Source: Microbacterium lemovicicum
GTDB lineage: Bacteria > Actinomycetota > Actinomycetes > Actinomycetales > Microbacteriaceae
Reading direction: 5' to 3'
NCBI RefSeq assembly: GCF_003991875.1
Contig: NZ_CP031423.1
Coordinates: 3,472,001 to 3,536,000 of the forward strand
DNA: 64,000 nt
Part shown: piece after piece, positions 1 through 64,000 of the stretch
How positions within the stretch are numbered: the stretch's first letter is position 1
Layout of the letters: every line of letters begins with the position of its first letter
Position numbers and translations under genes: made by a program
Notes under the pieces: model-generated
The model's database searches: none
What the model saw: only the letters and a program-made list of their open reading frames with translations
Told to the model about the DNA's origin: nothing

Positions 1-2
1 CC

Positions 3-407
3 GCAGAAGCACTCGCCACCGGCGGAGGCCGCAACGGCCACGTCGCCACCAAGGACGGCATCATCAACACGGACGTCCGCGTCCCCAGCGAGATGGGCGG
101 CCCCGGCGGCGCCCCGAACCCCGAGGCCTTCTTCGCCGCCGGCTACGCGGCCTGCTTCCACGGTGCGCTGCAGGCCGTCGCCCGCGCGCAGAAGGTGAAG
201 ATCGAGGACACGAGCGTCGGCTCGCGCGTGCACATCGGCGACAACGGCGAGGGCGGCTTCAAGCTGGCCGTCGAGCTCGAGGTCGTCATCCCCGGACTCG
301 CCCACGACGAGGCCCAGGCCCTCGCGGACGCCGCGCACCAGGTGTGCCCGTACTCCAACGCCACCCGCGGCAACATCGACGTGACGGTCACCGTCTCCGA
401 CGACTGA
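3..407 (+). CDS. ohr: Organic hydroperoxide resistance protein, 5' end cut by the window edge
   Basis: The frame is open from base 3 and gives 134 residues, so only a few N-terminal residues of this roughly 140-residue OsmC/Ohr family protein are missing. The two redox cysteines are visible, in AACFHG and in HQVCPYSN. The VxxPxxxGGPGGxxNPE loop typical of Ohr precedes the first. Ohr enzymes are cytoplasmic thiol peroxidases that reduce organic hydroperoxides. The ATG at 93 is internal and should not be taken as the start. The gene is followed by a strong hairpin at 421-454. No ohrR-type regulator is visible in the window part next to it. Confidence 0.93.
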   Translation, partial: AEALATGGGRNGHVATKDGIINTDVRVPSEMGGPGGAPNPEAFFAAGYAACFHGALQAVARAQKVKIEDTSVGSRVHIGDNGEGGFKLAVELEVVIPGLAHDEAQALADAAHQVCPYSNATRGNIDVTVTVSDD

Positions 408-420
408 TCCGCTTCTGTTC

Positions 421-454
421 GACGAAGGCCCTCGCTCCGGCGGGGGCCTTCGTC
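421..454 (+). terminator. Hairpin terminator after ohr
   Basis: Perfect 11-bp arms (GACGAAGGCCC and GGGCCTTCGTC) enclose a 12-nt GC-rich loop 13 nt after the ohr stop. There is no long T tract, as is usual in high-GC actinobacteria. Confidence 0.8.
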
Positions 455-571
455 GCGCGCGCCGGTGTCTCGCCGGTCACGGCGGTGGTGCCATGCGCGA
501 CCCAGGTCTATGGCACGAGCGGATGCCGCGGGTCAGGCTGTACACAACACCTGATCACACCTGGGGGGACC

Positions 572-1873
572 ATGAGGAACAGGCGCGCGACGGTCGTCGC
601 ACTGATGATCGGCTCGCTGCTGCTGGCAGGGTGCGCGGCGGGCGGGGGGAGCCCGTCGCCCACCGGCTCGGCGACCCCGACCGGGTCGGGGACGCCGGCC
701 GCGGCATCCGCGTGCGTCAGCGATCCGGACGCCGTGATCGCCCGCACCGCCAATCTGCCGAGCACGCCGATGCCGGAGGCCGCAGCATCCGCCATCGACG
801 CGGCCGCGCAGCAGGGACTGAAGGATGCCGCGGCGCCCGGCGTGATCGTAGGCGTGCAGTCTCCGGACGGGCTGTTCCTCAGGGCGTACGGCGTGGCCGA
901 TCCGGCGACCGGTGAGGCCATGACGACCGACATGCACCACCGCGTCGGCTCGATCAGCAAGACCTTCACCGGCACGCTGCTGCTGCAGCTGATCGACGAG
1001 GGCGAGGCGGGCCTCGACGACCCCGTGTCGGACTACCTCGACGGGGTGCCGAACGGCGATCAGGTGACGCTGCGGATGCTGCTGAACATGACCAGCGGAC
1101 TGTCGAGCTACACGAAGGACGAGGCGTGGCAGAAGTCGCTCTTCGACGATCCGCTGCGGGTCTGGTCTCCGGATGAGCTCGAGGCGATCGGCCTCGCGCT
1201 GCCGCCGGCGTTCGCTCCCGGCACCGATTTCGACTACTCCAACACCAACACGGTGCTGATCGGGAAGGTCATCGAGAAGGTCACCGGCGAGTCGTACGAC
1301 GACGTGATCCGGGAGCGGATCATCGAGCCGCTCGGGCTGTCGAACACCGTCTGGCCGGGCACGACCGCCGACTTCCCGCTGCCGCACGCCCAGGGCTTCA
1401 CCCTGCAGGGCAACGACGCCACCCCCGACTCGCCGACGAACGCGACGGAGTGGAACCCCTCCTGGGGATGGACCGCCGGCGAGCTCATCTCGACCGCGGG
1501 CGACCTGCTGACCTACGCCCGGCATCAGGCGACCGGATCGGGACTGCTCTCGCCCGAGGTGCAGCGCGAGCGACTGTCGGGCTTCTCGGACTACTCCGGC
1601 TACGGCTTGGCCCTCACCTGCGCGGGTGGATGGATCGGCCACACGGGCGAGCTGCCGGGCTTCAACACGATCATGTTCTACGACACCACGACCGACACGA
1701 CGCTCATCGCCCTCACGAACAGCGACATCCCGTCGGGCGACTGCCCGGTCGGGGCCACGCTCACCGACAACCCCGCGTCCGACCAGGCGTGCAGCTCCCC
1801 CGCACTGCGGGTGGCGACGGCGATCTCGACGGCGCTCGGCCACACCTACGACCGGCCCGGCGCGCCGCGGTAG
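572..1873 (+). CDS. Beta-lactamase-fold serine hydrolase, lipoprotein
   Basis: A 433-residue protein with a lipoprotein signal (LLLAGC, lipidated Cys21) and a Ser/Pro/Thr-rich linker to about residue 47. The penicillin-binding-protein/class C beta-lactamase fold follows. Motifs seen are SISK (127-130, catalytic Ser127), a YSN triad (FDYSNT) and HTG near the C-terminus (IGHTGELPG). Family members are D,D-peptidases or esterases on the outer membrane face; the substrate cannot be told. The start at 572 follows GGGGGGAC. In-frame codons upstream back to 344 would place the signal peptide internally, so they were rejected. A clear paralogue lies at 6819-8144 on the other strand, and both genes run into a palindrome array. 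Confidence 0.88.
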   Translation: MRNRRATVVALMIGSLLLAGCAAGGGSPSPTGSATPTGSGTPAAASACVSDPDAVIARTANLPSTPMPEAAASAIDAAAQQGLKDAAAPGVIVGVQSPDGLFLRAYGVADPATGEAMTTDMHHRVGSISKTFTGTLLLQLIDEGEAGLDDPVSDYLDGVPNGDQVTLRMLLNMTSGLSSYTKDEAWQKSLFDDPLRVWSPDELEAIGLALPPAFAPGTDFDYSNTNTVLIGKVIEKVTGESYDDVIRERIIEPLGLSNTVWPGTTADFPLPHAQGFTLQGNDATPDSPTNATEWNPSWGWTAGELISTAGDLLTYARHQATGSGLLSPEVQRERLSGFSDYSGYGLALTCAGGWIGHTGELPGFNTIMFYDTTTDTTLIALTNSDIPSGDCPVGATLTDNPASDQACSSPALRVATAISTALGHTYDRPGAPR

Positions 1874-1935
1874 CCGCGACCGCCTTCGGTTCGCGCCGGG
1901 GTGCGGCGCAGCATCCGGTCTCTGTCGGCTTTGGT

Positions 1936-2546
1936 TGACGCCTGCCTCGGGAATCCGGCATCGGATGCCGCACGCAGCGTCAACTGACGAGAACCGGATG
2001 CCGCGGCCGCGGCCCGCAGCCCCCACGACCCCGCTCACCTGACTCTTGTCGCGGGAATCGGGCTCGGGATGCGGCGAGAAGCGTCAACCCCGGACGAGCG
2101 GATGCCGCGGCCGCGCGTCGCGGCATCCGAGACCGTGCTCACCTGACTCCTGCCGCAGGAATCGGGGGTTGGATGCCGCAGGAAGCGTCAACTCAGGACG
2201 AGCAGACGCTGTGGTAATTCCTCGCTGCACCGACCACCCAGCTCACCCGACGCTCGTTGCGGAACCGCGCGCGGGATCCTGCAAAAAGCGTCAACCCAGG
2301 ATGCGCGTATGCTGCGGCCGCTCCTCGCGGCACCCACCACGTGTTCAGCCGGCTTTCTGCGCGGGAACCGCGCGGGGGATCCCGCAGGCAGCGTCAAGTC
2401 ACGACGAGCGGATGCCGCGGCTGCTCGCCGCAGCATCCGACACCCTGCTCACCTGACGCCCGTCGCGGAAATCGGGCTCTGGATGCCGCAACAAGCGTCA
2501 AGTCACCACGAGCGGATGCCGCAACAAGCGTCAAGTCACCACGAGC
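1936..2546. repeat. Tandem array of 47-bp palindromes, 104-bp period
   Basis: This fills most of a 689-bp gap between the serine hydrolase and the response regulator. Imperfect palindromes TGACKCYTG...ARGAAGCGTCA, each about 47 bp, start at 1936, 2040, 2144, 2248, about 2350 (degenerate left arm) and 2454, a near-constant 104-bp period. Between them lies a second dyad with GGATGCCGCGGC facing GCGGCATCC (for example 2099-2128). The array ends in an exact 33-bp tandem duplication (2481-2513 and 2514-2546). Short open frames cross it, but they follow the repeat period and have no ribosome binding sites. Related copies are at 6497-6753, 26659-26705 and 29105-29151. Confidence 0.85.
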
Positions 2547-2562
2547 GGATGCCGCGGTGAGG

Positions 2563-3180
2563 TCAGTCGGCGGCAGGCAGGTGGTCGCGGGCCCAGATGG
2601 CGGCGCTCGTGCGGTCGACGACGTCGATCTGCCGGAAGACGCTGCCGAGGTGGGCCTTGACCGTGCGCTCGGCGATGCCGAGCTCGGTGGCGATCTGCTT
2701 ATTCGCGTAGCCCTGGGCCACCAGACGCAGCACCTCGCGTTCGCGCGGGCTGAGGCCGTCCTCCGCGGGGGACGTCGGCAGGAGGGCGCCGGCCACGCGC
2801 GGGTCGAAGGGGGCGTTGCCGGCGGCGACGGCGCGCACCGCGGCGCGCAGCTCGGACGGCTCGGCGTCCTTGAGCTGGTAGCCAGTCGCGCCCGCCTCTA
2901 TGGCCTGGCGCACGCGCGCCCGGTCGGAGAACGACGTGAGCACCAGCACGCGCGTCGACGGCACCCGCCCGCGGACGCCCCGTGTCGCCTGGACACCGTC
3001 CATGACGGGCATCGAGAGGTCCATCACGACGACGTCGGGCTCGAGCTCGACGGCGAGGGCAATCGCCTCCGCGCCATGGGCGGCCGATCCGATCACCTCG
3101 ATGTCCCCGTCGCCGGCGAGCACCGCCGACAGGCCCTCGCGCACCATGGCGTGGTCGTCGGCCACGAGCACCCGGATCAT
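2563..3180 (-). CDS. NarL/LuxR-type response regulator
   Basis: A 205-residue regulator with an N-terminal receiver (acidic pair DD 8-9, phospho-acceptor Asp54 in VVMDLSMP, the conserved Lys in YQLKDAE) and a C-terminal LuxR HTH (LSPREREVLRLVAQGYANKQ to VKAHLGSVFRQI). Its ATG overlaps the TGA of the upstream kinase gene (ATGA), so the two are translationally coupled and almost certainly partners. The dyad at 5377-5392, ahead of the operon's first gene, is a candidate target site; that link is inference. Confidence 0.95.
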   Translation of the reverse strand: MIRVLVADDHAMVREGLSAVLAGDGDIEVIGSAAHGAEAIALAVELEPDVVVMDLSMPVMDGVQATRGVRGRVPSTRVLVLTSFSDRARVRQAIEAGATGYQLKDAEPSELRAAVRAVAAGNAPFDPRVAGALLPTSPAEDGLSPREREVLRLVAQGYANKQIATELGIAERTVKAHLGSVFRQIDVVDRTSAAIWARDHLPAAD

Positions 3181-4634
3181 GCCCCGCTCCCCTCGCCCTG
3201 AGACCGCCCGCCCGGGATGCGCAGGCGCCAGGCGGCGCCGCGACCGGGGGCGGCGGCCACAGACAGCTCCGCGCCCGCCTCGGTCGCCAGATCGACGAGC
3301 ACCCGGGTGCCGAGGTGTCCCTCCGCCGGCCGCGACGTGACCTGGGCGAGGTCGAAGCCCGGTCCGTCGTCGGAGACCTCCAGCAGTACATCGCCGCCGG
3401 GCGCGCCGCGCAGATCGACGCGCGCGCGACAGGGCGCGGCATGCGCGGCGACATTGCGCAGCGCCTCCTGGGCGATGCGGTGCACGAGGCGCTCCTGCTC
3501 GGCGGACAGCGGCGGCAGGTCGGGCGCGATCGTGACCCGCACGTCCACGCCGCGCGTCCGCGTGGTGGCGGCGAGGTCGTCGAGCGCCTGCGGGAGGCCG
3601 GCCGCCGCGAGTCCGGCCGGGTAGATGTCGACGAGAAGCGAGCGCAGCACGCGGATGTTCCCTCGGACGGATGCTGCGACCCCGCGCAGCTGCGCAGCGG
3701 CGCCCTCGTCGCCGCGGCGAACCGCCTCACCCGCCGCGCTCTCGGCGGCGAACGTGGTGGCGATCAGCTCCTGGACCGGACCGTCGTGGAGGGACCCGGC
3801 GATGCGTCGGCGCTCCGCATCCGAGGCGTCGACGGCGTGCTCGAGCAGAGCGGTCCGACGCCTCTCCTCCGTGCGCAGCCCGCGCAGGAGACGCCAGACG
3901 ATCGGCGCGGTGAGCACGACCAGCAGGAGGAGGCTGCTCGTGGTGACGCCGGCGAAGCCGCGCCAGAGTCCCTCGGCGCGGGCGGCGACCGGCTCGTAGG
4001 GGAAGTAGACCTCGAACAAGAGCTGACGGCCGTCGGGCGCCCACACCGGCCGGTAGACCTCGAGAAGCCGGCCGCCGGTCTCGAACTCGTTCTCGGCCTC
4101 ATCCAGGTCGCTGACGTCGGCGCGGGTCTGCGGATCGGACAGCGCCTCGCGCTGCGCCTCGTCGAGCGGGAACGTGCGACCGATCAGCTGCGGCTCGTCG
4201 GCGTAGAGCACCTCGCCGTCGGGGCTCCAGATCTTCACCCGCGTGACCTCGTCGCCGAGGACCCTGGTGCGCACGAGCGCGTCCATGACCCCCGCGGCCG
4301 CCGGATCCCCGTCGGCGAGGGCGTCGGTCACGGCGGGCTGCACGACCGCTTCGGCGAGCACGTCAGCGATGGTGGCGGCGTCGTTGACGGCCTCGCGTTC
4401 GGCGAGCCACTGCGCGGCGAACGCGCCGAGCAGCCCGACGGCGATGAGCACGGCAGTGAGCCCTGCCGCCAGGCGCAGGGCGACGGTCCGCGCCGTCGGC
4501 GTCCGACGTGACGCCGCCTCGCGCGAAGGGGCCTCGACGAGGCGCGTCCAGGGAGCGGCGGGCAGGCGCGCGGCTGTGCCCTCGGTCGACGACAGGTCGA
4601 TCGGGGGCGCATCCGGGCCAGAGTCGATGCTCAG
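3177..4634 (-). CDS. NarL-family sensor histidine kinase, probable CTG start
   Basis: Membrane kinase of the HisKA_3 type: a cytoplasmic N-terminus, TM1 (LAAGLTAVLIAVGLLGAFAA), an extracytoplasmic sensor of about 120 residues, TM2 (TSSLLLLVVLTAPIVW), a dimerisation helix with the phospho-acceptor His in RIAGSLHDGPVQ, and an HATPase with N box (EALRNVAAHA) and DDGPGF. The only ATG/GTG/TTG in frame is a GTG at 4451 in the middle of TM1. The frame stays open upstream to a CTG at 4634 that overlaps the TGA of the preceding gene and has AGGAGG six bases before it. I therefore place the start at that CTG (485 residues). It acts with the coupled response regulator downstream. Confidence 0.85.
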   Translation of the reverse strand: MSIDSGPDAPPIDLSSTEGTAARLPAAPWTRLVEAPSREAASRRTPTARTVALRLAAGLTAVLIAVGLLGAFAAQWLAEREAVNDAATIADVLAEAVVQPAVTDALADGDPAAAGVMDALVRTRVLGDEVTRVKIWSPDGEVLYADEPQLIGRTFPLDEAQREALSDPQTRADVSDLDEAENEFETGGRLLEVYRPVWAPDGRQLLFEVYFPYEPVAARAEGLWRGFAGVTTSSLLLLVVLTAPIVWRLLRGLRTEERRRTALLEHAVDASDAERRRIAGSLHDGPVQELIATTFAAESAAGEAVRRGDEGAAAQLRGVAASVRGNIRVLRSLLVDIYPAGLAAAGLPQALDDLAATTRTRGVDVRVTIAPDLPPLSAEQERLVHRIAQEALRNVAAHAAPCRARVDLRGAPGGDVLLEVSDDGPGFDLAQVTSRPAEGHLGTRVLVDLATEAGAELSVAAAPGRGAAWRLRIPGGRSQGEGSGA

Positions 4635-5272
4635 TGGTCGCCTCCTGAGCCGTCGTCGTCGGATCCGCCGCGATCGTCCGACCCATGACCGCCGGAACCC
4701 GCGCGGTCGTCCGAGCCGCCGTGCCCGCTCGAGCCGGAGTCGTCCGAACCCGAGTCGTCCGAACCCGAGTCCGAACCGTCCGAACCCGAACCCGAACCCG
4801 AAGCCGAATCGCCGGAGCCGGAGCCCGAACCCGAACCCGAATCGCCAGAGCCGGAACCGGACCCGGACCCGTCGGAAACGGACCCGCCCGACCCCCCGTT
4901 GTCGTCGTACCCCGCGACGTCGTCCGACCCGGTCGAGCCCGAACCGTCCGAATCCGAACCGCCCGAGCCGCCCAAACCACCCGACCCGCTTGAGTCGTCG
5001 CCGGTAGCGCGCCGGTCGTCGCCCGTCTCGGTGCGCTGGTCGCGCGGCACGTCTCCGCCGTGGTCATCGACCCCGGTGGACCCGGACGGCGACGCAGTGG
5101 GGCTCGTGGTCGGGGTCGCCGATGAGACGGGCACCGCGGTCTGCACCTGACCTGACGCCGGCACCCGCACCGGCACGGACTGAGCGAACGAGGTGTTGCC
5201 CCAGAGCCCGATGACCGCGGGCGCCGCCACCAGCACCAGTGCCGCACCGCCCACCAGCAGTCGATTCCTCAT
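4631..5272 (-). CDS. Secreted Ser/Gly/Asp-rich low-complexity protein
   Basis: A 213-residue protein with a Sec-type leader (MRNRLLVGGAALVLVAAPAV, probable cut after SFAQ) and then a Pro/Thr/Ser stretch. From about residue 75 it is almost only Ser, Gly and Asp in GSGSGSD-type runs. No fold is recognisable; it is probably a disordered extracytoplasmic protein, strongly acidic. The start has a good GAGGGAGAA site. It is the first gene of an operon with the histidine kinase, overlapping it by four bases, so a role in ligand sensing or an acidic envelope matrix is plausible but unproven. The repetitive DNA (4740-4890) makes length variation likely. Confidence 0.7.
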   Translation of the reverse strand: MRNRLLVGGAALVLVAAPAVIGLWGNTSFAQSVPVRVPASGQVQTAVPVSSATPTTSPTASPSGSTGVDDHGGDVPRDQRTETGDDRRATGDDSSGSGGLGGSGGSDSDGSGSTGSDDVAGYDDNGGSGGSVSDGSGSGSGSGDSGSGSGSGSGDSASGSGSGSDGSDSGSDDSGSDDSGSSGHGGSDDRAGSGGHGSDDRGGSDDDGSGGDH

Positions 5273-5376
5273 GGTTCTCCCTCTCCGCCATTGTGGCCGG
5301 TCGCCACGGGATCGGACGTCTCGTCCGCATCATGTGTCCCAGCCTCGCGGGGAGGTGCAGCATCCGCCATTGCACC

Positions 5377-5392
5377 TTGGTCGTAGTACCAA
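5377..5392. promoter_or_regulatory. Dyad, possible operator between divergent genes
   Basis: TTGGT-N6-ACCAA lies in the 199-bp space between the two-component operon (minus) and the secreted protein at 5472 (plus). Position and symmetry suit an operator, possibly of the neighbouring LuxR-type regulator. No direct evidence links them. Confidence 0.35.
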
Positions 5393-5471
5393 CGTCCGAT
5401 TGTCCGCGCCCATCTCCGACGGGGAGGGTGAGTGCTGCTCCCCCACCGACCCCATGAGAAAGAAGAAGCGC

Positions 5472-6332
5472 ATGAGAAGCATCCCCCTGGCACGTCGAGG
5501 CGTCCTCGCCGCTGCCGCCGTCTTCGCCGCAGCCGCCGTCGTGCTGGCCGGCGCCGGAGCCGCGGAGGCCAAGACGACCTCCGCGGGCGGCGACTACGCC
5601 GTCACCGTCAACGGCACCACCTACAACCCCGCAGCGGGCAAGGACATCAAGCTCGAGAACGTTGCGGTCTCGGGCCTGATCACGGTGACGGGGCGCAACA
5701 ACTCCTTCACCATCGACTCCCGCACGCTCGGCGTCTACGACTACACGCTCACCGGAGCGCCCGACACCCAGCGCATGGTCACCTCGCCGACCGTCGTGTT
5801 CGCCTCCAAGGTGCCGACCCTCTCCGCCGCCCAGCGCGCCGGAGTGCGCCTGAGCAAGCTCGAGATCAAGGACGACGCTCTCGTCGCGATCTTCACCACC
5901 AACGCCGGCAAGCTCAAGGTGCAGGCGAAGGACGGCGCCCAGGGCGGCATCTTCCAGATGGAGCCCGAGTTCGCCGGCCCGGTCGAGCTCGTGCACACCC
6001 TCGCACCCGGCATCTTCTACTTCGTGAACCAGTACACCGGCAAGGTCAACTTCGGAAACGGAGTGGATGCTGTCGCCACCGGTGCGAACGCCCACCAGAT
6101 GCTGCTCGGCAAGGACAGCCCCCAGGTCGCCACGAAGACCTCGCAGACGGCGACCGTCACGACGTGGACCGTTCAGCCCGGCGGACGCATGGGCGGCGTG
6201 CTCGGCGAGGACGCCGTCGAGCTGTCGGCCGGCGCGACGAACTGCACGAGCCAGTGCCAGGCGCAGAACCGCATCAAGGGTTCGCTCCCTGTTCCTCCCG
6301 ACCCGACCAACCCGACCCCCATCGGCGGCTGA
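5472..6332 (+). CDS. Secreted protein of unknown function
   Basis: A 286-residue protein with a long hydrophobic signal peptide (RRGVLAAAAVFAAAAVVLAG) and a probable AEA cleavage site near residue 34. The mature part is rich in Val, Thr and short beta-like segments, suggesting a beta-sandwich. A CTSQC pair near the C-terminus could form a disulfide. I do not recognise the family. The ATG at 5472 is chosen because AGAAAGAAG precedes it; the ATG at 5454 (six more residues, MRKKKR) is an alternative without a ribosome binding site. A strong hairpin at 6352-6378 ends the unit. It is divergent from the two-component operon. Confidence 0.7.
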   Translation: MRSIPLARRGVLAAAAVFAAAAVVLAGAGAAEAKTTSAGGDYAVTVNGTTYNPAAGKDIKLENVAVSGLITVTGRNNSFTIDSRTLGVYDYTLTGAPDTQRMVTSPTVVFASKVPTLSAAQRAGVRLSKLEIKDDALVAIFTTNAGKLKVQAKDGAQGGIFQMEPEFAGPVELVHTLAPGIFYFVNQYTGKVNFGNGVDAVATGANAHQMLLGKDSPQVATKTSQTATVTTWTVQPGGRMGGVLGEDAVELSAGATNCTSQCQAQNRIKGSLPVPPDPTNPTPIGG

Positions 6333-6351
6333 TCGCGTCGACGCAGGACGA

Positions 6352-6378
6352 GGACCCCGGGACGACGTCCCGGGGTCC
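6352..6378 (+). terminator. Hairpin terminator after the secreted protein
   Basis: Perfect 12-bp arms (GGACCCCGGGAC and GTCCCGGGGTCC) with a 3-nt loop, 19 nt after the stop codon. Confidence 0.85.
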
Positions 6379-6496
6379 TTCGCGTGCGCTGCATCCCGCC
6401 CCCTCCGCTCCCCGCCCGCCCCGGCCGCTCCCCGCCCGCCGCCGCATCCGCTCCCCCGGCCGCTCCCCGCCCGCCGCTGCATCCCGCCCCCGCAGC

Positions 6497-6753
6497 TGCC
6501 CACCCGCCGCGGGAATCGGGCCTGGATGCCACGAGAAGCGTCGACTCAGGGCGAGCGGATGCCATGGCCGCTCGTCGCAGCACCCACCACCTGCTCACCT
6601 GACTCTTGTTGCAAAAATCGGGCGGCGGATGCCACAAGAAGCGTCAGCTGAGGACGAACGGATGCCGCACCCAGCGGCCGCAGCATCCGCCCCCCTGGCT
6701 TCACCTGACGCTTCGTGCGGCTACCGCGCGAGGGATGCTGCAGGAAGCGTCAG
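6497..6753. repeat. Second palindrome array and C-rich tract
   Basis: The gap 6333-6818 holds the terminator, a C-rich stretch (about 6390-6500) with a 22-bp direct repeat (6421-6442 and 6456-6477), then about three units of the 47-bp palindrome. These are a degenerate one ending near 6544, one at 6601-6647 and one at 6707-6753, at a 104-106 bp period as in the 1936-2546 array. It lies just downstream of the second serine hydrolase gene. I see no gene here. Confidence 0.8.
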
Positions 6754-6818
6754 GTGAACCGGCGACCACGACACCGGCAACACCGAAAGCCGCGACCACG
6801 AACCGGCGACCGCCCGGC

Positions 6819-8144
6819 TCAGGAGCGCGGCGGCGGTGCGTAGGTCTGACCGAGCAGGCCCGACAGGGCGACGAAGATGCGGACGGCCGGCGCCTCGCAG
6901 ATCTCGTCGCCCGGGTCGTCCTGGAGCGTCGGCGAGTTCTCGCAGCCACCCGACGCGATGTCGCTGTTGGCCTGCACGACGACCGTGGTGTCGGTCGCGG
7001 TGTCGTAGAACATCGTCGAGTTGTAGCCCGAGAGCTCGCCGCCGTGCCCGACCCACCCCTGGCCGCAGCCCATCGCGAGTCCGTAGCCGCCGGCGCCCGG
7101 GGCGGGCGGGCTCTGCGACGGGTCGAGGAAGCTCTCGAGGCGGATCCTCTGCATGTCGTCGTCGAGGATGCCGGCGCCGGTGCCGAGCGCACGGCCCATC
7201 GTCAGCATGTCGTCGGTCGTCGAGATGACCTCGCCCGCGGTCCAGGCCCACGAGGGGTTCCAGTCGGTCGAATCGGTCGGGCTCTCGGGGGTCGCGGCAT
7301 CCCCGTTCAGGGTGAATCCGCGGGCGAACGGCTCGGGGATCGCGTTCGAGTCCCCCGGCCACGACGTCGAGGTCAGACTCAGCGGCTCAAGGATGCGCTC
7401 GTCCAGCTCATCCGCGAACGGGCGGCCCGTCACCTTCTCGATCGTCTCGCCGAGGATGATCGTGCTGCCGTTGGAGTACAGGAACCGCTCGCCCGGATCG
7501 GCCGCCGGCGAGACCTCCACCGTGGCGGCGACGAGCTCATCCGGCGTGTAGACCGCGGACGGATCGGCGAAGTACTTCGTGATGAAGTCCTCGTTCGCCG
7601 TGTAGGTGTTGACGCCGCTCGTCATGTCGGCGAGCTGCGCCAGGGTGATCCTGTCGCCGTTCGGGATGCCGCTGACGTACTGGTCGACGGTGTCGTCGAG
7701 CGACAGCTTCCCCTCCTGTGCGAGCTGCAGCAGGATCGTGCCGGTGAACATCTTGGTGAGCGAGGCGATGCGCGTGTGCATCCCGACCGCCATCGCGGTG
7801 CCGGCCTTCGGATCCGCCAGTCCGTAGGCCTTCGTCCAGCGGCCCTCCGGCGTCTGGACCCCGACGATCGCGCCTGGCGATGCGCCGAGGTCGAAGGCCT
7901 GCTGGGCCGCGGCGTCCAGCGTCGCCACGAGGTCGGCCGGCAGCTCGCCCGTCGGCGCGGGCGTCTTGCCCGCGGCGATGGCGGCGTCGGGATCGGCGAC
8001 GCACGTCGAGACGGCGAGCGGAGCGGACGTGGATGCCGCGGGTGAGGCCGTCGGCCCGCTCGGGCTCGGAGCGGTGCATCCCGACAGGAGGAACGCGCCG
8101 ACCACGAGGAGGGCGGCACCGGCGAGCGGCGTGCGAGCGTGCAT
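6819..8144 (-). CDS. Beta-lactamase-fold serine hydrolase, lipoprotein (paralogue)
   Basis: A 441-residue paralogue of the protein at 572-1873. The lipoprotein signal (FLLSGC, Cys23) is followed by a Ser/Pro/Ala linker and the serine hydrolase domain with SLTK (in RIASLTKMFTG), YSN (FLYSNGS) and HGG (VGHGGELSG). The two share long similar blocks such as MTSG, EKVTG, SPTxxTxWNPSW and WTAGExIST. The ATG at 8144 follows GAGGAGACTCC; an upstream in-frame GTG at 8177 would bury the signal peptide. The HTG triad of the paralogue is HGG here. Function: envelope peptidase or esterase, substrate unknown. Confidence 0.87.
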   Translation of the reverse strand: MHARTPLAGAALLVVGAFLLSGCTAPSPSGPTASPAASTSAPLAVSTCVADPDAAIAAGKTPAPTGELPADLVATLDAAAQQAFDLGASPGAIVGVQTPEGRWTKAYGLADPKAGTAMAVGMHTRIASLTKMFTGTILLQLAQEGKLSLDDTVDQYVSGIPNGDRITLAQLADMTSGVNTYTANEDFITKYFADPSAVYTPDELVAATVEVSPAADPGERFLYSNGSTIILGETIEKVTGRPFADELDERILEPLSLTSTSWPGDSNAIPEPFARGFTLNGDAATPESPTDSTDWNPSWAWTAGEVISTTDDMLTMGRALGTGAGILDDDMQRIRLESFLDPSQSPPAPGAGGYGLAMGCGQGWVGHGGELSGYNSTMFYDTATDTTVVVQANSDIASGGCENSPTLQDDPGDEICEAPAVRIFVALSGLLGQTYAPPPRS

Positions 8145-8246
8145 GGAGTCTCCTCGGGCGTCGGGGCGCGCGGTCATCCCGACGCCGCACCCCCAGCATC
8201 CGTGCCCGGCGCGACGCCGACCATAGACCCAGGTCTCGTCCGCCGC

Positions 8247-9512
8247 TCAGCGCCGCGCGGGGGCCGCCTCCACGCGGGACTCGAGCCAGTCCGCGACCTG
8301 CGCGCGGACGGATGCCGCGTCGTAGGCCGACTCGTCGGCGTTGTCGGCGCGCAGCACGAACACCGGGATGCCGGCCTCCTCCAGCGCCCGGGTGATCGCC
8401 CACCCGCCGCGGGGGTCGTCGGAGACGAGGTGCACGACACCGTCGACGCCGTGCTGCTGCGCCTGATCGACGTACCACTCGGTCGCCTCGGGCGCGACGT
8501 AGAGCCGCTCGGGGAAGCCGATGAACCGCGAGGCGAGCGCCCGGAGCGGATCGCCGCCGTAGCGCGCGTACCCGTCGGCCGCGATCGACAGGTACATCGA
8601 CCAGACGAAGACCGCGCCGTACTGCTCCTCGAAGTGGCGGTAGAAGTCCATGTCGAACCACAGCCCGCGTCCGATCCACATCAGCCGCGCGCGCTCGTCG
8701 GCCACGACGCCCCGGCCCGCCTCGACCCGCTCGGCGATCTCGTCGTGCAGCGCCCGGGCGGCGTCGCGGCCCCACTCCGTGCCGCGATGCCACTGCGGCA
8801 GCATCACGGCCGGGATGGTGTCGGTGACCCGCACCGGCAGCGGACGCGCGGCGGCGATGAGGTCGCGGGTGCGGCGGTTCCACTCGGCCTGCTCGTTGCC
8901 GAGCCGCATGATCTCGCGCAGCGCCGTCTCGTCGTAGGCCCGGCCGCTGATCCGCTCGAGCACGGGGATGAGCTCCCGCAGCTCGGCGACCATGAGGTCG
9001 ATGCGGCGGCTGCCGACGACGTGCTCCCACTGGTCGGCGACGGTTTGCCACCACTCCTCCACCGGGGCCGTCTGCACGGCGCTCTCGAAGGCGAAGAGCT
9101 CGACCCCCACGACGTCGCGCCACGCCTCGAACAGCTTGCCGGTGACGTCCCCAGTGCGGTCGGTCGCGACCAGCGCGGGCCGCGGCAGCACGCCCCACCC
9201 GGGAACGTCGTCGGCGTCGCCGTTCAGCACGTTCCCGAGCCCGATCGTGTTGTACGGCTCGGAGTCGCGGGGCAGCCCCGCGCGGGCGACGGCGTCCAGG
9301 CCCGACTGGGCGGCGCCCCGGGAGGCGGCCACCGACGACCACCACTGGTTCACGACGTACGGCACGTCGAAGGCACGGAACAGCTCGTGCGGAACGTCGG
9401 CGTTCACCAGTGCGACGGGGCGCCCGGCCTCCGCCTCGGCGCGCAGCTCGGCGAACCACTCGCGCTGATGCCGGAGGGCTTCCCGCGCGGTGCGGAGTCG
9501 GTCGTCGGTCAT
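8247..9512 (-). CDS. 2-hydroxyacyl-CoA dehydratase-like subunit without cysteines
   Basis: A 421-residue protein with the layout of the HgdA/FldB/BcrB family: a VPHELFRAF element near the N-terminus, RLMWIGRGLWFD in the middle, and DGVVHLVSDDPRGG then GIPVF near the end. In studied enzymes three cysteines hold a [4Fe-4S] cluster; here there is not a single Cys in the whole sequence, and the usual CD and C-terminal Cys positions read TDRTGD and VSDD. It cannot bind the standard cluster, so classical radical dehydration is unlikely. It overlaps the next subunit by four bases and is last in the nine-gene operon. It could be a cofactor-free CoA-binding enzyme; the reaction is unknown. Confidence 0.75.
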   Translation of the reverse strand: MTDDRLRTAREALRHQREWFAELRAEAEAGRPVALVNADVPHELFRAFDVPYVVNQWWSSVAASRGAAQSGLDAVARAGLPRDSEPYNTIGLGNVLNGDADDVPGWGVLPRPALVATDRTGDVTGKLFEAWRDVVGVELFAFESAVQTAPVEEWWQTVADQWEHVVGSRRIDLMVAELRELIPVLERISGRAYDETALREIMRLGNEQAEWNRRTRDLIAAARPLPVRVTDTIPAVMLPQWHRGTEWGRDAARALHDEIAERVEAGRGVVADERARLMWIGRGLWFDMDFYRHFEEQYGAVFVWSMYLSIAADGYARYGGDPLRALASRFIGFPERLYVAPEATEWYVDQAQQHGVDGVVHLVSDDPRGGWAITRALEEAGIPVFVLRADNADESAYDAASVRAQVADWLESRVEAAPARR

Positions 9513-10561
9513 CGCAGCATCCCGATCTGCTCGAGTCCGCCGCGGAGGACGGAGAGGTCGATGTCGCCGGCGGCCTGCTCGTGCACGACCACCACGGGCA
9601 GCGCGGTCGCCGCGCGCAGGGTGCCGACCTCCCACATGGCGGCGTCGTCGCGGCGCCGCGCGTACGAGACGATCGCGGCCGCGCCGGCGCGCTCGGCGCG
9701 GACGGCCAGGGAGGCTGCCCGCTCCAGCGCGGAGCCGCGGTGCGCGCTCTGCCCGTCGCGCCAGGCGCGCTCGGCGATGCCGTCGACGGACGGCTCGCGC
9801 ACGTCGAGCTCGAGCCCGAGCGCCCCGCCCGCGCAGTCGTCGGCGACGACCCGCACGCCGCACTGCTCGATGCGCTCGACGACCGCCGGCCCCCACTGCG
9901 AGCTCCCCGTCAGGGCGATGCGCGGCAGGTCGGCCGGAGATGAACGGCGGGCGGATGCCACGGCCTCGCGCAGCGCGACGAGCGCCGCCTCGGGGGCCAG
10001 CTCGTCGGCCCGCGCGCGCAGCAACGCGAAGTCCGCGCCGCTGATCGCCGGACGCAGGTCGGCCAGGAGCCACAGCGCCCGGCGCACCTGTCCGCGCGCG
10101 CGGGCGGCGTCGGCGACGTCGCCCGCCGACGGACGCCGGCCGGTCCAGTCGCCGAGCGCGTCCTGCAGCCGTGCGACCTCGGCCGCCGTGTAGGCGAGCG
10201 ACGACGCCCGCGGCAGATGCAGCACGTCGGCGAGGTGGACCGGCGGGAGCCCGCGGTCGTGCTCGCGCCGCGCGAGCTCGCGGAGGGCGTAGTAGAGGCG
10301 CTGCGTGGCATCCGCATCACTGCACAGCACGATCGCGTCGAGACCCGACGGGTCGGCGAGCACGTGCGCGAGGGTCGCCGTGGCATCCGGGTCGATCCCC
10401 GTGCCGAGGATCTCCCCCGCCTCGGCGAACGCGTCGGCGAAGGCCGGCCCGGCGGCGCCCCGCGGCAGCGCGTCGAGCCGCCGCACCCGGGCGCCGACCG
10501 CGTCGAACACCTCGATCGGCACGTCCCGTCCGACGACGCCGATCACGGCCTCGCCGCTCAT
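9509..10561 (-). CDS. 2-hydroxyacyl-CoA dehydratase-like second subunit
   Basis: A 350-residue partner of the protein at 8247. It keeps the family elements IVLCSDAD, VLHLP, and the GSSQWGPAVVERIE / VVADDC block that normally carries a cluster cysteine. It has three Cys in all (in LCSD, EQCG and DDCAG). The C-terminal region that usually holds the last ligand reads SYARRRDD, without Cys. At best a partial ligand set remains. Upstream is the CoA-transferase gene and downstream the Cys-free subunit, each overlapping by four bases, the same gene order as fldA-fldB-fldC or hadA-hadB-hadC loci of anaerobes. No activator ATPase gene is in the window. Confidence 0.7.
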   Translation of the reverse strand: MSGEAVIGVVGRDVPIEVFDAVGARVRRLDALPRGAAGPAFADAFAEAGEILGTGIDPDATATLAHVLADPSGLDAIVLCSDADATQRLYYALRELARREHDRGLPPVHLADVLHLPRASSLAYTAAEVARLQDALGDWTGRRPSAGDVADAARARGQVRRALWLLADLRPAISGADFALLRARADELAPEAALVALREAVASARRSSPADLPRIALTGSSQWGPAVVERIEQCGVRVVADDCAGGALGLELDVREPSVDGIAERAWRDGQSAHRGSALERAASLAVRAERAGAAAIVSYARRRDDAAMWEVGTLRAATALPVVVVHEQAAGDIDLSVLRGGLEQIGMLR

Positions 10562-11793
10562 ACGACGCGCGCGTCGGCGAGGCCGGCGATCCGCTCCGCC
10601 GAGTAGCCGAGCAGCTCCTCGAGCACGTCCTGCGTGTCGGCGCCGAGCGCGTGCGCGGGCCGGTCGAGACCCACCTCGCTGCGGCTGAAGGTGATCGGCA
10701 CGCCGGTGCCCCAGAGCTCGGTGTCGACGTGGAAGTCCGGATGCTGGATCCGCACCACTTCGCGACGCGACTGCACCCGCGGGTCGCGGACGGCGTCGGC
10801 AAGGGCCCGGACGGGCGCGCAGGGCACGCCGTTCGACTCGAACGCGGTGACGGCCTCATCGACGGTGCGGTGCCCGGCCCAGTCGGCCATCCGCTCGTGC
10901 AGCTCGTCGGAGTTGCTCACGCGGGCGTCGCGCATGGCGAAGCGCGGATCGTCCAGGAGCTCGGGGGCGTCGATCGTGCGGAACACCCCCGCGGCGAACG
11001 CGTCGGTGGGCCCGCACACGGCGAACCAGCCGTCGGAGGCCCGGAAGGTGCCGAACGGCGCGAGCCGGGGCACGTAGTCGCCGGTGCGCGTGGGGTACCC
11101 CATCGACTCGAAGGCGTCGAAGGGCTCGCAGGCGACGAGCGAGGTCATCGCACCGAGCATCGACACGTCGACGTGCTGGCCCTCGCCGCTGCGATCGACC
11201 TCCATGAGGGCGGCCAGGGTGCCGATGACGGCGAAGAGCGGGGCCGACAGATCGGCGATGGGCAGGCCGAAGCGCACCGGGCTGTCACCGGGCTCGCCCG
11301 CGGTCATCATGATGCCGCTCAGCGCCTGGACGATCGTGTCCATGGCCTTCCCGCCGTCGCCCGCGTCGGAGCCGAAGCCGGTGATGGACGTGTAGACCAG
11401 GCGCGGGTTGGCCGCCCGGACGGCCTCGTAGTCGATGCCGAGCCGCCGGGTGACGCCGGCGCTGTAGTTCTCGACGAGCACGTCGGCGTGGGCGATGAGG
11501 TCCATCAGGACGGCACGGCCCTCCTCCGTCTTCAGATCGAGCGAGATGCTCTCCTTGTTGCGGCCGCGCAGCAGCATCGACACCGACATGTCGTCGGCGG
11601 CGGTCTTGACCGGCGACAGGCCGTCGCGCGTCGCGTAGGGCGAGTTGGTGCGGGAGCTGTCGCCGCCGCGGTGGGGGTTCTCGACCTTGATCACCCGGCC
11701 GCCGAGGCCGCCGAGCATGAGGGTGGCGTAGGGGCCCGCGAGGGCGGTGGTGAGATCCAGGACGAGACGTCCGTCGAGGGGGGCGCCGGTCAT
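10558..11793 (-). CDS. Class III (CaiB/BaiF) acyl-CoA transferase
   Basis: A 411-residue family III CoA-transferase. It shows the N-terminal LVLDLTTALAGPYATLMLGG segment, ENPHRGGDSSR, the NKESISLDLK block and the catalytic aspartate, Asp152 in GGKAMDTIVQ, which forms the acyl anhydride in this family. Length is normal. It likely moves CoA onto the carboxylate product used by the two dehydratase-like subunits encoded downstream, as FldA or HadA do in related loci; the acid is unknown. Four-base overlaps on both sides show it is in the middle of the operon. Confidence 0.9.
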   Translation of the reverse strand: MTGAPLDGRLVLDLTTALAGPYATLMLGGLGGRVIKVENPHRGGDSSRTNSPYATRDGLSPVKTAADDMSVSMLLRGRNKESISLDLKTEEGRAVLMDLIAHADVLVENYSAGVTRRLGIDYEAVRAANPRLVYTSITGFGSDAGDGGKAMDTIVQALSGIMMTAGEPGDSPVRFGLPIADLSAPLFAVIGTLAALMEVDRSGEGQHVDVSMLGAMTSLVACEPFDAFESMGYPTRTGDYVPRLAPFGTFRASDGWFAVCGPTDAFAAGVFRTIDAPELLDDPRFAMRDARVSNSDELHERMADWAGHRTVDEAVTAFESNGVPCAPVRALADAVRDPRVQSRREVVRIQHPDFHVDTELWGTGVPITFSRSEVGLDRPAHALGADTQDVLEELLGYSAERIAGLADARVV

Positions 11794-12362
11794 GAGGGCT
11801 TCTTTCTGTCGGCGTGGGGAAGAGGGCGGATGTCGGGGGTGCGGGCGAGCGTGCCGCGCAGCGGCCGGCGGGCGGCGGCCGCCTCGGCGGCCTCCACGTC
11901 GCCGAACCAGCCGCCCTGGAGGGTCTCGGCGAGGGTGGCCAGGATGGCGGGCACCCGCTCGCGATCGGCTTCGCTCAGGTCCGACATCGCGCGGGCCTGC
12001 ATCATGCGCAGTTCGCCGCGTGCGGCATCCAGCACCTCCCAGCCCGCATCCGTCAGGCGCGCGAGCTTGATGCGGCCGTCGGTGGGGTGGTCGACGGTCT
12101 CGACCAGTCCGCCCGCGACCAGCGTCGAGACGACCTGGTGGCTCGACTGGGGGGTGACGAACGCGCGACGGGCGAGCTGCGCGGAGGACAGCAGCACGCC
12201 CTCCGCGAGGACGAGCAGCACGTTGAACTCGGCCAGGCTCACCCCGTGCCGCCAGGAGATGTCGTCGGCGGCGCGGTTCATCGACCGGGACAGACGGTTA
12301 AGCGTGTAGTAGAGCTCGTCGGTGGCGAGGCTGGTGGCGCGAGGGGGCAGCTGCTCGTTCAT
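11790..12362 (-). CDS. MarR-family transcriptional regulator
   Basis: A 190-residue winged-helix regulator. The HTH is in LSSAQLARRAFVTPQSSHQV and the wing in DHPTDGRIKLARLTDAG, both typical of MarR. It sits inside the catabolic operon, overlapping the CoA-transferase and the alpha/beta hydrolase genes by four bases each, so it probably controls the operon in response to its substrate or an acyl-CoA. The likely target is the 18563-18666 divergent region; I found no convincing dyad there. Confidence 0.9.
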   Translation of the reverse strand: MNEQLPPRATSLATDELYYTLNRLSRSMNRAADDISWRHGVSLAEFNVLLVLAEGVLLSSAQLARRAFVTPQSSHQVVSTLVAGGLVETVDHPTDGRIKLARLTDAGWEVLDAARGELRMMQARAMSDLSEADRERVPAILATLAETLQGGWFGDVEAAEAAAARRPLRGTLARTPDIRPLPHADRKKPS

Positions 12363-13231
12363 GGAGCGAAGGTATCCGAGACGATGCCGTCGGCGGGATG
12401 GGCGGAACCCTCGATCTCGGACAGGAACACGGCGACCTCCCTCGCCAGGCGGGCCGGGCTCTCGCCCGCCATCATGTGGCCCTCGTCCTCCCAGAGGACG
12501 GCCTTGGCCCCGCGCACGTTGACGGCGGCGCGCAGCGTCGCCTCCGGACTGATGACGCCGTCGCGCAGGGCCCCCAGGATCAGCACCGGCACCCGGATGG
12601 AGCGGAAGATCTCGGCGAGCTCCTCGTCGGTGCGCGCCTCGGGGAAGGGCTTGCCCTGGTTGATGCGCGCCTCCTCCTCCGACTGGCCGGCGAAGGTGTC
12701 GATCATGCGGCGGAACATGTGCTCGCGGCCGGCCTCGCGGCGCGGCTCATCGGTCCAGCCCGCGAGCTTCCCGAACTGCGCGCGGATCACCTCGGGGTCC
12801 TTGCGGCCGGCGATGACGGCGGCGCGGCCGGCCGAGCTGGCGGTGCCGCCCGCGCGGTCGTGCGGGGCGCCGACGACAGAGATGAGTGCCGCGAGGCGCT
12901 CGGGATGCCGACGGGCGAGGTGCCAGCCGATGCCCGCGCCGTGCGAGACGCCCGTGTAGACGAACCTGTCGATGCCGAGCTCATCGGCGACGCGGCAGAC
13001 GTCGTCGGCCCACGTATCGAGCCAGCCGTCGGGCGGGGTCTCTGCGAGGTGGGTCGAGCGTCCCCATCCGCGGGCCTGGATCTGGATGACGCGGCGGCCG
13101 AGCGGGTCGCGCGAGAGGATCTCGGGGTAGCCGCCGGGCTCGAACGACGAGGCGCTGGCCAGAATGGGCATCCCCTCTCCGGAGAACTCGTCGTACCAGA
13201 GCGACACGTCGTCGACGGGCATGTGGGGCAT
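12359..13231 (-). CDS. Alpha/beta hydrolase
   Basis: A 290-residue alpha/beta hydrolase. The nucleophile elbow is GVSHG (Ser96). The acid is probably the Asp in LGALRDGVISPE and the His that in EDEGHMMAGE. RGWGRS marks the oxyanion/cap-side loop common to ester and carbon-carbon hydrolases. Two Cys residues at most and no signal peptide: a cytoplasmic enzyme. It lies between the transporter genes and the CoA-transferase in one operon, so it probably opens or de-esterifies the imported compound. Substrate unknown. Confidence 0.88.
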   Translation of the reverse strand: MPHMPVDDVSLWYDEFSGEGMPILASASSFEPGGYPEILSRDPLGRRVIQIQARGWGRSTHLAETPPDGWLDTWADDVCRVADELGIDRFVYTGVSHGAGIGWHLARRHPERLAALISVVGAPHDRAGGTASSAGRAAVIAGRKDPEVIRAQFGKLAGWTDEPRREAGREHMFRRMIDTFAGQSEEEARINQGKPFPEARTDEELAEIFRSIRVPVLILGALRDGVISPEATLRAAVNVRGAKAVLWEDEGHMMAGESPARLAREVAVFLSEIEGSAHPADGIVSDTFAP

Positions 13232-14049
13232 CAGCGGGTCTCTTCCTGGGGGAGCGGGGCGGAGCGGCGGGAGGCGTGCCCCGCCTGGGGCACGGACTCC
13301 AGCAGCGCGCGCGTGTAGTCCTCGCGCGGGTCGGCGAACAGCTGCTCGGTGGGGCCCGACTCGATGATCCGGCCCCCGCGCAGCACGACGACCTCGTCGG
13401 AGATCTGGCGCACGATCGCGAGGTCGTGCGAGATGAACAGCAGGCTCAGTGCGAGCTCGCGCTGCAGACGCGTGAGCAGGTTCATCACGTCGGCCTGCAC
13501 CGAGAGGTCGAGCGCGCTGACCGGCTCGTCGCAGACGATGAACTCGGGGTCGGTCATGAGGGCCCGGGCGATCGCGATCCGCTGGCGCTGGCCACCGGAG
13601 AACTGAGCGGGATACCGCACCAGCGCGCCCTCGTCGAGTCCGACCGTGGCGACGAGCTCACGGGCACGGGATGCCGCGGCATCCGCCGTCATGCCGTGGA
13701 ACCGTGCCGGCTCCATGAGGCTGTAGCCGATGGTGCGCAGCGGGTCGAGGGAGCTGTAGGGGTCCTGGAAGATGACCTGCCGCACCTTGCCGAGCTCGCG
13801 CCGGCGCTTCGCGGAGACGTCGTGGACCGGCTGACCGAGGAAGCGGATCTCGCCCGCGGCGACCGGCACGAGGCCGAGCACGGCCATGCCGATCGTGGTC
13901 TTGCCCGAGCCCGACTCGCCCACGAGGCCGAGCGTGCGCCCGCGGCGCACCTCGAAGCCGACGCCCTCGACGGCCGTCGAGCGCTTGCGGCCGGCGCCGT
14001 AGTCGACGCGGATGTCGCGCACCTCCAGCACGGGGGTGGTGTCGCTCAT
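13231..14049 (-). CDS. Peptide-type ABC transporter ATPase (DppF/OppF class)
   Basis: A 272-residue ATPase with Walker [10 protein letters not shown]-loop [12 protein letters not shown], signature FSGGQRQR, Walker [13 protein letters not shown] and the H-loop SHDLAIV. It ends with the [10 protein letters not shown] tail of Opp/Dpp ATPases. The ATG at 14049 overlaps the stop of the permease-ATPase fusion gene. It pairs with the ATPase half of that fusion to drive import through the 16016 and 14046 permeases. Confidence 0.93.
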
Positions 14050-16019
14050 GCGCGGACCTCCTCGTCGACGAGGGCGCCGATGCGGATGCAGCGGCTCACC
14101 CGCTCCGCTCCGGCCTCGCGCAGGGCGATGGGGCCGGAGGAGCACTCGGGGGTGGACAGCGGGCAGCGCGCGGCGAAGCGGCAGCCGTCGGGCCAGGATC
14201 CGGGCGGCGGCACGACGCCGCCGATGGTGGGGAGGATGTCGCCGCGGCGCGCGCCGTGCGGGTCGGAGGCGAGGAGCCCGCGCGTGTACGGATGGCGGGG
14301 GGCGCCCAGCAGGGCGTCGACGCCGGCCTCCTCAACCAGCTGGCCGGCGTACATCACCAGCGTGCGGTCGCACGTCTCGGCCACGACGCCCCAGTCGTGG
14401 GTGACGAGGATGATCGACATGCCCGTCTCGTCACGGAGGCTCGAGAGGAGGGAGAGGATCTCGGCCTGCACGGTCACGTCGAGGGCCGTCGTGGGCTCGT
14501 CGGCGATGAGCAGACGCGGGCGGCCCGCGAGGGCCTTCGCGATGACGACGCGCTGGGCCATGCCGCCGGAGATCTGGTGCGGGTAGCTGCGGAAGACGCG
14601 CTCGGGGTCGGGCAGGCGCATCGAGACGAGCAGCTCGATCGCCCGGCGGCGCGCGTCGGCGCGAGACGTCCGGTCGTGGCGGCGCACGACCTCGACGATC
14701 TGGAAGCCGACGGTGAACGAGGGGTCGAGGGCCACGAGCGGCTCCTGCGAGATGTACGCGATGCCGCTGCCGCGGACGGCCTTCATCGCCGCGGCGTCGC
14801 CGGAGATGGTCTGCCCCTCGAACGACACGGTGCCGCCCGTCACGCGGCCGCCGCGGCCGAGGAGGCCGATGGTCGCCAGCGCGGTGACGGTCTTGCCGCT
14901 GCCGGACTCGCCGACGATGCCGAGGATCTCGCCGCGACCGACGTCGAAGGTCACGCCGTCGACGACGGTGAGCGGCTCGCGCCCCCCGCCGAAGGCGACG
15001 GTGAGCTCGTCGACCGCGAGCAGCGGGTCGGCGGCGTGGCGACGGGCCTCGACCGCGTCGGCGGGGCGGGCGGCGTCGCGGGGTGCGCGGACGGCACGCG
15101 TCGGGGCGCCGCGCTGCTGCACCTGCTCGGCGGTCACGTCGCGCAGGGCGTCGCCGAGGAGGCCGAGCGCGAGGGTCGCGATGACGATGACGCCGCCGGT
15201 GGGCACGAACATCCAGGGGAAGGACTGGATCGCGGAGGCCGCCTCGGCGACCATCCCGCCCCAGGTGGGCGCCGGCGGGGGCGGCCCGAAGGCCAGGAAC
15301 GACAGACCGGTCTGGATGCCGAGGGTGGCCGCGGCGAACAGCGACGCCTGCACGAGGATGGTGCCCCGCGCCTGGGGCAGCACGTGCCGGAACAGGATGA
15401 GCCGGGTCGGCAGGCCGGTCACGACGGCGGCCTGCACGAACGGCTCCTGCCGCAGTGCCAGCACGGCGCTGCGGAACACGCGGGTGAACGCCGCCGAGGC
15501 GAGCGCGCCGATCGTGATCATGGCGGCGAGCATGCTGTTGTTGAAGATCGCCAGCGACGCGAGCGTGATCAGGATGGCGGGGATCGACATCACGATGTCG
15601 ATGACCGACAGCACCGCGCGGTCGAAGGCGCCGCGGATGTAGGCGGCGAGGATGCCGACGGGCACGGAGATGACGAGCATCACCAGCAGTGCCTCCGCGA
15701 CGCCCAGGAGCGAGTCGCGCCCGCCGTACATGATGCGGGTGAGGAGGTCGCGGCCGAGGAGGTCGGTGCCGAGCCAGTGCAGCGCCGACGGCCCCTGGCG
15801 GGCGACGGACGGGTCCTGGGCCAGCGGATCCCACGGCGACAGCAGCGGGGCGAAGATCGCCGCGAGCACCAGGAGGAGCACCACGACGAGCGCGGCGACG
15901 CCGAGCGGCTTGCGCAGCAGCGCCCGGGTCAGGGAGGCCGACGGCGGCCGGCCCGTGGAGACCGGACGCGTGACCGGGGCCGGCTCGCCGGCCAGGACGG
16001 GGAGGGTGGGCGACGTCAT
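14046..16019 (-). CDS. ABC permease-ATPase fusion (DppC + DppD)
   Basis: A 657-residue fusion. Residues about 1-300 are a DppC-type permease: a first TM near 38-60, GTDLLGRDLLTRIMYGGRDSL, and the EAA loop AAVVTGLPTRLILFRHVLP. After a charged linker (about 300-345) comes a DppD-type ATPase with [39 protein letters not shown] and VTHDWGV. The C-terminal extension with CRFAARCPLSTPEC matches the cysteine motif of DppD/OppD proteins. Such fusions are known in actinobacteria. It overlaps both neighbouring genes by four bases. Confidence 0.93.
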   Translation of the reverse strand: MTSPTLPVLAGEPAPVTRPVSTGRPPSASLTRALLRKPLGVAALVVVLLLVLAAIFAPLLSPWDPLAQDPSVARQGPSALHWLGTDLLGRDLLTRIMYGGRDSLLGVAEALLVMLVISVPVGILAAYIRGAFDRAVLSVIDIVMSIPAILITLASLAIFNNSMLAAMITIGALASAAFTRVFRSAVLALRQEPFVQAAVVTGLPTRLILFRHVLPQARGTILVQASLFAAATLGIQTGLSFLAFGPPPPAPTWGGMVAEAASAIQSFPWMFVPTGGVIVIATLALGLLGDALRDVTAEQVQQRGAPTRAVRAPRDAARPADAVEARRHAADPLLAVDELTVAFGGGREPLTVVDGVTFDVGRGEILGIVGESGSGKTVTALATIGLLGRGGRVTGGTVSFEGQTISGDAAAMKAVRGSGIAYISQEPLVALDPSFTVGFQIVEVVRRHDRTSRADARRRAIELLVSMRLPDPERVFRSYPHQISGGMAQRVVIAKALAGRPRLLIADEPTTALDVTVQAEILSLLSSLRDETGMSIILVTHDWGVVAETCDRTLVMYAGQLVEEAGVDALLGAPRHPYTRGLLASDPHGARRGDILPTIGGVVPPPGSWPDGCRFAARCPLSTPECSSGPIALREAGAERVSRCIRIGALVDEEVRA

Positions 16020-16960
16020 CGGCTCTGGCGCACTTTCGGGTTCAGGGAGGCGTAGGCGAGGTCGACGGCGAGGTTGATCACGATGACGATCGCGGTGAAG
16101 GCCACGCCCACACCGAGGATCACCGGCAGGTCGTGCCGGGTCGCCGCCGAGGTGACGAGGCTGCCGAGGCCGGGGAGGACGAAGACGTTCTCGATGAAGA
16201 CCGCGCCGCTGAGCGCGCCGACGGCCATGAGCCCGATGAGGGTGGTGGTGGGGATGGAGGCGTTGCGCAGCACGTGCAGCAGCACGATGCGCGTCTCCGA
16301 GACGCCGGTCGATCGCAGCACCCGCACGTAGTCGCGCTCCAGCTCGCGGCGGGCCGAGTCGCGCATCTGCTTCGCGATGACCGTCACCCCGCCGAGCGAG
16401 AGCGCCGCGACCGGCAGCACCAGCGAGTTGAGCCAGGGGCCCGTCCCCGCGGCCGGGGGGACGTACCCGGTCGCGGGGAACAGGCGGAGTCCCACGGCGA
16501 AGATCGCCACCAGCACGATCGCGATCCAGAAGCTCGGCAGCGCGAAGCCCACGAGCGACAGGGCGTCGATCGTGCGTCCGATCCAGCCTTCCCGCAGCGC
16601 GCTGGCCAGACCGATCACGATGCCGAGGATCGCGATGGCCACCGTCGAGCCGATCATGAGCGCGAACGTGACGCCCATGCGGCCGCCGACGAGCTTGGTC
16701 ACCGGCTCGCCGCTGTAGATCGACTTCCCGAGGTCGCCGCGCAGCACGCCGAGCACCCAGTTCCCGTACTGCTGCCAGAGGGGCTGGTTCAGGCCGAGCT
16801 GCTCTCGCAGGTAGTCGACCGACTGGGGCGTGGCGTTCTCGCCGAGGATCGTCTGGGCCGCATCTCCGGGGACCAGCGACATGAGCACGAAGATCGTCAG
16901 CGTCGAGACGAAGATCAGCACGATCGACATCAGCACGCGGCGGATCACCAGCAGCGTCAT
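16016..16960 (-). CDS. Peptide-type ABC transporter permease (DppB class)
   Basis: A 314-residue inner-membrane permease with about six helices. The first is VIRRVLMSIVLIFVSTLTIF, followed by the PGDAAQTILGENAT segment, the cytoplasmic EAA loop (RSTGVSETRIVLLHVLRNA) and the conserved FIENVFVLPGLGSL near the C-terminus. It forms the channel with the permease half of the 14046-16019 fusion. It lies 30 bp after the binding-protein gene, so expression is shared. Confidence 0.93.
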   Translation of the reverse strand: MTLLVIRRVLMSIVLIFVSTLTIFVLMSLVPGDAAQTILGENATPQSVDYLREQLGLNQPLWQQYGNWVLGVLRGDLGKSIYSGEPVTKLVGGRMGVTFALMIGSTVAIAILGIVIGLASALREGWIGRTIDALSLVGFALPSFWIAIVLVAIFAVGLRLFPATGYVPPAAGTGPWLNSLVLPVAALSLGGVTVIAKQMRDSARRELERDYVRVLRSTGVSETRIVLLHVLRNASIPTTTLIGLMAVGALSGAVFIENVFVLPGLGSLVTSAATRHDLPVILGVGVAFTAIVIVINLAVDLAYASLNPKVRQSR

Positions 16961-16990
16961 CTCATCTCCTTTCGGTGCGGCCCGGACGAT

Positions 16991-18562
16991 TCAGGATGCC
17001 GGGGACCAGGCCAGGTCGGCGGAGGGCGCGACCGGGATCGGGTTCGGGTTCAGCGTCGAGACGCGCACGTTCTTCACGTCCGGCGAGATGTAGTACACGT
17101 TGTTCGTCGCGATCAGCGGCAGGAACCACGCCAGCTCGTTGGAGCGTTCCGTGACAGCCTGCTCCGCAGCATCCTTGCCGTCTCCGGTCGCCAGGATCGC
17201 GGCCTGCGTGAGCTCCGCCAGCTCGGGGTCGGTCACGCCGAAGGCGTTCGTGAAGCCCGGGCCGGTGAAGGTCTGGGAGTAGTCCGAGGCGACGTCGCCG
17301 ACGATCGGCCAGATGATGGCGGGGTACTGCTTGCTGCCGGCCTTGCCGATGAAGTCGGGGATCGCGCTGGCGACGTCGAGCGTGACGTCCACGCCGATCT
17401 CGCCCAGGTGGGCGATCGCGGTCTGCGTGATGAGCGACTGGTTGTCGAGCGGCGTCTCGGACAGGAGCGTCATCGAGAAGCCGTCGGGGTAGCCCGACTC
17501 GGCCATCAGCTTCTTGGCCGCGTCGAGGTCGTAGTCGAAGCCGGCATCGGCGACGTGACCGACCTCCTGGTCGGTCGTCAGCTGGCTGAGCGCGGTGGCG
17601 AACTCGTCGCCGCCGCGAGCCGAGACGATCGCATCGCGGTCAATCGCGTAGGCCATCGCCTGGCGCACCTTCTCGTCGCCCAGCGCCGGCACGATGGTCC
17701 CGTCGCGGTCGAGCACGATGAGGCCGTAGTTGAAGTACGGCGCGGACAGCAGGGAAAGGCCCGCCGCCGTCGCGGCCTCCGCCGTGTCGGCCCCGCCGCC
17801 GGCGAACTGCACCTGGCCGGTCGTGGCCGCGGAGATGACCGCGTTGGGGTCTCCGATGACCTGGATGGAGATCTGGTCGTACTTCTGCGCGTCGGTGTTC
17901 CAGTAGCCGTCCCAGCGGTCGTACACGTAGCTGGACTCGGCGACGGACGTGTCGGGGTTGTAGCGGTACTGACCGGTGCCGTCCATCGTGGTCAGGAGCG
18001 ACTCGGGGTTCTTCACGCCCTCCGGTCCGATGATGAGCCCGAGCTGGTTCAGCTGCGTGAGCTTGGACGGCCCGGCGGGGTACGGGCTGGCGTAGGTGAT
18101 GAGGACGGTGTCGTCGTCCTCGGCGGTGATCGTGTCGATCGGGCCGACGGTGGGAACCTGGCCGCCGCCCGCGCCCATGAAGTAGTTCATCGAGTCGGCC
18201 ACGGACTGCGCGTCGAGCTCGGCGCCGTCCTGGAAGGTCACGCCGTCGCGGATGGTGAGCTCGAGCTGGGTGTTGTCGGCGTCGCGGAACGACCACTCGG
18301 TCGCCAGACTGGGCACGAGGTCGCCGTCGCCGCTCAAGTAGATGAGCGGGTCGTAGGCCAGCGCCGTGTAGACGACGCTGCCGCCACCGCCGGCGAGCGC
18401 GGGGTTGAGGCTGATGGGGATGCCGGTGAACTGGAGGGCGAGCTTGTCGCCGCGGCCTCCGTCCGAGGTGGCGGCATCGGTCGAGGCGGCACAGCCTGAC
18501 ATCGTCAGCGCGGTGACCGCGGCGATGGCGAGCAGCGCCACGGCAGGGCGTCGGTGTGACAT
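16991..18562 (-). CDS. ABC transporter substrate-binding lipoprotein (peptide/nickel class)
   Basis: A 523-residue family 5 extracellular solute-binding protein. The signal ends in LTMSGC (lipidated Cys near residue 24). Family hallmarks are ATEWSFRDADNTQLELTIRD, GVTFQDGAELDA and AYAIDRDAIV. It is the first gene of the nine-gene operon, and its cognate permeases and ATPases follow directly. Family 5 proteins bind peptides but also opines, sugars and other compounds. The enzymes downstream suggest a non-peptide carboxylate or ester, which is inference. Confidence 0.92.
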   Translation of the reverse strand: MSHRRPAVALLAIAAVTALTMSGCAASTDAATSDGGRGDKLALQFTGIPISLNPALAGGGGSVVYTALAYDPLIYLSGDGDLVPSLATEWSFRDADNTQLELTIRDGVTFQDGAELDAQSVADSMNYFMGAGGGQVPTVGPIDTITAEDDDTVLITYASPYPAGPSKLTQLNQLGLIIGPEGVKNPESLLTTMDGTGQYRYNPDTSVAESSYVYDRWDGYWNTDAQKYDQISIQVIGDPNAVISAATTGQVQFAGGGADTAEAATAAGLSLLSAPYFNYGLIVLDRDGTIVPALGDEKVRQAMAYAIDRDAIVSARGGDEFATALSQLTTDQEVGHVADAGFDYDLDAAKKLMAESGYPDGFSMTLLSETPLDNQSLITQTAIAHLGEIGVDVTLDVASAIPDFIGKAGSKQYPAIIWPIVGDVASDYSQTFTGPGFTNAFGVTDPELAELTQAAILATGDGKDAAEQAVTERSNELAWFLPLIATNNVYYISPDVKNVRVSTLNPNPIPVAPSADLAWSPAS

Positions 18563-18666
18563 TCGTTGCTCCTTTGCAAGGGTCAGGGGTCACTCATCGA
18601 CACCCTCGATCCGGAAACTTATCAAGTAGACTGATGATTCACAACCCTTCCCGGAAGGCTTCGCCG

Positions 18667-20133
18667 ATGAAACCCTCTGCCCGGTCCGTCACGTTCCTCG
18701 ACGGCGCGCGTGCGCCGTTCGGCACCGCCGCCCTGTCGCCGGGCGCCGAGGTCCCCGCCGCCTCCCGCCTCACGATCGATCTCGACGGTGCCCGCTACGT
18801 CGAGGAGGAGTTCCTGCTGTCCGGCTCCGCGGGAACCTGGGAGACGGGCGACCCCGGCGCTCCGCGGCGACGGGACGACGGCATCCCGTATCGCACCCGT
18901 TTGCTGGTGCGACGGCCCTCGTCGCTCCGCGATGCCACCGGTGTGACGCACGTCGAGCCGCTGCATCCGCACCGCGACGCCGGTCTCACCTGGGACGCGC
19001 TCGCACCGCATCTCCTCCGCCGCGGCGACGCGTGGGTCGGGGTCACGGTGTTCCCCGACGTCGCACGGCTCATGCGCGATCAGCTCGATCCCGGCCGTTA
19101 CGGGCAGCTGCTCGTGCCGGGGCTCGGCACGGAGTGGGACGTGCTGTCCGACGCGCTCGGCGCGGTCCGCGAGAACGCGCTCGGCGCACTCGAGACCCGG
19201 CGGATCGTGCTGTCGGGCTGGTCGGCGACGGGCAGCGTCTGCCGGGTCTTCGCACGCGAGGGCTTCGCGACCGCGCGCGGCGGGCTCGTCGACGGCATCG
19301 CCATCGTCATCTCGTCGGGCGGGGCCGGGCCCGCCGGGTACCCACCCCTCACCCCGGATGCCGCGATGGTCGACCTGGCCGACCCGCGGCGGACGGTGCG
19401 CGACGTGGGCGTGCCCGTCTTCGAGATCCTCAGCGAGACCGAGTCCGAGACGCATCGCGCACAGCTGCGCGACGACTCTGACGACGCGGGCGACACCTAC
19501 CGCCTCTACCAGCTGGCCGGCGCCGCGCACATCGAGGACTGGCCCGGACGCCACGCCACCAACGCGCAGACGCTCGCCGCGGCGGGTCACGCCGACGGCG
19601 CCGTGCCGATGCGGGAGGCGCTGACCGACGCCCGCTCCGACCTCGTCGTACGGGCCCTCTTCGACCGGCTCGTAGACGCGATCGACGGCCATGCCGCACC
19701 CCGCGCTCCCCGGTTCGCCTACGAGACGGGCGACGTGCCGGAGGAGCGGATGCTGCGGCGCGACGCCGACGGCAACGTGCTCGGCGGCATCCGCACGCCC
19801 TGGATCGAGGCCGCCCTCGCGGCCTACGCCCCGCACGGCACGCCCGCCGCCGAGGGGTCGGGACCCGACTGGACGCCGATGGCGAATGCCGGATTCGCGG
19901 CACGGCTGACAGGGACCATGACGCCGTTCCCCCCGGCGGAGGTGCGCCAACGGTTCCCGTCGCGGGAGTCCTATCGGGAGGCGTTCACCGCGTCGACCGA
20001 CGTGCTGCTGGCCGATCGGATGCTGCTCGCTGACGATGCGGGCGAGCTGATCTCGGCGGCGACGAGGCGGTGGGAGGCGGCAGCGGGTGCGGGCGATGCG
20101 ACGGCCGTCCCCTCGCCGGAAGCGGGCGTCTGA
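18667..20133 (+). CDS. Alpha/beta hydrolase domain protein, about 488 residues
   Basis: A large hydrolase resembling the alpha/beta hydrolase domain family annotated in actinobacterial catabolic loci. The nucleophile elbow is LSGWSATGS (GWSATG). The acid could be in VFEILSETE, and the histidine in LAGAAHIEDWPGRH. No signal peptide. The ATG at 18667 has GGAAGG eight bases upstream; the in-frame ATG at 18634 lacks a site. A TAGACT -10-like hexamer lies at 18627-18632. It is divergent from the importer operon and followed after one base by the CapA-type gene. Confidence 0.75.
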   Translation: MKPSARSVTFLDGARAPFGTAALSPGAEVPAASRLTIDLDGARYVEEEFLLSGSAGTWETGDPGAPRRRDDGIPYRTRLLVRRPSSLRDATGVTHVEPLHPHRDAGLTWDALAPHLLRRGDAWVGVTVFPDVARLMRDQLDPGRYGQLLVPGLGTEWDVLSDALGAVRENALGALETRRIVLSGWSATGSVCRVFAREGFATARGGLVDGIAIVISSGGAGPAGYPPLTPDAAMVDLADPRRTVRDVGVPVFEILSETESETHRAQLRDDSDDAGDTYRLYQLAGAAHIEDWPGRHATNAQTLAAAGHADGAVPMREALTDARSDLVVRALFDRLVDAIDGHAAPRAPRFAYETGDVPEERMLRRDADGNVLGGIRTPWIEAALAAYAPHGTPAAEGSGPDWTPMANAGFAARLTGTMTPFPPAEVRQRFPSRESYREAFTASTDVLLADRMLLADDAGELISAATRRWEAAAGAGDATAVPSPEAGV

Positions 20134-20134
20134 C

Positions 20135-21256
20135 GTGACCGCGCAGCCTCTCGTCATCGCCGCCGTCGGCGACCTCATCGTCGATCAGCCTGAGCCTGGC
20201 CGGTTCTTCCGCGACGTGACCGCACATCTCCGAGCGGCCGATCTCGCGATCGGCCACATCGAGGTGCCGCACTCGACGACGACCGAGGTGACGAGCGTCG
20301 ACGTGCCCGCCCCGCCCGCCGACCCGAGGCACCTCGCCGCGGTCGCCGACGCCGGCTTCGGCGTGGTCACGCTCGCCGGCAACCACATCTACGACTCCGG
20401 TGCGACCGGCATCGCCGACACGATCGCCGCGGCCGCCCGCGTCGGCATGGTCACGGCCGGCGCCGGTGCAGACCTCCCCGCCGCGAAGCGGCCCGCGGTG
20501 CGGGAGATCGCCGGTCGCCGCGTGGGCGTGGTCAGCTACAACTGCGTCGGGCCCCGCGAGTCGTGGGCGACGAGCCGCAAGGCCGGCTGCGCCGCCGTCG
20601 ACGTGCTCACCCACTACGAGATGCGCAACGCGAATCCCGGCGGACCCCCGCGCGTCCGCACCTTCTGCGACCCGGCGTCGCTGCAGGCCTTCCGCGACGA
20701 CATCGCCGCGGTCGCCGCCGAGACCGACGTCCTCGTCGTCGCCCTCCACAAGGGGCTCGTCCACACGCCCGCGCGGCTGGCGGACTACGAGACCGAGATC
20801 GCCCATGCCGCGATCGACGCGGGGGCGCACGCCGTCATCGGCCACCACGCGCACATCGGCCGCGGGGTCGAGCTCTACCGGCAGCGGCCGATCTTCCACG
20901 GCCTGGGCAACTTCGTGACGGTGACCGACGCCCTCACCCCGTCGCACGACTCGTCCGAGGAGGCCGCGGCCTGGGCGGCCGGCCGCGCCGAGGTGTTCGG
21001 CTTCGTCCCCGACCCGGCGATGCCCGCGTACCCCTTCCATCCCGAGAGCCGGCACACGATGATCGCCCGGCTGACGATCGGAGACGAGGTCGCCGCCTCC
21101 TTCGTCCCCTGCTGGATCGAGGACGACGGCCGGCCCGTCCCGCACGGCCGCGACGCCCGCGGCGAGCAGATCCTGGAGTACGTCCGCTCCATCTCCGCCC
21201 GCGCCGGGCTGATCACGCGCTACGACTGGGACGGCGACCTCATCCGCGTCCACTGA
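20135..21256 (+). CDS. CapA-type metallophosphoesterase
   Basis: A 373-residue protein of the CapA/PgsA superfamily (calcineurin-like phosphoesterase fold). Metal-site motifs are visible: AVGDLIVD, LAGNHIYDSG, ALHKG and GHHAHIGRG, followed by GLGNFV. CapA homologues were first linked to polyglutamate capsule, but most are cytoplasmic phosphoesterases of unknown substrate. No signal peptide is present here. The GTG at 20135 is chosen because it directly follows the stop of the hydrolase gene and starts the first beta strand; earlier starts add a basic tail read from the upstream gene. Confidence 0.8.
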   Translation: MTAQPLVIAAVGDLIVDQPEPGRFFRDVTAHLRAADLAIGHIEVPHSTTTEVTSVDVPAPPADPRHLAAVADAGFGVVTLAGNHIYDSGATGIADTIAAAARVGMVTAGAGADLPAAKRPAVREIAGRRVGVVSYNCVGPRESWATSRKAGCAAVDVLTHYEMRNANPGGPPRVRTFCDPASLQAFRDDIAAVAAETDVLVVALHKGLVHTPARLADYETEIAHAAIDAGAHAVIGHHAHIGRGVELYRQRPIFHGLGNFVTVTDALTPSHDSSEEAAAWAAGRAEVFGFVPDPAMPAYPFHPESRHTMIARLTIGDEVAASFVPCWIEDDGRPVPHGRDARGEQILEYVRSISARAGLITRYDWDGDLIRVH

Positions 21257-21293
21257 GTCCCGCGCGCCGCGGCCCCGTGCCAGCATGGCTGGC

Positions 21294-22088
21294 ATGCTGA
21301 TCGATCTCACCGGCCGGACGGCCGTCGTCACCGGATCCACGGCCGGCATCGGCTTCGCCATCGCCCGCGGGCTGGCCGGGGCCGGCGCGCGGGTCGTCGT
21401 CAACGGCCGCTCCCCGGAGACGGCGGATGCTGCGGCCCGGCGCATCCGCGAGGAGGTTCCCGCGGCATCCGTCCTCTCCGTCGCCGCCGACGTCACGACC
21501 GAGGACGGCGCGCGCAGGCTCGTCGACGAGGCCGGCGATGTGGACGTGCTGGTCAACAACCTCGGCATCTTCGGCGCGACACCCGCGCTGGAGATCGGCG
21601 ACGAGGAGTGGCGGCGGTACTTCGACGTGAACGTGCTCGCCGCCGTGCGGCTGATCCGCCTGGTGCTGCCCGGGATGATGGAGCGCGGATGGGGTCGCGT
21701 GCTGAACATCGCGAGCGATTCGGCGGTCGTGATCCCGGCGGAGATGATCCACTACGGCGTCTCCAAGACGGCGCTGCTCGGCGTCTCGCGGGGCTTCGCG
21801 AAGGCCGCCGCGGGCACGGGTGTCACGGTCAACTCGGTGATCGCCGGTCCGACGCACACCGGCGGCGTCGAGGACTTCGTCTACGAGCTGGTCGATCGCG
21901 ATCTGCCGTGGGACGAGGCGCAGCGCGAGTTCATGCGAATCCATCGACCGCAGTCTCTGCTGCAGCGTCTCATCGAGCCCGAGGAGATCGCGAACATGGT
22001 GGTCTACCTCGCCTCACCGCTGGCCTCGGCCACGACGGGCGGAGCGCTGCGGGTCGACGGCGGCTACGTCGACTCGATCCTGCCGTAG
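21294..22088 (+). CDS. Short-chain dehydrogenase/reductase
   Basis: A classical SDR of 264 residues with the cofactor motif TGSTAGIG, NNLGIFG, a catalytic Ser in NIASDSA and YGVSK as the Tyr/Lys pair. It ends in GGALRVDGGYVDSILP. NAD(P)-dependent, cytoplasmic. An ATG three codons upstream (21285) is equally possible, as neither has a clear ribosome binding site. It follows the CapA-type gene by 37 bp and probably belongs to the same metabolic set. Confidence 0.9.
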   Translation: MLIDLTGRTAVVTGSTAGIGFAIARGLAGAGARVVVNGRSPETADAAARRIREEVPAASVLSVAADVTTEDGARRLVDEAGDVDVLVNNLGIFGATPALEIGDEEWRRYFDVNVLAAVRLIRLVLPGMMERGWGRVLNIASDSAVVIPAEMIHYGVSKTALLGVSRGFAKAAAGTGVTVNSVIAGPTHTGGVEDFVYELVDRDLPWDEAQREFMRIHRPQSLLQRLIEPEEIANMVVYLASPLASATTGGALRVDGGYVDSILP

Positions 22089-22153
22089 CCGCCGCGCGGC
22101 GTCGGCGCGGCCCGGCGTCGGCGCGGCGCCTCGCAGCGCCGGGCCCACCTGCG

Positions 22154-22211
22154 CGAGCAGTCACAACACGCCGTTCCACGTTCGGCTGGAACAGCGTGTT
22201 GCGACGTCTCG
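22154..22211. repeat. 58-bp palindromic element, copy 1
   Basis: Imperfect inverted repeat. The right arm reads from its end CGAGACGTCGCAACACGC and the left arm CGAGCAGTCACAACACGC, followed by GTTCC/GGAAC. It sits between convergent genes (SDR and SulP transporter), so it could end transcription in both directions. Three more copies of the same length occur at 24344, 26533 and 61331. Confidence 0.85.
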
Positions 22212-22227
22212 GCACCGCCGCCCCGAT

Positions 22228-23742
22228 TCAGTGGCCGGCGCCGAGCCCGCCGCTGAGCCGCCCGTGGAAGCGGGTCGTCGCCTCGTTCATCCCCTCGAGG
22301 GTGACGGTCTTGCCGAGCCGGTCGTATTTCGTGCGCACGGCGTCGAGGGCCGCGACCGTCGAGGCGTCCCAGATGTGCGAGCGCGACATGTCGATGACGA
22401 TGCGCTCCGGATCCTGCGTGTACGAGAACTGCGTGGTGAGGTCGTTGCTCGAGGCGAAGAAGAGCTCGCCGTCGACGTCGTAGTGGGCGGTGGCCGCGGC
22501 ATCCGTCCCCTCGATCCGGCGCGTGACCGTCACGAAGTGGGCGACGCGTCGTGCGAACAGGATCATCGCGGCGATGACGCCCCCGCCCACGCCGAGGGCG
22601 AGGTTGTGGGTCCAGACGGTGATGACCACGGTCACCACCATGACGAGGGTCTCGCTCTTCGGCAGGCGCCGCAGCGTCGAGGGCCGCACGCTGTGCCAGT
22701 CGAAGGTCGCCACCGAGACCACCACCATGACGGCGACCAGGGCCGCCATCGGGATGATGGCCACGACGTCGCCGAGCACGAGCACGAGGATCAGGAGGAA
22801 GACGCCGGCGAGGAAGGTGGAGATGCGCGTACGGGCGCCCGAGGCCTTCACGTTGATCATGGTCTGCCCGATCATCGCGCAGCCGCCCATGCCGCCGAAG
22901 GCCCCGGAGAGGATGTTCGCCGCACCCTGTCCGAGCGCCTCGCGCGTCTTCGGCGAGTGCGTGTCGGTGATCTCGTCGACGAGCTTGGCCGTCATAAGCG
23001 ATTCGAGCAGTCCGACGACGGCCATCGCGGCGGCGAAGGGCAGGATGATGCCCAGCGTCTCCCACGTCACAGGCACGTCGGGCAGGAACAGCTCCGGCAG
23101 GCTCTCGGGCAGTGCGCCCTGGTCGCCCACCGTCGGAACGCTGATGCCGAAGACGACCGCCGCGCCCGTGAGGAGCGCGATCGCGAAGAGCGGCGCGGGC
23201 ACGACGCGCGTGACGAGCGGCATGAGGTACATGATCAGCAGCCCGACCACGACGAGGGGATACACCGCCCACGGCACGCCGATCAGCTGCGGCACCTGCG
23301 CGATGAAGATCAGGATCGCGAGCGCGTTGACGAAGCCGACCATCACGCTGCGCGGGATGAAACGCATCAGCTTGGCGACGCCGAGCACGGCAAGGACGAT
23401 CTGGATGACGCCGCCGAGCAGCACCGTGGCGATGAAGTAGTCCATGCCGTATTCGCGGGCGACCGGAGCGATCACGAGCGCGATGGCGCCGGTGGCGGCG
23501 GTGATCATCGCCGGACGTCCGCCGAGGAACGAGATGGCGACGGCCATGATGAACGACGAGAACAGCCCGAGGCGCGGATCCACGCCGGCGATGATCGAGA
23601 ACGCGATCGCCTCGGGGATCAGGGCGATCGCGACGACGAGTCCGGCGAGCACCTCGCGCGTCAGGAGGCGCGGGCTGCGGAGGGCCTGCAGCACGGTGGG
23701 TTCGATGCGCGGCCGGGTCGGCGCGGGCGTGACGGCGGTCAT
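22228..23742 (-). CDS. SulP-family anion transporter with STAS domain
   Basis: A 504-residue transporter. A hydrophobic core of 10-14 helices contains AIALIPEAIAFSIIAGVDP, the SulP signature region, and GGMGGCAMIGQTMINVKASG. A cytoplasmic STAS domain forms the last 110 residues (ERIVIDMSRSHIWDAST). Family members move sulfate, bicarbonate or other anions. The ATG at 23742 has GGAG four bases before it; the frame is open further upstream but reads as unstructured sequence. A MerR gene is divergent. Confidence 0.92.
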   Translation of the reverse strand: MTAVTPAPTRPRIEPTVLQALRSPRLLTREVLAGLVVAIALIPEAIAFSIIAGVDPRLGLFSSFIMAVAISFLGGRPAMITAATGAIALVIAPVAREYGMDYFIATVLLGGVIQIVLAVLGVAKLMRFIPRSVMVGFVNALAILIFIAQVPQLIGVPWAVYPLVVVGLLIMYLMPLVTRVVPAPLFAIALLTGAAVVFGISVPTVGDQGALPESLPELFLPDVPVTWETLGIILPFAAAMAVVGLLESLMTAKLVDEITDTHSPKTREALGQGAANILSGAFGGMGGCAMIGQTMINVKASGARTRISTFLAGVFLLILVLVLGDVVAIIPMAALVAVMVVVSVATFDWHSVRPSTLRRLPKSETLVMVVTVVITVWTHNLALGVGGGVIAAMILFARRVAHFVTVTRRIEGTDAAATAHYDVDGELFFASSNDLTTQFSYTQDPERIVIDMSRSHIWDASTVAALDAVRTKYDRLGKTVTLEGMNEATTRFHGRLSGGLGAGH

Positions 23743-23849
23743 GGGGCTCCAGAGGAACAGGGCGAGCGGGGGCTCGACGGCGGAGCGCGGCACTGCGCGG
23801 AGGGAAGGAGGGGAGAAGATGGGATGTCGCGGCACCGGCGACCACGATG

Positions 23850-23872
23850 AACCCTACCGTAACGTCAGGGTT
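23850..23872. promoter_or_regulatory. Dyad operator ahead of the MerR gene
   Basis: AACCCT-N11-AGGGTT with the centre ACCGTAACGTC, 19 bp upstream of the MerR start and between it and the SulP gene. MerR proteins bind such dyads within promoters. It probably mediates autoregulation. Confidence 0.5.
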
Positions 23873-23891
23873 GCGCCGAGAAGAGGACGAG

Positions 23892-24263
23892 ATGCCCGGA
23901 CCCGGGACGATGCACATCGGCGAACTCGCCGAGCGCACCGGGCTGTCGCTGCGGACGCTGCGCCACTACGACGAGATCGGCCTGCTCACCCCGTCGGGGC
24001 GCACGGACGGCGGCTTCCGGCTGTACACGGCCGACGATGAAGCCCGCCTGCTGCTCATCCGGCGCATGAAGCCTCTGGGGTACTCGCTCGAGGCGATGGG
24101 CGAGCTGCTCGCCGTCATCGACGGGCTCGAGGCGACGCCCGGCGACCGCGTGCTGCAGCAGCGCCTCGACGCCATCCGGGCGGAGGCCCTCGAGCGACGC
24201 GGACGTCTCGAGGCGCAGCTCGCCGCCGCCGACGAGTTCGTCGAGCGGCTCAGCGGCCGCTGA
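23892..24263 (+). CDS. MerR-family transcriptional regulator
   Basis: A 123-residue regulator. The N-terminal HTH is MHIGELAERTGLSLRTLRHY, the wing YDEIGLLTPSGRTDGGFRLY, and a C-terminal dimerisation helix completes it. There is no C-terminal effector domain and no metal-binding Cys cluster, so it is a small MerR of unknown signal. The ATG at 23892 follows AAGAGGACGAG. Candidate targets are its own promoter (dyad 23850-23872), the divergent SulP gene and the aldo/keto reductase downstream. Confidence 0.93.
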   Translation: MPGPGTMHIGELAERTGLSLRTLRHYDEIGLLTPSGRTDGGFRLYTADDEARLLLIRRMKPLGYSLEAMGELLAVIDGLEATPGDRVLQQRLDAIRAEALERRGRLEAQLAAADEFVERLSGR

Positions 24264-24343
24264 CGGCACCGCTCCCGCGCCCGCGCCCTCTAGCGCCCGC
24301 TCCCGCTCTCGCTCCCGCGCCCCTCTCGCTCGCGCTCTCGCCG

Positions 24344-24401
24344 CGAGAAGTCGCAACACGCCGTTCCACGGTCGGCGGGAACGGCGTGTTGCGACGTCTC
24401 G
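24344..24401. repeat. 58-bp palindromic element, copy 2
   Basis: Near-perfect inverted repeat. Arms CGAGAAGTCGCAACACGC and its partner, then GTTCC...GGAAC inside. It lies between two co-oriented genes, MerR and aldo/keto reductase, downstream of a pyrimidine-rich tract (24270-24340). Confidence 0.88.
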
Positions 24402-24477
24402 CCGGGGAGGTGGGGGAAGGGGGGAGGACGCCCCGGCACCAGGCGACGCCGCACGCTCCACGACATGGCCGGAGTAG

Positions 24478-25509
<1,032 letters not shown>

Positions 25510-25641
25510 GCCGCCACCCTCCGGACGACCGCGTAGCGCGGCATCCTGTTTCGCGCAAGGTGCATCCGCAACGGCCGCGCCGGACGAATCTCTGAGAAAG
25601 GTGCCGTCCACTCGCACGGCTCGCACTCACGGAGGTGTCCC

Positions 25642-26451
25642 ATGACCACGATGACCCGCACACGAGGATCGGCGACGAGCCGGCGCATCACGGCCGGCCG
25701 ACTGCTGGTGCTGATCCTGGCGATCGGTCAGCCGGTGTCGTCGCTGGCGTTCGATCTGCTGTCACCGAACGAGCTGCAGGGCGGGGCGGACTTCTCGCCC
25801 ATCGTGCCCCCCGGGCCGATGTTCAGCATCTGGGGACTGATCATCGTCGCGAGCATCTTCTGGTCGCTGCTGCAGGCGCGCCCGAGCGTGCAGGTCTCCC
25901 CTCTGCGCGACCGGCTGGTCGCCCCGAACTCCGCGCTCTACGTCGGGTTCTTCCTCTGGCTCTCGGCCGCCGCGATCGGTCAGCAGTCGCCGCTCACGCT
26001 GGTCGTCTTCGTGCTGATCGTCGGGGCGAACCTCGTCGCGTGGGCGCGCATCTCGCAGGGGCGCGAAGAGATCGCCGGCTGGAAGAGGGTCGACCGCGTC
26101 TCGCTGTACCTGTCGCAGGGCGTCTACGCCGGCTGGACGTCGATGGCGTTCTTCGTCAACGTGGCGACGGTCGTGCAGGGCAGCGGGGCTCCGATCGAGG
26201 GCGGCTGGGGCACGACGTGGCAGATCCTCGTGATCGCCGCGGCCGCCGGCACCGCTGTGCTGTTCCTCGTGGTCTCGCGCGGATCGATCTGGTACGCCGC
26301 CATCGCCTCCTACGCCCTCGTCGGTGCGACGATCTCGACGGCCGTGTCGGGGTTCGGCGTGCTGTCGGTCGCGCTCGTGTCGGGCCTGGTCATCATCGCG
26401 GTGACGACGATCGCGGTTCGTCGCCGGCTGGGTCCGGCCGTCCAGCGCTGA
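25642..26451 (+). CDS. TspO/MBR-like multi-spanning membrane protein
   Basis: A 269-residue protein with about seven helices. The segment PPGPMFSIWGLIIVASIFW matches the PPGxxFxxWxxLY element of tryptophan-rich sensory (TspO/MBR) proteins, but the protein is longer than the 160-residue five-helix form. Trp-containing helices recur (FFLWLSAAAIG, YAGWTSMAFF). Function unknown; TspO proteins bind porphyrins. Start supported by GGAGGTG. Confidence 0.6.
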   Translation: MTTMTRTRGSATSRRITAGRLLVLILAIGQPVSSLAFDLLSPNELQGGADFSPIVPPGPMFSIWGLIIVASIFWSLLQARPSVQVSPLRDRLVAPNSALYVGFFLWLSAAAIGQQSPLTLVVFVLIVGANLVAWARISQGREEIAGWKRVDRVSLYLSQGVYAGWTSMAFFVNVATVVQGSGAPIEGGWGTTWQILVIAAAAGTAVLFLVVSRGSIWYAAIASYALVGATISTAVSGFGVLSVALVSGLVIIAVTTIAVRRRLGPAVQR

Positions 26452-26485
26452 GCCGCCGGGGCGCTGACGTTCCTCGTCCCGCACC

Positions 26486-26520
26486 GCCCTGCCCTGCCCT
26501 GCCCTGCCCTGCCCTGCCCT
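26486..26520. repeat. GCCCT microsatellite, seven units
   Basis: Seven exact tandem copies of GCCCT in the intergenic space after the TspO-like gene. Pentanucleotide repeats can change length by slippage. It is outside coding sequence. Confidence 0.9.
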
Positions 26521-26532
26521 GCCGAGCCCCGC

Positions 26533-26590
26533 CGAAACGTCGCAACACGCTATCCCGCGCCGTCAGCGAAAGGCGTGTTGCGACGTTTCG
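26533..26590. repeat. 58-bp palindromic element, copy 3
   Basis: Arms CGAAACGTCGCAACACGC and the matching right arm ending CGTTTCG; the centre differs from copies 1 and 2. The A-T pair in the arm replaces the G-C pair of other copies on both sides, a compensated change that supports a selected hairpin. Lies between convergent genes. Confidence 0.87.
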
Positions 26591-26658
26591 CGGAAGGGTG
26601 ACGAACGTGACCGCGTGCGCAGCGCGGCGGGGCGACGCGGCATCGCATCGTTGTCACG

Positions 26659-26831
26659 TGACGCTTCCTGCTGTCATCACAGGCCGGTTCCCGCAGCGAG
26701 CGTCAGATGAACGGACGCAACCGAGCCGATTCCCGCGGCGAGCGCCAGATGAACAGACGCACCCGCGCCGGTTCCCGCAGCGAGCGCCAGATGAACGGGC
26801 GCAACCGCGCCGGTTCCCGCGGCGAGCGTCA
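26659..26831. repeat. 47-bp palindrome and 42-bp tandem repeat
   Basis: The 47-bp palindrome (26659-26705) begins TGACGCTTCCTGC and ends GCGTCA. Its right half is amplified: 42-bp units start at 26686, 26728 and 26770, with a 20-bp partial fourth to 26831. Each unit carries TTCCCGC, a GAGCG(T/C)CAGATGAAC run and CGCAACC or similar. The gap 26452-26864 holds this, the microsatellite and a 58-bp palindrome; no gene is seen. Confidence 0.85.
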
Positions 26832-26864
26832 GGCGGTGAGCCGAGCGGATGCCGCGGGCAGCCG

Positions 26865-27347
26865 TCAGCGCGGTGAGCCGAAGCGGCTCTCGGGGTCGAG
26901 CTGGGCGCCCAGCAGGGCCGTGATGCGCGCGAGGTGCGCGAGGTCCTCCTCCGACAGCGCGTCCACGACGAGCCGCCGCGCGGTCTCGATGTGGCCGGGG
27001 ATCGCCCGGATCAGCGCCCGCCGCCCCGCGCCGGTCAGCGCGACGGTGGTCACGCGGCGATCCTCCGGCGACGGAGAGCGCGAGATCAGCCCGCGCCGCT
27101 CCAGCCGCGAGCACACGTGCGACAGCCGCGAGAGGCTGCCGCTCGTGGCGTCGGCGATCTCGCTCATCGACACGGAGGCATCGGGCGCCCAGCGCAGGAA
27201 CGTCAGCACGGCGAACTCGTAATGCGTCATGTCGGCGTCGCGCTGCAGCTGCGAATCGAGCTCGCTCGGCAGCAGCTCGCACACGCGGATCAGCCCGAGC
27301 CACGCCTCGCCCTCGGCCGGCGACATCCGCGGGACGGGATACATCAC
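26865..27347 (-). CDS. MarR-family transcriptional regulator
   Basis: A 160-residue MarR protein. HTH in VSMSEIADATSGSLSRLSHV, wing RSPSPEDRRVTTVALTGAG. Its start overlaps the stop of the ribA gene (27344-27347), so it is the last gene of a VOC-RibA-MarR operon. It most likely binds the dyad at 28944-28965 at the operon promoter and responds to the compound handled by the VOC enzyme; inference. Confidence 0.92.
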   Translation of the reverse strand: MMYPVPRMSPAEGEAWLGLIRVCELLPSELDSQLQRDADMTHYEFAVLTFLRWAPDASVSMSEIADATSGSLSRLSHVCSRLERRGLISRSPSPEDRRVTTVALTGAGRRALIRAIPGHIETARRLVVDALSEEDLAHLARITALLGAQLDPESRFGSPR

Positions 27348-28006
27348 GCCGCCGTCAGGTCCAGGAGGTGCCCGGTGTGGTCGCGCTTGGCCTGCAGGTA
27401 CCGCGCGTTCGCCGGCGTCAGGTGCACGCCCGTCGGCACGACCTCCTCCACCGCGATGCCGTGGGCGGTCAGCTGCGCGGCCTTGTCGGGGTTGTTCGTG
27501 AGGAGACGCAGACGGTGGATGCCGGCGGCACGAAGCATCTGCGCGGCGGCCGCGTAGTCGCGCTCATCCTCACCGCGGCCCAGCGCGGTGTTGGCCTCGT
27601 AGGTGTCGAGACCCTGGTCCTGCAGCGCGTACGCGTCGAGCTTCGCGTACAGGCCGATCCCGCGTCCCTCCTGACGCAGGTAGAGCAGAGCGCCGCCCGC
27701 GACGGACAGGCGCTCGACGGCCTCGCGCAGCTGCGGGCCGCAGTCGCAGCGCTCGGAGCCGAACACGTCGCCGGTCAGGCATTCGCTGTGCAGCCGTACG
27801 AGCGGAGCCGGAGCGGGTCCGGAGGCGGCAGCATCCACTCCCCCGCCGAAGCTGAGCAGCAGGTGCTCGGCGCCGTCGACGAGGTGGCGGAACGTCGACA
27901 CGCGCGCCTCCGCTCGGAAGCCGTCCGAGAAGCGCAGCGGCACCGTCACCGTGGTGCGGATCTCCGCCTCGGGCAGCGACGCACGGTCTTTCCCGAATCC
28001 GCTCAC
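27344..28006 (-). CDS. ribA: GTP cyclohydrolase II
   Basis: A 220-residue GTP cyclohydrolase II, the first enzyme of riboflavin synthesis, which converts GTP to a diaminopyrimidine phosphate. The zinc site is clear: Cys76, Cys87 and Cys89 in SECLTGDVFGSERCDCG. RQEGRGIGL (from Arg111) and TNNPDK are the catalytic and phosphate-binding segments. It stands alone, not fused to a RibB domain. Start is GTG at 28006, overlapping the stop of the VOC gene (GTGA). Its place between a VOC enzyme and a MarR gene, away from other rib genes, suggests extra flavin supply for an inducible process. Confidence 0.95.
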   Translation of the reverse strand: MSGFGKDRASLPEAEIRTTVTVPLRFSDGFRAEARVSTFRHLVDGAEHLLLSFGGGVDAAASGPAPAPLVRLHSECLTGDVFGSERCDCGPQLREAVERLSVAGGALLYLRQEGRGIGLYAKLDAYALQDQGLDTYEANTALGRGEDERDYAAAAQMLRAAGIHRLRLLTNNPDKAAQLTAHGIAVEEVVPTGVHLTPANARYLQAKRDHTGHLLDLTAA

Positions 28007-28902
28007 GCCGCCACCCCCTCGGGCGCGACGGTCAGGAGCGTGCCCCACGGGTCGCGCAGCCGCAGCGCGCTGCCGTCGTCCTCGGCCGAGACGCCGTGGT
28101 GGCGGGCGCGGTCGGCGAGCGAGAGGATGTCGCCGCGCTCCGGCATGCGCAGCCGCACGTCTCCGAGCCCGAGCGACACCGCCCGCGGTCCGGCGCCGGC
28201 GCTGTGCCACGTGTTCAGGCCGATGTGGTGGTGGTACCCGCCGGCCGAGATGAACAGCGCCGAGCCGAGGTCCATGATCACATCGAAGCCGAGCATGTCG
28301 ACATAGAAGCGGCGTGCGGCGGCGATGTCGCCGACCTGCAGGTGCACGTGCCCCACCGTCGCGGCGTCGGCGGCGACCCGGTTCGGGTCGAGGTGCGTGC
28401 GCAGGAACGCGTTCGGATCGATGGCGGTGTTGGTCGGCATCCATCCGTCAGGCTGGTTCTGCCAGATCTCCACAGGACGGTCCCAGTAGAGCTCGATGCC
28501 GTTGCCCTCCGGGTCGCTGAAGTAGAACGCATTGCTGAAGGTGTGGTCCGTGGCGCCCTGGTAGAGGTGACCGGCGCGCTGGGCCATCGACAGCACCGCC
28601 GCGGCGAGCGCCGCCCGATCGGGGAACGCGATGGCCGTGTGGTAGAGCCCGGCGGCGTGCCGGTCGACGGGCGGAAGGTCGGGCGTGTGTGTCAGCGTGA
28701 CGATCGGGATGCCGTCGCGCCCGAGCGTCGCGCGTGCACCCGACTGGTCGAGCACGTCGAGCGTCACCGCGTCGCGGTAGAACGCGGTCTGCGCGTCGAG
28801 GTCGCCGACGAGCAGCTCGACGGTGTCCATGCGGGTGGCGTCGGCGGCCGCCCCGAGGGTGCGGATCGGCGCGGGGCGCCAGTCGAGCGGCGAGGCGATC
28901 AT
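28003..28902 (-). CDS. VOC-family dioxygenase/glyoxalase, CatE-like
   Basis: A 299-residue protein with two vicinal-oxygen-chelate halves (about 20-140 and 180-290). Metal-ligand candidates are His in AGLYHTAIAF, Glu in EGNGIELYWD, His in VGHVHLQVGD and the YHHHIGLNTWHS stretch, as in CatE-type catechol 2,3-dioxygenases. No signal peptide. First gene of an operon with ribA and marR and directly downstream of the dyad at 28944. Likely an aromatic ring-cleaving or quinone-handling enzyme, substrate unproven. Confidence 0.88.
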   Translation of the reverse strand: MIASPLDWRPAPIRTLGAAADATRMDTVELLVGDLDAQTAFYRDAVTLDVLDQSGARATLGRDGIPIVTLTHTPDLPPVDRHAAGLYHTAIAFPDRAALAAAVLSMAQRAGHLYQGATDHTFSNAFYFSDPEGNGIELYWDRPVEIWQNQPDGWMPTNTAIDPNAFLRTHLDPNRVAADAATVGHVHLQVGDIAAARRFYVDMLGFDVIMDLGSALFISAGGYHHHIGLNTWHSAGAGPRAVSLGLGDVRLRMPERGDILSLADRARHHGVSAEDDGSALRLRDPWGTLLTVAPEGVAA

Positions 28903-28943
28903 GCCGGAGTCCTTCGTTCGATGCGCGACGGTATGCCGCGACC

Positions 28944-28965
28944 ATTAGTTGACACAACAACCAAT
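28944..28965 (-). promoter_or_regulatory. MarR-type operator at the VOC-ribA-marR promoter
   Basis: An 8-bp inverted repeat with one mismatch, ATTAGTTG-N6-CAACCAAT, 42 bp before the VOC start codon. Its low GC content stands out. MarR/DUF24 regulators bind dyads of this spacing, so the operon's own MarR is the likely ligand. Confidence 0.65.
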
Positions 28966-29104
28966 GCTCGGGTCTATTCCCCCGACCTCCGCGGCGCCTC
29001 ACGTTCGCCTGACCGGAGTTGCAGCATCCGACCCCCCATTCGGGCAGCACGCGTCGACTCGAGCCGGAGCGGGCGCTGCCGCCGCACAGACCGCCGGCCT
29101 CACC

Positions 29105-29151
29105 TGACGCGGCGTGCCGCATCCCGCTGCTCGATTCCGCAGGAAGCGTCA
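29105..29151. repeat. Single 47-bp palindrome
   Basis: A lone copy of the array element: TGACGC at the left end, GGAAGCGTCA at the right, 47 bp as in the arrays. The 316-bp gap 28903-29218 otherwise holds the MarR operator and nothing else I can recognise. Confidence 0.8.
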
Positions 29152-29218
29152 ACCCGACCGGGCGAACCGGGCGAGACCGGCAGGATGAGGGCATGGAGCA
29201 CACGACGGAGCGGACGCC

Positions 29219-30190
29219 ATGCGGATAGTCGTCGTCGGCGGGAGCGGCCACATCGGCTCCTTCCTGGTTCCGCGACTCGTGCGCGCCGGCCACGACGTCG
29301 TGAACATCACACGCGGATCGAGCAGCGCCTACGTCGACGCCCCGGAATGGCGAGCCGTCACGCAGATCGTGGCCGACCGTGAGGCGCAGGATGCCGCGGG
29401 CGAGTTCGGGCGGACGGTGCTGGCGCAGCATCCCGAGGTCGTCGTCGACCTCCTCTGCTTCACGCTCGCGTCCGCGAGCGCCCTCGTGGACGCGCTGCGC
29501 GGTCGCGTCGACCACCTCGTGCACTGCGGAACCCTCTGGCGCTACGGACCCGCCCTGAAGACTCCCATCCACGAAGGCGAGGGGACGCCGCCGTTCGACG
29601 AGTACGGCATCCAGAAGGAGGCCATCGCACGGATGCTGCAGCGCGAGACCGCCGGCGGCGGCCTCGTCACGACCTCCGTGCACCCCGGTCACATCGTCGG
29701 CCCCGGATGGTCGCCGGTCGGCCCGCTCGGCAACGGCGATCCGTCGGTGTGGCGCACCCTCTCGGAGGGCGGCACGCTCCGCATCCCCGGCATCGGGTCC
29801 GAGCTCCTGCACCACGTGCACGCCGACGACGTCGCCCAGGTGTTCGAGCTCGCCGTCGCGCACCGCGACGCCGCCGCCGGCGAGGACTTCCACGCGGTCG
29901 CCCCGTCGTCGCTGAGCGTCCGCGGCTACGCCGAGATCGCGGCCTCGTGGTTCGGCCGGACGGCGACGCTCGAGCCGATCTCGTGGGAGCAGTTCCGCGC
30001 GGAGAACACCGAGCGGCACGCGGACGCGAGCTGGGGGCACCTGTTCCGCAACCACCACCTCAGCATCGACAAGGCTCGTCGCGTGCTCGGCTTCGCGCCG
30101 CAGTACGAGCCGGAGGCGGCGATCCTCGAGTCGGTCCGGTGGCTGATCGATCGCGACCGCCTCGACGTCGCACGTCCTCTGCAGGTGTGA
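29219..30190 (+). CDS. NAD-dependent epimerase/reductase-like protein
   Basis: A 323-residue Rossmann-fold protein of the extended SDR/NmrA type. It has GGSGHIGSF at the N-terminus and later VHPGHIVGPGW and HVHADDVAQVF, typical of epimerase/dehydratase families. The catalytic YxxxK appears as YGIQK (in FDEYGIQKEA). Cytoplasmic; substrate unknown. ATG at 29219 has ACGGAG upstream. Confidence 0.82.
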   Translation: MRIVVVGGSGHIGSFLVPRLVRAGHDVVNITRGSSSAYVDAPEWRAVTQIVADREAQDAAGEFGRTVLAQHPEVVVDLLCFTLASASALVDALRGRVDHLVHCGTLWRYGPALKTPIHEGEGTPPFDEYGIQKEAIARMLQRETAGGGLVTTSVHPGHIVGPGWSPVGPLGNGDPSVWRTLSEGGTLRIPGIGSELLHHVHADDVAQVFELAVAHRDAAAGEDFHAVAPSSLSVRGYAEIAASWFGRTATLEPISWEQFRAENTERHADASWGHLFRNHHLSIDKARRVLGFAPQYEPEAAILESVRWLIDRDRLDVARPLQV

Positions 30191-30226
30191 CGAGCCGGAT
30201 GCCGCGGCCCCGGCTAGCCTGACGGT

Positions 30227-30634
30227 ATGACCGACTCGAGCTCACGCCGGACGACGGACGCGGTCGTCGTCCGCCGCAGGGTGACGGCGTTCGTCATCGA
30301 CGCCGTGCTCATCGTCATCTTCGCCGCGATCGGCCGCGCCAGTCACACCGAGGGCATTTTGGCCGGGCTCTGGACCACCTCGTGGCCGTTCCTGCTCGCG
30401 CTCGTCGTGGGCTGGGTGCTGTCGCTCGCGTGGCGGGCGCCGCTGGCCGTCGTGCGCACCGGCCTGCCCGTATGGGCCATCACCGTCGCCGGCGGGATGC
30501 TGCTGCGCGCCGTGACGGGACAGGGTGTGCAGATCGCATTCGTGATCGTCGCGGCATCCGTCCTGCTGCTCTTCCTGGTGGGGTGGCGCGGCCTGCTCGC
30601 CCTGCTCCGACGCCGGAGCCGCACCCGCAGCTGA
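30227..30634 (+). CDS. DUF3054 membrane protein
   Basis: A 135-residue protein with four predicted helices and the AAIGRASHTEG segment typical of DUF3054. Function unknown. It has no Shine-Dalgarno site: the -10-like TAGCCT ends six bases before the ATG, so the transcript is probably leaderless. Confidence 0.85.
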   Translation: MTDSSSRRTTDAVVVRRRVTAFVIDAVLIVIFAAIGRASHTEGILAGLWTTSWPFLLALVVGWVLSLAWRAPLAVVRTGLPVWAITVAGGMLLRAVTGQGVQIAFVIVAASVLLLFLVGWRGLLALLRRRSRTRS

Positions 30635-30666
30635 ACCTGCCCGCACACGGGCCCGATCCGAGCGCT

Positions 30667-32091
30667 TCAGCTCTCAGACTCGACCTGCTCGGCGATCTTG
30701 TCGACCTTCTCGACGTATGCCTTCGGGTCGGTCTTGCGCTCGAGGCCCGCGGCGTTCATGTAACGCACCGTGCCGAAGACGGGGCGCTCGGTCCACCCGC
30801 GGTCGTGCTGGCCGAAGAGCCACGCGATGTTCGAGAACGAGTTCGCATCGCGCCCGTCGAGGAAGTACCTGTTGTTGAGGTAGAGCGCGGTCCGGTAGGC
30901 CGTCTCCGGAGTCTTCGACCACTCGATGATCTTCTTGCCCCAGTACATCCGCATGTGGTTGTGCATGTAGCCGCTCACGACCATCTCGCGCATCGCGGCG
31001 TTCCAGTACTCGTCGTGCGTCTCGCCCTTCTCGAGCTGCCCGCGGGTGTAGACGTGCTCTCTCTTGTCCGTCGCATGCTTCTGCAGCGTCTCGCGCGCCC
31101 AGTCGGGCAGCCCCTGATACGAGTCGTAGTGCGGCTCGTAGAACACGAAGTTCTGCGGCAGCTCGCGCCGGATGATGAGCTCCTCGAGGAACCCGTCGAC
31201 GTTCTCGCCCCCGCCCGCCTTCTTCACCTCGAGCGCGAGGTAGACCGGCGAGATCTGCCCGAAATGCAGGTACTTGCTCATGTGCGAGACGTCGTTCGTC
31301 TGGGGCTGGTTGCGATTCTCGGCGTAGTGCGGCAGCGAGTCCTCGATGAAGTGCCGCAGCATCGTCTTCGCCGCGGTGGTGCCGCCGGTGAAGATCGTCA
31401 CCGGGGGCACGTCGCGCTCGATGGACAGCTTCTTGAGAAGCGTGGGGATGTCGCTCAGGTCCTCCCCCGCGATCTCCCTCCCCAGGCTCGTGTTCTTCAC
31501 CGTCGTCGCGCGGAGCGGCGCGAGGAAGCGCTCCAGGTGCTTCGTGATCTTCGGGCGGAGGGTCCGCGCCGCAGTCTCCTTCTTGTCGGACGCGAGCTCG
31601 ACCGGCACCACGACGTCGCTCTCGACCTGGATGACGGGGACGTCGGCGTCCTTCGCGACGCGGTCGCGCCACTGTCCCTGGATGCGGAGATAGCCGCGAT
31701 CGGTGACGACGAGGGACGCGTCCTTCGAGAGCTTCGCTGCGACGTCGTCCGGCGTGCCGCGCTGGGCGACGAAGGTGATGCCTCGCTTCTCGAGCGCCTC
31801 GGCGACGTCGGCGAGCCCTTCGAGCATGAAGGAGTAGTGCCGCTCCTGAGCGTCGGGGTAGTCCTCGGTGATGCCGAAGCAGACGAGGATCGGCTGGTCG
31901 AGCTCATTCGCGCGGTGCACGGCGTATTCGAGCGCGTGATTGAACTCCGCCCGCTGCGACTGCTGCATCCAATAGAGGACGTACGCGCCGTCGCCGATCT
32001 CCTCGATGTCGTTCAGCTGCTGGACGCGCTCGGACTGGATGCCGGCGTAGACGTCGATCTCCGCGACGTCGTGGGTGTCGTCAGGGGCCAT
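30667..32091 (-). CDS. Class II CPD photolyase
   Basis: A 474-residue deoxyribodipyrimidine photolyase that repairs cyclobutane pyrimidine dimers with light, using FAD. The class II signatures are strong: LYWMQQSQRAEFNHALEYA at the N-terminus, ELPQNFVFYEPHYDSYQGLP, GETHDEYWNAAMREMVVSGY, MHNHMRMYWGKKIIEW and DANSFSNIAWLFGQHDRGW. Length is as usual. Class II enzymes are common in archaea, plants and some bacteria but less so in actinobacteria, so transfer is possible; base composition looks like that of the neighbours. It stands alone. Confidence 0.93.
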   Translation of the reverse strand: MAPDDTHDVAEIDVYAGIQSERVQQLNDIEEIGDGAYVLYWMQQSQRAEFNHALEYAVHRANELDQPILVCFGITEDYPDAQERHYSFMLEGLADVAEALEKRGITFVAQRGTPDDVAAKLSKDASLVVTDRGYLRIQGQWRDRVAKDADVPVIQVESDVVVPVELASDKKETAARTLRPKITKHLERFLAPLRATTVKNTSLGREIAGEDLSDIPTLLKKLSIERDVPPVTIFTGGTTAAKTMLRHFIEDSLPHYAENRNQPQTNDVSHMSKYLHFGQISPVYLALEVKKAGGGENVDGFLEELIIRRELPQNFVFYEPHYDSYQGLPDWARETLQKHATDKREHVYTRGQLEKGETHDEYWNAAMREMVVSGYMHNHMRMYWGKKIIEWSKTPETAYRTALYLNNRYFLDGRDANSFSNIAWLFGQHDRGWTERPVFGTVRYMNAAGLERKTDPKAYVEKVDKIAEQVESES

Positions 32092-32199
32092 GCGCTCATC
32101 TTGACGGCCTGTCCGGGCGCGCAGGAGGGGTTGCGGACGCGGTCCTCGTCGGATTCGCAGAGGAACTCAGGCGATCGCACCTCCCGCGCCGACCGCGGC

Positions 32200-32205
32200 T
32201 AGACT
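32200..32205 (+). promoter_or_regulatory. -10 element ahead of thrE
   Basis: TAGACT fits the actinobacterial TANNNT -10 pattern, 58 bp before the thrE start, leaving a short leader with GGGAGGTG. No good -35 is seen. Confidence 0.45.
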
Positions 32206-32263
32206 CGAGCTTTTGCGCCGGGTCGGGTCCGGCGCCGGCCGGGCACGAAGGCGGGAGGTGACC

Positions 32264-33661
32264 ATGAACCGGCGCGAGCGGACCGTTCTGAAGGCGCTGT
32301 CGGGCTTCGTGCGGACAGGCGCATCGACCGACACCTCGACCGATACGCTCCCCGTCATCGACGACCGCCTCGCAGTGTCGATCCTCGACCTGGCGGTGCG
32401 CATCGGCGAGACGATGCTCGTGGCCGGAGCCAGCGCCAGCGCGGTGACGACGACGATCGTCCGCGTCGCGGGCGCCTACGGCGTCGACCCGGTCGACGTC
32501 GACGTGACCTACAACTCGATCACCGCAGCGCATCACCGCACGGGCGCGGCATCCCCGGTCACGCTGCTGCGCGTCGTGCGCGGCTCCGCGCCCGACCATC
32601 TGCGACTCGAGCGCCTGCAGGCGCTGGTCGCCGAGATCGAGCAGGGTCGCGACCCCGCCGATGCGCTGGCCCGCTGCCGGGAGATCCGGCGCACGCCGTT
32701 CCGCTACCGGCCCGCCGTGGTGGTGCTCTCGCAGGCCCTGCTGGCGGTCGGCGTCGCGATCATGTTCGGCGGCAACGGACTGGTGATCGCCCTCGCCTTC
32801 GTCGCCGCTGCGGTCGCCGCCCTCACGCAGTTCGCCCTCGCGCGCGCCCGCGTCCCCTACTTCTTCAGCCAGATCGCCGGAGCCTTCGTGCTGACGATGA
32901 TCGCGGCGGCCACTCCGCTGCTGCGGCAGACGGGGTGGGATGCCGCGGCCCAGGTGCGTCCGTCGGTGATCGTCGCCTCGGGCGTGGTCCTGATGCTCGC
33001 CGGGCTCACCGTGGTCGGAGCCGCCCAGGACGCGATCGACGGCTTCGCGCTGACCGCCATCGGGCGCATCCTGGAGCTCACGACGAACACGCTCGGCGTG
33101 GTGCTCGGCATCCTGGCGGGGCTGGAGACGGCCAGCGCGCTCGGGTTCGCCATGTCTCCCCCGACAGAGGCGCTGCCGCTCGGTCCGGTGCCCCTGCAGT
33201 TCTTCGGCGCAGCGCTCATCGCCGTATCGGTGGCCATCTTCAACGGCGGCGGCGGCCGCATCATCGGCGTCAGCGCGGCACTGAGCCTGGTGGCGTGGGT
33301 CGGGTACCTCGGCGCGACCCGGCTCGGCTTCGAGGTGGCTGCCGCAAGCGGCTTCGGCGCCTTCCTCGGCAGCCTCGCCGGAGTGCTCATCGCCTACCGA
33401 CTGCACGTTCCGTCCGTGGCGATCACCACCGCTGCGATCCTGCCGCTCGTGCCGGGAGCCGCCGTGTTCCGGGGCCTGCTCGGCGTCGTGGAGTCGGGAC
33501 AGAACGCGTCGCTGCTGCTCACCGGGTTCACCACCCTGGCCGGCGCGGCGACGATCGGCATCAGCCTCGCGGTCGGCGCATCGCTCGGCATCTACCTCGG
33601 CCAGCCCGTGCGCGCCTCGCTGCGCGGAATCGCCGGCACGCGGGCACGCCTGCGCCGCTGA
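32264..33661 (+). CDS. thrE: Threonine/serine exporter family protein
   Basis: A 465-residue ThrE-type exporter. The cytoplasmic N-terminal domain (about 35-165) carries GETMLVAGASASAVTTTI and YGVDPVDVDVTYNSI. About ten helices follow in two blocks, as in Corynebacterium ThrE, where ThrE_1 and ThrE_2 parts are fused. Exports threonine and serine by proton exchange in the studied case. ATG at 32264 follows GGGAGGTG; earlier starts lack this. Confidence 0.88.
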   Translation: MNRRERTVLKALSGFVRTGASTDTSTDTLPVIDDRLAVSILDLAVRIGETMLVAGASASAVTTTIVRVAGAYGVDPVDVDVTYNSITAAHHRTGAASPVTLLRVVRGSAPDHLRLERLQALVAEIEQGRDPADALARCREIRRTPFRYRPAVVVLSQALLAVGVAIMFGGNGLVIALAFVAAAVAALTQFALARARVPYFFSQIAGAFVLTMIAAATPLLRQTGWDAAAQVRPSVIVASGVVLMLAGLTVVGAAQDAIDGFALTAIGRILELTTNTLGVVLGILAGLETASALGFAMSPPTEALPLGPVPLQFFGAALIAVSVAIFNGGGGRIIGVSAALSLVAWVGYLGATRLGFEVAAASGFGAFLGSLAGVLIAYRLHVPSVAITTAAILPLVPGAAVFRGLLGVVESGQNASLLLTGFTTLAGAATIGISLAVGASLGIYLGQPVRASLRGIAGTRARLRR

Positions 33662-33679
33662 TCGCCCGGCCGCCCCGGC

Positions 33680-34471
33680 TCAGATGCGACCGCCGGCCTC
33701 CCACAGCCGGATGAGCTTGAGGGCGAGGTGCAGGGTGCTGCGCTTCATGCCGTCGGCGAGCGCATCGCGCACCTCGGCCGGCATCCGCTCGAGACGGTAG
33801 TAGAGCGTCGTCCGGTGGATGAACAGCACCTCGCATGCCGCCGGAACATTGCCGGCGACGTCGAGGTAGGTCTCGACGGTGCGCCTCTGGGTCTCGTCGC
33901 CGTGTGTGACGAGGGTGTGCGCGGCCGGCGAGACGGCCGCCAGGCTCGCCGGGTCGACCTTCGCGGTCGCGAGCAGCAGCCAGCCTCCCAGCGCGCTGAC
34001 GTCGACGGCCGGGCGGAACTCCGCGAACGCCGCCGAGAGCTCCGCCGCGTGCGTGGCCTCCCCCACGGCGGCATCGAGGTCGGGAGCCGCCGGCACCGGG
34101 GAGGCGGTTCCGATCCCCAGGACCCGGATGCCTCGTGCCTCCGCTTCGCGATGGATGCGCGCGTCGAGGTCCGACTCGGTCGACGGCCCCACCACGATGA
34201 CGGCTCCGCTGCGCATGCCCGCCAGGTAGGCCGGGACGGGGCGCAGTGCCGCCAGCTGACGCCCGAAGCCCGCGCGTCTCAGCGAGGTCACGGCGTTGTC
34301 GATGAGCACGACGCGGACGACGGTGCCGGCGCCCCGTTCCAGCCACCGGTTCTCCACAGCGGTCTCGAACGCCTCGCGCCTGGCGGCCGGGTCGGCCGAG
34401 GTCAGCGCGAAGAGCACACCGTGGCGGTCGGCGTGGCGCGCACCTTCCGACTCGCGTACGAGGTCGCTCAT
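33680..34471 (-). CDS. PucR/CdaR-type HTH regulator
   Basis: A 263-residue protein. The C-terminal PucR HTH is clear (TVETYLDVAGNVPAACEVLF then IHRTTLYYRLERM). The N-terminal 170 residues resemble the GGDEF-like/CdaR effector region only loosely, and the usual long sensor domain is absent. Converges on thrE with an 18-bp gap and could affect it. SD GAGGGAGAG. Confidence 0.82.
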   Translation of the reverse strand: MSDLVRESEGARHADRHGVLFALTSADPAARREAFETAVENRWLERGAGTVVRVVLIDNAVTSLRRAGFGRQLAALRPVPAYLAGMRSGAVIVVGPSTESDLDARIHREAEARGIRVLGIGTASPVPAAPDLDAAVGEATHAAELSAAFAEFRPAVDVSALGGWLLLATAKVDPASLAAVSPAAHTLVTHGDETQRRTVETYLDVAGNVPAACEVLFIHRTTLYYRLERMPAEVRDALADGMKRSTLHLALKLIRLWEAGGRI

Positions 34472-34690
34472 GGCTCTCCCTCACGGTGGGCAGCCGCACG
34501 CGGGGTCGCGAGGCGGACGCGGCCGTGTGCGGGGGTTCTTGTGGAGTGTTGCTTCATTCGACCGCGTGGGCCGCGGGGACACCAGGAAGAAAGGGGGCAG
34601 AAATCACGTTTCCGGGATTTTGCGGCGATTGCGCGATCTGCCAGGCTCGCCGTAGGACGTCGCACGCGAGATCCCACGAGGACGCGCGTG

Positions 34691-36958
34691 ATGCGGGATG
34701 TCCTTCAGCCGGGAGACGAGCTCGTGTCGCAGCATCCATTCGGTGTCCTGCTTCGCCGCCGTCGCCAGCACGCCGATTTCACGATCGAGCACCTCGCCGA
34801 GCGGTCGGGACTGAGTCCGCGGGCCATCGGCGACATCGAGCGCGGAGTAAGCACGGGTCCGCAGCGGCGGACGGTCATCGCCCTCGCCGACGGACTCGAC
34901 CTCGGCGGCGACGACCGCGCGGACTTCCTCCAGGCGGCCCGCCCCGGGCGGCGAGCCGCGTCGCTCGATGCTCCGGCCGTCTCCGTCCGGCCCTTCCGCC
35001 TGCCCGACTTCACCGCCCGCGAGGACGAGCTGGAGGTCCTCACGACGCTGCTCGCGGGGAGCGACGCCGCCGTCACCACCCCCGTGCTCGTCACCGGCAT
35101 GGCCGGCGTGGGAAAGACGACCATCGCGCTCGAAGCGCTCCACCGGGTGACGACGGATGCCACCGGCATCCTGTTCGTGAATGTCCACAGCCCCGACAGC
35201 CTTCCGCTTCCTCCTCTGCAGGTCCTGCAGGCTCTGCTCCGGCAGACCGAGGCCGGCGAAGAGGCGGACACGATGGACGATGCCGTCGCCGCGTGGCGGC
35301 GGGCGACCGCCACCGCGTCGCTCGCCGTGCTCCTGGACAACGTCGCAGGCGAGGAGCAGGTGCGAGCGGTGCTGACGGCGACCCTGCCGGTCCGGCTCGT
35401 CCTCACGTCGCGACGCCCGCTCGCCGGCCTGGAGGGGTGTCGCCGGGTGGCCCTCGGTCCCCTCCCCCGCCCTGCGAGCATCGACGTCCTCTCGAGGATC
35501 ATCGCGCCCGCGCAGCTCGCCCGTGGCGATCTCGACGAACTCGCCGCACTGTGCGCCGACCTGCCGCTGGCGCTGCGAATCGCGGGGAGCCGGATCTCGT
35601 CCCGTCCCGACTGGAGCGTCGAGGACTACGTCCTGCGGCTGCGCACGGAGACGACGCGACTGCGGCATCTGGTGGCGGGCGACCTGAGCGCGGCATCCGC
35701 GTTCGCTCTCTCGTACGACACGCTGGCACCTCGGTCCCAGCAGCTCTTCCGCAGCCTCTCCCTCATCACCGGACCGTCCTTCCGCGCCGACATGGCGGCG
35801 GCGGTCGCCGCCCTGAGCGCGGAGGCGGTCGCCGAGAGCCTCGACGAGCTCACCGACAGCGCGCTCGTGGAGCCGCTGATCGGCGAGCGCTATCGCATGC
35901 ACGACCTCCTCCGCGTCTTCGCGAGGGAGAGGCTCGCGTCGGCCGAGACGACCGAGCAGATCGACGAGCGACAGGCCGGCCTGCGGCGCTGGACGCTCGA
36001 CACCGCCCGCAGGATGGCCCAGGTCACCGAGGAGCAGGATGCCGCGGCGGAGGCCGGCGGCGTCACTCTCGCGTCGGCGCACGACTGGCTGACGACGGAG
36101 GCGGACGCATGGTTCCGCGCGCTCGAGACCGCTGCGGCCGGCGCCGGCGACCCGCCGGACACCGTACTCGCGACCGCGGAAGCCCTCGCGCACTTCGCCG
36201 AACGGTGGCTGGGCTTCCCGCACTGGCGGACCGTCCTGGAGATCGCCGTCGCCGCCGCAGAGCAGCTGGGCGATCAGACCGTTCTGGTCAGGCAGCTGCA
36301 CTGGCAGGCGGCCCTCGAGCTCGGTCTGGTGGACGGCGACGCCGACCGCGCGCTGACGATGTCGCACCGCGCCCGTGACATGGCCCTCGCAGCGGGCGCG
36401 ACGGAATCGGCGGTCTGGGCACTCGTGACCCTCGCGTGGAGTGAGACGCGACGCGGGGAGCTTGCGGCGGCACGCGAGACGGCCGCGCTGGCCCTCGCCG
36501 AGGCGACGGCCGCCGATCTGGTCGAGGCGCAGGTGCACAGCCGCTACTTCCTCGCGAGCGGGTGGATGGAGGACGATCCCGAGCGGGCGCTTCAGGAGGC
36601 CGGCGAGATCCGGCGCGTGCTCGACGAGCGCGAGGCCGACCTCGCCATCCGCGAATGGAACACCGCCAACAACTCGCAGACCGCCATCGCCGCCAAAGCG
36701 CTCCTCCAGCTGAAGCGGTACGACGAGGTGATCGTCGTGGCCGAGCGGATCATGGACGACGCCGCGCTCTTCCCCCATGAGCCGGGCTTCCTCGCGCGGG
36801 CGCACCGTCACCGCGGCTTCGCGTTCCTCGGGCTCGGCGCGACCGAGAAGGCGCGCGGCGATCTCCAGCGCGCGCTGGATCTCGTGCAGCCGCACGAGCG
36901 CCCCGACTGGTGGGCGGCGGAGATCCAGACGGCGCTCGACTCCCTGCCGCAGCCGTGA
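34691..36958 (+). CDS. STAND ATPase: XRE HTH - NB-ARC - TPR
   Basis: A 755-residue multidomain protein. Residues about 15-72 form an XRE HTH (TIEHLAERSGLSPRAIGDIE). The NB-ARC ATPase has Walker A GMAGVGKTT (136-144), Walker B SLAVLLDN near 210 and sensor RLVLTSRRPLAG. A winged-helix region follows, with YRMHDLLRVFARERL near 400, and then TPR-like helices (about 480-745). Proteins of this plan are AfsR/GutR-like regulators or signal-dependent switches; some STAND proteins act in phage defence. It is a single gene, divergent from the PucR gene, with no effector neighbour, so a transcriptional switch is more likely. Confidence 0.9.
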   Translation: MRDVLQPGDELVSQHPFGVLLRRRRQHADFTIEHLAERSGLSPRAIGDIERGVSTGPQRRTVIALADGLDLGGDDRADFLQAARPGRRAASLDAPAVSVRPFRLPDFTAREDELEVLTTLLAGSDAAVTTPVLVTGMAGVGKTTIALEALHRVTTDATGILFVNVHSPDSLPLPPLQVLQALLRQTEAGEEADTMDDAVAAWRRATATASLAVLLDNVAGEEQVRAVLTATLPVRLVLTSRRPLAGLEGCRRVALGPLPRPASIDVLSRIIAPAQLARGDLDELAALCADLPLALRIAGSRISSRPDWSVEDYVLRLRTETTRLRHLVAGDLSAASAFALSYDTLAPRSQQLFRSLSLITGPSFRADMAAAVAALSAEAVAESLDELTDSALVEPLIGERYRMHDLLRVFARERLASAETTEQIDERQAGLRRWTLDTARRMAQVTEEQDAAAEAGGVTLASAHDWLTTEADAWFRALETAAAGAGDPPDTVLATAEALAHFAERWLGFPHWRTVLEIAVAAAEQLGDQTVLVRQLHWQAALELGLVDGDADRALTMSHRARDMALAAGATESAVWALVTLAWSETRRGELAAARETAALALAEATAADLVEAQVHSRYFLASGWMEDDPERALQEAGEIRRVLDEREADLAIREWNTANNSQTAIAAKALLQLKRYDEVIVVAERIMDDAALFPHEPGFLARAHRHRGFAFLGLGATEKARGDLQRALDLVQPHERPDWWAAEIQTALDSLPQP

Positions 36959-37054
36959 CCACGCCGCGACGCGGATCTCGCGACAGGTGTCGGATGCGCT
37001 GAGAGGCGGAGGATGGGATGCTGGGGCCCCAGCTCGCCGCCCGAAGGACCTCGC

Positions 37055-38014
37055 ATGAGCGCAGACACCTCGTCCCACCGCGTGCCGATCGAACCGCAGA
37101 AGGTCGATGCCCCGCTCACCCAGCACGCGATCTTCCTCGTGCTCACGGTGCGCGACTCGGATGAGGCCCGTGCCGCGGTCCGCGCCGGGCTGGGATCGAT
37201 CAGCGATCTGGTGAAGAACGTGTCGTTCCGCGACCTCACCGGCGCGCTGTCGTGCACGGTGGGGATCGGCAGCGACGTGTGGGCCGCCGTCACGGGGCAG
37301 CCCGCCCCGGGGGAGCTCAAGCCCTTCCAGCCCATCGTCGGCGCCACGCACACAGCGGTCGCCACCTCGGGCGATCTGCTCTTCCACATCCGCGCCGACC
37401 GCCGCGACCTCTGCTTCGAGCTGGAGCGCCAGCTCCTCGCCGTCCTCGGCGACGCGGTCGACGTCGTCGATGAGACGACCGGCTTCCGCTATTTCGACAC
37501 CCGCGATCTGCTCGGCTTCGTCGACGGCACCGCCAACCCCGTCGGGCCCGCCGTCCTCGATTCGACCGTGCTGACGGAGGACGACGGTCCGGGCGCCGGC
37601 GGCACCTACGTGGTCGTCCAGAAGTACCTGCATCCCCTCGACACGTGGCGCGCGCTCACCACCGAGATGCAGGAGCAGATCATCGGCCGCACGAAGGCGG
37701 ACAACACCGAGCTCGACGACGCCGTCGACGGCCAGAAGTCGCACAAGACGCTCTCGACCATCGTCGACGAGAACGGCGAGCACGACATCCTCCGCGACAA
37801 CATGCCGTTCGGGTCCCCGGGTTCCGGCGAGTTCGGCACCTACTTCATCGGCTACGCGCGTCACCTGTGGGTGATCGAGCGGATGCTGCAGCGCATGTTC
37901 ATCGGCGACCCGCCGGGTCTGCACGACCGGCTTCTGGACTTCTCGACGGCGCAGACGGGGAGCGTGTTCTTCGCTCCGAGCGCGGACCTGCTCGACGGTC
38001 TCGGCGACAGCTGA
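37055..38014 (+). CDS. DyP-type heme peroxidase
   Basis: A 319-residue dye-decolorising peroxidase. The GXXDG motif GFVDG with catalytic Asp157 is present, with the proximal heme His probably in GYARHLWVIE or nearby and FRYFDTRDLLGF. No Tat signal, so it is cytoplasmic and class B-like (YfeX/DypB), possibly an encapsulin cargo, although no encapsulin gene is adjacent. ATG at 37055 follows GAAGGACC. Confidence 0.93.
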   Translation: MSADTSSHRVPIEPQKVDAPLTQHAIFLVLTVRDSDEARAAVRAGLGSISDLVKNVSFRDLTGALSCTVGIGSDVWAAVTGQPAPGELKPFQPIVGATHTAVATSGDLLFHIRADRRDLCFELERQLLAVLGDAVDVVDETTGFRYFDTRDLLGFVDGTANPVGPAVLDSTVLTEDDGPGAGGTYVVVQKYLHPLDTWRALTTEMQEQIIGRTKADNTELDDAVDGQKSHKTLSTIVDENGEHDILRDNMPFGSPGSGEFGTYFIGYARHLWVIERMLQRMFIGDPPGLHDRLLDFSTAQTGSVFFAPSADLLDGLGDS

Positions 38015-38040
38015 CGACCGGCGCGCGGGCGCGCCGGTCG
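38015..38040. terminator. Bidirectional hairpin terminator
   Basis: Perfect 11-bp arms (CGACCGGCGCG and CGCGCCGGTCG) with a 4-nt loop. It is placed right after the DyP stop and before the end of the convergent small gene at 38056. Confidence 0.8.
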
Positions 38041-38055
38041 CGGACCCGCCCGACC

Positions 38056-38247
38056 TCAGAAGTCGGTGCGCGCCTCCTGGTCGATGTCGAGGACGGTCTC
38101 GTCAGCAGCCCACGCGTCCAGCGCGCCGTCGAGCTGCCGCTTGAGCCAGTCCGCCGGGAGCGGTGCCGCCGCCTCCCGCTGGGCGAGCTGCTGTCGCCGC
38201 TCGTCCGCGCTGCCGGTGAGGTCGTCGAGTGTCGGGGAATCGGACAT
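38056..38247 (-). CDS. Small acidic protein, 63 residues
   Basis: Encodes MSDSPTLDDLTGSADE..., rich in Asp, Ala and Gln, probably two helices; no membrane segment or cysteine. The start has AGGAGT with good spacing. No family recognised. It lies downstream of a chloroperoxidase-like gene in the same direction. Confidence 0.65.
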   Translation of the reverse strand: MSDSPTLDDLTGSADERRQQLAQREAAAPLPADWLKRQLDGALDAWAADETVLDIDQEARTDF

Positions 38248-38323
38248 CGGGTAACTCCTTGCGCTGGTGATCGTGAGGCGGGGGCAGACGCCGGGTGCGG
38301 CATCCGCTCGTCGGAATGCGGGA

Positions 38324-38358
38324 GGAGGCGAGACCCGGCATCGCCGGACCGCGCCTCC
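38324..38358 (-). terminator. Possible hairpin after the chloroperoxidase-like gene
   Basis: GGAGGCG and CGCCTCC arms around a loop that itself can fold (CCGGCATCGCCGG), 14-48 bp after the stop at 38372. It would separate this gene from the small gene at 38056. Confidence 0.4.
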
Positions 38359-38371
38359 CCCGCGCGTCGAC

Positions 38372-39208
38372 CTACTTCTGGATGAACGCGAGCAGGTCGG
38401 GGTTGATGACGTCGGCGTGAGTGGTGAGCATGCCGTGCGGGAAGCCCTCGTAGATCTTGAGCTCCGAGTTCTGCAGCAGCTCGTGCTGCTTCAGAGAAGC
38501 GTCCTTGTAGGGCACGACCTGATCGTCGTCGCCCTGCGTGACGAGCACCGGCACCGTGATGGCCTTGAGGTCCTCGGTCTGGTCGGTCTCCGAGAACGCC
38601 TTGATGCCCTCGTAGTGGGCCAGCGCGCTGCCGGTCATGCCCTGGCGCCACCAGTTGGCGATGACCGGGGCCGACACGTCGGCACCGGTCCGGTTGAATC
38701 CGTAGAACGGTCCGGAGGCCACGGCCTGGTAGAACTCCGCGCGGTTGGCGGCGAGCGCGCTGCGGAACCCGTCGAAGACGGAGACCGGGGTGCCGTCGGG
38801 GTTCGCATCGGTCTGCACCATGAGCGGCGGCACGGACGAGACGAGCACGGCCTTGGCGACGCGCCCCTGCGGTTCGCCGTACTTCGCGACGTAGCGGGCC
38901 ACCTGGCCGCCGCCGGTGGAGTGACCGATGTGCACCGCATTGCGCAGGTCGAGGTGCTCGACGACGGCGCTGGCATCACTGGCGTAGTGGTCCATGTCGT
39001 GACCGGTGCCGATCTGCGACGAGCGGCCGTGGCCGCGGCGGTCGCTGGCGACGACGCGGTAGCCCTTGCTCAGGAAGAAGAGCATCTGCGCGTCCCAGTC
39101 GTCCGAGGACAGGGGCCAGCCGTGGTGGAACATGATGGGCTGCGCATCGCGGGGCCCCCAGTCCTTGTAGTAGATCTCTGCGCCGTCTTCTGTGGTGATG
39201 AATGACAT
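38372..39208 (-). CDS. Non-heme chloroperoxidase-like alpha/beta hydrolase
   Basis: A 278-residue hydrolase. It has HHGWPLSSDDWD, SDRRGHGRSS, nucleophile elbow GHSTGG (Ser97), GDDDQVVP for the acid and FPHGM for the His. This matches cofactor-free haloperoxidase/esterases (perhydrolases). No signal peptide. ATG at 39208 has GGAGG six bases upstream. Neighbouring oxidative enzymes (DyP, PPOX proteins) may reflect peroxide-related metabolism, but they are separate transcription units. Confidence 0.92.
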   Translation of the reverse strand: MSFITTEDGAEIYYKDWGPRDAQPIMFHHGWPLSSDDWDAQMLFFLSKGYRVVASDRRGHGRSSQIGTGHDMDHYASDASAVVEHLDLRNAVHIGHSTGGGQVARYVAKYGEPQGRVAKAVLVSSVPPLMVQTDANPDGTPVSVFDGFRSALAANRAEFYQAVASGPFYGFNRTGADVSAPVIANWWRQGMTGSALAHYEGIKAFSETDQTEDLKAITVPVLVTQGDDDQVVPYKDASLKQHELLQNSELKIYEGFPHGMLTTHADVINPDLLAFIQK

Positions 39209-39400
39209 GATCGACCTCCGCGTGCGTGTAGGACCAAGCCGGAGCCTGGGACGGGGTGTGGTGATTTCGCCACGGGATGCCGGGCGAGTGCGTCCACGGT
39301 AACGCCGGCGATTCCCGCCCCGCGAGGGCCTCAGCGGTACTTCCGACAAGTGTCTGAGGGCGCGGGTCGGCGCGACGCATCCGTGGATACGATCGGTCGT

Positions 39401-39793
39401 ATGAGCTCCTGGGAGACCGTCCGTCCGTACTTCGCGCGCGGCGCGCTGGCGCACATCGCGACGCTGCTGCCCGATGGCGCCCCGCACTCCGTGCCGGTGT
39501 GGATCGGCGTCGAGGGCGACCGGCTGGCGGTGTTCATGGTCGAGGACTCGCGGAAGGACCGCAACCTGCAGCGGGATCCGCGTGTGGCGCTGTCCACGAC
39601 GCGTCCCGACCAGCCGCTCGACATGGCGACCGTGCGCGGTCGCGTCGTCGAGCGCATCACCGGCGAGGCGGCGATGGAGGTCGTCGACCGTATCGCCCGG
39701 CTCTACACGGGCGCGGACTACGACGTCCGCTCCGGCATGGCGGTCTTCTTCATCGAGCCCGAGAGGGCCTGGTCGCAGGACTACTCGGGCTGA
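39401..39793 (+). CDS. PPOX-class flavin/F420-dependent oxidoreductase
   Basis: A 130-residue split-barrel protein. It has YFARGALAHIATLLPDGAPH, VPVWIGVEGD, SRKDRNLQRDPRVALS and ERITGEAAMEVVDRI, as in F420/FMN-binding proteins of the TIGR03618 group. Substrate unknown. The start is leaderless in style: TACGAT ends seven bases before the ATG. Confidence 0.88.
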   Translation: MSSWETVRPYFARGALAHIATLLPDGAPHSVPVWIGVEGDRLAVFMVEDSRKDRNLQRDPRVALSTTRPDQPLDMATVRGRVVERITGEAAMEVVDRIARLYTGADYDVRSGMAVFFIEPERAWSQDYSG

Positions 39794-39822
39794 CCGCGAC
39801 GCAATCCCGTCCGCGCGGCGCC

Positions 39823-40548
39823 TCAGACGCTAGGCAGTGCGGCGTGGGCGACGACGACGTCGCCCGTTCCGCGCAGCTCCATGCGCACCGTGTCCTCCCG
39901 CATCACGCCGGCGTTCATCCGGCACACGATGGGCACGTCCGAGCCGAGCACTTCGCCGGCGGAGAACTCCTCACCGTTCGACCCGACGAAGACGAGCTCG
40001 TACGTCGCGCCCACGGTGAGACCCGTGGCCTCGAGGTACGCCTCCGTGCCCCAGGTGTGAGCGACGAGCTGCGCGTGCACGTCGGCTGCACCCTCGTCCT
40101 CCACGACGGAGATCTGTTCGACGGCGCCGAGCGTCCCTGGCGGACCGGATGGTGGAGACGGGGCGAACAGCCCCGCACTGTTGACACCGATGACGAGGCC
40201 CAGCACGAGGCACGCGGCCGCCGAAAGCGGGGCCAGCCACCGGCGCCGTCGACGCGCTCCCTCTGCGGTGACCGCCTGCGAGGGCGACGGCGACAGGGCT
40301 GTGAGGTCGTCCCTCTGGATGGACGCCGCGATCCGGTCGGCGAGGTCGTCGGTTCCCCGAGGAGCCACCCACGTCAGGTCGCCCTGACGCAGTCTGCCTG
40401 AGATCCCCTGGAGCGCGACGTACTCCTCCGCGCGTCGCGTATCGCTGCGGCGCAGGTCATCGAACTCCGCCGCCTCGGAAGAGGTCAGTTCTCCGGCGAG
40501 GGCGGCGGCGGCCAGCTCGGCCCATCTGTCATCGGGAGTGCGCATCAT
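39823..40548 (-). CDS. Anti-sigma factor, RskA-like
   Basis: A 241-residue membrane protein. It has a cytoplasmic N-terminal sigma-binding part (WAELAAAALAGELTSSEAAE), one helix (LSAAACLVLGLVIGVNSAGLF) and an extracytoplasmic RskA-type C-terminal domain that includes GLTVGATYELVFVG. No zinc HxxxCxxC motif. It overlaps the end of the ECF sigma gene by 20 bp. It should hold the sigma factor at the membrane until proteolysis releases it. Confidence 0.88.
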   Translation of the reverse strand: MMRTPDDRWAELAAAALAGELTSSEAAEFDDLRRSDTRRAEEYVALQGISGRLRQGDLTWVAPRGTDDLADRIAASIQRDDLTALSPSPSQAVTAEGARRRRRWLAPLSAAACLVLGLVIGVNSAGLFAPSPPSGPPGTLGAVEQISVVEDEGAADVHAQLVAHTWGTEAYLEATGLTVGATYELVFVGSNGEEFSAGEVLGSDVPIVCRMNAGVMREDTVRMELRGTGDVVVAHAALPSV

Positions 40549-41056
40549 GCTCATCCATCTCTTCGAGGTGCGTCCTGAGTGCGCGCAGCGCATGGAAGGT
40601 CCGGGTGCGCCACGTGGCGACGGGAACGCCTGTGGCCTCCGACAGTTCCCGGTAGCTGCGGCCGTGAAGATGCACGGCGACCACGGCCGTACGGTGCGAC
40701 TCGCTCAGCACGGACAATGCCTCCAGCATCCGGAGACGCTCGAGCGGATCGATGGCCTCTGTCGCGCGGCTCTCGAGCTCGGCGTCGTCGCCGATGATCG
40801 GCAACCGCGCCCGGGCGCGGACGGCGTCGACGATGACGTTGCGGGCGATGGAGAACAGCCACGTGCGCTCCGACGCGGACCGCGGATCGTATCGTGTGCG
40901 TGCCCGCCATGCGCGCAGGAAGGTCTCCTGCACGCAGTCTTCGGCGAGCGGCCGGTCACGGAGCGCGTTGACCGCGTACCCCAGGAGAGCGCCGCCGTGA
41001 TCCTGGAAGGCACGATGCACGTCGAAGATGTCGTCGCGTCGAGAAGGGGCATCCAT
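40529..41056 (-). CDS. ECF sigma factor, SigK-like
   Basis: A 175-residue ECF sigma factor. Region 2 is clear (GYAVNALRDRPLAEDCVQET, FLRAWRAR, WLFSIARNVIVDAVRARAR), as is region 4 (LEALSVLSESHRTAVVAVHL, SYRELSEATGVPVATWRTRTF). ATG at 41056 has GGAGG five bases upstream; a longer frame to 41104 adds no conserved residues. Co-transcribed with its RskA-like anti-sigma gene. A TGAAC-N17-CGTAT promoter in front suggests autoregulation, and a matching one faces the CHRD gene. Confidence 0.93.
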   Translation of the reverse strand: MDAPSRRDDIFDVHRAFQDHGGALLGYAVNALRDRPLAEDCVQETFLRAWRARTRYDPRSASERTWLFSIARNVIVDAVRARARLPIIGDDAELESRATEAIDPLERLRMLEALSVLSESHRTAVVAVHLHGRSYRELSEATGVPVATWRTRTFHALRALRTHLEEMDEHDAHSR

Positions 41057-41157
41057 ATGCACCTCCCCGCCTCCCGCGGCGGGATCCACCGTCCGTCCGG
41101 CCATCGGCCCGTCCCTTCGAGGCTAGCGGTCGCGGTACTGCCGGCCTTCGCCAGGGG

Positions 41158-41184
41158 ATACGTCCACAAAGCGCGGGACGTTCA
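41158..41184 (-). promoter_or_regulatory. ECF promoter of the sigma/anti-sigma operon
   Basis: On the minus strand TGAAC (41184-41180), a 17-bp spacer and CGTAT (41162-41158). The AAC and CGT cores match ECF promoter style, and the site lies 102 bp upstream of the sigma start. Confidence 0.65.
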
Positions 41185-41208
41185 TTTCGCGACGATTCCG
41201 GCAGCGGA

Positions 41209-41235
41209 TGAACATGCGGAGGGTGCGGGTCGTAC
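41209..41235 (+). promoter_or_regulatory. ECF promoter of the CHRD gene
   Basis: TGAAC (41209-41213), a 17-bp spacer and CGTAC (41231-41235): the same elements and spacing as the divergent promoter at 41158-41184. It lies 47 bp upstream of the CHRD start. Confidence 0.65.
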
Positions 41236-41281
41236 ACCCCCGACAACCGGACCATGAGCGTCCCGATCGAGAGGCACGACG

Positions 41282-41992
41282 ATGACGAAGAAGACGTACA
41301 CCCGCCCACTGACGATCGGAGCGCTCGCGGGCGTCGCCCTGCTGGCTGTGGGAGCGCCCGCCTACGCCGAGACCGAGGTCTCCGAGCCGTCGGAGTTCAC
41401 GAGCGCGTTCACCGTGATGGCCACGCCCGACCAGGTCATCAACAACGACGGCGTCGCCGCCCCCGGCGAGAGCGGCGCGACGGGCACCTTCACCTTCCGC
41501 ATCAACTCCGATCTCGAGATCATCTGCTACGACATCCGCCTCGAGGGCGTGACCGGCGACTACCAGAGCCCCGCCAAGACCGCCACGCACATCCACGAGG
41601 CGGCTGTCGGCAAGCCCGGGCCGCCCCGGATCTCCTTCCCCAATCCGGCTCCCGCCGGCGACGGACCTCGTACGTCGTCCGGCTGCCTGCAGGGTCCGTT
41701 CACCACCGGGATCCTGGCGGAGGGCGTCGACACCGGCGAGGGCTTCACCCTCGCCCAGATCGAGGCGAACCCCGCCGGGTTCACCGGCGACTCGCACACC
41801 GTCACCTCGCCCGCGGGGGTCGTTCGCGGGCAGCTGTCCGCCATCCCCGTCGGCGGTGTCGACACGGGAGCAGGCGGAGCCGCCGACGCGGGCATGAACC
41901 CGCTCGTCGTCTCGGCCGCCGTCGGCGGTGCGGGCCTGCTCGCCGCGAGTGCGGTGCTGGTGCACCGACGTCGCGCATCCGCAGGGCGATGA
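41282..41992 (+). CDS. CHRD-domain surface protein
   Basis: A 236-residue exported protein. The Sec signal ends around AYAET (29), the CHRD domain runs about 40-185 (GATGTFTFRINSDLEIICYD, TATHIHEAAVG, GVVRGQLSAIPVGG), and it ends with a Gly/Ala linker containing VDTGAGG, one helix and RRRASAGR. The tail resembles a sortase sorting signal. CHRD domains are of unknown biochemical role, possibly matrix binding. It shares an ATGA overlap with the broken sortase gene and is probably controlled by the neighbouring ECF sigma factor. Confidence 0.87.
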   Translation: MTKKTYTRPLTIGALAGVALLAVGAPAYAETEVSEPSEFTSAFTVMATPDQVINNDGVAAPGESGATGTFTFRINSDLEIICYDIRLEGVTGDYQSPAKTATHIHEAAVGKPGPPRISFPNPAPAGDGPRTSSGCLQGPFTTGILAEGVDTGEGFTLAQIEANPAGFTGDSHTVTSPAGVVRGQLSAIPVGGVDTGAGGAADAGMNPLVVSAAVGGAGLLAASAVLVHRRRASAGR

Positions 41993-42655
41993 CCTCGAGA
42001 TCCCACACGACACAGCGGGGCGCCCGATCAAGGCGCCCCGCGCTGGTCGCGGGCCTGGTCGCCCAGGTGACGATGTCAGGGCTGGCCGGGTGCACCGCGT
42101 CCGGCAGCGCTCCCGCCGGCGCCGGTGGCCGGCGCGACCGCGTCCGCCCCTCCTGCTGAGTCGGCGACGCCGGCGGCTTCGCCGACGCCCTCCGTACGGG
42201 CGTCACCACCGCGGTCAGCCGAACCGTCGCGACTGGTCATTCCGGCACTGGGGCTGGATGAGCCTCTCATCGAGCTGGGCATCGCCCCGGACGGCAGCAT
42301 GGAGGTGCCCGTTGACTACGACGAGGTCGGCTGGTTCACCGGCGGCGGTCGCCCCGGCAGCACCGGTCCCACCGTGATCGCCGCGCACGTCGACTCACCC
42401 ACCGGACCCGCGGTCTTCCGTCATCTCGCCGACGTCTCGACCGGTGACGTGATCGAGGTCCACGATTCGCAGCAGCGTACGCACCTCTACCGCGTCACGG
42501 AGACGCAGGACTACGCGAAGGCACTCTTCCCCACCGCGCAGGTCTTCGGGGCGACGCCCCGCGATGAGCTGCGCGTCATCACCCGCGGCGGTGTGTTCGA
42601 CCGCGGAACGGGGCATTACCTCGACAACCGGGTCGTCTTCGCCGAGCGCATCTGA
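41989..42655 (+). pseudogene. Class F sortase, frameshifted and lacking the catalytic Cys
   Basis: The ATG at 41989 overlaps the CHRD stop and opens a signal/lipobox-like start (MSGLAGCTASGS) that reaches a stop near 42160. The sortase body (RLVIPALGLDEPL onward) is one frame over, from the GTG at 42125 to 42655. The shift falls in about 42100-42125. The body keeps the catalytic His (IAAHVDS, GPAVFRHL) and the FDRGTGHYLDN end, but the usual ITCGG motif reads ITRGG: CGC at 42584-42586 in place of TGC. Both defects predict no transpeptidase activity. If the gene is used, it would be a non-exported, inactive form from 42125. Confidence 0.75.
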
Positions 42656-42698
42656 TCACCCGCACGAGCCGGATGCGAGTGCCCGGGCACGACCCGCC

Positions 42699-43289
42699 TC
42701 ACTCCCCCGCCGGCCACCAGGCGGGGAGGAGCCCGCCGATGCGCGTCCCGGCTTCGCTCACCTCGGCGTCGTCCGACATCGTCCAGACCTCGATGACACC
42801 GACGAGCCCGCCCGCGATGTAGGCCGCCGCCTCGGCACGCTCGCGCGGATGCTCCGGCACGCCCTCGACCCCCTGCGTCGCGAAGACGGCGAGCGCGTCC
42901 TCGGCGCGCGCGCGCAGACGAGATTCGAGCGCCGCGCGGAAGGCTCCGCGCGAATCGGAGGTCAGCAGGGCCCGGTACACCGTCCGGTCGACGACGAGGT
43001 GCGCGAGCAGCTCCCGCAGGGAGGCGAGGTACCGGCCCGCCACGTGCGCCGGTGTCTCCTCGTCGACATGCACCTCGACCGTCGCGATCCGATCGAGCTC
43101 GGCGGTGAACTCCGCGATGGCGAACTGGCGGACGCCGGTCGCGTGGCCGTAGAAGGTGGTGCGGTGCACGCCGGACGCGCGGCACAGCATCGCCACCGAG
43201 ATGTCGTCGAGGGAGTGCTCCGCCAGCAGCGACCGGAGCGACTCGCGGAGCGCCGTGCGGGTGCGTGTCGTGCGCGGGTCTTCACGCAT
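42699..43289 (-). CDS. TetR-family transcriptional regulator
   Basis: A 196-residue regulator. HTH in LDDISVAMLCRASGVHRTTF, followed by YGHATGVRQFA, and an all-helical ligand domain. It overlaps the 3' end of the SDR gene by eight bases, so it is the second gene of that operon and likely controls it. The AT-rich promoter at 44121-44145 is the probable target. Confidence 0.92.
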   Translation of the reverse strand: MREDPRTTRTRTALRESLRSLLAEHSLDDISVAMLCRASGVHRTTFYGHATGVRQFAIAEFTAELDRIATVEVHVDEETPAHVAGRYLASLRELLAHLVVDRTVYRALLTSDSRGAFRAALESRLRARAEDALAVFATQGVEGVPEHPRERAEAAAYIAGGLVGVIEVWTMSDDAEVSEAGTRIGGLLPAWWPAGE

Positions 43290-44055
43290 GGCGCGGCCTT
43301 CCTGAAGACGAGTGGATGGAGTCGTAGTGCGAGAGCCCGGCCGTCTCTCCGCCGTCGGCGACGAACTCGGCGCCGGTGGAGAAGCTCGACTCGTCGGAGG
43401 CGAGGAAGAGGATCAGGTTGGACAGCTCGATCGCCTCGCCCATGCGGTGGAGTGCGACGTGGTTCTGCTCGCTCGGCAGCCCGTCGGTCATCGGCGTGCG
43501 GATCGCACCGGGGTGCACCGAGTTGACGCGGATGTTGTACTTGCCCAGGTCGAGCGCGGCGCTCTTGGACAGGCCGCGGACGCCGAACTTCGCCGCGTTG
43601 TAACCGGGGAGGGCCTCGTAGCCCTGCAGACCCGCCGTCGAGGACACGTTGATGATGGAGCCCTTGCCGCTCTTCTTCAACGGCTCGATCGCGGCCTTCG
43701 TCCCGTAGAACACGCCGGTGAGGTTGATGGCGATGATGGTGTCCCACGCCTCGAGGGTGTAGTCCTCGATCGAGGCGAAGTTCGCGATACCGGCGTTGTT
43801 GACGACGATGTCGAGTCCGCCGAATTCGTCGACGGCCGTCTGCACTGCGGCCTCCCACTGGGCGTAGTCGGTGACGTCGAGGTGGACGTATCGCGCGGCG
43901 TCGCCGAGTTCGGCGACCAGCGCCTCGCCTTCGGCGTCGAGCAGGTCGCCGATGACGACCTTCGCTCCTTCGTCGATGAGCAGCCGTGCGTGGGATGCTC
44001 CCATTCCGCGGGCTCCGCCGCTGATGAGGGCCACTTTGTTGCTGACGCGTGCCAT
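43282..44055 (-). CDS. Short-chain dehydrogenase, 3-alpha/20-beta-HSD-like
   Basis: A 257-residue SDR with the SGGARGMG cofactor loop, NNAGIANF, Ser in INVSSTAG, the YNAAK catalytic pair and HPGAIRTPM. It resembles 3-alpha/20-beta-hydroxysteroid dehydrogenases and glucose dehydrogenase-like enzymes; substrate not fixed. ATG at 44055 follows GAAAGG; the GTG at 44064 is less likely. Pairs with a TetR gene. Confidence 0.93.
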   Translation of the reverse strand: MARVSNKVALISGGARGMGASHARLLIDEGAKVVIGDLLDAEGEALVAELGDAARYVHLDVTDYAQWEAAVQTAVDEFGGLDIVVNNAGIANFASIEDYTLEAWDTIIAINLTGVFYGTKAAIEPLKKSGKGSIINVSSTAGLQGYEALPGYNAAKFGVRGLSKSAALDLGKYNIRVNSVHPGAIRTPMTDGLPSEQNHVALHRMGEAIELSNLILFLASDESSFSTGAEFVADGGETAGLSHYDSIHSSSGRPRHA

Positions 44056-44120
44056 GGTGTGCACCTTTCTCCTCGAGGAGTCCCGGATGCGATCCGGGGC
44101 CGTCGCTTCCTGGGCGACAC

Positions 44121-44145
44121 CACTATTTTACAAGTGTCGATTAGC
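44121..44145 (-). promoter_or_regulatory. AT-rich promoter/operator of the SDR-TetR operon
   Basis: A low-GC patch containing TAAAAT (minus strand, 44130-44125) and the partial dyad CACT...AGTG, 66-90 bp before the SDR start. It is a candidate -10 with overlapping TetR site. Confidence 0.4.
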
Positions 44146-44215
44146 TGAGGGGCCGGTGGCCAAAGACGTCGAGCTGTTCAGACGAGACGCTGGACGGCCG
44201 CGCAGACCGCGGACG

Positions 44216-44644
44216 TCACCAGGGCATCAGCCGGTCGGGATCGCGCGTGCTGTCGTCGGGGATGTGGGGCAGCTGGTCGCCGCCGGCGCGGATGCACAGC
44301 CAGCGCAGCTCCGTCGGACTGTCGGGCGCCGCGCGCCACGTCCGCCACACGCCCTGGCCGACGCGCACGACGGTCCCGGCCTCCACGTCCACGACCTCCT
44401 CATCGAGACCCATCTGGCCGCGTCCGTCGAGGAAGACGTACAGCTCCTCGATGTCCGCGTGCGTGTGCCAGTAGCCGGCGTCCTCACCGGGGAGGAGCGC
44501 GTTCGCCGTCATCCCGATGTACTGCATCGACAGCTCGTGGTCGACGACCCGCCGTCCGTCGCGCGACCGCGCCGGAACGAAGCCGCCGAAGTGATCGCGC
44601 CAGGCATCCGGCGCGCCGATCCGAGTCACCTCGAAGTCCGTCAT
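44216..44644 (-). CDS. Cupin-domain protein
   Basis: A 142-residue single cupin. The metal motif WHTHADIEELYVFLDGRG gives two His and a Glu; the usual fourth ligand His in the second cupin motif is replaced in VGQGVWRTWR. Role unknown: isomerase, dioxygenase or sensor. ATG at 44644 follows GGAGAACGTG. The pyridoxamine oxidase-like gene ends 22 bp upstream in the same direction. Confidence 0.85.
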   Translation of the reverse strand: MTDFEVTRIGAPDAWRDHFGGFVPARSRDGRRVVDHELSMQYIGMTANALLPGEDAGYWHTHADIEELYVFLDGRGQMGLDEEVVDVEAGTVVRVGQGVWRTWRAAPDSPTELRWLCIRAGGDQLPHIPDDSTRDPDRLMPW

Positions 44645-44666
44645 CACGTTCTCCTCTCCTCGACAC

Positions 44667-45233
44667 CTAGCCTGCAGCGAGTCGCGGCGCATGGTGCCAG
44701 TCGCCGTCGCGCAGCTCGTACACGACCCGCGTGTGCCGGCGGTCCTCGGCTCCCTGCCAGAACTCGACCCTCACCGGCATGATCCTCCACAGAACCCACT
44801 CGCCCGGCTCGACACCCGCGCGGGCTGCGGCGGAGCGGGCAGCGAGATCCGCGTCGCTCTCTTCGCGGGATGCCTCGCGGACCGGTCCCCGGAGGCGCAC
44901 GGCGCGCATGATCGGCTGCCACCAGAAGGTCAGCGCCGCTGCCGGGTTCGCCGCGAGGTGGGATCCCTTGGCGGACGAGCGCGGACCGGCGACCGCCCAG
45001 CCCCTGCTGTCGGCATCCTTCAGGATGAGGGTTCGCGCATCGGGCATGCCCGCAGCATCCACCGTCGACATCGTGGCGGCCAGCGGCTCCGGAACCCCTG
45101 CCCCGACGGCCTGCTCGATCCACGCCTGGAAGAGCTCGACCGGCTGGGTGGGCAGCGCCGTCGTGTCGAAGGGCGGCGGAGACCCCGTGAGCGAGGGCTG
45201 TTCTCTCAGCCACGTCGCGAAGGGTGAAGGCAC
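44667..45233 (-). CDS. Pyridoxamine 5'-phosphate oxidase-like flavoprotein
   Basis: A 188-residue PdxH/PhzG-type protein. Seen are ATMSTVDAAGMPDARTLILK, the FMN-binding SSAKGSHLAANPAAAL, the WWQPIMRAVRLRG strand, SREESDADLAARS, and EFWQGAEDRRHTRVVYEL with the WxxxRL end. It is 25-30 residues shorter than Escherichia coli PdxH, with a reduced middle loop, so a related oxidase rather than true PdxH is possible. GTG start at 45233 without a well-spaced ribosome site, seven bases after the preceding gene. Confidence 0.8.
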   Translation of the reverse strand: MPSPFATWLREQPSLTGSPPPFDTTALPTQPVELFQAWIEQAVGAGVPEPLAATMSTVDAAGMPDARTLILKDADSRGWAVAGPRSSAKGSHLAANPAAALTFWWQPIMRAVRLRGPVREASREESDADLAARSAAARAGVEPGEWVLWRIMPVRVEFWQGAEDRRHTRVVYELRDGDWHHAPRLAAG

Positions 45234-45240
45234 CTCCCCA

Positions 45241-45591
45241 TCATGACAGCGAGCGAAGCCGGCTGTCGGTCGCGGGGAACGCGACCGAGTAGGAGATCTG
45301 CGTCGCCGTCATGTCGCCCCAGTCGTCCTTCTTCACGCGAATCGTCGAGGGTGACACCTCCGCGATGCGCACGCGCAGCCAGGTCCCGTCGTCCAGCCGC
45401 AATTCGTACGGGTCGGCGAGATAGCCCAGACCGAGATCGTCGAGAGTCTCCTCAGCGAGCATCCAGTCCACGACCCCTGTCCGCCGCCGTCCCAGCAGGT
45501 CGATCACGATGAACCCGTCGTCGACGGGTTCCATCCACCCCACTCGTTCGCCATCACCAGAACGTCGGTGCTCGATCCACTCCGCTTCCAC
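45241..45591 (-). CDS. Conserved-looking small protein, 116 residues
   Basis: Acidic protein with a beta-rich pattern (RVGWMEPVDDGFIVIDLLGR, LRLDDGTWLRVRIAEVS). No signal or membrane segment. Function unknown. The GTG start is leaderless in style: TAGCCT ends six bases before it. It may share a transcript with the oxidase gene downstream. Confidence 0.7.
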   Translation of the reverse strand: MEAEWIEHRRSGDGERVGWMEPVDDGFIVIDLLGRRRTGVVDWMLAEETLDDLGLGYLADPYELRLDDGTWLRVRIAEVSPSTIRVKKDDWGDMTATQISYSVAFPATDSRLRSLS

Positions 45592-45659
45592 GCGCCAAGG
45601 CTAACGACGATATCGAGTCGGTGTCATCGAAGACGGCGACGCTCATTCGGGTGCGACCT

Positions 45660-47036
45660 CTACGCGAAGTCCCCGACCGGCGCCATGTCGGTGAAGCGGG
45701 AGAAGTGGCCCTGGAAGGCGACGGTGATCGTGTCGGTCGGGCCGTTGCGGTGCTTGGCGACGATGAGGTCGGCCTCGCCGGCACGGGGGCTGTCCTTCTC
45801 ATAGGCGGCCTCGCGATGCAGCAGCACCACCATGTCGGCGTCCTGCTCGATCGAGCCCGACTCGCGGAGGTCGGAGAGCGCGGGCTTCTTGTCGGAGCGC
45901 TGCTCGGCGCCACGGTTCAGCTGCGACAGCGCCACGACCGGCACACCCAGCTCCTTGGCGAGGAGCTTGAGCGCGCGCGAGAACTCCGAGACCTCCTGCT
46001 GGCGCGACTCGACGCGCTTGCCGCTCGTCATGAGCTGCAGGTAGTCGATGACGACCATCTTCAGGCCGACGCGCTGCTTGAGGCGACGGCACTTCGCGCG
46101 GATCTCGACCAGCGTCATGTTCGGGCTGTCGTCGATGTAGAGAGGGGCGTCGTTGATGCGTCCGCGCACCGACGCGATCGTCGTCCAGTCGCGGGAGTCG
46201 AGCGTGCCCTTGCGCATCGCCTGCAGGGGGATCGCGCCCTCGGCGCTCATGAGGCGCATGGCGATCTCGCTGCGACCCATCTCGAGCGAGAAGAAGATGG
46301 TCGGCATGTCGTTGCCGATGGCCGCGGTGCGGGCGAAGTCGAGCGCGAGCGTCGACTTACCCATGGCCGGACGCGCGGCGATGATGATCATCTGCCCCGG
46401 GTGCAGGCCGTTCGTCAGCTGGTCGAGGCCGGCGAAGCCGGTCGGGATGCCGGTCATCTGACCGTCGCGACCGCGGGCGGCCTCGATCTCGTCGACGGCG
46501 GCGTCGACGGCGACCGTCAGCGGGACGTAGTCCTCGACGGCGTCGGCGCCGGTGACGCCGTAGATCTCCGCCTGCGCGGTGTTGACGAGGTCGAGCGCCT
46601 CGCCCTCGCCCTGGTAGCCCATCTGCACGATGCGCGTGCCGGCCTCGACGAGACGGCGCAGCAGCGCGCGCTCGGAGACGATCGAGGCGTAGTAGCCCGC
46701 GTTGGCCGCCGTCGGCACGATCGAGGTCAGGGTGTGCAGGTAATCGGCCCCGCCCGCGCGCTGCAGCTCGCCGGTCTTGATGAGCTCGTCGGTGACCGCG
46801 ACGACGTCGGTCGGCTCACCGTGCGAGTACAGCGAGAGGATGGCCTCGTAGATGAGCTCGTGCTTCGGCACATAGAAGTCCGCGCCGCGCAGGCTCTCGA
46901 TGACGTCGGCGACGGCGTCCTTCGAGAGCAGCATGCCGCCCAGCGCGCTCTGCTCCGCCAGCACGTCGTGCGGAGGCGTCCGCTCGTACTGCCGGGGTCC
47001 CCCCAGACGCTCCTCCGAGATGTCGGCGATCGACAT
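45660..47036 (-). CDS. dnaB: Replicative DNA helicase
   Basis: A 458-residue hexameric helicase. N-terminal domain from PPHDVLAEQSALGGMLLS; RecA-like domain with Walker A ARPAMGKST, IIFFSLEM-type strand (TIFFSLEMGRSEIAMR), Walker B KMVVIDYLQLM and ALSQLNRG. No intein. ATG at 47036 has GAGAGGACGG. In many actinobacteria dnaB directly follows rplI; here two opposite-strand genes lie between. Confidence 0.97.
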   Translation of the reverse strand: MSIADISEERLGGPRQYERTPPHDVLAEQSALGGMLLSKDAVADVIESLRGADFYVPKHELIYEAILSLYSHGEPTDVVAVTDELIKTGELQRAGGADYLHTLTSIVPTAANAGYYASIVSERALLRRLVEAGTRIVQMGYQGEGEALDLVNTAQAEIYGVTGADAVEDYVPLTVAVDAAVDEIEAARGRDGQMTGIPTGFAGLDQLTNGLHPGQMIIIAARPAMGKSTLALDFARTAAIGNDMPTIFFSLEMGRSEIAMRLMSAEGAIPLQAMRKGTLDSRDWTTIASVRGRINDAPLYIDDSPNMTLVEIRAKCRRLKQRVGLKMVVIDYLQLMTSGKRVESRQQEVSEFSRALKLLAKELGVPVVALSQLNRGAEQRSDKKPALSDLRESGSIEQDADMVVLLHREAAYEKDSPRAGEADLIVAKHRNGPTDTITVAFQGHFSRFTDMAPVGDFA

Positions 47037-47824
47037 GCTGCCGTCCTCTCCTGTCGTCTTCACCCTCATCGCGCGTGCCCGTGAGGTGCGCGCGCGAACA
47101 GCGCCGATCCGATCTGCGGATGCCGCGGCATCCGCTCCCCGATCGAGCACAGCCCACCACGAACCGCCGACATCGCATCACCCCCGATGGATGACGGCGC
47201 AGTCGTCCGATGGGCCGGACCCCACGCTATGGAGGGTGATTCCGAGGCGCAAACAGCCCTGTGGATAACTCTGTGGAGAACATGCGCGAAACGCCGCGGA
47301 CCCTGTGCACAACGGATGTGGACAACCTTCTTATCGCGAGTGGGTCGAAAGAATTTAAGTGCTCCTGATCTGCCCTTCTCATCGCGGTGAGGGTGTGGAG
47401 GAAGAAAGAGGTGAACTCGGGATTGAAGGTTCGGTCTGATAGGAGCGGCTGTGTACAGATCTGGGGATGACGAGCGACGTCGTGTTCTCGATCGGTACGC
47501 GACCGACAGCCGGCCGTTCGGCGACAGCCGGCCTCCTCTGGGCGCCTCTGCGGCACGCAGAGCAGGACCCCACCCCGAACAGCTCAGCGCTCCCACGGGT
47601 GCGCACAAGGCCCTCCTGCGGTCTCCGCCCCTGCTTCGTCCTCCCCATCGCACTGATCGAGCGATCCATACGCGACGCGACGACGGCCGAGGCCCGTCGC
47701 GACGAAAAGGGGGCCTCACCTACCCACGTCGCGATCGCAGGGCTAGCTTCAGATCACCAGGCACCCCTAGATCTGCTCCTCACGGACGGATCTCCTTTTA
47801 CGTCGTCGTATTCGGGAGGTGAAC
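47037..47824. other. 788-bp intergenic region upstream of dnaB
   Basis: This divergent gap between dnaB and the surface-protein gene holds no convincing gene: frames across it lack ribosome sites and recognisable protein sequence. It contains the exact palindrome GGATGCCGCGGCATCC at 47118-47133, the DnaA-box cluster (47260-47325) and a less GC-rich stretch around 47326-47460. It must contain both divergent promoters. A GGAGGT site precedes the gene at 47825. Confidence 0.7.
47260..47325. promoter_or_regulatory. Cluster of DnaA-box-like sites
   Basis: Four 9-mers in one orientation: TGTGGATAA (47260-47268, reverse of TTATCCACA), TGTGGAGAA (47272-47280, one mismatch), TGTGCACAA (47304-47312) and TGTGGACAA (47317-47325, reverse of TTGTCCACA). 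It lies upstream of dnaB. It could control dnaB by DnaA or titrate DnaA; an origin is less likely without dnaA/dnaN. Confidence 0.7.
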
Positions 47825-48982
47825 ATGGACGCCATTCATCCGCAGCGCGTGTCGAGGATCTCCACGCTGCTGATCGCCTCCCTCGGCGTCGCGTTCGCCT
47901 GGGTGCTCCTGTCTCTCGTTCTGGGCTTCTCCGCGCCTCAGGCGCACGCCGACGACGACGGTCTGCTCGGCACGGTGACCTCCACGGTCGAGCGCACCAC
48001 CTCCTCCGCGACCCAGGTCGTCTCCGACACCACCTCGTCCGTGACCGACCTCGTCAGCGACACGGTCGCCGCCGTCTCGGAGCCGGCCGCGCCGCCCGCC
48101 CCGATCGCGCCGCCCGCCCCCATCGCGCCGGTCGTCGAACAGGTCGCGCCGGTCGTGGCCCCCGTGGTGGAGACGGTCGCCCCCGTGGTCGCCCCGATCA
48201 CCGAGGCCGTGGCCCCCGTCGTCGCCGGTGTGACCCCCGTCGTGGAGACGGTCGAGTCCGCGGTCGGCACCGTCACCACGGGTGCGACGGAGATCGTCGA
48301 TGCCGGCGTCATCAGTCCGGTCGTGGATGCGGGCGTCGAGGTCGTGACGTCGCTCCCTGTCGTCGGTGACGTCGTGGCCTCCACCGGCGTCGATGACGCC
48401 CTCTCGTCCGTCGGCCACACCGTCGACGGCGTGCTGCAGGGCACGACGGAGGCGGTCGTCCGCCCCGTGACGGAGATCGTCGACACCGTGACCGACCCCG
48501 TCGAGGGTGTCGTCGACGGGGCAGTCCCCGCTGCGGTGACGCCTGTCGTGCCGGTGACCGGCAGCCTCACGCCGCTGTCGCCCGCGCTCGCCCCCGCCTC
48601 AGAGCTCCCCGCCTCCCGCACTCTTCCCCGACCCCTCGACGCGACGTCCGCAGCCGGACCGCTGGACTACTTCGCGCGTGCGGCGGTGCTGAGCGGCACC
48701 GCCCTGTGGATGGCCGTCGCGCCGTCCGCCACGGCCGTCGTGTCGTCGGCGGATGCCGCGGCCATCGGCGGCGGCGCATCGAACGACCCGTTATCGCTGC
48801 TGCGTTCGACGCTGCAGGGCGAATCGTCCTCCATGGGGCCCGCCGGTGCGGGTTCCGGTGCCTGGGCGCTGATCGCCGTCGCGTTCGTGCTCGCATACCG
48901 TGCCTGGATGCGACGCACCGGACTCGAGGACGACGCGGCTCCCGTGGCACCCACCTACCCCACCGACGTCTCTCCCGACTGA
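47825..48982 (+). CDS. Exported Val/Pro/Ala-rich surface protein
   Basis: A 385-residue protein. N-terminal signal (STLLIASLGVAFAWVLLSLV, cut near QAHADD), then a long Val/Pro/Ala/Thr region with VAPVVAPVVETV-type repeats (about 90-240), a Ser/Ala-rich part and a C-terminal helix (AWALIAVAFVLAYRAWM) with a short acidic tail. No known domain. ATG at 47825 follows GGAGGT. It heads a pair with the chaplin-like gene 84 bp downstream and is likely a cell-envelope or hydrophobic coat protein. Confidence 0.75.
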   Translation: MDAIHPQRVSRISTLLIASLGVAFAWVLLSLVLGFSAPQAHADDDGLLGTVTSTVERTTSSATQVVSDTTSSVTDLVSDTVAAVSEPAAPPAPIAPPAPIAPVVEQVAPVVAPVVETVAPVVAPITEAVAPVVAGVTPVVETVESAVGTVTTGATEIVDAGVISPVVDAGVEVVTSLPVVGDVVASTGVDDALSSVGHTVDGVLQGTTEAVVRPVTEIVDTVTDPVEGVVDGAVPAAVTPVVPVTGSLTPLSPALAPASELPASRTLPRPLDATSAAGPLDYFARAAVLSGTALWMAVAPSATAVVSSADAAAIGGGASNDPLSLLRSTLQGESSSMGPAGAGSGAWALIAVAFVLAYRAWMRRTGLEDDAAPVAPTYPTDVSPD

Positions 48983-49066
48983 TCGGACCTCGTCGCCCCC
49001 TCGGCGACCGAGTGTCATCGCGCATTCCCGCGCATCCGAACAGTCAACACATCTCGAGGAGAGATC

Positions 49067-50602
49067 ATGAACACCTTCATCACGCGCGCCTTGATCGGCA
49101 CGCTTCTCGCCGGCGGCGTCACGCTGCTCGGCGCGACGGTCGCCAACGCGGCCGAGACCACGGGCGAGGACGGACTGCTGTCCGGCACCCAGGCCCTCAT
49201 CGACGTGTCGGCCCCGGTCGACGTCGTCGGCGACGCGGTGTCGCTCATCGGGGACAGCTCATCCACGACGGCCCCGGCACCCGCGGAGGCCGCACCGGCT
49301 CCCGCGGCCGAGGTCACGACGAGCGGCCTCGACGGCATCCTGTCGGGCGATCAGGCCATCGTGAGCGTCGACATCCCGATCACCGTCACCGACAACGCGG
49401 TATCGGTCATCGGCGACAGCACCGTCGAGGACGCGGCTCCCGCTGCGCCGGCCGAGCCTGCCGAGCCTGCTGCACCCGCCGAGGCTCCGGCCCCCGAGGC
49501 GAGCACCAGCGGCGAGGACGGCATCGCGTCGGGCAACCAGGCGGTCGTCGACCTGGACGTTCCGGTCACCGTCGGCGGCAACGCCGTCTCCGTCATCGGA
49601 GACAGCAGCGTCACCGACACCGCCCCCGCAGCGGCGCCGGTGGCCCCGGCCACCGGCGGCACCACGACGGCACCCGTCACCACCGGCGAGGACAGCATCC
49701 TCGGCGGCAACCAGGTGATCCCCGTCGTCGACATCCCCGTCACCGTCGGCGGCAACGCCGTCTCCGTCATCGGAGACAGCAGCGTCACCGACACCGCCCC
49801 CGCAGCTGCCCCGGCAGCCCCGGCCACCGGCGGCACCACGACGGCACCCGTCACCACCGGCGAGGACAGCATCCTCGGCGGCAACCAGGTGATCCCCGTC
49901 CTGGACATCCCCGTCACCGTCGGCGGGAACGCCATCTCGGTCATCGGAGACAGCAGTGTGGTGGGCGGCACGGGCACGGGAACCGGCCTCGGCGGCGGAT
50001 CGCCTCTCGCGCCGATCACCTCGGGTGAGGACGGCATCCTCGGCGGCAACCAGCTGATCCCGGTCGTCAACCTCCCGATCACCGTCGGCGGCAACGCCAT
50101 CTCCGTCATCGGAGACAGCACCGTCACCACCCCCGGCACCCCGGGAACGCCCGGCACACCCGGCACCCCCGGCACCCCCGGCACCCCGGGCACCCCCGGC
50201 ACCCCGGGCACCCCGGGCACCCCCGGCACCCCGGGAACGCCCGGCACGCCCGGCACCCCGGGAACGCCCGGCACGCCCGGCACCCCGGGAACGCCCGGCA
50301 CACCCGGCACCCCCGGCACCCCCGGCACCCCCGGCACACCGGGCACTCCCGGCACCCCCGGCACCCCCGGCACACCGGGCACTCCGGGCACTCCGGGCAC
50401 TCCCGGTACCCCGGCCACTGCCGGAACACCCGCGGGCGCGACCGTCTACGCCGCCGCGTCGACCGCAGCCGCGTCGACCGCGAACGCCCCGGCCGCGCGC
50501 CTGGCGACCACCGGAGGAGAGAGCGCCCTTCCGGCACTCCTGATGGCACTCGTGCTGTTCGGAGCCGGCGCGGCGTTCCTGCTGCGGCGCCGCACCGCCT
50601 GA
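49067..50602 (+). CDS. Chaplin-like, collagen-like wall-anchored protein
   Basis: A 511-residue exported protein. A signal peptide ends near VANAAE. Six chaplin-like modules of about 36 residues follow, pattern GEDGILxGNQxxxxxDIPVTV then [13 protein letters not shown]; unlike Streptomyces chaplins none has Cys. After them come 31 Pro-Gly-Thr triplets (93 residues) giving Gly-X-Y periodicity, and a Thr/Ala stretch. The C-terminus is a sorting signal with LATTG (479-483), a helix and RRR, the LAxTG form used by class E sortases. Modules 4 and 5 are nearly identical in DNA (about 180-bp duplication), showing recent expansion. Likely forms an amphipathic surface layer; SD AGGAGAG. Confidence 0.82.
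50132..50410 (+). repeat. 31 x 9-bp repeat encoding Pro-Gly-Thr
   Basis: Uninterrupted 279 bp of 9-bp units such as CCCGGCACC, with synonymous variants (CCGGGAACG, CCCGGCACA). The variation shows selection on the peptide, while the tandem form allows length change. The complementary strand reads as Val-Pro-Gly repeats by chance. Confidence 0.95.
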
Positions 50603-50667
50603 CGCGGACGGAGCGGGCCGGCCGTGCCTGGTCCGACCTGCTCCGCCGCCGACGCGGCCGGTGAAAG

Positions 50668-50720
50668 GACGGATGCCGCGACCCGAACCCCTGTGGAGGG
50701 GCCGGGCCGCGGCATCCGTC
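50668..50720. terminator. Bidirectional terminator between chaplin-like gene and rplI
   Basis: Perfect 13-bp arms GACGGATGCCGCG and CGCGGCATCCGTC with an inner CCCCT/AGGGG stem, placed between convergent genes. Confidence 0.85.
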
Positions 50721-50733
50721 TGCCTTCTGCGCC

Positions 50734-51186
50734 TTACTTGGCGGAGACCACCTGAAGGGTGATCACGGCGGTCAGGTCGTCGCGGAGACGCACCGTGGCC
50801 TCGTGCTCGCCGATCGACTTGATGGGCGTGGTGATGTGGATCTTGCGCTTGTCCAGGTCGCCCAGGCCGGCGGCCTTGACGGCGTCGGCGATGTGGTCGG
50901 TCTTGACCGAGCCGAACAGACGGCCTTCGCTGCCGGTCTTGACGGCGAGCTTGACCTTGTTGGACTCGAGCGTGTTCTTGAGCGCCACGGCCTCTTCGTG
51001 ATCGTGGATCGCGCGGGAGTCACGGGCGGCGCGGATCGACGCCACCTGCTTCTCGCCACCGCGGGTCCACGCCACGGCGAAGCCCTGGGGGATGAGGTAG
51101 TTGCGGGCGAACCCGTCCTTGACCTCGACAACGTCTCCGGCGCCGCCGAGACCGGCGACCTCGTTCGTGAGAATCAGCTTCGACAT
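50734..51186 (-). CDS. rplI: Ribosomal protein L9
   Basis: A 150-residue L9. N-terminal [20 protein letters not shown] and [16 protein letters not shown] match the rRNA-binding domain, joined by the long helix to the C-terminal domain. Component of the 50S subunit. Follows rpsR by nine bases in the ribosomal operon. Confidence 0.98.
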
Positions 51187-51195
51187 CGGTGCCCC

Positions 51196-51450
51196 TTAAC
51201 GGCCAGCGCCGGCGTAGGGCAGGAGCGCCATTTCGCGCGCGTTCTTGATCGCGCGGGCGATCAGACGCTGCTCCTGCACCGAGACTCCGGTGATACGGCG
51301 GGCGCGGATCTTCCCGCGCTCCGAGATGAACTTGCGAAGCGTGGCGACATCTTTGTAGTCGATGAGGCCGACGCGGGTCGGCTTCGCGGGAGCGGTGACT
51401 TTGCCGCCCTTCCGCGGCTTCCGGCGGTCGCCGGTGGACTTTCCAGCCAT
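51196..51450 (-). CDS. rpsR: Ribosomal protein S18
   Basis: An 84-residue S18 with [19 protein letters not shown] and [14 protein letters not shown], the usual core that pairs with S6 on the 30S platform. It has a basic N-terminal tail ([14 protein letters not shown]) and no zinc Cys motif, so it is the C-minus form. SD AAGGAAG. Confidence 0.98.
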
Positions 51451-51524
51451 GGTTCTTCCTTACTGAGTGTGTAGATCGGATGCTGCGACCCGGCCTGCGC
51501 CTGACGGGCGGCCGGATTCGCGGA

Positions 51525-52046
51525 TCAGAACGGGGTGTCGTCTCCGTAGGAGCCGGGAGTGCTCCACGCGTCGGCGCCGCTGTTCGAGGAGCCGCTGTTC
51601 GACCCGGGGGTCGACCACGGCTGGTCGGCGACCTGGCCGCGGGACTGCCCGCCGCCCTGTCCGCCGCCGGCACCGCCGGAGGAGGCCGCACGCGTGATCT
51701 GAGCCGTCGCGTAGCGCAGCGACGGGCCGATCTCGTCGACCTCGAGCTCCATCGACGTGCGCTTCTCGCCTTCCTTCGTCTCGTACGAGCGCTGCTTCAG
51801 GCGACCGCTCGCGATGACGCGGCTGCCCTTGGTCAGCGATCCGGCGACGTGCTCGGCGAACTCGCGCCAGACGCTCGCGCGGAGGAACAGCGCTTCGCCG
51901 TCCTTCCACTCGTTCGCCTGACGGTCGAAGGTGCGCGGCGTCGACGCGATCGTGAAGTTCGCGACGGGGAGTCCGTTCTGCGTGTAGCGCAGCTCGGGAT
52001 CAGCCGTGAGGTTTCCCACGACGGTGATGATCGTCTCGCCGGCCAT
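51525..52046 (-). CDS. ssb: Single-stranded DNA-binding protein
   Basis: A 173-residue SSB. OB fold over about 110 residues ([52 protein letters not shown]), a Gly/Gln/Ser-rich linker and the acidic tail DDTPF that binds partner proteins. Lies between rpsF and rpsR as usual. Confidence 0.98.
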
Positions 52047-52051
52047 GACCC

Positions 52052-52438
52052 TTACGCGTCCTGCTTGACCGCGGGCTTGGCGGGACGGGCAGCCTTGCGG
52101 GCGGCCTTCTCGTCGGCGCGCTGCTTCTCCGACGCGATCATCGCGATCGCCTCTTCGGCCCGGAGGACCTTGGTGCGCATGATCATCTCGCTGAGCTTGA
52201 GCTGACGGTCGAGCTCGCGCGTGGCGTCACTGGATGCCGTGAAGCTGACGACGGCGTAGATGCCCTCGTTCTTCTTCTGGATCTCGTATGCCAGGCGGCG
52301 CTTGCCCCAGACGTCGACGTTCTCGATGGAACCGCCGTCGTTGGTGATGACCTTCAGGAACTTGTCGAGGTTCGGAGCGACCTGGCGCTCATCGATCTCG
52401 GGGTTCAAGATGACCATGAGTTCGTACTGGTGCGTCAC
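52052..52438 (-). CDS. rpsF: Ribosomal protein S6
   Basis: A 128-residue S6 ([38 protein letters not shown]) with an Ala/Lys-rich C-terminal tail. GTG start at 52438 with a strong AAGGAGGTG. First gene of rpsF-ssb-rpsR-rplI, partner of S18. Confidence 0.98.
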
Positions 52439-52641
52439 TGACCCACCTCCTTCGGACTAGAACGGCTGTCGGGCATTTCCCGGCAGCAGGAGGGTGTGTG
52501 CACGTGTCCGGCCGGATTCGGGCTGGGCCGAGGCCGGACAACCTTCACAGTGTACCGGATGCCGCGGCATCCGCCGGAATCGGGATGCCGCGCCCGCGCG
52601 ACGACGAGGCGCGACGGCCTCCCGCAGGTAGCGTGGCCGCC

Positions 52642-53634
52642 ATGGAATGGACGGCGGACGTGGCGGCGGGCGACTGGATCCGGGACAGGGTCGACTCGCC
52701 CTGGCGCGGGACGATCCACGACATCGTGCCGCGCGGCTTCGCGGAGTACGTGCGCATCTTCCATCCGGCCACCCGCGACCGTCCGGTCGGCGAGCGCTGG
52801 CCCGGCCTGCCGTACGCCCGCCACCGCCGCGAGTGGGACGAGTTCCAGCGTCGCGACCCCGAGATCGACGTCGAGCGGGTGTCGTGGGCGCAGACCGCGG
52901 CCGCCATCGGCACGACGATGCACGCGCGCGCCCAGTGGGACGCCCTGGTCGCCCCCGGCCGGCTCGTCGAGAACGAGGACGGACCGCGCGATGCGGCCGG
53001 CTGGCGCTACGGCACCCCCGACCTGGGAGACCTCCCGGCCGATCTCGTCGCCGTCGTCGCCGGTCACGCGGCTGCGCACACGACGACACCGGACGACGGC
53101 TGCGTCGCGGTGTGGGAGGGCTTCGGCGGTCTGGTCGGCTTCATGGGGCCGGCACCGTCGCGCACGTTCTACCAGTTCACCTCCACCCCCTCCGAGGAGG
53201 TGAACGCGCACAACGAGATGCTCTCGCGCTCGGTGCGCGACCCGTACGACAAAGGCTTCCGCAAGGACACCTGGCAGGACGGGATGCTCGACCGCGCCAT
53301 CTCGGAGGGTCCGCGCCTGCGGCTGCTCAACCGCGCTCACGTGCTCTTCCGGGGAGGGGTGATCGAGCTCGCCCGGCCGGACTGGTTCCTCGACGTCCCC
53401 TGGCGCGACCGTGAGGCCGAGGAGCACGGGTTCCCACCCAGCGCCCACGCTCCCACCCTCGTCTGGCCCGACGACCACGCCTGGGTCATCTCGACCGAGG
53501 TCGACTACGACTCCACGATCGTCGGGGGCAGCGCCGATCTGGTGCGCGCGCTGCGCGCCGACCCGCGGCTCGAGGCGATCCCGATCCGGGAGGACACCGC
53601 GCTCACCTGGGACGCCGACGAGGTGAACCGATGA
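52642..53634 (+). CDS. Hypothetical protein, 330 residues
   Basis: Soluble protein rich in Trp, Asp and Pro, without signal or membrane segment. Regions such as FAEYVRIFHPA, SWAQTAAAIG, RTFYQFTSTPS and VISTEVDYDSTIVGG look conserved, and I believe similar actinobacterial proteins exist, but I do not know a function. Leaderless-style start: TAGCGT ends seven bases before the ATG. Overlaps the next gene by four bases (ATGA), so the two are co-expressed. Confidence 0.75.
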   Translation: MEWTADVAAGDWIRDRVDSPWRGTIHDIVPRGFAEYVRIFHPATRDRPVGERWPGLPYARHRREWDEFQRRDPEIDVERVSWAQTAAAIGTTMHARAQWDALVAPGRLVENEDGPRDAAGWRYGTPDLGDLPADLVAVVAGHAAAHTTTPDDGCVAVWEGFGGLVGFMGPAPSRTFYQFTSTPSEEVNAHNEMLSRSVRDPYDKGFRKDTWQDGMLDRAISEGPRLRLLNRAHVLFRGGVIELARPDWFLDVPWRDREAEEHGFPPSAHAPTLVWPDDHAWVISTEVDYDSTIVGGSADLVRALRADPRLEAIPIREDTALTWDADEVNR

Positions 53635-54860
53635 GCGCGGGCACCTCCGCGAGCGGCGGCGGCGCGGCATCCCTCCCCTTCGACACCCGCGCCCTCACGG
53701 CGCCGGTCGACAAGGCGGAGCTGCGCGCCTACACCGCGCAGCTCAAGGCCCGAGGGGAGGCCGGGACGACATTCGCGCAGGTCCTCACCGTCGTCGTGGT
53801 GGTGTTCGCCGCACTCATCTTCCTCACCCTCTTCGGATCGATCGCGACGGTCGCGGTGTCGATGTTCTCCCGGTCGGGTGCCCGCGGCGGCCTCGGCGTC
53901 GTGGTGTTCGTGATCATGATCGGCGTCATCGCCGCGGCCGTGGTCGCCCTGGTCCGCGGCATCGCCAGGGGCTCGGAGCGCCGGTTCCGTCTCGCGCGCT
54001 TCGCGGCGTCGAACGGCATGTCGTACCTGCCGACGCTCAGCGATCCGGCGCTCCCCGGCATGATCTTCGGTCGCGGCAGCTCCCGCAGCGCGAGCGATCT
54101 CGTCCGCGGCGAGCGCCCCCGGTTCGTCGAGTTCGCCAACTACCGGTACACGACCGGCTCGGGCAAGAACCGCACCACTCACCGCTGGGGCTACGTCGCG
54201 ATCAAGCTCGACGTGCCGCTGCCGCACATCGTGCTCGACGCGCTCAGCAACAACGGCCTCTTCGGCTCCAACCTGCCGCAGAGCTTCGACCGCGACCAGC
54301 GCCTCAGCCTCGAGGGCGACTTCGACCAGCACTTCGCGCTGTACTGCCCGAACGGCTACGAGCGCGACGCGCTCTACCTCTTCACGCCCGACATCATGGC
54401 GCGCTTCATCGACAACGCCGCGGCGCTCGACGTCGAGATCGTCGATCAGTGGCTCTTCCTCTACGCCAAGCGCGACATGTCCACGCTCGATCCCGCCACC
54501 TGGGCGTGGCTGTTCGGCGCGGTCGGGGCGCTGCTCGACAAGCTCGCCCAGTGGGGCCGCTGGCGTGACGAGCACCTGGGGGCGGATGCCGCGGCATCCG
54601 CTCCTCGCCCCGTCTCCGGTGACGCGCCGGCCTCGGGCATGCCCGCCCCCGACGGTCTTCCCGCCGGGATGGTGACGCCCGGCGCCGCCGCTCTGCCGTT
54701 CGCCGCGCCGCCCCAGATGCTGACACCGCCGCCGGGAGTGGCGCCGCAGGGCCGGCGGCTGCAGAAGCGAGTGCCCGTCGCCACCATCATCGTCATGGTG
54801 ATCTTCGGCATCGTGTGGCTCGCGATGCAGTCGGGTCTGCTCACCCAGCTGATGCGCTGA
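53631..54860 (+). CDS. Membrane protein of unknown function, 409 residues
   Basis: Two helices near the N-terminus (about 48-76 and 86-106), a large cytoplasmic part with RFVEFANYRYTTGSGKNR and HWGY-like strands, a Pro/Ala-rich linker (about 330-375) and a final helix (VATIIVMVIFGIVWLAMQ). The middle part resembles DUF3137-type domains only loosely. Translationally coupled to the 330-residue protein upstream. Confidence 0.75.
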   Translation: MSAGTSASGGGAASLPFDTRALTAPVDKAELRAYTAQLKARGEAGTTFAQVLTVVVVVFAALIFLTLFGSIATVAVSMFSRSGARGGLGVVVFVIMIGVIAAAVVALVRGIARGSERRFRLARFAASNGMSYLPTLSDPALPGMIFGRGSSRSASDLVRGERPRFVEFANYRYTTGSGKNRTTHRWGYVAIKLDVPLPHIVLDALSNNGLFGSNLPQSFDRDQRLSLEGDFDQHFALYCPNGYERDALYLFTPDIMARFIDNAAALDVEIVDQWLFLYAKRDMSTLDPATWAWLFGAVGALLDKLAQWGRWRDEHLGADAAASAPRPVSGDAPASGMPAPDGLPAGMVTPGAAALPFAAPPQMLTPPPGVAPQGRRLQKRVPVATIIVMVIFGIVWLAMQSGLLTQLMR

Positions 54861-54875
54861 CCCGGCCGCCCGGGT

Positions 54876-55538
54876 TCAGCGCTTCGCCGCGGACGCGCGG
54901 AGCCGGCGCATGCTCAGGCTGTGGAGCGGTCCGACGAGCACCATGAGGAACAGTGCCGCGTAGCCGATGCTCGGCACCAGGACGGCGACGGCGAGACTCA
55001 CCAGGAAGAGCCCGGTGGTGAGGACGTCGGCGAGGATGCCGGAACGGAGCTGATCGTCGGGGATGTCGTGCAGACGAGGGTTCGCGCGCAGGTAGAGCCG
55101 CGTGCAGACCTGGAGCATGGCGGTCAGCGCCATGCTGCCGATGTAGAGCACCCGCTGCAGGTCGTCCGTATCCATCTGGCCGATGACGGCGGTCGCCACG
55201 GGGAGCCAGACGATCGTCAGGGCCCACATCATCGTGATCCACACGAGGGCCTCGGTCACCCGCTCCACCCTCGCGAAGACCCGGTGGTGGGTCATCCAGA
55301 AGTTCGCGATGATCACGAAGCTCAGGACGAACATGATGATCGGCGAGAACTCCTCCTGGAGCCACTCCAGCGTCGTCAGGTTCTCCGACGCCGCCTCGCT
55401 GACGCTCTCCAGCAGCGGCAGGATCAGCAGCGTCATCGCGATCGCCACCACGGCGTCGGTGAAGGCCTTCAGCCGCTCCGCCGGCGGCAGCAAGCGGCTC
55501 CCGTCGTCCTCGCGCGCCGTGCGGCCGGCTCTGTCCAT
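54876..55538 (-). CDS. TMEM175/DUF1211-type potassium channel homologue
   Basis: A 220-residue protein with about six helices. The first carries ERLKAFTDAVVAIAMTLLIL, the (R/K)xxxFxD signature of bacterial TMEM175 channels, which conduct potassium as tetramers; FWMTHHRVF is another family hallmark. The start is leaderless in style (TAGCAT six bases before the ATG). Confidence 0.92.
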   Translation of the reverse strand: MDRAGRTAREDDGSRLLPPAERLKAFTDAVVAIAMTLLILPLLESVSEAASENLTTLEWLQEEFSPIIMFVLSFVIIANFWMTHHRVFARVERVTEALVWITMMWALTIVWLPVATAVIGQMDTDDLQRVLYIGSMALTAMLQVCTRLYLRANPRLHDIPDDQLRSGILADVLTTGLFLVSLAVAVLVPSIGYAALFLMVLVGPLHSLSMRRLRASAAKR

Positions 55539-55547
55539 GGCCAGATG

Positions 55548-57257
55548 CTAGCGGGTGGACCGCCAGAGCTCACGGCGCGCTTCCTGCTGCACCGGGTCGG
55601 GCACGGGCAGCGACGCCAGCAGACGCCTGGTGTAGTCGTCGGAGGGCCGGCTGAGCACCTGCACGGTCGTGCCCTGCTCGCGGATGACGCCCTGTCGCAG
55701 CACGATCACGCGGTCGGCGACCTCGTCGACCACGGCGAGGTCGTGACTGATGAACAGGCAGGCGAAGCCGAACTCGGCCTGGAGGTCGGCGAACAGCCGC
55801 AGCACGCGCGCCTGCACCGAGACGTCGAGCGCGGAGGTCGGCTCGTCGGCGATGAGCAGCTTGGGGTCGAGCGCGAGCGCACGCGCGAGCGAGGCGCGCT
55901 GGCGCTGTCCGCCGCTGAGCTCGTGCGGGTAGCGGTCGCCGAAGGCCGTCGGCAGGTTGACCGCGTCGAGCAGCTCGTCCACCTTGCGCCGTGCGCTGCG
56001 GGCGTCGCCGGCGCGACGGTGCACGATGAGCGGCTCCGCGATGCACTCCGCGATCGTCAGCAGCGGGTTGAAGCTCGTCGCCGGGTCCTGGAAGACGAAC
56101 CCGATGTCGGGGCGCGTCTTGGCGAGCTGACGGTTCTTCACCCCGCGCATCTCGGTGCCGAGCACGCGCAGCGAGCCGCCGACGACCTCTGTGAGGCCGA
56201 CGATGGCGCGGCCGATGGTGGTCTTGCCCGATCCCGACTCGCCGACGAGGCCGAGCACCTCGCCGGGCGCGATCCAGAAGTCCACGCCCTTCACGGCGAC
56301 GACACCGGCGGCGCCGAAGCGACCGGGGTAGCCGATCTCCACCTTCTCCGCGACGACCAGGCTGCCCTCTGGCGGTGAGGTCGGGGCGGCGGTGTCGAGC
56401 GACTGCGTGGCGCTCTTGCCGCGACCGACGTGCGGCACGGCCGCGAGGAGCTCGCGCGTGTAGGCCTGCTGCGGCGCGGCGAAGAGCTCGCGCACCGGCG
56501 CCTCCTCGACGATGTCGCCCTGGTACATCACCACGACGCGGTCGGCGAGGTCGGCCACGACGCCCATGTTGTGGGTGATGAGGACGATCGTCGCGCCGAA
56601 CTCGTCGCGGCAGGTGCGCAGCAGCTCGAGGATCTCGGCCTGCACCGTGACGTCGAGCGCGGTGGTCGGCTCGTCGGCGATGATGAGGCCGGCGTCGAGC
56701 ACGAGCGCCATGGCGATCACGACGCGCTGCTTCTGCCCGCCGGAGAACTGGTGCGGGTAGTCGTCGACCCGCTTCTCGGGGTCGGGGATGCCGACGCGCC
56801 GCAGGATGTCGACGGCCTTGGCCTTCGCCTCCGCGGCCGAGAGCTTCTCGTGGGCGCGCAGGCCCTCCGCGATCTGCCAGCCGACCGTGTAGACCGGGTT
56901 GAGCGCGGTGGACGGCTCCTGGAAGACCATCGCGGCATCCCGTCCGCGCATCTCGCGCAGCTGCGCGGCGGTCGCGTGCACGATGTCGGTCTCGTCTCCG
57001 TCGCGGCCGCGCACGATCACGGCACCCGAGAGGGTAGCCGTCTCGGGAAGAAGTCCGAGGAGCGTGTTGGCGGTCACGGTCTTGCCCGAGCCCGACTCGC
57101 CGACGATGGCGAGCACCTCGCCGGCGCGCGCCTCGAGCGAGATGCCGGAGACGGCGACGACCGGCGGGCCGTCGGTGGCGAAGGCGACGCGCAGGTCGTC
57201 GACGCGGGCGACCGGTGCGCCGACGGAGCGCCCGGGGCGGGCGGCGGTGGGGGTCAT
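55548..57257 (-). CDS. Double ATPase of a peptide-type ABC importer (DppD-DppF fusion)
   Basis: A 569-residue protein with two ABC domains. The first (about 15-270) has [39 protein letters not shown]; the second (about 300-555) [39 protein letters not shown]. The second domain ends with the YTRRLLASLPVP tail. ATG at 57257 overlaps the DppC stop. It powers the second importer of the window. Confidence 0.95.
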   Translation of the reverse strand: MTPTAARPGRSVGAPVARVDDLRVAFATDGPPVVAVSGISLEARAGEVLAIVGESGSGKTVTANTLLGLLPETATLSGAVIVRGRDGDETDIVHATAAQLREMRGRDAAMVFQEPSTALNPVYTVGWQIAEGLRAHEKLSAAEAKAKAVDILRRVGIPDPEKRVDDYPHQFSGGQKQRVVIAMALVLDAGLIIADEPTTALDVTVQAEILELLRTCRDEFGATIVLITHNMGVVADLADRVVVMYQGDIVEEAPVRELFAAPQQAYTRELLAAVPHVGRGKSATQSLDTAAPTSPPEGSLVVAEKVEIGYPGRFGAAGVVAVKGVDFWIAPGEVLGLVGESGSGKTTIGRAIVGLTEVVGGSLRVLGTEMRGVKNRQLAKTRPDIGFVFQDPATSFNPLLTIAECIAEPLIVHRRAGDARSARRKVDELLDAVNLPTAFGDRYPHELSGGQRQRASLARALALDPKLLIADEPTSALDVSVQARVLRLFADLQAEFGFACLFISHDLAVVDEVADRVIVLRQGVIREQGTTVQVLSRPSDDYTRRLLASLPVPDPVQQEARRELWRSTR

Positions 57258-58378
57258 GACGTGCTCCCGTCGGAGGCGCGAGGATCGGTGGGGCGGCCGG
57301 TCTCGGTCACCGGTGCGACGGCGTCGTCGGCGGATGCTGCGACCCCGGCGACCGGCACGGCGGCCGTGGCCCCGGCGGGAACGGGAGCGCCTCCGGCGCG
57401 ACGGCGCGTGCGCAGGCGCGGGTCGCTCAGGTCGTTGAGGCTCTCGCCGACGAGCGTGATGCCGAGCACCACGAGCACGATGGCGACGCCGGGCGGGATG
57501 GCCGTCCACCAGATGCCGCTGGTCACGTCGGCGACGGAGCGGTTGAGGTCGTAGCCCCACTCGCCGGCCGCGGTGGCTTCGATGCCGAAGCCGAGGAAGC
57601 CGAGGCCCGCGAGGGTGAGGAGGGCCTCCGATGCGTTCAGCGTGATGACGACCGGCAGCGAGCGGGTCGAGTTGCGCAGCACGTGGCGCACCAGGATGCG
57701 CCCTGTGGGCACGCCGATGACGCGGGCGGACTCGACGAACGGCTCGGCCTTGACGCGCACGACCTCGGCGCGGATGACGCGGAAGTACTGCGGCACGAAG
57801 ACGACGGTGATCGAGATTGCCGTGGCGAGGATGCCGCCCCACAGCGTGGACTGACCGCGCGTGATCGCGATCGACATGACGATCGCCAGCAGCAGCGACG
57901 GGAACGCGTAGATCGCGTCGCAGACGACGACGAGGAGGCGGTCGAGCCACCCGCCGAAGTACCCGCCGACGAGTCCGAGGAAGATGCCGAGGAAGATCGA
58001 GAACACGATGGCGCAGATGATGACGAGCAGCGCCGTCTGGGCGCCCCAGACCACGCGCGACAGCACGTCGAATCCGCTGACCGTCGTGCCGAGGAGGTTG
58101 AGGGCGTTCGGCGCCTGCTGCGTGCCGAACTTCACGCCGTCGGCCGACTGTTGGGCGAACCCGTAGGGGGCGATCACCGGAGCGAAGATCGCGGTGAGGA
58201 TGAACACCGCGGAGATGACGAGGCCGATGACGAGCATCGTCCGCTGGAGCCCGACGCTGCGGCGCAGCTGCGAGACGATCGGCAGGCGGTCGCGCAGGGG
58301 CACCTTGCGGGTGGTCAGGGCATCCACGAGCGGGGTGGCGGCGGCATCCGGACCGCTGCTTCTGCGGGTGTCGGTCAT
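57254..58378 (-). CDS. Peptide-type ABC permease (DppC class)
   Basis: A 374-residue permease. N-terminal cytoplasmic tail, TM1 (TMLVIGLVISAVFILTAIFA), GTTVSGFDVLSRVVWGAQTAL, the EAA loop ESARVIGVPTGRILVRHVLR and a Pro/Ala C-terminal tail of about 60 residues that is longer than usual. Couples to DppB at 58380 and the double ATPase. Confidence 0.94.
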   Translation of the reverse strand: MTDTRRSSGPDAAATPLVDALTTRKVPLRDRLPIVSQLRRSVGLQRTMLVIGLVISAVFILTAIFAPVIAPYGFAQQSADGVKFGTQQAPNALNLLGTTVSGFDVLSRVVWGAQTALLVIICAIVFSIFLGIFLGLVGGYFGGWLDRLLVVVCDAIYAFPSLLLAIVMSIAITRGQSTLWGGILATAISITVVFVPQYFRVIRAEVVRVKAEPFVESARVIGVPTGRILVRHVLRNSTRSLPVVITLNASEALLTLAGLGFLGFGIEATAAGEWGYDLNRSVADVTSGIWWTAIPPGVAIVLVVLGITLVGESLNDLSDPRLRTRRRAGGAPVPAGATAAVPVAGVAASADDAVAPVTETGRPTDPRASDGSTS

Positions 58379-58379
58379 G

Positions 58380-59453
58380 TCAGTACCTCACTCGCGGGTC
58401 GATGAGCGCCGCGATCACGTCGACGAAGAAGTTGGTCAGCGCCACCACGACGGCGATCATCACGACGATGCCCTGCACGGCCACGAAGTCGCGGGCCTTC
58501 AGGTACTCGCTGAGCATGAAGCCGATGCCCTTCCACTCGAAGGTGGATTCCGTGAGGACCGCGCCGGACAGCAGGAGCGCGATCTGCAGCCCGATGACGG
58601 TGACGATCGGGATGAGCGCCGGGCGGTACGCGTGCTTGGTGACGAGACGGAACTCGGGCACGCCGCGGGAGCGGGCCGAGGTGACGTACTGCGCGCCGAG
58701 CGTGCCGATGACGTTCGTGCGCACGAGGCGCAGGAAGATGCCGGCGGTCAGGATGCCCAGTGCGAGCCCCGGGAGGACCGCGTGGGTGAGCACGTCGCCG
58801 ATCGCCGCACCGTCGCCGAGGCGGAGGGCATCGATCAGGTAGATGCCGGTCGGTGCGTCGAGAGACTGCAGCTTGAGCTCGGTGCGGGTGCCGGCGCGGC
58901 CGGCGACCGGCAGCACGCCGAGCCAGATGGAGAAGACGAGCTTGAGCAGCAGCCCGACGAAGAAGATGGGGGTCGCGTAGCCGAGGATCGCGCCGATGCG
59001 GAGCACGGCGTCCTGCCAACGGTCGCGGCGGTAGGCGGCGATGAGGCCGAACGGGATGCCGATGAGGAACGCGACGATGAGCGCGTAGAACGCCAGCTCG
59101 AGCGTGGCGGCGCCGTACTGCACGAGGATGCCGATCACCGGCCGGTTGTCGGTGAGGGTCGTGCCGAAGTCGCCGCGGAACACCCCGCCCAGGTACTCGA
59201 GGTACTGGATGAAGAGCGGCCGGTCGTAGCCGGCGGCCGCGATGCGCTCCGCGAGCTGATCGGCGGGGAGCCGGCCGCCGAGGGCGGCGGTGATCGGGTC
59301 TCCGGTGATCCGCATGAGGAAGAAGACCACCGTGACGAGGATGAACACCGTCGGGAGGATCAGCAGGAGTCGGATGAGGATGTAGCGCCACAGACCGCCC
59401 CGGCGAGGGGTGACGGGTGTGGCGATCGCGGCTGCGTCGACGGCGGTGACCAT
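58380..59453 (-). CDS. Peptide-type ABC permease (DppB class)
   Basis: A 357-residue permease: LIRLLLILPTVFILVTVVFF, PITAALGGRLPADQL, EAA loop TSARSRGVPEFRLVTKHAYR and TESTFEWKGIGFMLSEYL. ATG at 59453; the longer frame to 59513 runs through the terminator hairpin and was rejected. One base separates it from the DppC start. Confidence 0.93.
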   Translation of the reverse strand: MVTAVDAAAIATPVTPRRGGLWRYILIRLLLILPTVFILVTVVFFLMRITGDPITAALGGRLPADQLAERIAAAGYDRPLFIQYLEYLGGVFRGDFGTTLTDNRPVIGILVQYGAATLELAFYALIVAFLIGIPFGLIAAYRRDRWQDAVLRIGAILGYATPIFFVGLLLKLVFSIWLGVLPVAGRAGTRTELKLQSLDAPTGIYLIDALRLGDGAAIGDVLTHAVLPGLALGILTAGIFLRLVRTNVIGTLGAQYVTSARSRGVPEFRLVTKHAYRPALIPIVTVIGLQIALLLSGAVLTESTFEWKGIGFMLSEYLKARDFVAVQGIVVMIAVVVALTNFFVDVIAALIDPRVRY

Positions 59454-59480
59454 GGGGGAAGACCTTACTTCAGCGAAGAA

Positions 59481-59520
59481 GAACCGGATGCCGGTGGCGT
59501 GTGCCACCGGCATCCGGTTC
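59481..59520 (-). terminator. Strong hairpin between binding-protein and permease genes
   Basis: Perfect 17-bp arms (GAACCGGATGCCGGTGG and its complement) with a 6-nt loop, seven bases after the binding-protein stop and followed on the minus strand by TTCTTC. It probably stops most transcripts, or protects the upstream mRNA end, so the binding protein outnumbers the permease. Confidence 0.88.
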
Positions 59521-59527
59521 TCTTCTG

Positions 59528-61165
59528 CTACTTGCTCAGCGGTGCGTAACGGAACTTGAACGAGCCGTCGAGGGTGGCGCCGTTGACGGACGCACCCACG
59601 ATCGCGACCTGCTTGCCCTGGAGCAGCGGCAGCGTCGACAGGTCGGCGGCCACCTTGTCCTGGATCTCGCCGATCGTCGCCTCACGGGCGGCCGCGTCGG
59701 TCTCGGTCGCCTGCTCGGCGATCAGGTCCTGGACCTCGGCGTTGTCGTAGTGGTTCGCCAGGAAGTTGTCCTTCGTGAAGAACGGCGCGAGGTAGTTGTC
59801 GGCGTCGGAGTAGTCCGGGAACCAGCCGAGCTGGTACAGCGGGTAGACGTCGGACGTGCGGTCCTTGGAGTACTGCACCCACTCGGTCTGCGCGAGGTTG
59901 ACGGTGAACAGGCCACCCTCCTCCAGCTGCCCCTTGACCGCGGCGTACTCGTCACCCGACGAGGGGCCGTAGTGATCGCCGTTGTACTGCAGGTTCAGCA
60001 CGACCGGCGTGGTGATGCCGGCGGCCTCGAGCGTGGCCTTCGCCTTGTCGGTGTCGGGTCCGCCCTGGCCGTCACCGTAGAGACCCTTGAGCGCCTCATT
60101 GGCACCGGTCAGGCCCTGCGGGACGTAGGAGTACAGCGGCGAGAAGGTGTCCTTGTAGACGTCCTTCGCGATGGCCTCGCGGTCGATGAGGTCGGCGGCC
60201 GCCTGACGGACGGCGAGCGACTTGGCCGCGTCGGCCTCGGGCGTGGTGGCGCCGAACGGCATCGTGTCGAAGTTGAACACGATGTAGCGGATCTCTCCAC
60301 CGGGGCCGTCGACGACCTTGACCGCGTCGTCGCCGGACAGGTCGGCCACGTCGGTCGCGCTGAGGCTGCGGAAGGCGACGTCGATCGCGCCGCTCTGGAT
60401 GTCGAGCTTCAGGTTCGACGAGTCGGCGTAGTACTTCGCCGTCACGCCGCCGTTGGCCGCGGCCGGCAGGCTGCCCTTGTAGTCGGCGAACGGCGTGTAG
60501 GAGATGAGCTCGTTGACCTTGTAGGAGTCGATCTCGTACTGGCCGGCGAACGCCTTGCCCGAGACGATGTCGTCGTCGGGGGTGACCGCGTCGGCGGAGA
60601 AGACCTCTTCGTCGACGATCGGGGCGGCGGGGCTGGAGAGGATCTGCGGCCAGACCTGGTCGTTGCCGTTCTTCAGCGTGAACACGACGGTGGTGTCGTC
60701 CGGGGCGGCGACGCTGTCGAGGTTGTAGAGCAGCGAGGAGGGGCCGTTCTCGTCGGCGATGGCGACCTGGCGGTCGAAGGAGAACTTGACGTCCGAGGAG
60801 GTCAGCGCGTGCCCGTTGGCGAAGGTGAGACCCTCCTTGAGCGTGACGGTGTACTCGGTCGGCGAGGTGAAGTCCGCCGATTCGGCGATGTCAGGCGTGA
60901 CGTCGGCCGTGCCGTACTGGCTGTTCAGGAGGAACGGGTAGACCTGGTTCATCACGGCGAACGAGCCGTTGTCGTACGAGCCCGCGGGGTCCAGCGACGT
61001 GATCTTGTCGGTGGTGCCGACGATGAGGGGCTCGTCCGAGCCGCCGCCGCCGTCGCTGGCGGTTCCGCCGCCGCCGCCGGCACAGCCGGCGAGGAGAAGG
61101 GCCGAGGCGCCGAAGGCCCCGAGGGCGAGGCCGAGGCGGCCGCGACCGGTGTGGTGCAGTGACAT
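59528..61165 (-). CDS. ABC transporter substrate-binding lipoprotein
   Basis: A 545-residue family 5 binding protein. Signal LLLAGC (lipidated Cys near 28), Gly/Ser linker, ITSLDPAGSYDNGS, VTLKEGLTFANGHALTSSDV and VRQAAADLIDREAI. Likely binds peptides; first gene of the second importer operon, ahead of a strong terminator. The start is the ATG at 61165. Confidence 0.93.
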   Translation of the reverse strand: MSLHHTGRGRLGLALGAFGASALLLAGCAGGGGGTASDGGGGSDEPLIVGTTDKITSLDPAGSYDNGSFAVMNQVYPFLLNSQYGTADVTPDIAESADFTSPTEYTVTLKEGLTFANGHALTSSDVKFSFDRQVAIADENGPSSLLYNLDSVAAPDDTTVVFTLKNGNDQVWPQILSSPAAPIVDEEVFSADAVTPDDDIVSGKAFAGQYEIDSYKVNELISYTPFADYKGSLPAAANGGVTAKYYADSSNLKLDIQSGAIDVAFRSLSATDVADLSGDDAVKVVDGPGGEIRYIVFNFDTMPFGATTPEADAAKSLAVRQAAADLIDREAIAKDVYKDTFSPLYSYVPQGLTGANEALKGLYGDGQGGPDTDKAKATLEAAGITTPVVLNLQYNGDHYGPSSGDEYAAVKGQLEEGGLFTVNLAQTEWVQYSKDRTSDVYPLYQLGWFPDYSDADNYLAPFFTKDNFLANHYDNAEVQDLIAEQATETDAAAREATIGEIQDKVAADLSTLPLLQGKQVAIVGASVNGATLDGSFKFRYAPLSK

Positions 61166-61330
61166 GTGTTACCTCTGCTGTGAAGGAATCAGCCGCGACG
61201 GGTGCGCGCGGCCCTCCGCATATCTTGGTGCCCGACCTGGTCGGCGCCAACTCACGGCACCAATTCGTGACGAGACCGAAACCCGCCCGACCCGGGACCC
61301 CGTGCCACGCATCACCCGCGAGCTTCCCCG

Positions 61331-61388
61331 CGAGACGTCGCAACACGCCGCGCCCTCACGCCGTCGGACGGCGTGTTGCGACGTCTCG
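61331..61388. repeat. 58-bp palindromic element, copy 4
   Basis: Arms CGAGACGTCGCAACACGC in perfect inversion over 20 bp, with an unrelated centre. Unlike copies 1-3 it lies in a divergent promoter region (gap 61166-61473), where a terminator makes little sense. Otherwise I see nothing defined in this gap. Confidence 0.9.
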
Positions 61389-61473
61389 CGGGGGTGCGGG
61401 CATGACGGATGTCACGGGCAGGACGTGACGGAGGGGCGAGGTGCGCGCACGGCGCCGAGGCCACGCTGGAGCC

Positions 61474-62439
61474 ATGCACACCACCACTGAGAGCGCGGCC
61501 GGAGCCGCGGCATCCCTCGAGGACATTCCCGCCGTCGACGCCCGCGGTCTCGTCAAGCGCTTCGGCGCCGTGGAGGCCGTCGCCGGAGTCGACCTCGCCA
61601 TCCGCCAGGGCGAGGTCGTCGCCTTCCTCGGACCGAACGGGGCCGGCAAGACGACCACCATCGACATGATGCTCGGCCTCGTCGCCCCCGACGCGGGCAC
61701 CGTGGAGGTCTTCGGCCGCTCGCCGCGCACCGCCATCGCCCAGGGGTTCGTCTCCGCGGTGCTCCAGACCGGCGGACTGCTGAAGGACCTGACCGTGCGC
61801 GAGACGGTGCGCCTCACTGCGAGCCTGTTCGCCCGGACGCGTCCGATCGACGAGGTGCTCGAGCGCGCCGGTATCCGCGACATCGGCGACCGCCTGGTCG
61901 GCGCCTGCTCCGGCGGCCAGCAGCAGCGTCTGCGGTTCGCGATGGCCCTGCTGTCCGACCCCGGCCTCCTCATCCTCGACGAGCCGACCACCGGCATGGA
62001 CGTCGAGGGTCGCCGGTCGTTCTGGAACGCGATTCGGAAGGATGCCGCGCGAGGCCGCACCGTGCTCTTCGCCACCCACTACCTCGACGAGGCCGACGAG
62101 TACGCCGACCGCATCGTGCTGATGAGCCGCGGCCGCATCGTCGCGGACGGCACGACCGCGGAGATCAAGAACCTCGTCTCCGGCCGGATCGTGCACGCCA
62201 CCCTCCCCGGGGCCGACCCCGTCGCCCTCGCCGCGCTCCCCGGCGTCGAGGACGTCGAGACCACGGGCGACCGCATCGCCGTCCACACGAAGGACTCGGA
62301 CGCCGTCGCCCGCCACCTGCTGACGAGCACCGCCGCGCGGGATCTCGAGATCACCGCGCAGAACCTCGAGAGCGTGTTCCTCGCCCTCACCGCAGCATCC
62401 GCCCCCGCGTCCACCCCCGTCGAAGGAGTCCGCTCATGA
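61474..62439 (+). CDS. ABC exporter ATPase (DrrA-like)
   Basis: A 321-residue ATPase with LGPNGAGKTTTIDMMLGL, Q-loop VLQTGGLLKDLTVRE, signature CSGGQQQRL, Walker B LLILDEPTTGMD and H-loop ATHYLDEADE, then a C-terminal domain typical of drug/antibiotic exporters. ATG at 61474 with GGAG. Overlaps the permease gene by four bases. Substrate unknown. Confidence 0.94.
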   Translation: MHTTTESAAGAAASLEDIPAVDARGLVKRFGAVEAVAGVDLAIRQGEVVAFLGPNGAGKTTTIDMMLGLVAPDAGTVEVFGRSPRTAIAQGFVSAVLQTGGLLKDLTVRETVRLTASLFARTRPIDEVLERAGIRDIGDRLVGACSGGQQQRLRFAMALLSDPGLLILDEPTTGMDVEGRRSFWNAIRKDAARGRTVLFATHYLDEADEYADRIVLMSRGRIVADGTTAEIKNLVSGRIVHATLPGADPVALAALPGVEDVETTGDRIAVHTKDSDAVARHLLTSTAARDLEITAQNLESVFLALTAASAPASTPVEGVRS

Positions 62440-63251
62440 CCACCGCAGCCCCCACCGACCGCGTCAGCCTCGACCGTCAGGTGCCGCCCCTGGGCGGCTT
62501 CACCCTCACCTACCTCGCCATCGAGCTGAGGCGCAAGCTGCGCAACCGGCGCACGCTCATCTTCACCGTGATCTTCCCGGTGGTGATGTACCTCATCATC
62601 GGCCTGCCCATGATCGACGAGCAGCTCACCGCGACGCCGATCTCGCAGGGCGGCCCCTCGGTGGCCGCGTACATCATGGTGTCGATGGCCATGTACGGCG
62701 CGATGATGTCGGCCACTCAGACCGGTGCCGCCGTGGCCGTGGAGCGGGCCCAGGGCTGGAGCCGCCAGCTGCGCCTCACGCCTCTCAACCCGGTCGTCAA
62801 CGTCGTGATCAAGATGATCGCGGGCATGATCTTCGGGCTGCTGGCCATCGTCGGGACCTACATCGCCGGCGCCGCCAGCGGCATCGACCTGAACGCCGGG
62901 CAGTGGATCTCGACGGGGCTGGCCGCCTGGCTGCTCGCGGGTGCGGTCTTCACCGCCCTCGGACTCTTCGTCGGCTACATCACGCCGGGTGAGAACGCCG
63001 CGCAGATCACCAGCCTGGCGATCGTGCTCTTCGCCTTCATCGGCGGGCTGTTCTACCCGGTCGAGGGCATGCCCGACTTCATGCAGGTCATCGCATCCTT
63101 CACCCCGGTCTACGGCATCAGTCAGATCGCCCGCGCACCGCTGACCGGCGCCGGTGTCGACCTGCTGTGGTTCGTCAACGCCATCGCGTGGCTGGCCATC
63201 TTCGTCGGCGGCACGGTCTGGGCCTTCCGCCGCGATACCAAACGGGTCTGA
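62436..63251 (+). CDS. ABC-2 type permease
   Basis: A 271-residue permease with six helices, including NRRTLIFTVIFPVVMYLIIG and the C-terminal FIGGLFYPVEGMPDFMQVI and FTPVYGISQIARAPL features of DrrB/ABC-2 proteins. Partner of the ATPase encoded just upstream. Confidence 0.93.
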   Translation: MTTAAPTDRVSLDRQVPPLGGFTLTYLAIELRRKLRNRRTLIFTVIFPVVMYLIIGLPMIDEQLTATPISQGGPSVAAYIMVSMAMYGAMMSATQTGAAVAVERAQGWSRQLRLTPLNPVVNVVIKMIAGMIFGLLAIVGTYIAGAASGIDLNAGQWISTGLAAWLLAGAVFTALGLFVGYITPGENAAQITSLAIVLFAFIGGLFYPVEGMPDFMQVIASFTPVYGISQIARAPLTGAGVDLLWFVNAIAWLAIFVGGTVWAFRRDTKRV

Positions 63252-63336
63252 CACGCGGACACCCCGCCTCATCCGCCCGGCAGGCGGATGACACACCACC
63301 GCGGCTCCGCCGCAGGACGGATCTAGGGTGAGGCAC

Positions 63337-64000
63337 ATGGACAGGGCCTACCTCCCCTCGCGCGATGCGCGGATGGAGCGCGCATCCGAGACCCGCCGGT
63401 TCGGGCCGGGCTGGCCGGTGCGGGCGGCCGCCGACGGCCCCGACCCGATCGCCGTCTTCCCGGCCGTCCTGTGGTCGCGCGGATCGCGCAGCTGGTACAT
63501 CGGCGCGGTGTTCTCGTCGCTGTGGATGGTCTCGGTCGGGCAGGCTGTGATCGAGGCGAGTCCGTCTGCGGCGTCAGCGACCGCCGGCATCCTGTTCGTC
63601 GTCCTCTTCAACCTCGCGTTCCTCATCGCGGCGCCGATCGCCTGGACGCTCGGCTCCCGTGGACGCCTGATCGTGTGCGCCGCGCTGCTGGCGCTGACAT
63701 TCGTCCTCACCCCGTGGCTGGGATGGAGCATCACCGGGATGTGGACCTACGTCGGCGTCATCGTCGGCATGGCGGTGCTGCCGTGGCGGACGACCTGGCT
63801 GGTGATCGGCGGGCTCGCCGCCGTCGACCTGGCCGGCGAGGTCGCTGTGGCGGGCGCCTGGGACGATTCGCTCCTGTTCGGCCCGGCCATCATCCTGTCG
63901 ATCTCGATGATGATGGCCGCCTTCGCCCGCACGATCGCCGCCGTGAACCAGCTGCGTGCCACGCAGGACCGCATGGCCGTGCTGGCCGCAGAGCGCGAGC
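63337..64000 (+). CDS. Sensor histidine kinase, N-terminal part (cut by window end)
   Basis: Open from the ATG at 63337 to the window end (221 codons). Residues visible are a short N-terminus and about five helices (for example FVVLFNLAFLIAAPIAWTL and MWTYVGVIVGMAVLP), then the start of a cytoplasmic helix (TIAAVNQLRATQDRMAVLAA) that leads into a HisKA_3 domain in DesK/NarL-type kinases. Such kinases with a LuxR regulator often follow DrrAB-type exporters. Leaderless-style start (TAGGGT seven bases before ATG). Confidence 0.8.
   Translation, partial: MDRAYLPSRDARMERASETRRFGPGWPVRAAADGPDPIAVFPAVLWSRGSRSWYIGAVFSSLWMVSVGQAVIEASPSAASATAGILFVVLFNLAFLIAAPIAWTLGSRGRLIVCAALLALTFVLTPWLGWSITGMWTYVGVIVGMAVLPWRTTWLVIGGLAAVDLAGEVAVAGAWDDSLLFGPAIILSISMMMAAFARTIAAVNQLRATQDRMAVLAAERE

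Follow-up and report, generated by a model that had tools for sequence, protein, structure and literature searches.

The locus described here lies in a stretch of 64,000 nucleotides from the genome of Microbacterium lemovicicum, termed the window in what follows, and comprises the genes listed below (positions are those of the window; relatives are counted in the 80 related loci introduced further on).

8247-9512, minus strand: large subunit, HadB/BzdO-like, PF06050; 421 aa, no Cys
9509-10561, minus strand: small subunit, HadC/BzdN-like, PF06050; 350 aa, three Cys (80, 234, 243)
10558-11793, minus strand: class III CoA-transferase, PF02515
11790-12362, minus strand: MarR-family regulator; relatives in 9/80 loci
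12359-13231, minus strand: alpha/beta hydrolase, PcaD-like; relatives in 14/80 loci
13231-14145, minus strand: oligopeptide-type ABC transporter ATPase; start probably at 14049
14046-16019, minus strand: ABC permease fused to ATPase, OppC/OppD type
16016-16960, minus strand: ABC permease, OppB type
16991-18562, minus strand: solute-binding protein, family 5
18556-20133, plus strand: Abhydrolase_10 hydrolase, divergent; relatives in 6/80 loci
20087-21256, plus strand, opposite to the operon: CapA-like metalloprotein, PF09587; relatives in 69/80 loci
21285-22088, plus strand: SDR oxidoreductase, downstream of CapA; relatives in 1/80 loci

The coordinates and order bear out what a sequence-only reading of this DNA had stated, that is, that a dehydratase-like pair follows a class III CoA-transferase gene. 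The intact frames with four-base overlaps that it described are likewise seen at the CoA-transferase/small subunit and small/large subunit junctions, and the same overlap joins the PcaD-like hydrolase to the MarR-family gene and the latter to the CoA-transferase gene. The top NCBIfam models for the CoA-transferase are succinate-glutarate and mesaconate CoA-transferases, both far under cut-off. The MarR-family protein is the probable regulator of the operon, and the link of the SDR oxidoreductase to the module is weak. The true start of the Abhydrolase_10 frame is probably at 18634 or 18667, and that of the CapA-like frame, drawn from its first GTG, may lie slightly further in. Immediately downstream of the operon, positions 6819-8144 of the minus strand encode a serine hydrolase that belongs to the beta-lactamase family (PF00144) and resembles a lipoprotein; on the other side, a multi-spanning transporter gene, SulP-like by eye (22228-23835, minus strand), adjoins the CapA and SDR genes.

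Characterised members of the fold to which both subunits belong are classic oxygen-sensitive enzymes, with radicals at Fe-S clusters. The large and small subunits score 151.1 and 76.6 bits, respectively, against PF06050 (HGD-D; cut-off 28.4) and are the only matches to this family in the whole genome. Moreover, their AlphaFold2 models (pLDDT 89.7 for the large and 92.0 for the small subunit) match the three-dimensional fold of HadBC and BzdNO, in agreement with the fold landmarks recognized earlier from the letters alone. The comparison took in HadBC, BzdNO, MbdON and DCCP. In profile searches the large subunit is best matched to MbdO (5e-22) and the small subunit to BzdN (8.6e-24), and none of the NCBIfam equivalogs for HadB, BzdO, BcrB or the double cubane proteins reached its cut-off (best 47.8 versus 750 bits).

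According to the report on BzdNO, the cluster of BzdO is held by Cys95, Cys128 and Cys380, acid/base chemistry is carried out by Glu65 and His131, and the thioester oxygen is contacted by Tyr97, Tyr298 and Gln274 (PMC11971306). Mapped through profile alignments onto 81 large-subunit rows, the three ligand columns correspond to E85 (Glu in 61/81, Arg in 10, Leu in 7, others in 3), G121 (Gly in 80/81) and P367 (Ala 32, Pro 24, Val 11, Thr 7, Ser 7). Counted in homologues, as had been proposed from the sequence, cysteine is found at none of these columns in any of the 81 rows, and the window large subunit, already read as devoid of Cys, contains none in its 421 residues. The two tyrosines that bind the thioester oxygen are kept as Y87 and Y307, and Gln274 is changed to R282, in 81/81 rows each. 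The column of HadB E55 and MbdO E67, which would be the equivalents of BzdO Glu65 (itself beyond the printed alignment), is Q56 in 81/81, and His131 becomes T124 (Thr in 36 and Ser in 30 of 81 rows).

Together with Y87, Y307, R282 and Q56, two further polar residues, D39 and H242, are invariant in the 81 large-subunit rows. D39 aligns with HadB Val38, beside Ser37, and by homology would lie near the substrate site. H242 directly follows helix 229-241 of the predicted structure, the apparent counterpart of BzdO helix 220-234, which is described as running along the pantetheine (PMC11971306). In a control set of 15 other PF06050 rows (one a duplicate), Cys is present at column 85 in 13/13 and at column 367 in 10/10, and Glu at column 56 in 13/13, with Asp39 in 0/13 and His242 in 0/15; the second Cys column is poorly aligned in these rows (Cys in 3/15).

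The small subunit was examined in the same manner in an alignment of 72 rows (A2), from which nine of the 80 loci were left out, two for a frame holding X (L023, L029) and seven for a match below 60 bits or none (L037, L044, L052, L057, L062, L064, L081). The six cluster cysteines of BzdN, numbered 36, 73, 100, 263, 293 and 327 (PMC11971306), map to G11 (72/72), D57 (72/72), column 83 (Cys 59, Ser 12 and a single Ala, that of the window), column 244 (Asp 53, Ser 13, Asn 4, Ala 2; Ala in the window), column 272, which is variable, and D305 (72/72). None of these [8Fe-9S] columns is therefore Cys in the window protein, whose Cys 80, 234 and 243 stand elsewhere. Three of the columns are shared with HadC, namely D57, A83 and D305, and in the A2 relatives at most column 83 is Cys. 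The loss of the C-terminal ligand from this subunit, reported by the sequence-only reading, is confirmed at D305; the loss was understated, D57 and A83 being non-Cys too. A replacement of cysteine by an acid at every ligand column was considered and rejected, as D122, D366 and D82 are shifted in the profile alignment, the first two lying one residue off ligand columns and D82 adjoining column 83, and only D57, D305 and E85 (61/81) are acids placed exactly on them.

No activator gene had been noted in the window, and at family cut-offs none is seen elsewhere in the genome either. Specifically, in the genome, a single contig that is 100% complete, no match to the activase model TIGR00241 reached the cut-off (best 19.8 versus 125.4 bits), the control search being positive in 6/14 genomes. 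One match to PF01869 exceeds its cut-off (86 bits, at 685 kb) and one falls under it (21.1 bits); the former, an ORF of 318 aa containing one Cys, reads by eye as sugar-kinase-type. A COX1 gene is present in the genome, which supports the earlier impression of an aerobic organism.

Searches of genome contigs returned 158 relatives, and 80 loci, all from Actinomycetota by title, were kept. The large subunit is well conserved among them, with 162 of 421 columns conserved at 90% or more and identities to the window protein of 52-85%. In comparison with the nearest relative (L003), NG86 estimates give dN 0.114 and dS 0.616 for the large subunit and dN 0.335 and dS 0.746 for the small one, which is fast-evolving. 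Within the distance limits set, the small-subunit gene adjoins the large-subunit gene in 76/80 loci, and both the small-subunit and CoA-transferase genes are adjacent in 71/80; no small-subunit match was found beside the large one in L037 (at a contig edge), L057, L062 and L064. The distribution is sporadic: of 393 genomes sampled from the class, eight, the window's own counted, match the profile at E ≤0.001; two of the eight match weakly (L132, L133), and both keep Cys at 85 and 367. Records of the relatives carry the label '2-hydroxyacyl-CoA dehydratase family protein', and no Cys-free branch of the fold was found in the literature listings and beginnings of abstracts searched, which cover few subscription papers.

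Remoter relatives extend this picture. In two loci of other classes of the same phylum (L115 and L116), the small and large subunits are fused in a single open frame, of 768 aa in L115 and of 821 aa in L116, where it is cut by the end of the contig. In addition, nine plasmids were matched: six from sphingomonads and one from Rhizobium, 36-39% identical, and two more remote ones (L137 and L139) with ligand Cys. Five of the six sphingomonad matches were taken, H2 being left out. A quick tree of 106 rows, some of them identical within the clade and with L125, L126, L127 and L131 dropped beforehand, groups 94 sequences (88 actinobacterial, five sphingomonad and one Rhizobium) with an SH-aLRT of 99; the tree is midpoint-rooted with long branches, and the deeper placement of the clade is unsure. 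The five sphingomonad large subunits (L134, L135, L136, L140, L141) have Cys at columns 85 and 121, with extra Cys at 88 and 123 (SCKYC and TCDC), and are devoid of the third ligand Cys; in the small subunits of these plasmids, columns 57, 83 and 305 are all free of Cys. The resulting CxxC (columns 85 and 88) and CxC (121 and 123) are a possible alternative site for a cluster or zinc, and, given these cysteines, some members of the clade may still hold a metal or cluster. Ligand loss looks stepwise, since the sphingomonads keep two large-subunit ligand Cys and none at those small-subunit columns. Outliers occur also at the residues invariant in the 81 rows: R282 is Ala in the five sphingomonad rows and Thr in the Rhizobium row (L138), which is also without D39, Q56 and H242, and L115 lacks D122.

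The neighborhoods of these plasmid genes deserve a brief description. The Cys-free pair of Rhizobium sp. SSA_523 (L138) lies near a gene for a mandelate-racemase-like enolase and two MmgE/PrpD genes, with a carbon-nitrogen hydrolase and a zinc-type dehydrogenase also in the vicinity; no CapA gene was found there by tblastn over 25 kb. On the Rhizobium leguminosarum plasmid (L137), a pair that is annotated as 2-hydroxyacyl-CoA dehydratase and has ligand Cys is accompanied by two activase genes and adjoins rhodanese and sulfate permease genes. In the sphingomonads, a fusion of the CoA-transferase to the small subunit was considered and discarded, the small subunit being encoded by a separate 'hypothetical' gene. 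The sphingomonad protein of about 700 aa matches Pfam CoA_transf_3 in two or three stretches and reads by eye as a tandem CoA-transferase; such a double form is apparent in L134 and L135.

Gene order is a further conserved trait, the same set of genes being found side by side in numerous bacteria of the soil. Among the 80 loci, clustering of the neighbors recovered a solute-binding protein in 56, a permease in 56, a CapA-like protein in 70 and PaaX in 54 (the Pfam names SBP_bac_3, PGA_cap and PaaX were taken from the representatives L005 and L050), and the commonest order runs from solute-binding protein, permease and ATPase through CapA and CoA-transferase to the small and then the large subunit. 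The window differs from the usual arrangement in its oligopeptide-type transporter, the added alpha/beta hydrolase and MarR genes, and the location of CapA on the other strand. Relatives of the window CapA have a median identity of 59%, and the CapA of L140 is 44% identical to it. In the sphingomonad plasmids L134-L136 the order becomes CapA, TRAP transporter, small subunit, CoA-transferase and large subunit. The type of transporter thus varies by host (SBP3 ABC, Opp ABC or TRAP).

Taken together, the pair looks like a working enzyme with different chemistry, and that this chemistry is new, as suggested before, is what we infer. The genes probably form a catabolic operon, in which an acid would be converted to its CoA thioester and handled by a cluster-free heterodimer of the dehydratase/benzoyl-CoA reductase fold. 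In this proposal, a transported carboxylic acid would be activated by the class III CoA-transferase, and the thioester would then be taken by a heterodimer that, in this lineage, has no Fe-S cluster. The large subunit would take up the acyl-CoA, Y87, Y307 and R282 would hold the carbonyl oxygen of this ester, and D39 and/or H242 would carry out acid/base chemistry on a thioester-stabilised enolate or oxyanion, with no ketyl radical. The small subunit would serve as a scaffold or bind another metal at D57, Cys/Ser83 and D305. Several observations weigh against this proposal, namely the outlying rows in which R282, D39, Q56, H242 or D122 is replaced, the cysteines of the sphingomonad large subunits, the Cys at column 83 in 59/72 small-subunit rows, the fast divergence of the small subunit and the four loci with no match to it next to the large one. 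As the single most likely reaction, it is tentatively put forward that water or another group is eliminated from, or added to, an acyl-CoA with an alpha substituent. It is also conceivable, though doubtful, that CapA, which is remotely related to MslH, a metal-dependent epimerase, acts first on the free acid and sets its alpha stereocentre before the thioester is made.

A different possibility, which we consider rather unlikely, is that a metal replaced the cluster, giving a metal-dependent acyl-CoA enzyme with a carboxylate-rich site made of Asp57, Asp305 and Cys/Ser83 of the small subunit and Asp122, Asp366 and often Glu85 of the large one. D57 and D305 fall exactly on ligand columns in 72/72 rows, D122 and D366 are each one residue off such columns and invariant in 81/81, and Asp at column 305 recurs in 8/8 remoter rows (five sphingomonad, L115, L116 and L138). 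Moreover, only 13 of the 350 small-subunit columns are invariant and two of the three ligand columns are among them (hypergeometric probability about 0.004, computed post hoc). The sequence-only reading had set against its own proposal a replacement of the ligands by other conserved metal-binding residues, a point touched by the invariant Asp at these two of three columns. On the other hand, the large-subunit ligand columns (Glu/Arg/Leu, Gly and variable) would make a poor metal site, column 83 of the window is Ala, and Asp57 is missing from all eight remoter rows.

It is improbable that the pair is a pseudoenzyme, binding a CoA ester as partner or regulator of the CoA-transferase without catalysis. 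Loss of the radical cofactor and of the catalytic Glu, retention of the thioester-binding tyrosines and tight coupling of the genes to that of the CoA-transferase would fit such a role; against it, the clade has not undergone losses alone, having gained the invariant polar residues D39 and H242, and the many invariant large-subunit columns suggest more than binding. A decaying remnant of an anaerobic dehydratase, one of the two options offered by the sequence-only reading, could account for the loss of every ligand and for a small subunit that diverges faster than the large one (58% versus 86% identity to L003), but it is contradicted by conservation and by a gene order kept in two phyla, as well as by intact frames with four-base overlaps, dN below dS for both subunits and a Cys-free state shared by 80 loci and one alphaproteobacterial plasmid, and is therefore very improbable. 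The other option, a cluster-free branch, finds support in the actinobacterial clade and in a single plasmid of Rhizobium.

Returning to the cluster-free acyl-CoA enzyme, there is about an even chance that an old branch of the family lost its clusters and activase stepwise, with sphingomonads halfway and Actinobacteria fully, and became an oxygen-tolerant, non-radical acyl-CoA enzyme with a new Asp/His pair, in an undescribed carboxylate-degradation module of CapA, CoA-transferase, small and large subunits. If the cluster-free branch is real, the dehydratase labels in the records mislead and hide an uncharacterised pathway, and the clade offers a natural series, with three, two and no ligand Cys, for the fold without its cofactor.

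Among known systems, the CapA-like partner is best compared with MslH, described as a single-metal acid/base epimerase acting beside a free carboxylate (PMC10406935). The Asp, Glu, NHxxD and HxH motifs are kept in 69 or 70 of 70 CapA-like rows, as judged by motif. The CapA-like protein of L005, used in place of the window's own CapA, matches no NCBIfam model other than MslH at E 0.001, and at 83.9 bits it is far under the equivalog cut-off of 700. As for the heterodimer, class I benzoyl-CoA reductases are presented as oxygen-sensitive radical Fe-S enzymes (PMC11971306). BzdNO and MbdON (PDB 8s02 and 9g87) share with the window pair the fold, the two subunits and the thioester-binding Tyr pair; unlike them, the window pair has no Cys at the [4Fe-4S] and six [8Fe-9S] columns, Gln at the Glu column and no activase match above cut-off in its genome. 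It differs from HadBC, the (R)-2-hydroxyisocaproyl-CoA dehydratase (PDB 3o3m), in having Glu and Gly at the Cys84 and Cys117 columns and Gln at that of Glu55, and in that no activator was found here and the host has a haem-copper oxidase. The double-cubane cluster protein DCCP (PDB 6eno), reported to bind an [8Fe-9S] cluster (PMC11971306), shares its fold with the model of the small subunit. The pair thus lacks four tested features of the radical enzymes, namely the large-subunit ligands, the small-subunit ligands, the activase and the Glu and, judged from its sequence, represents a genuine branch of a known fold family that is conserved and has no cluster.
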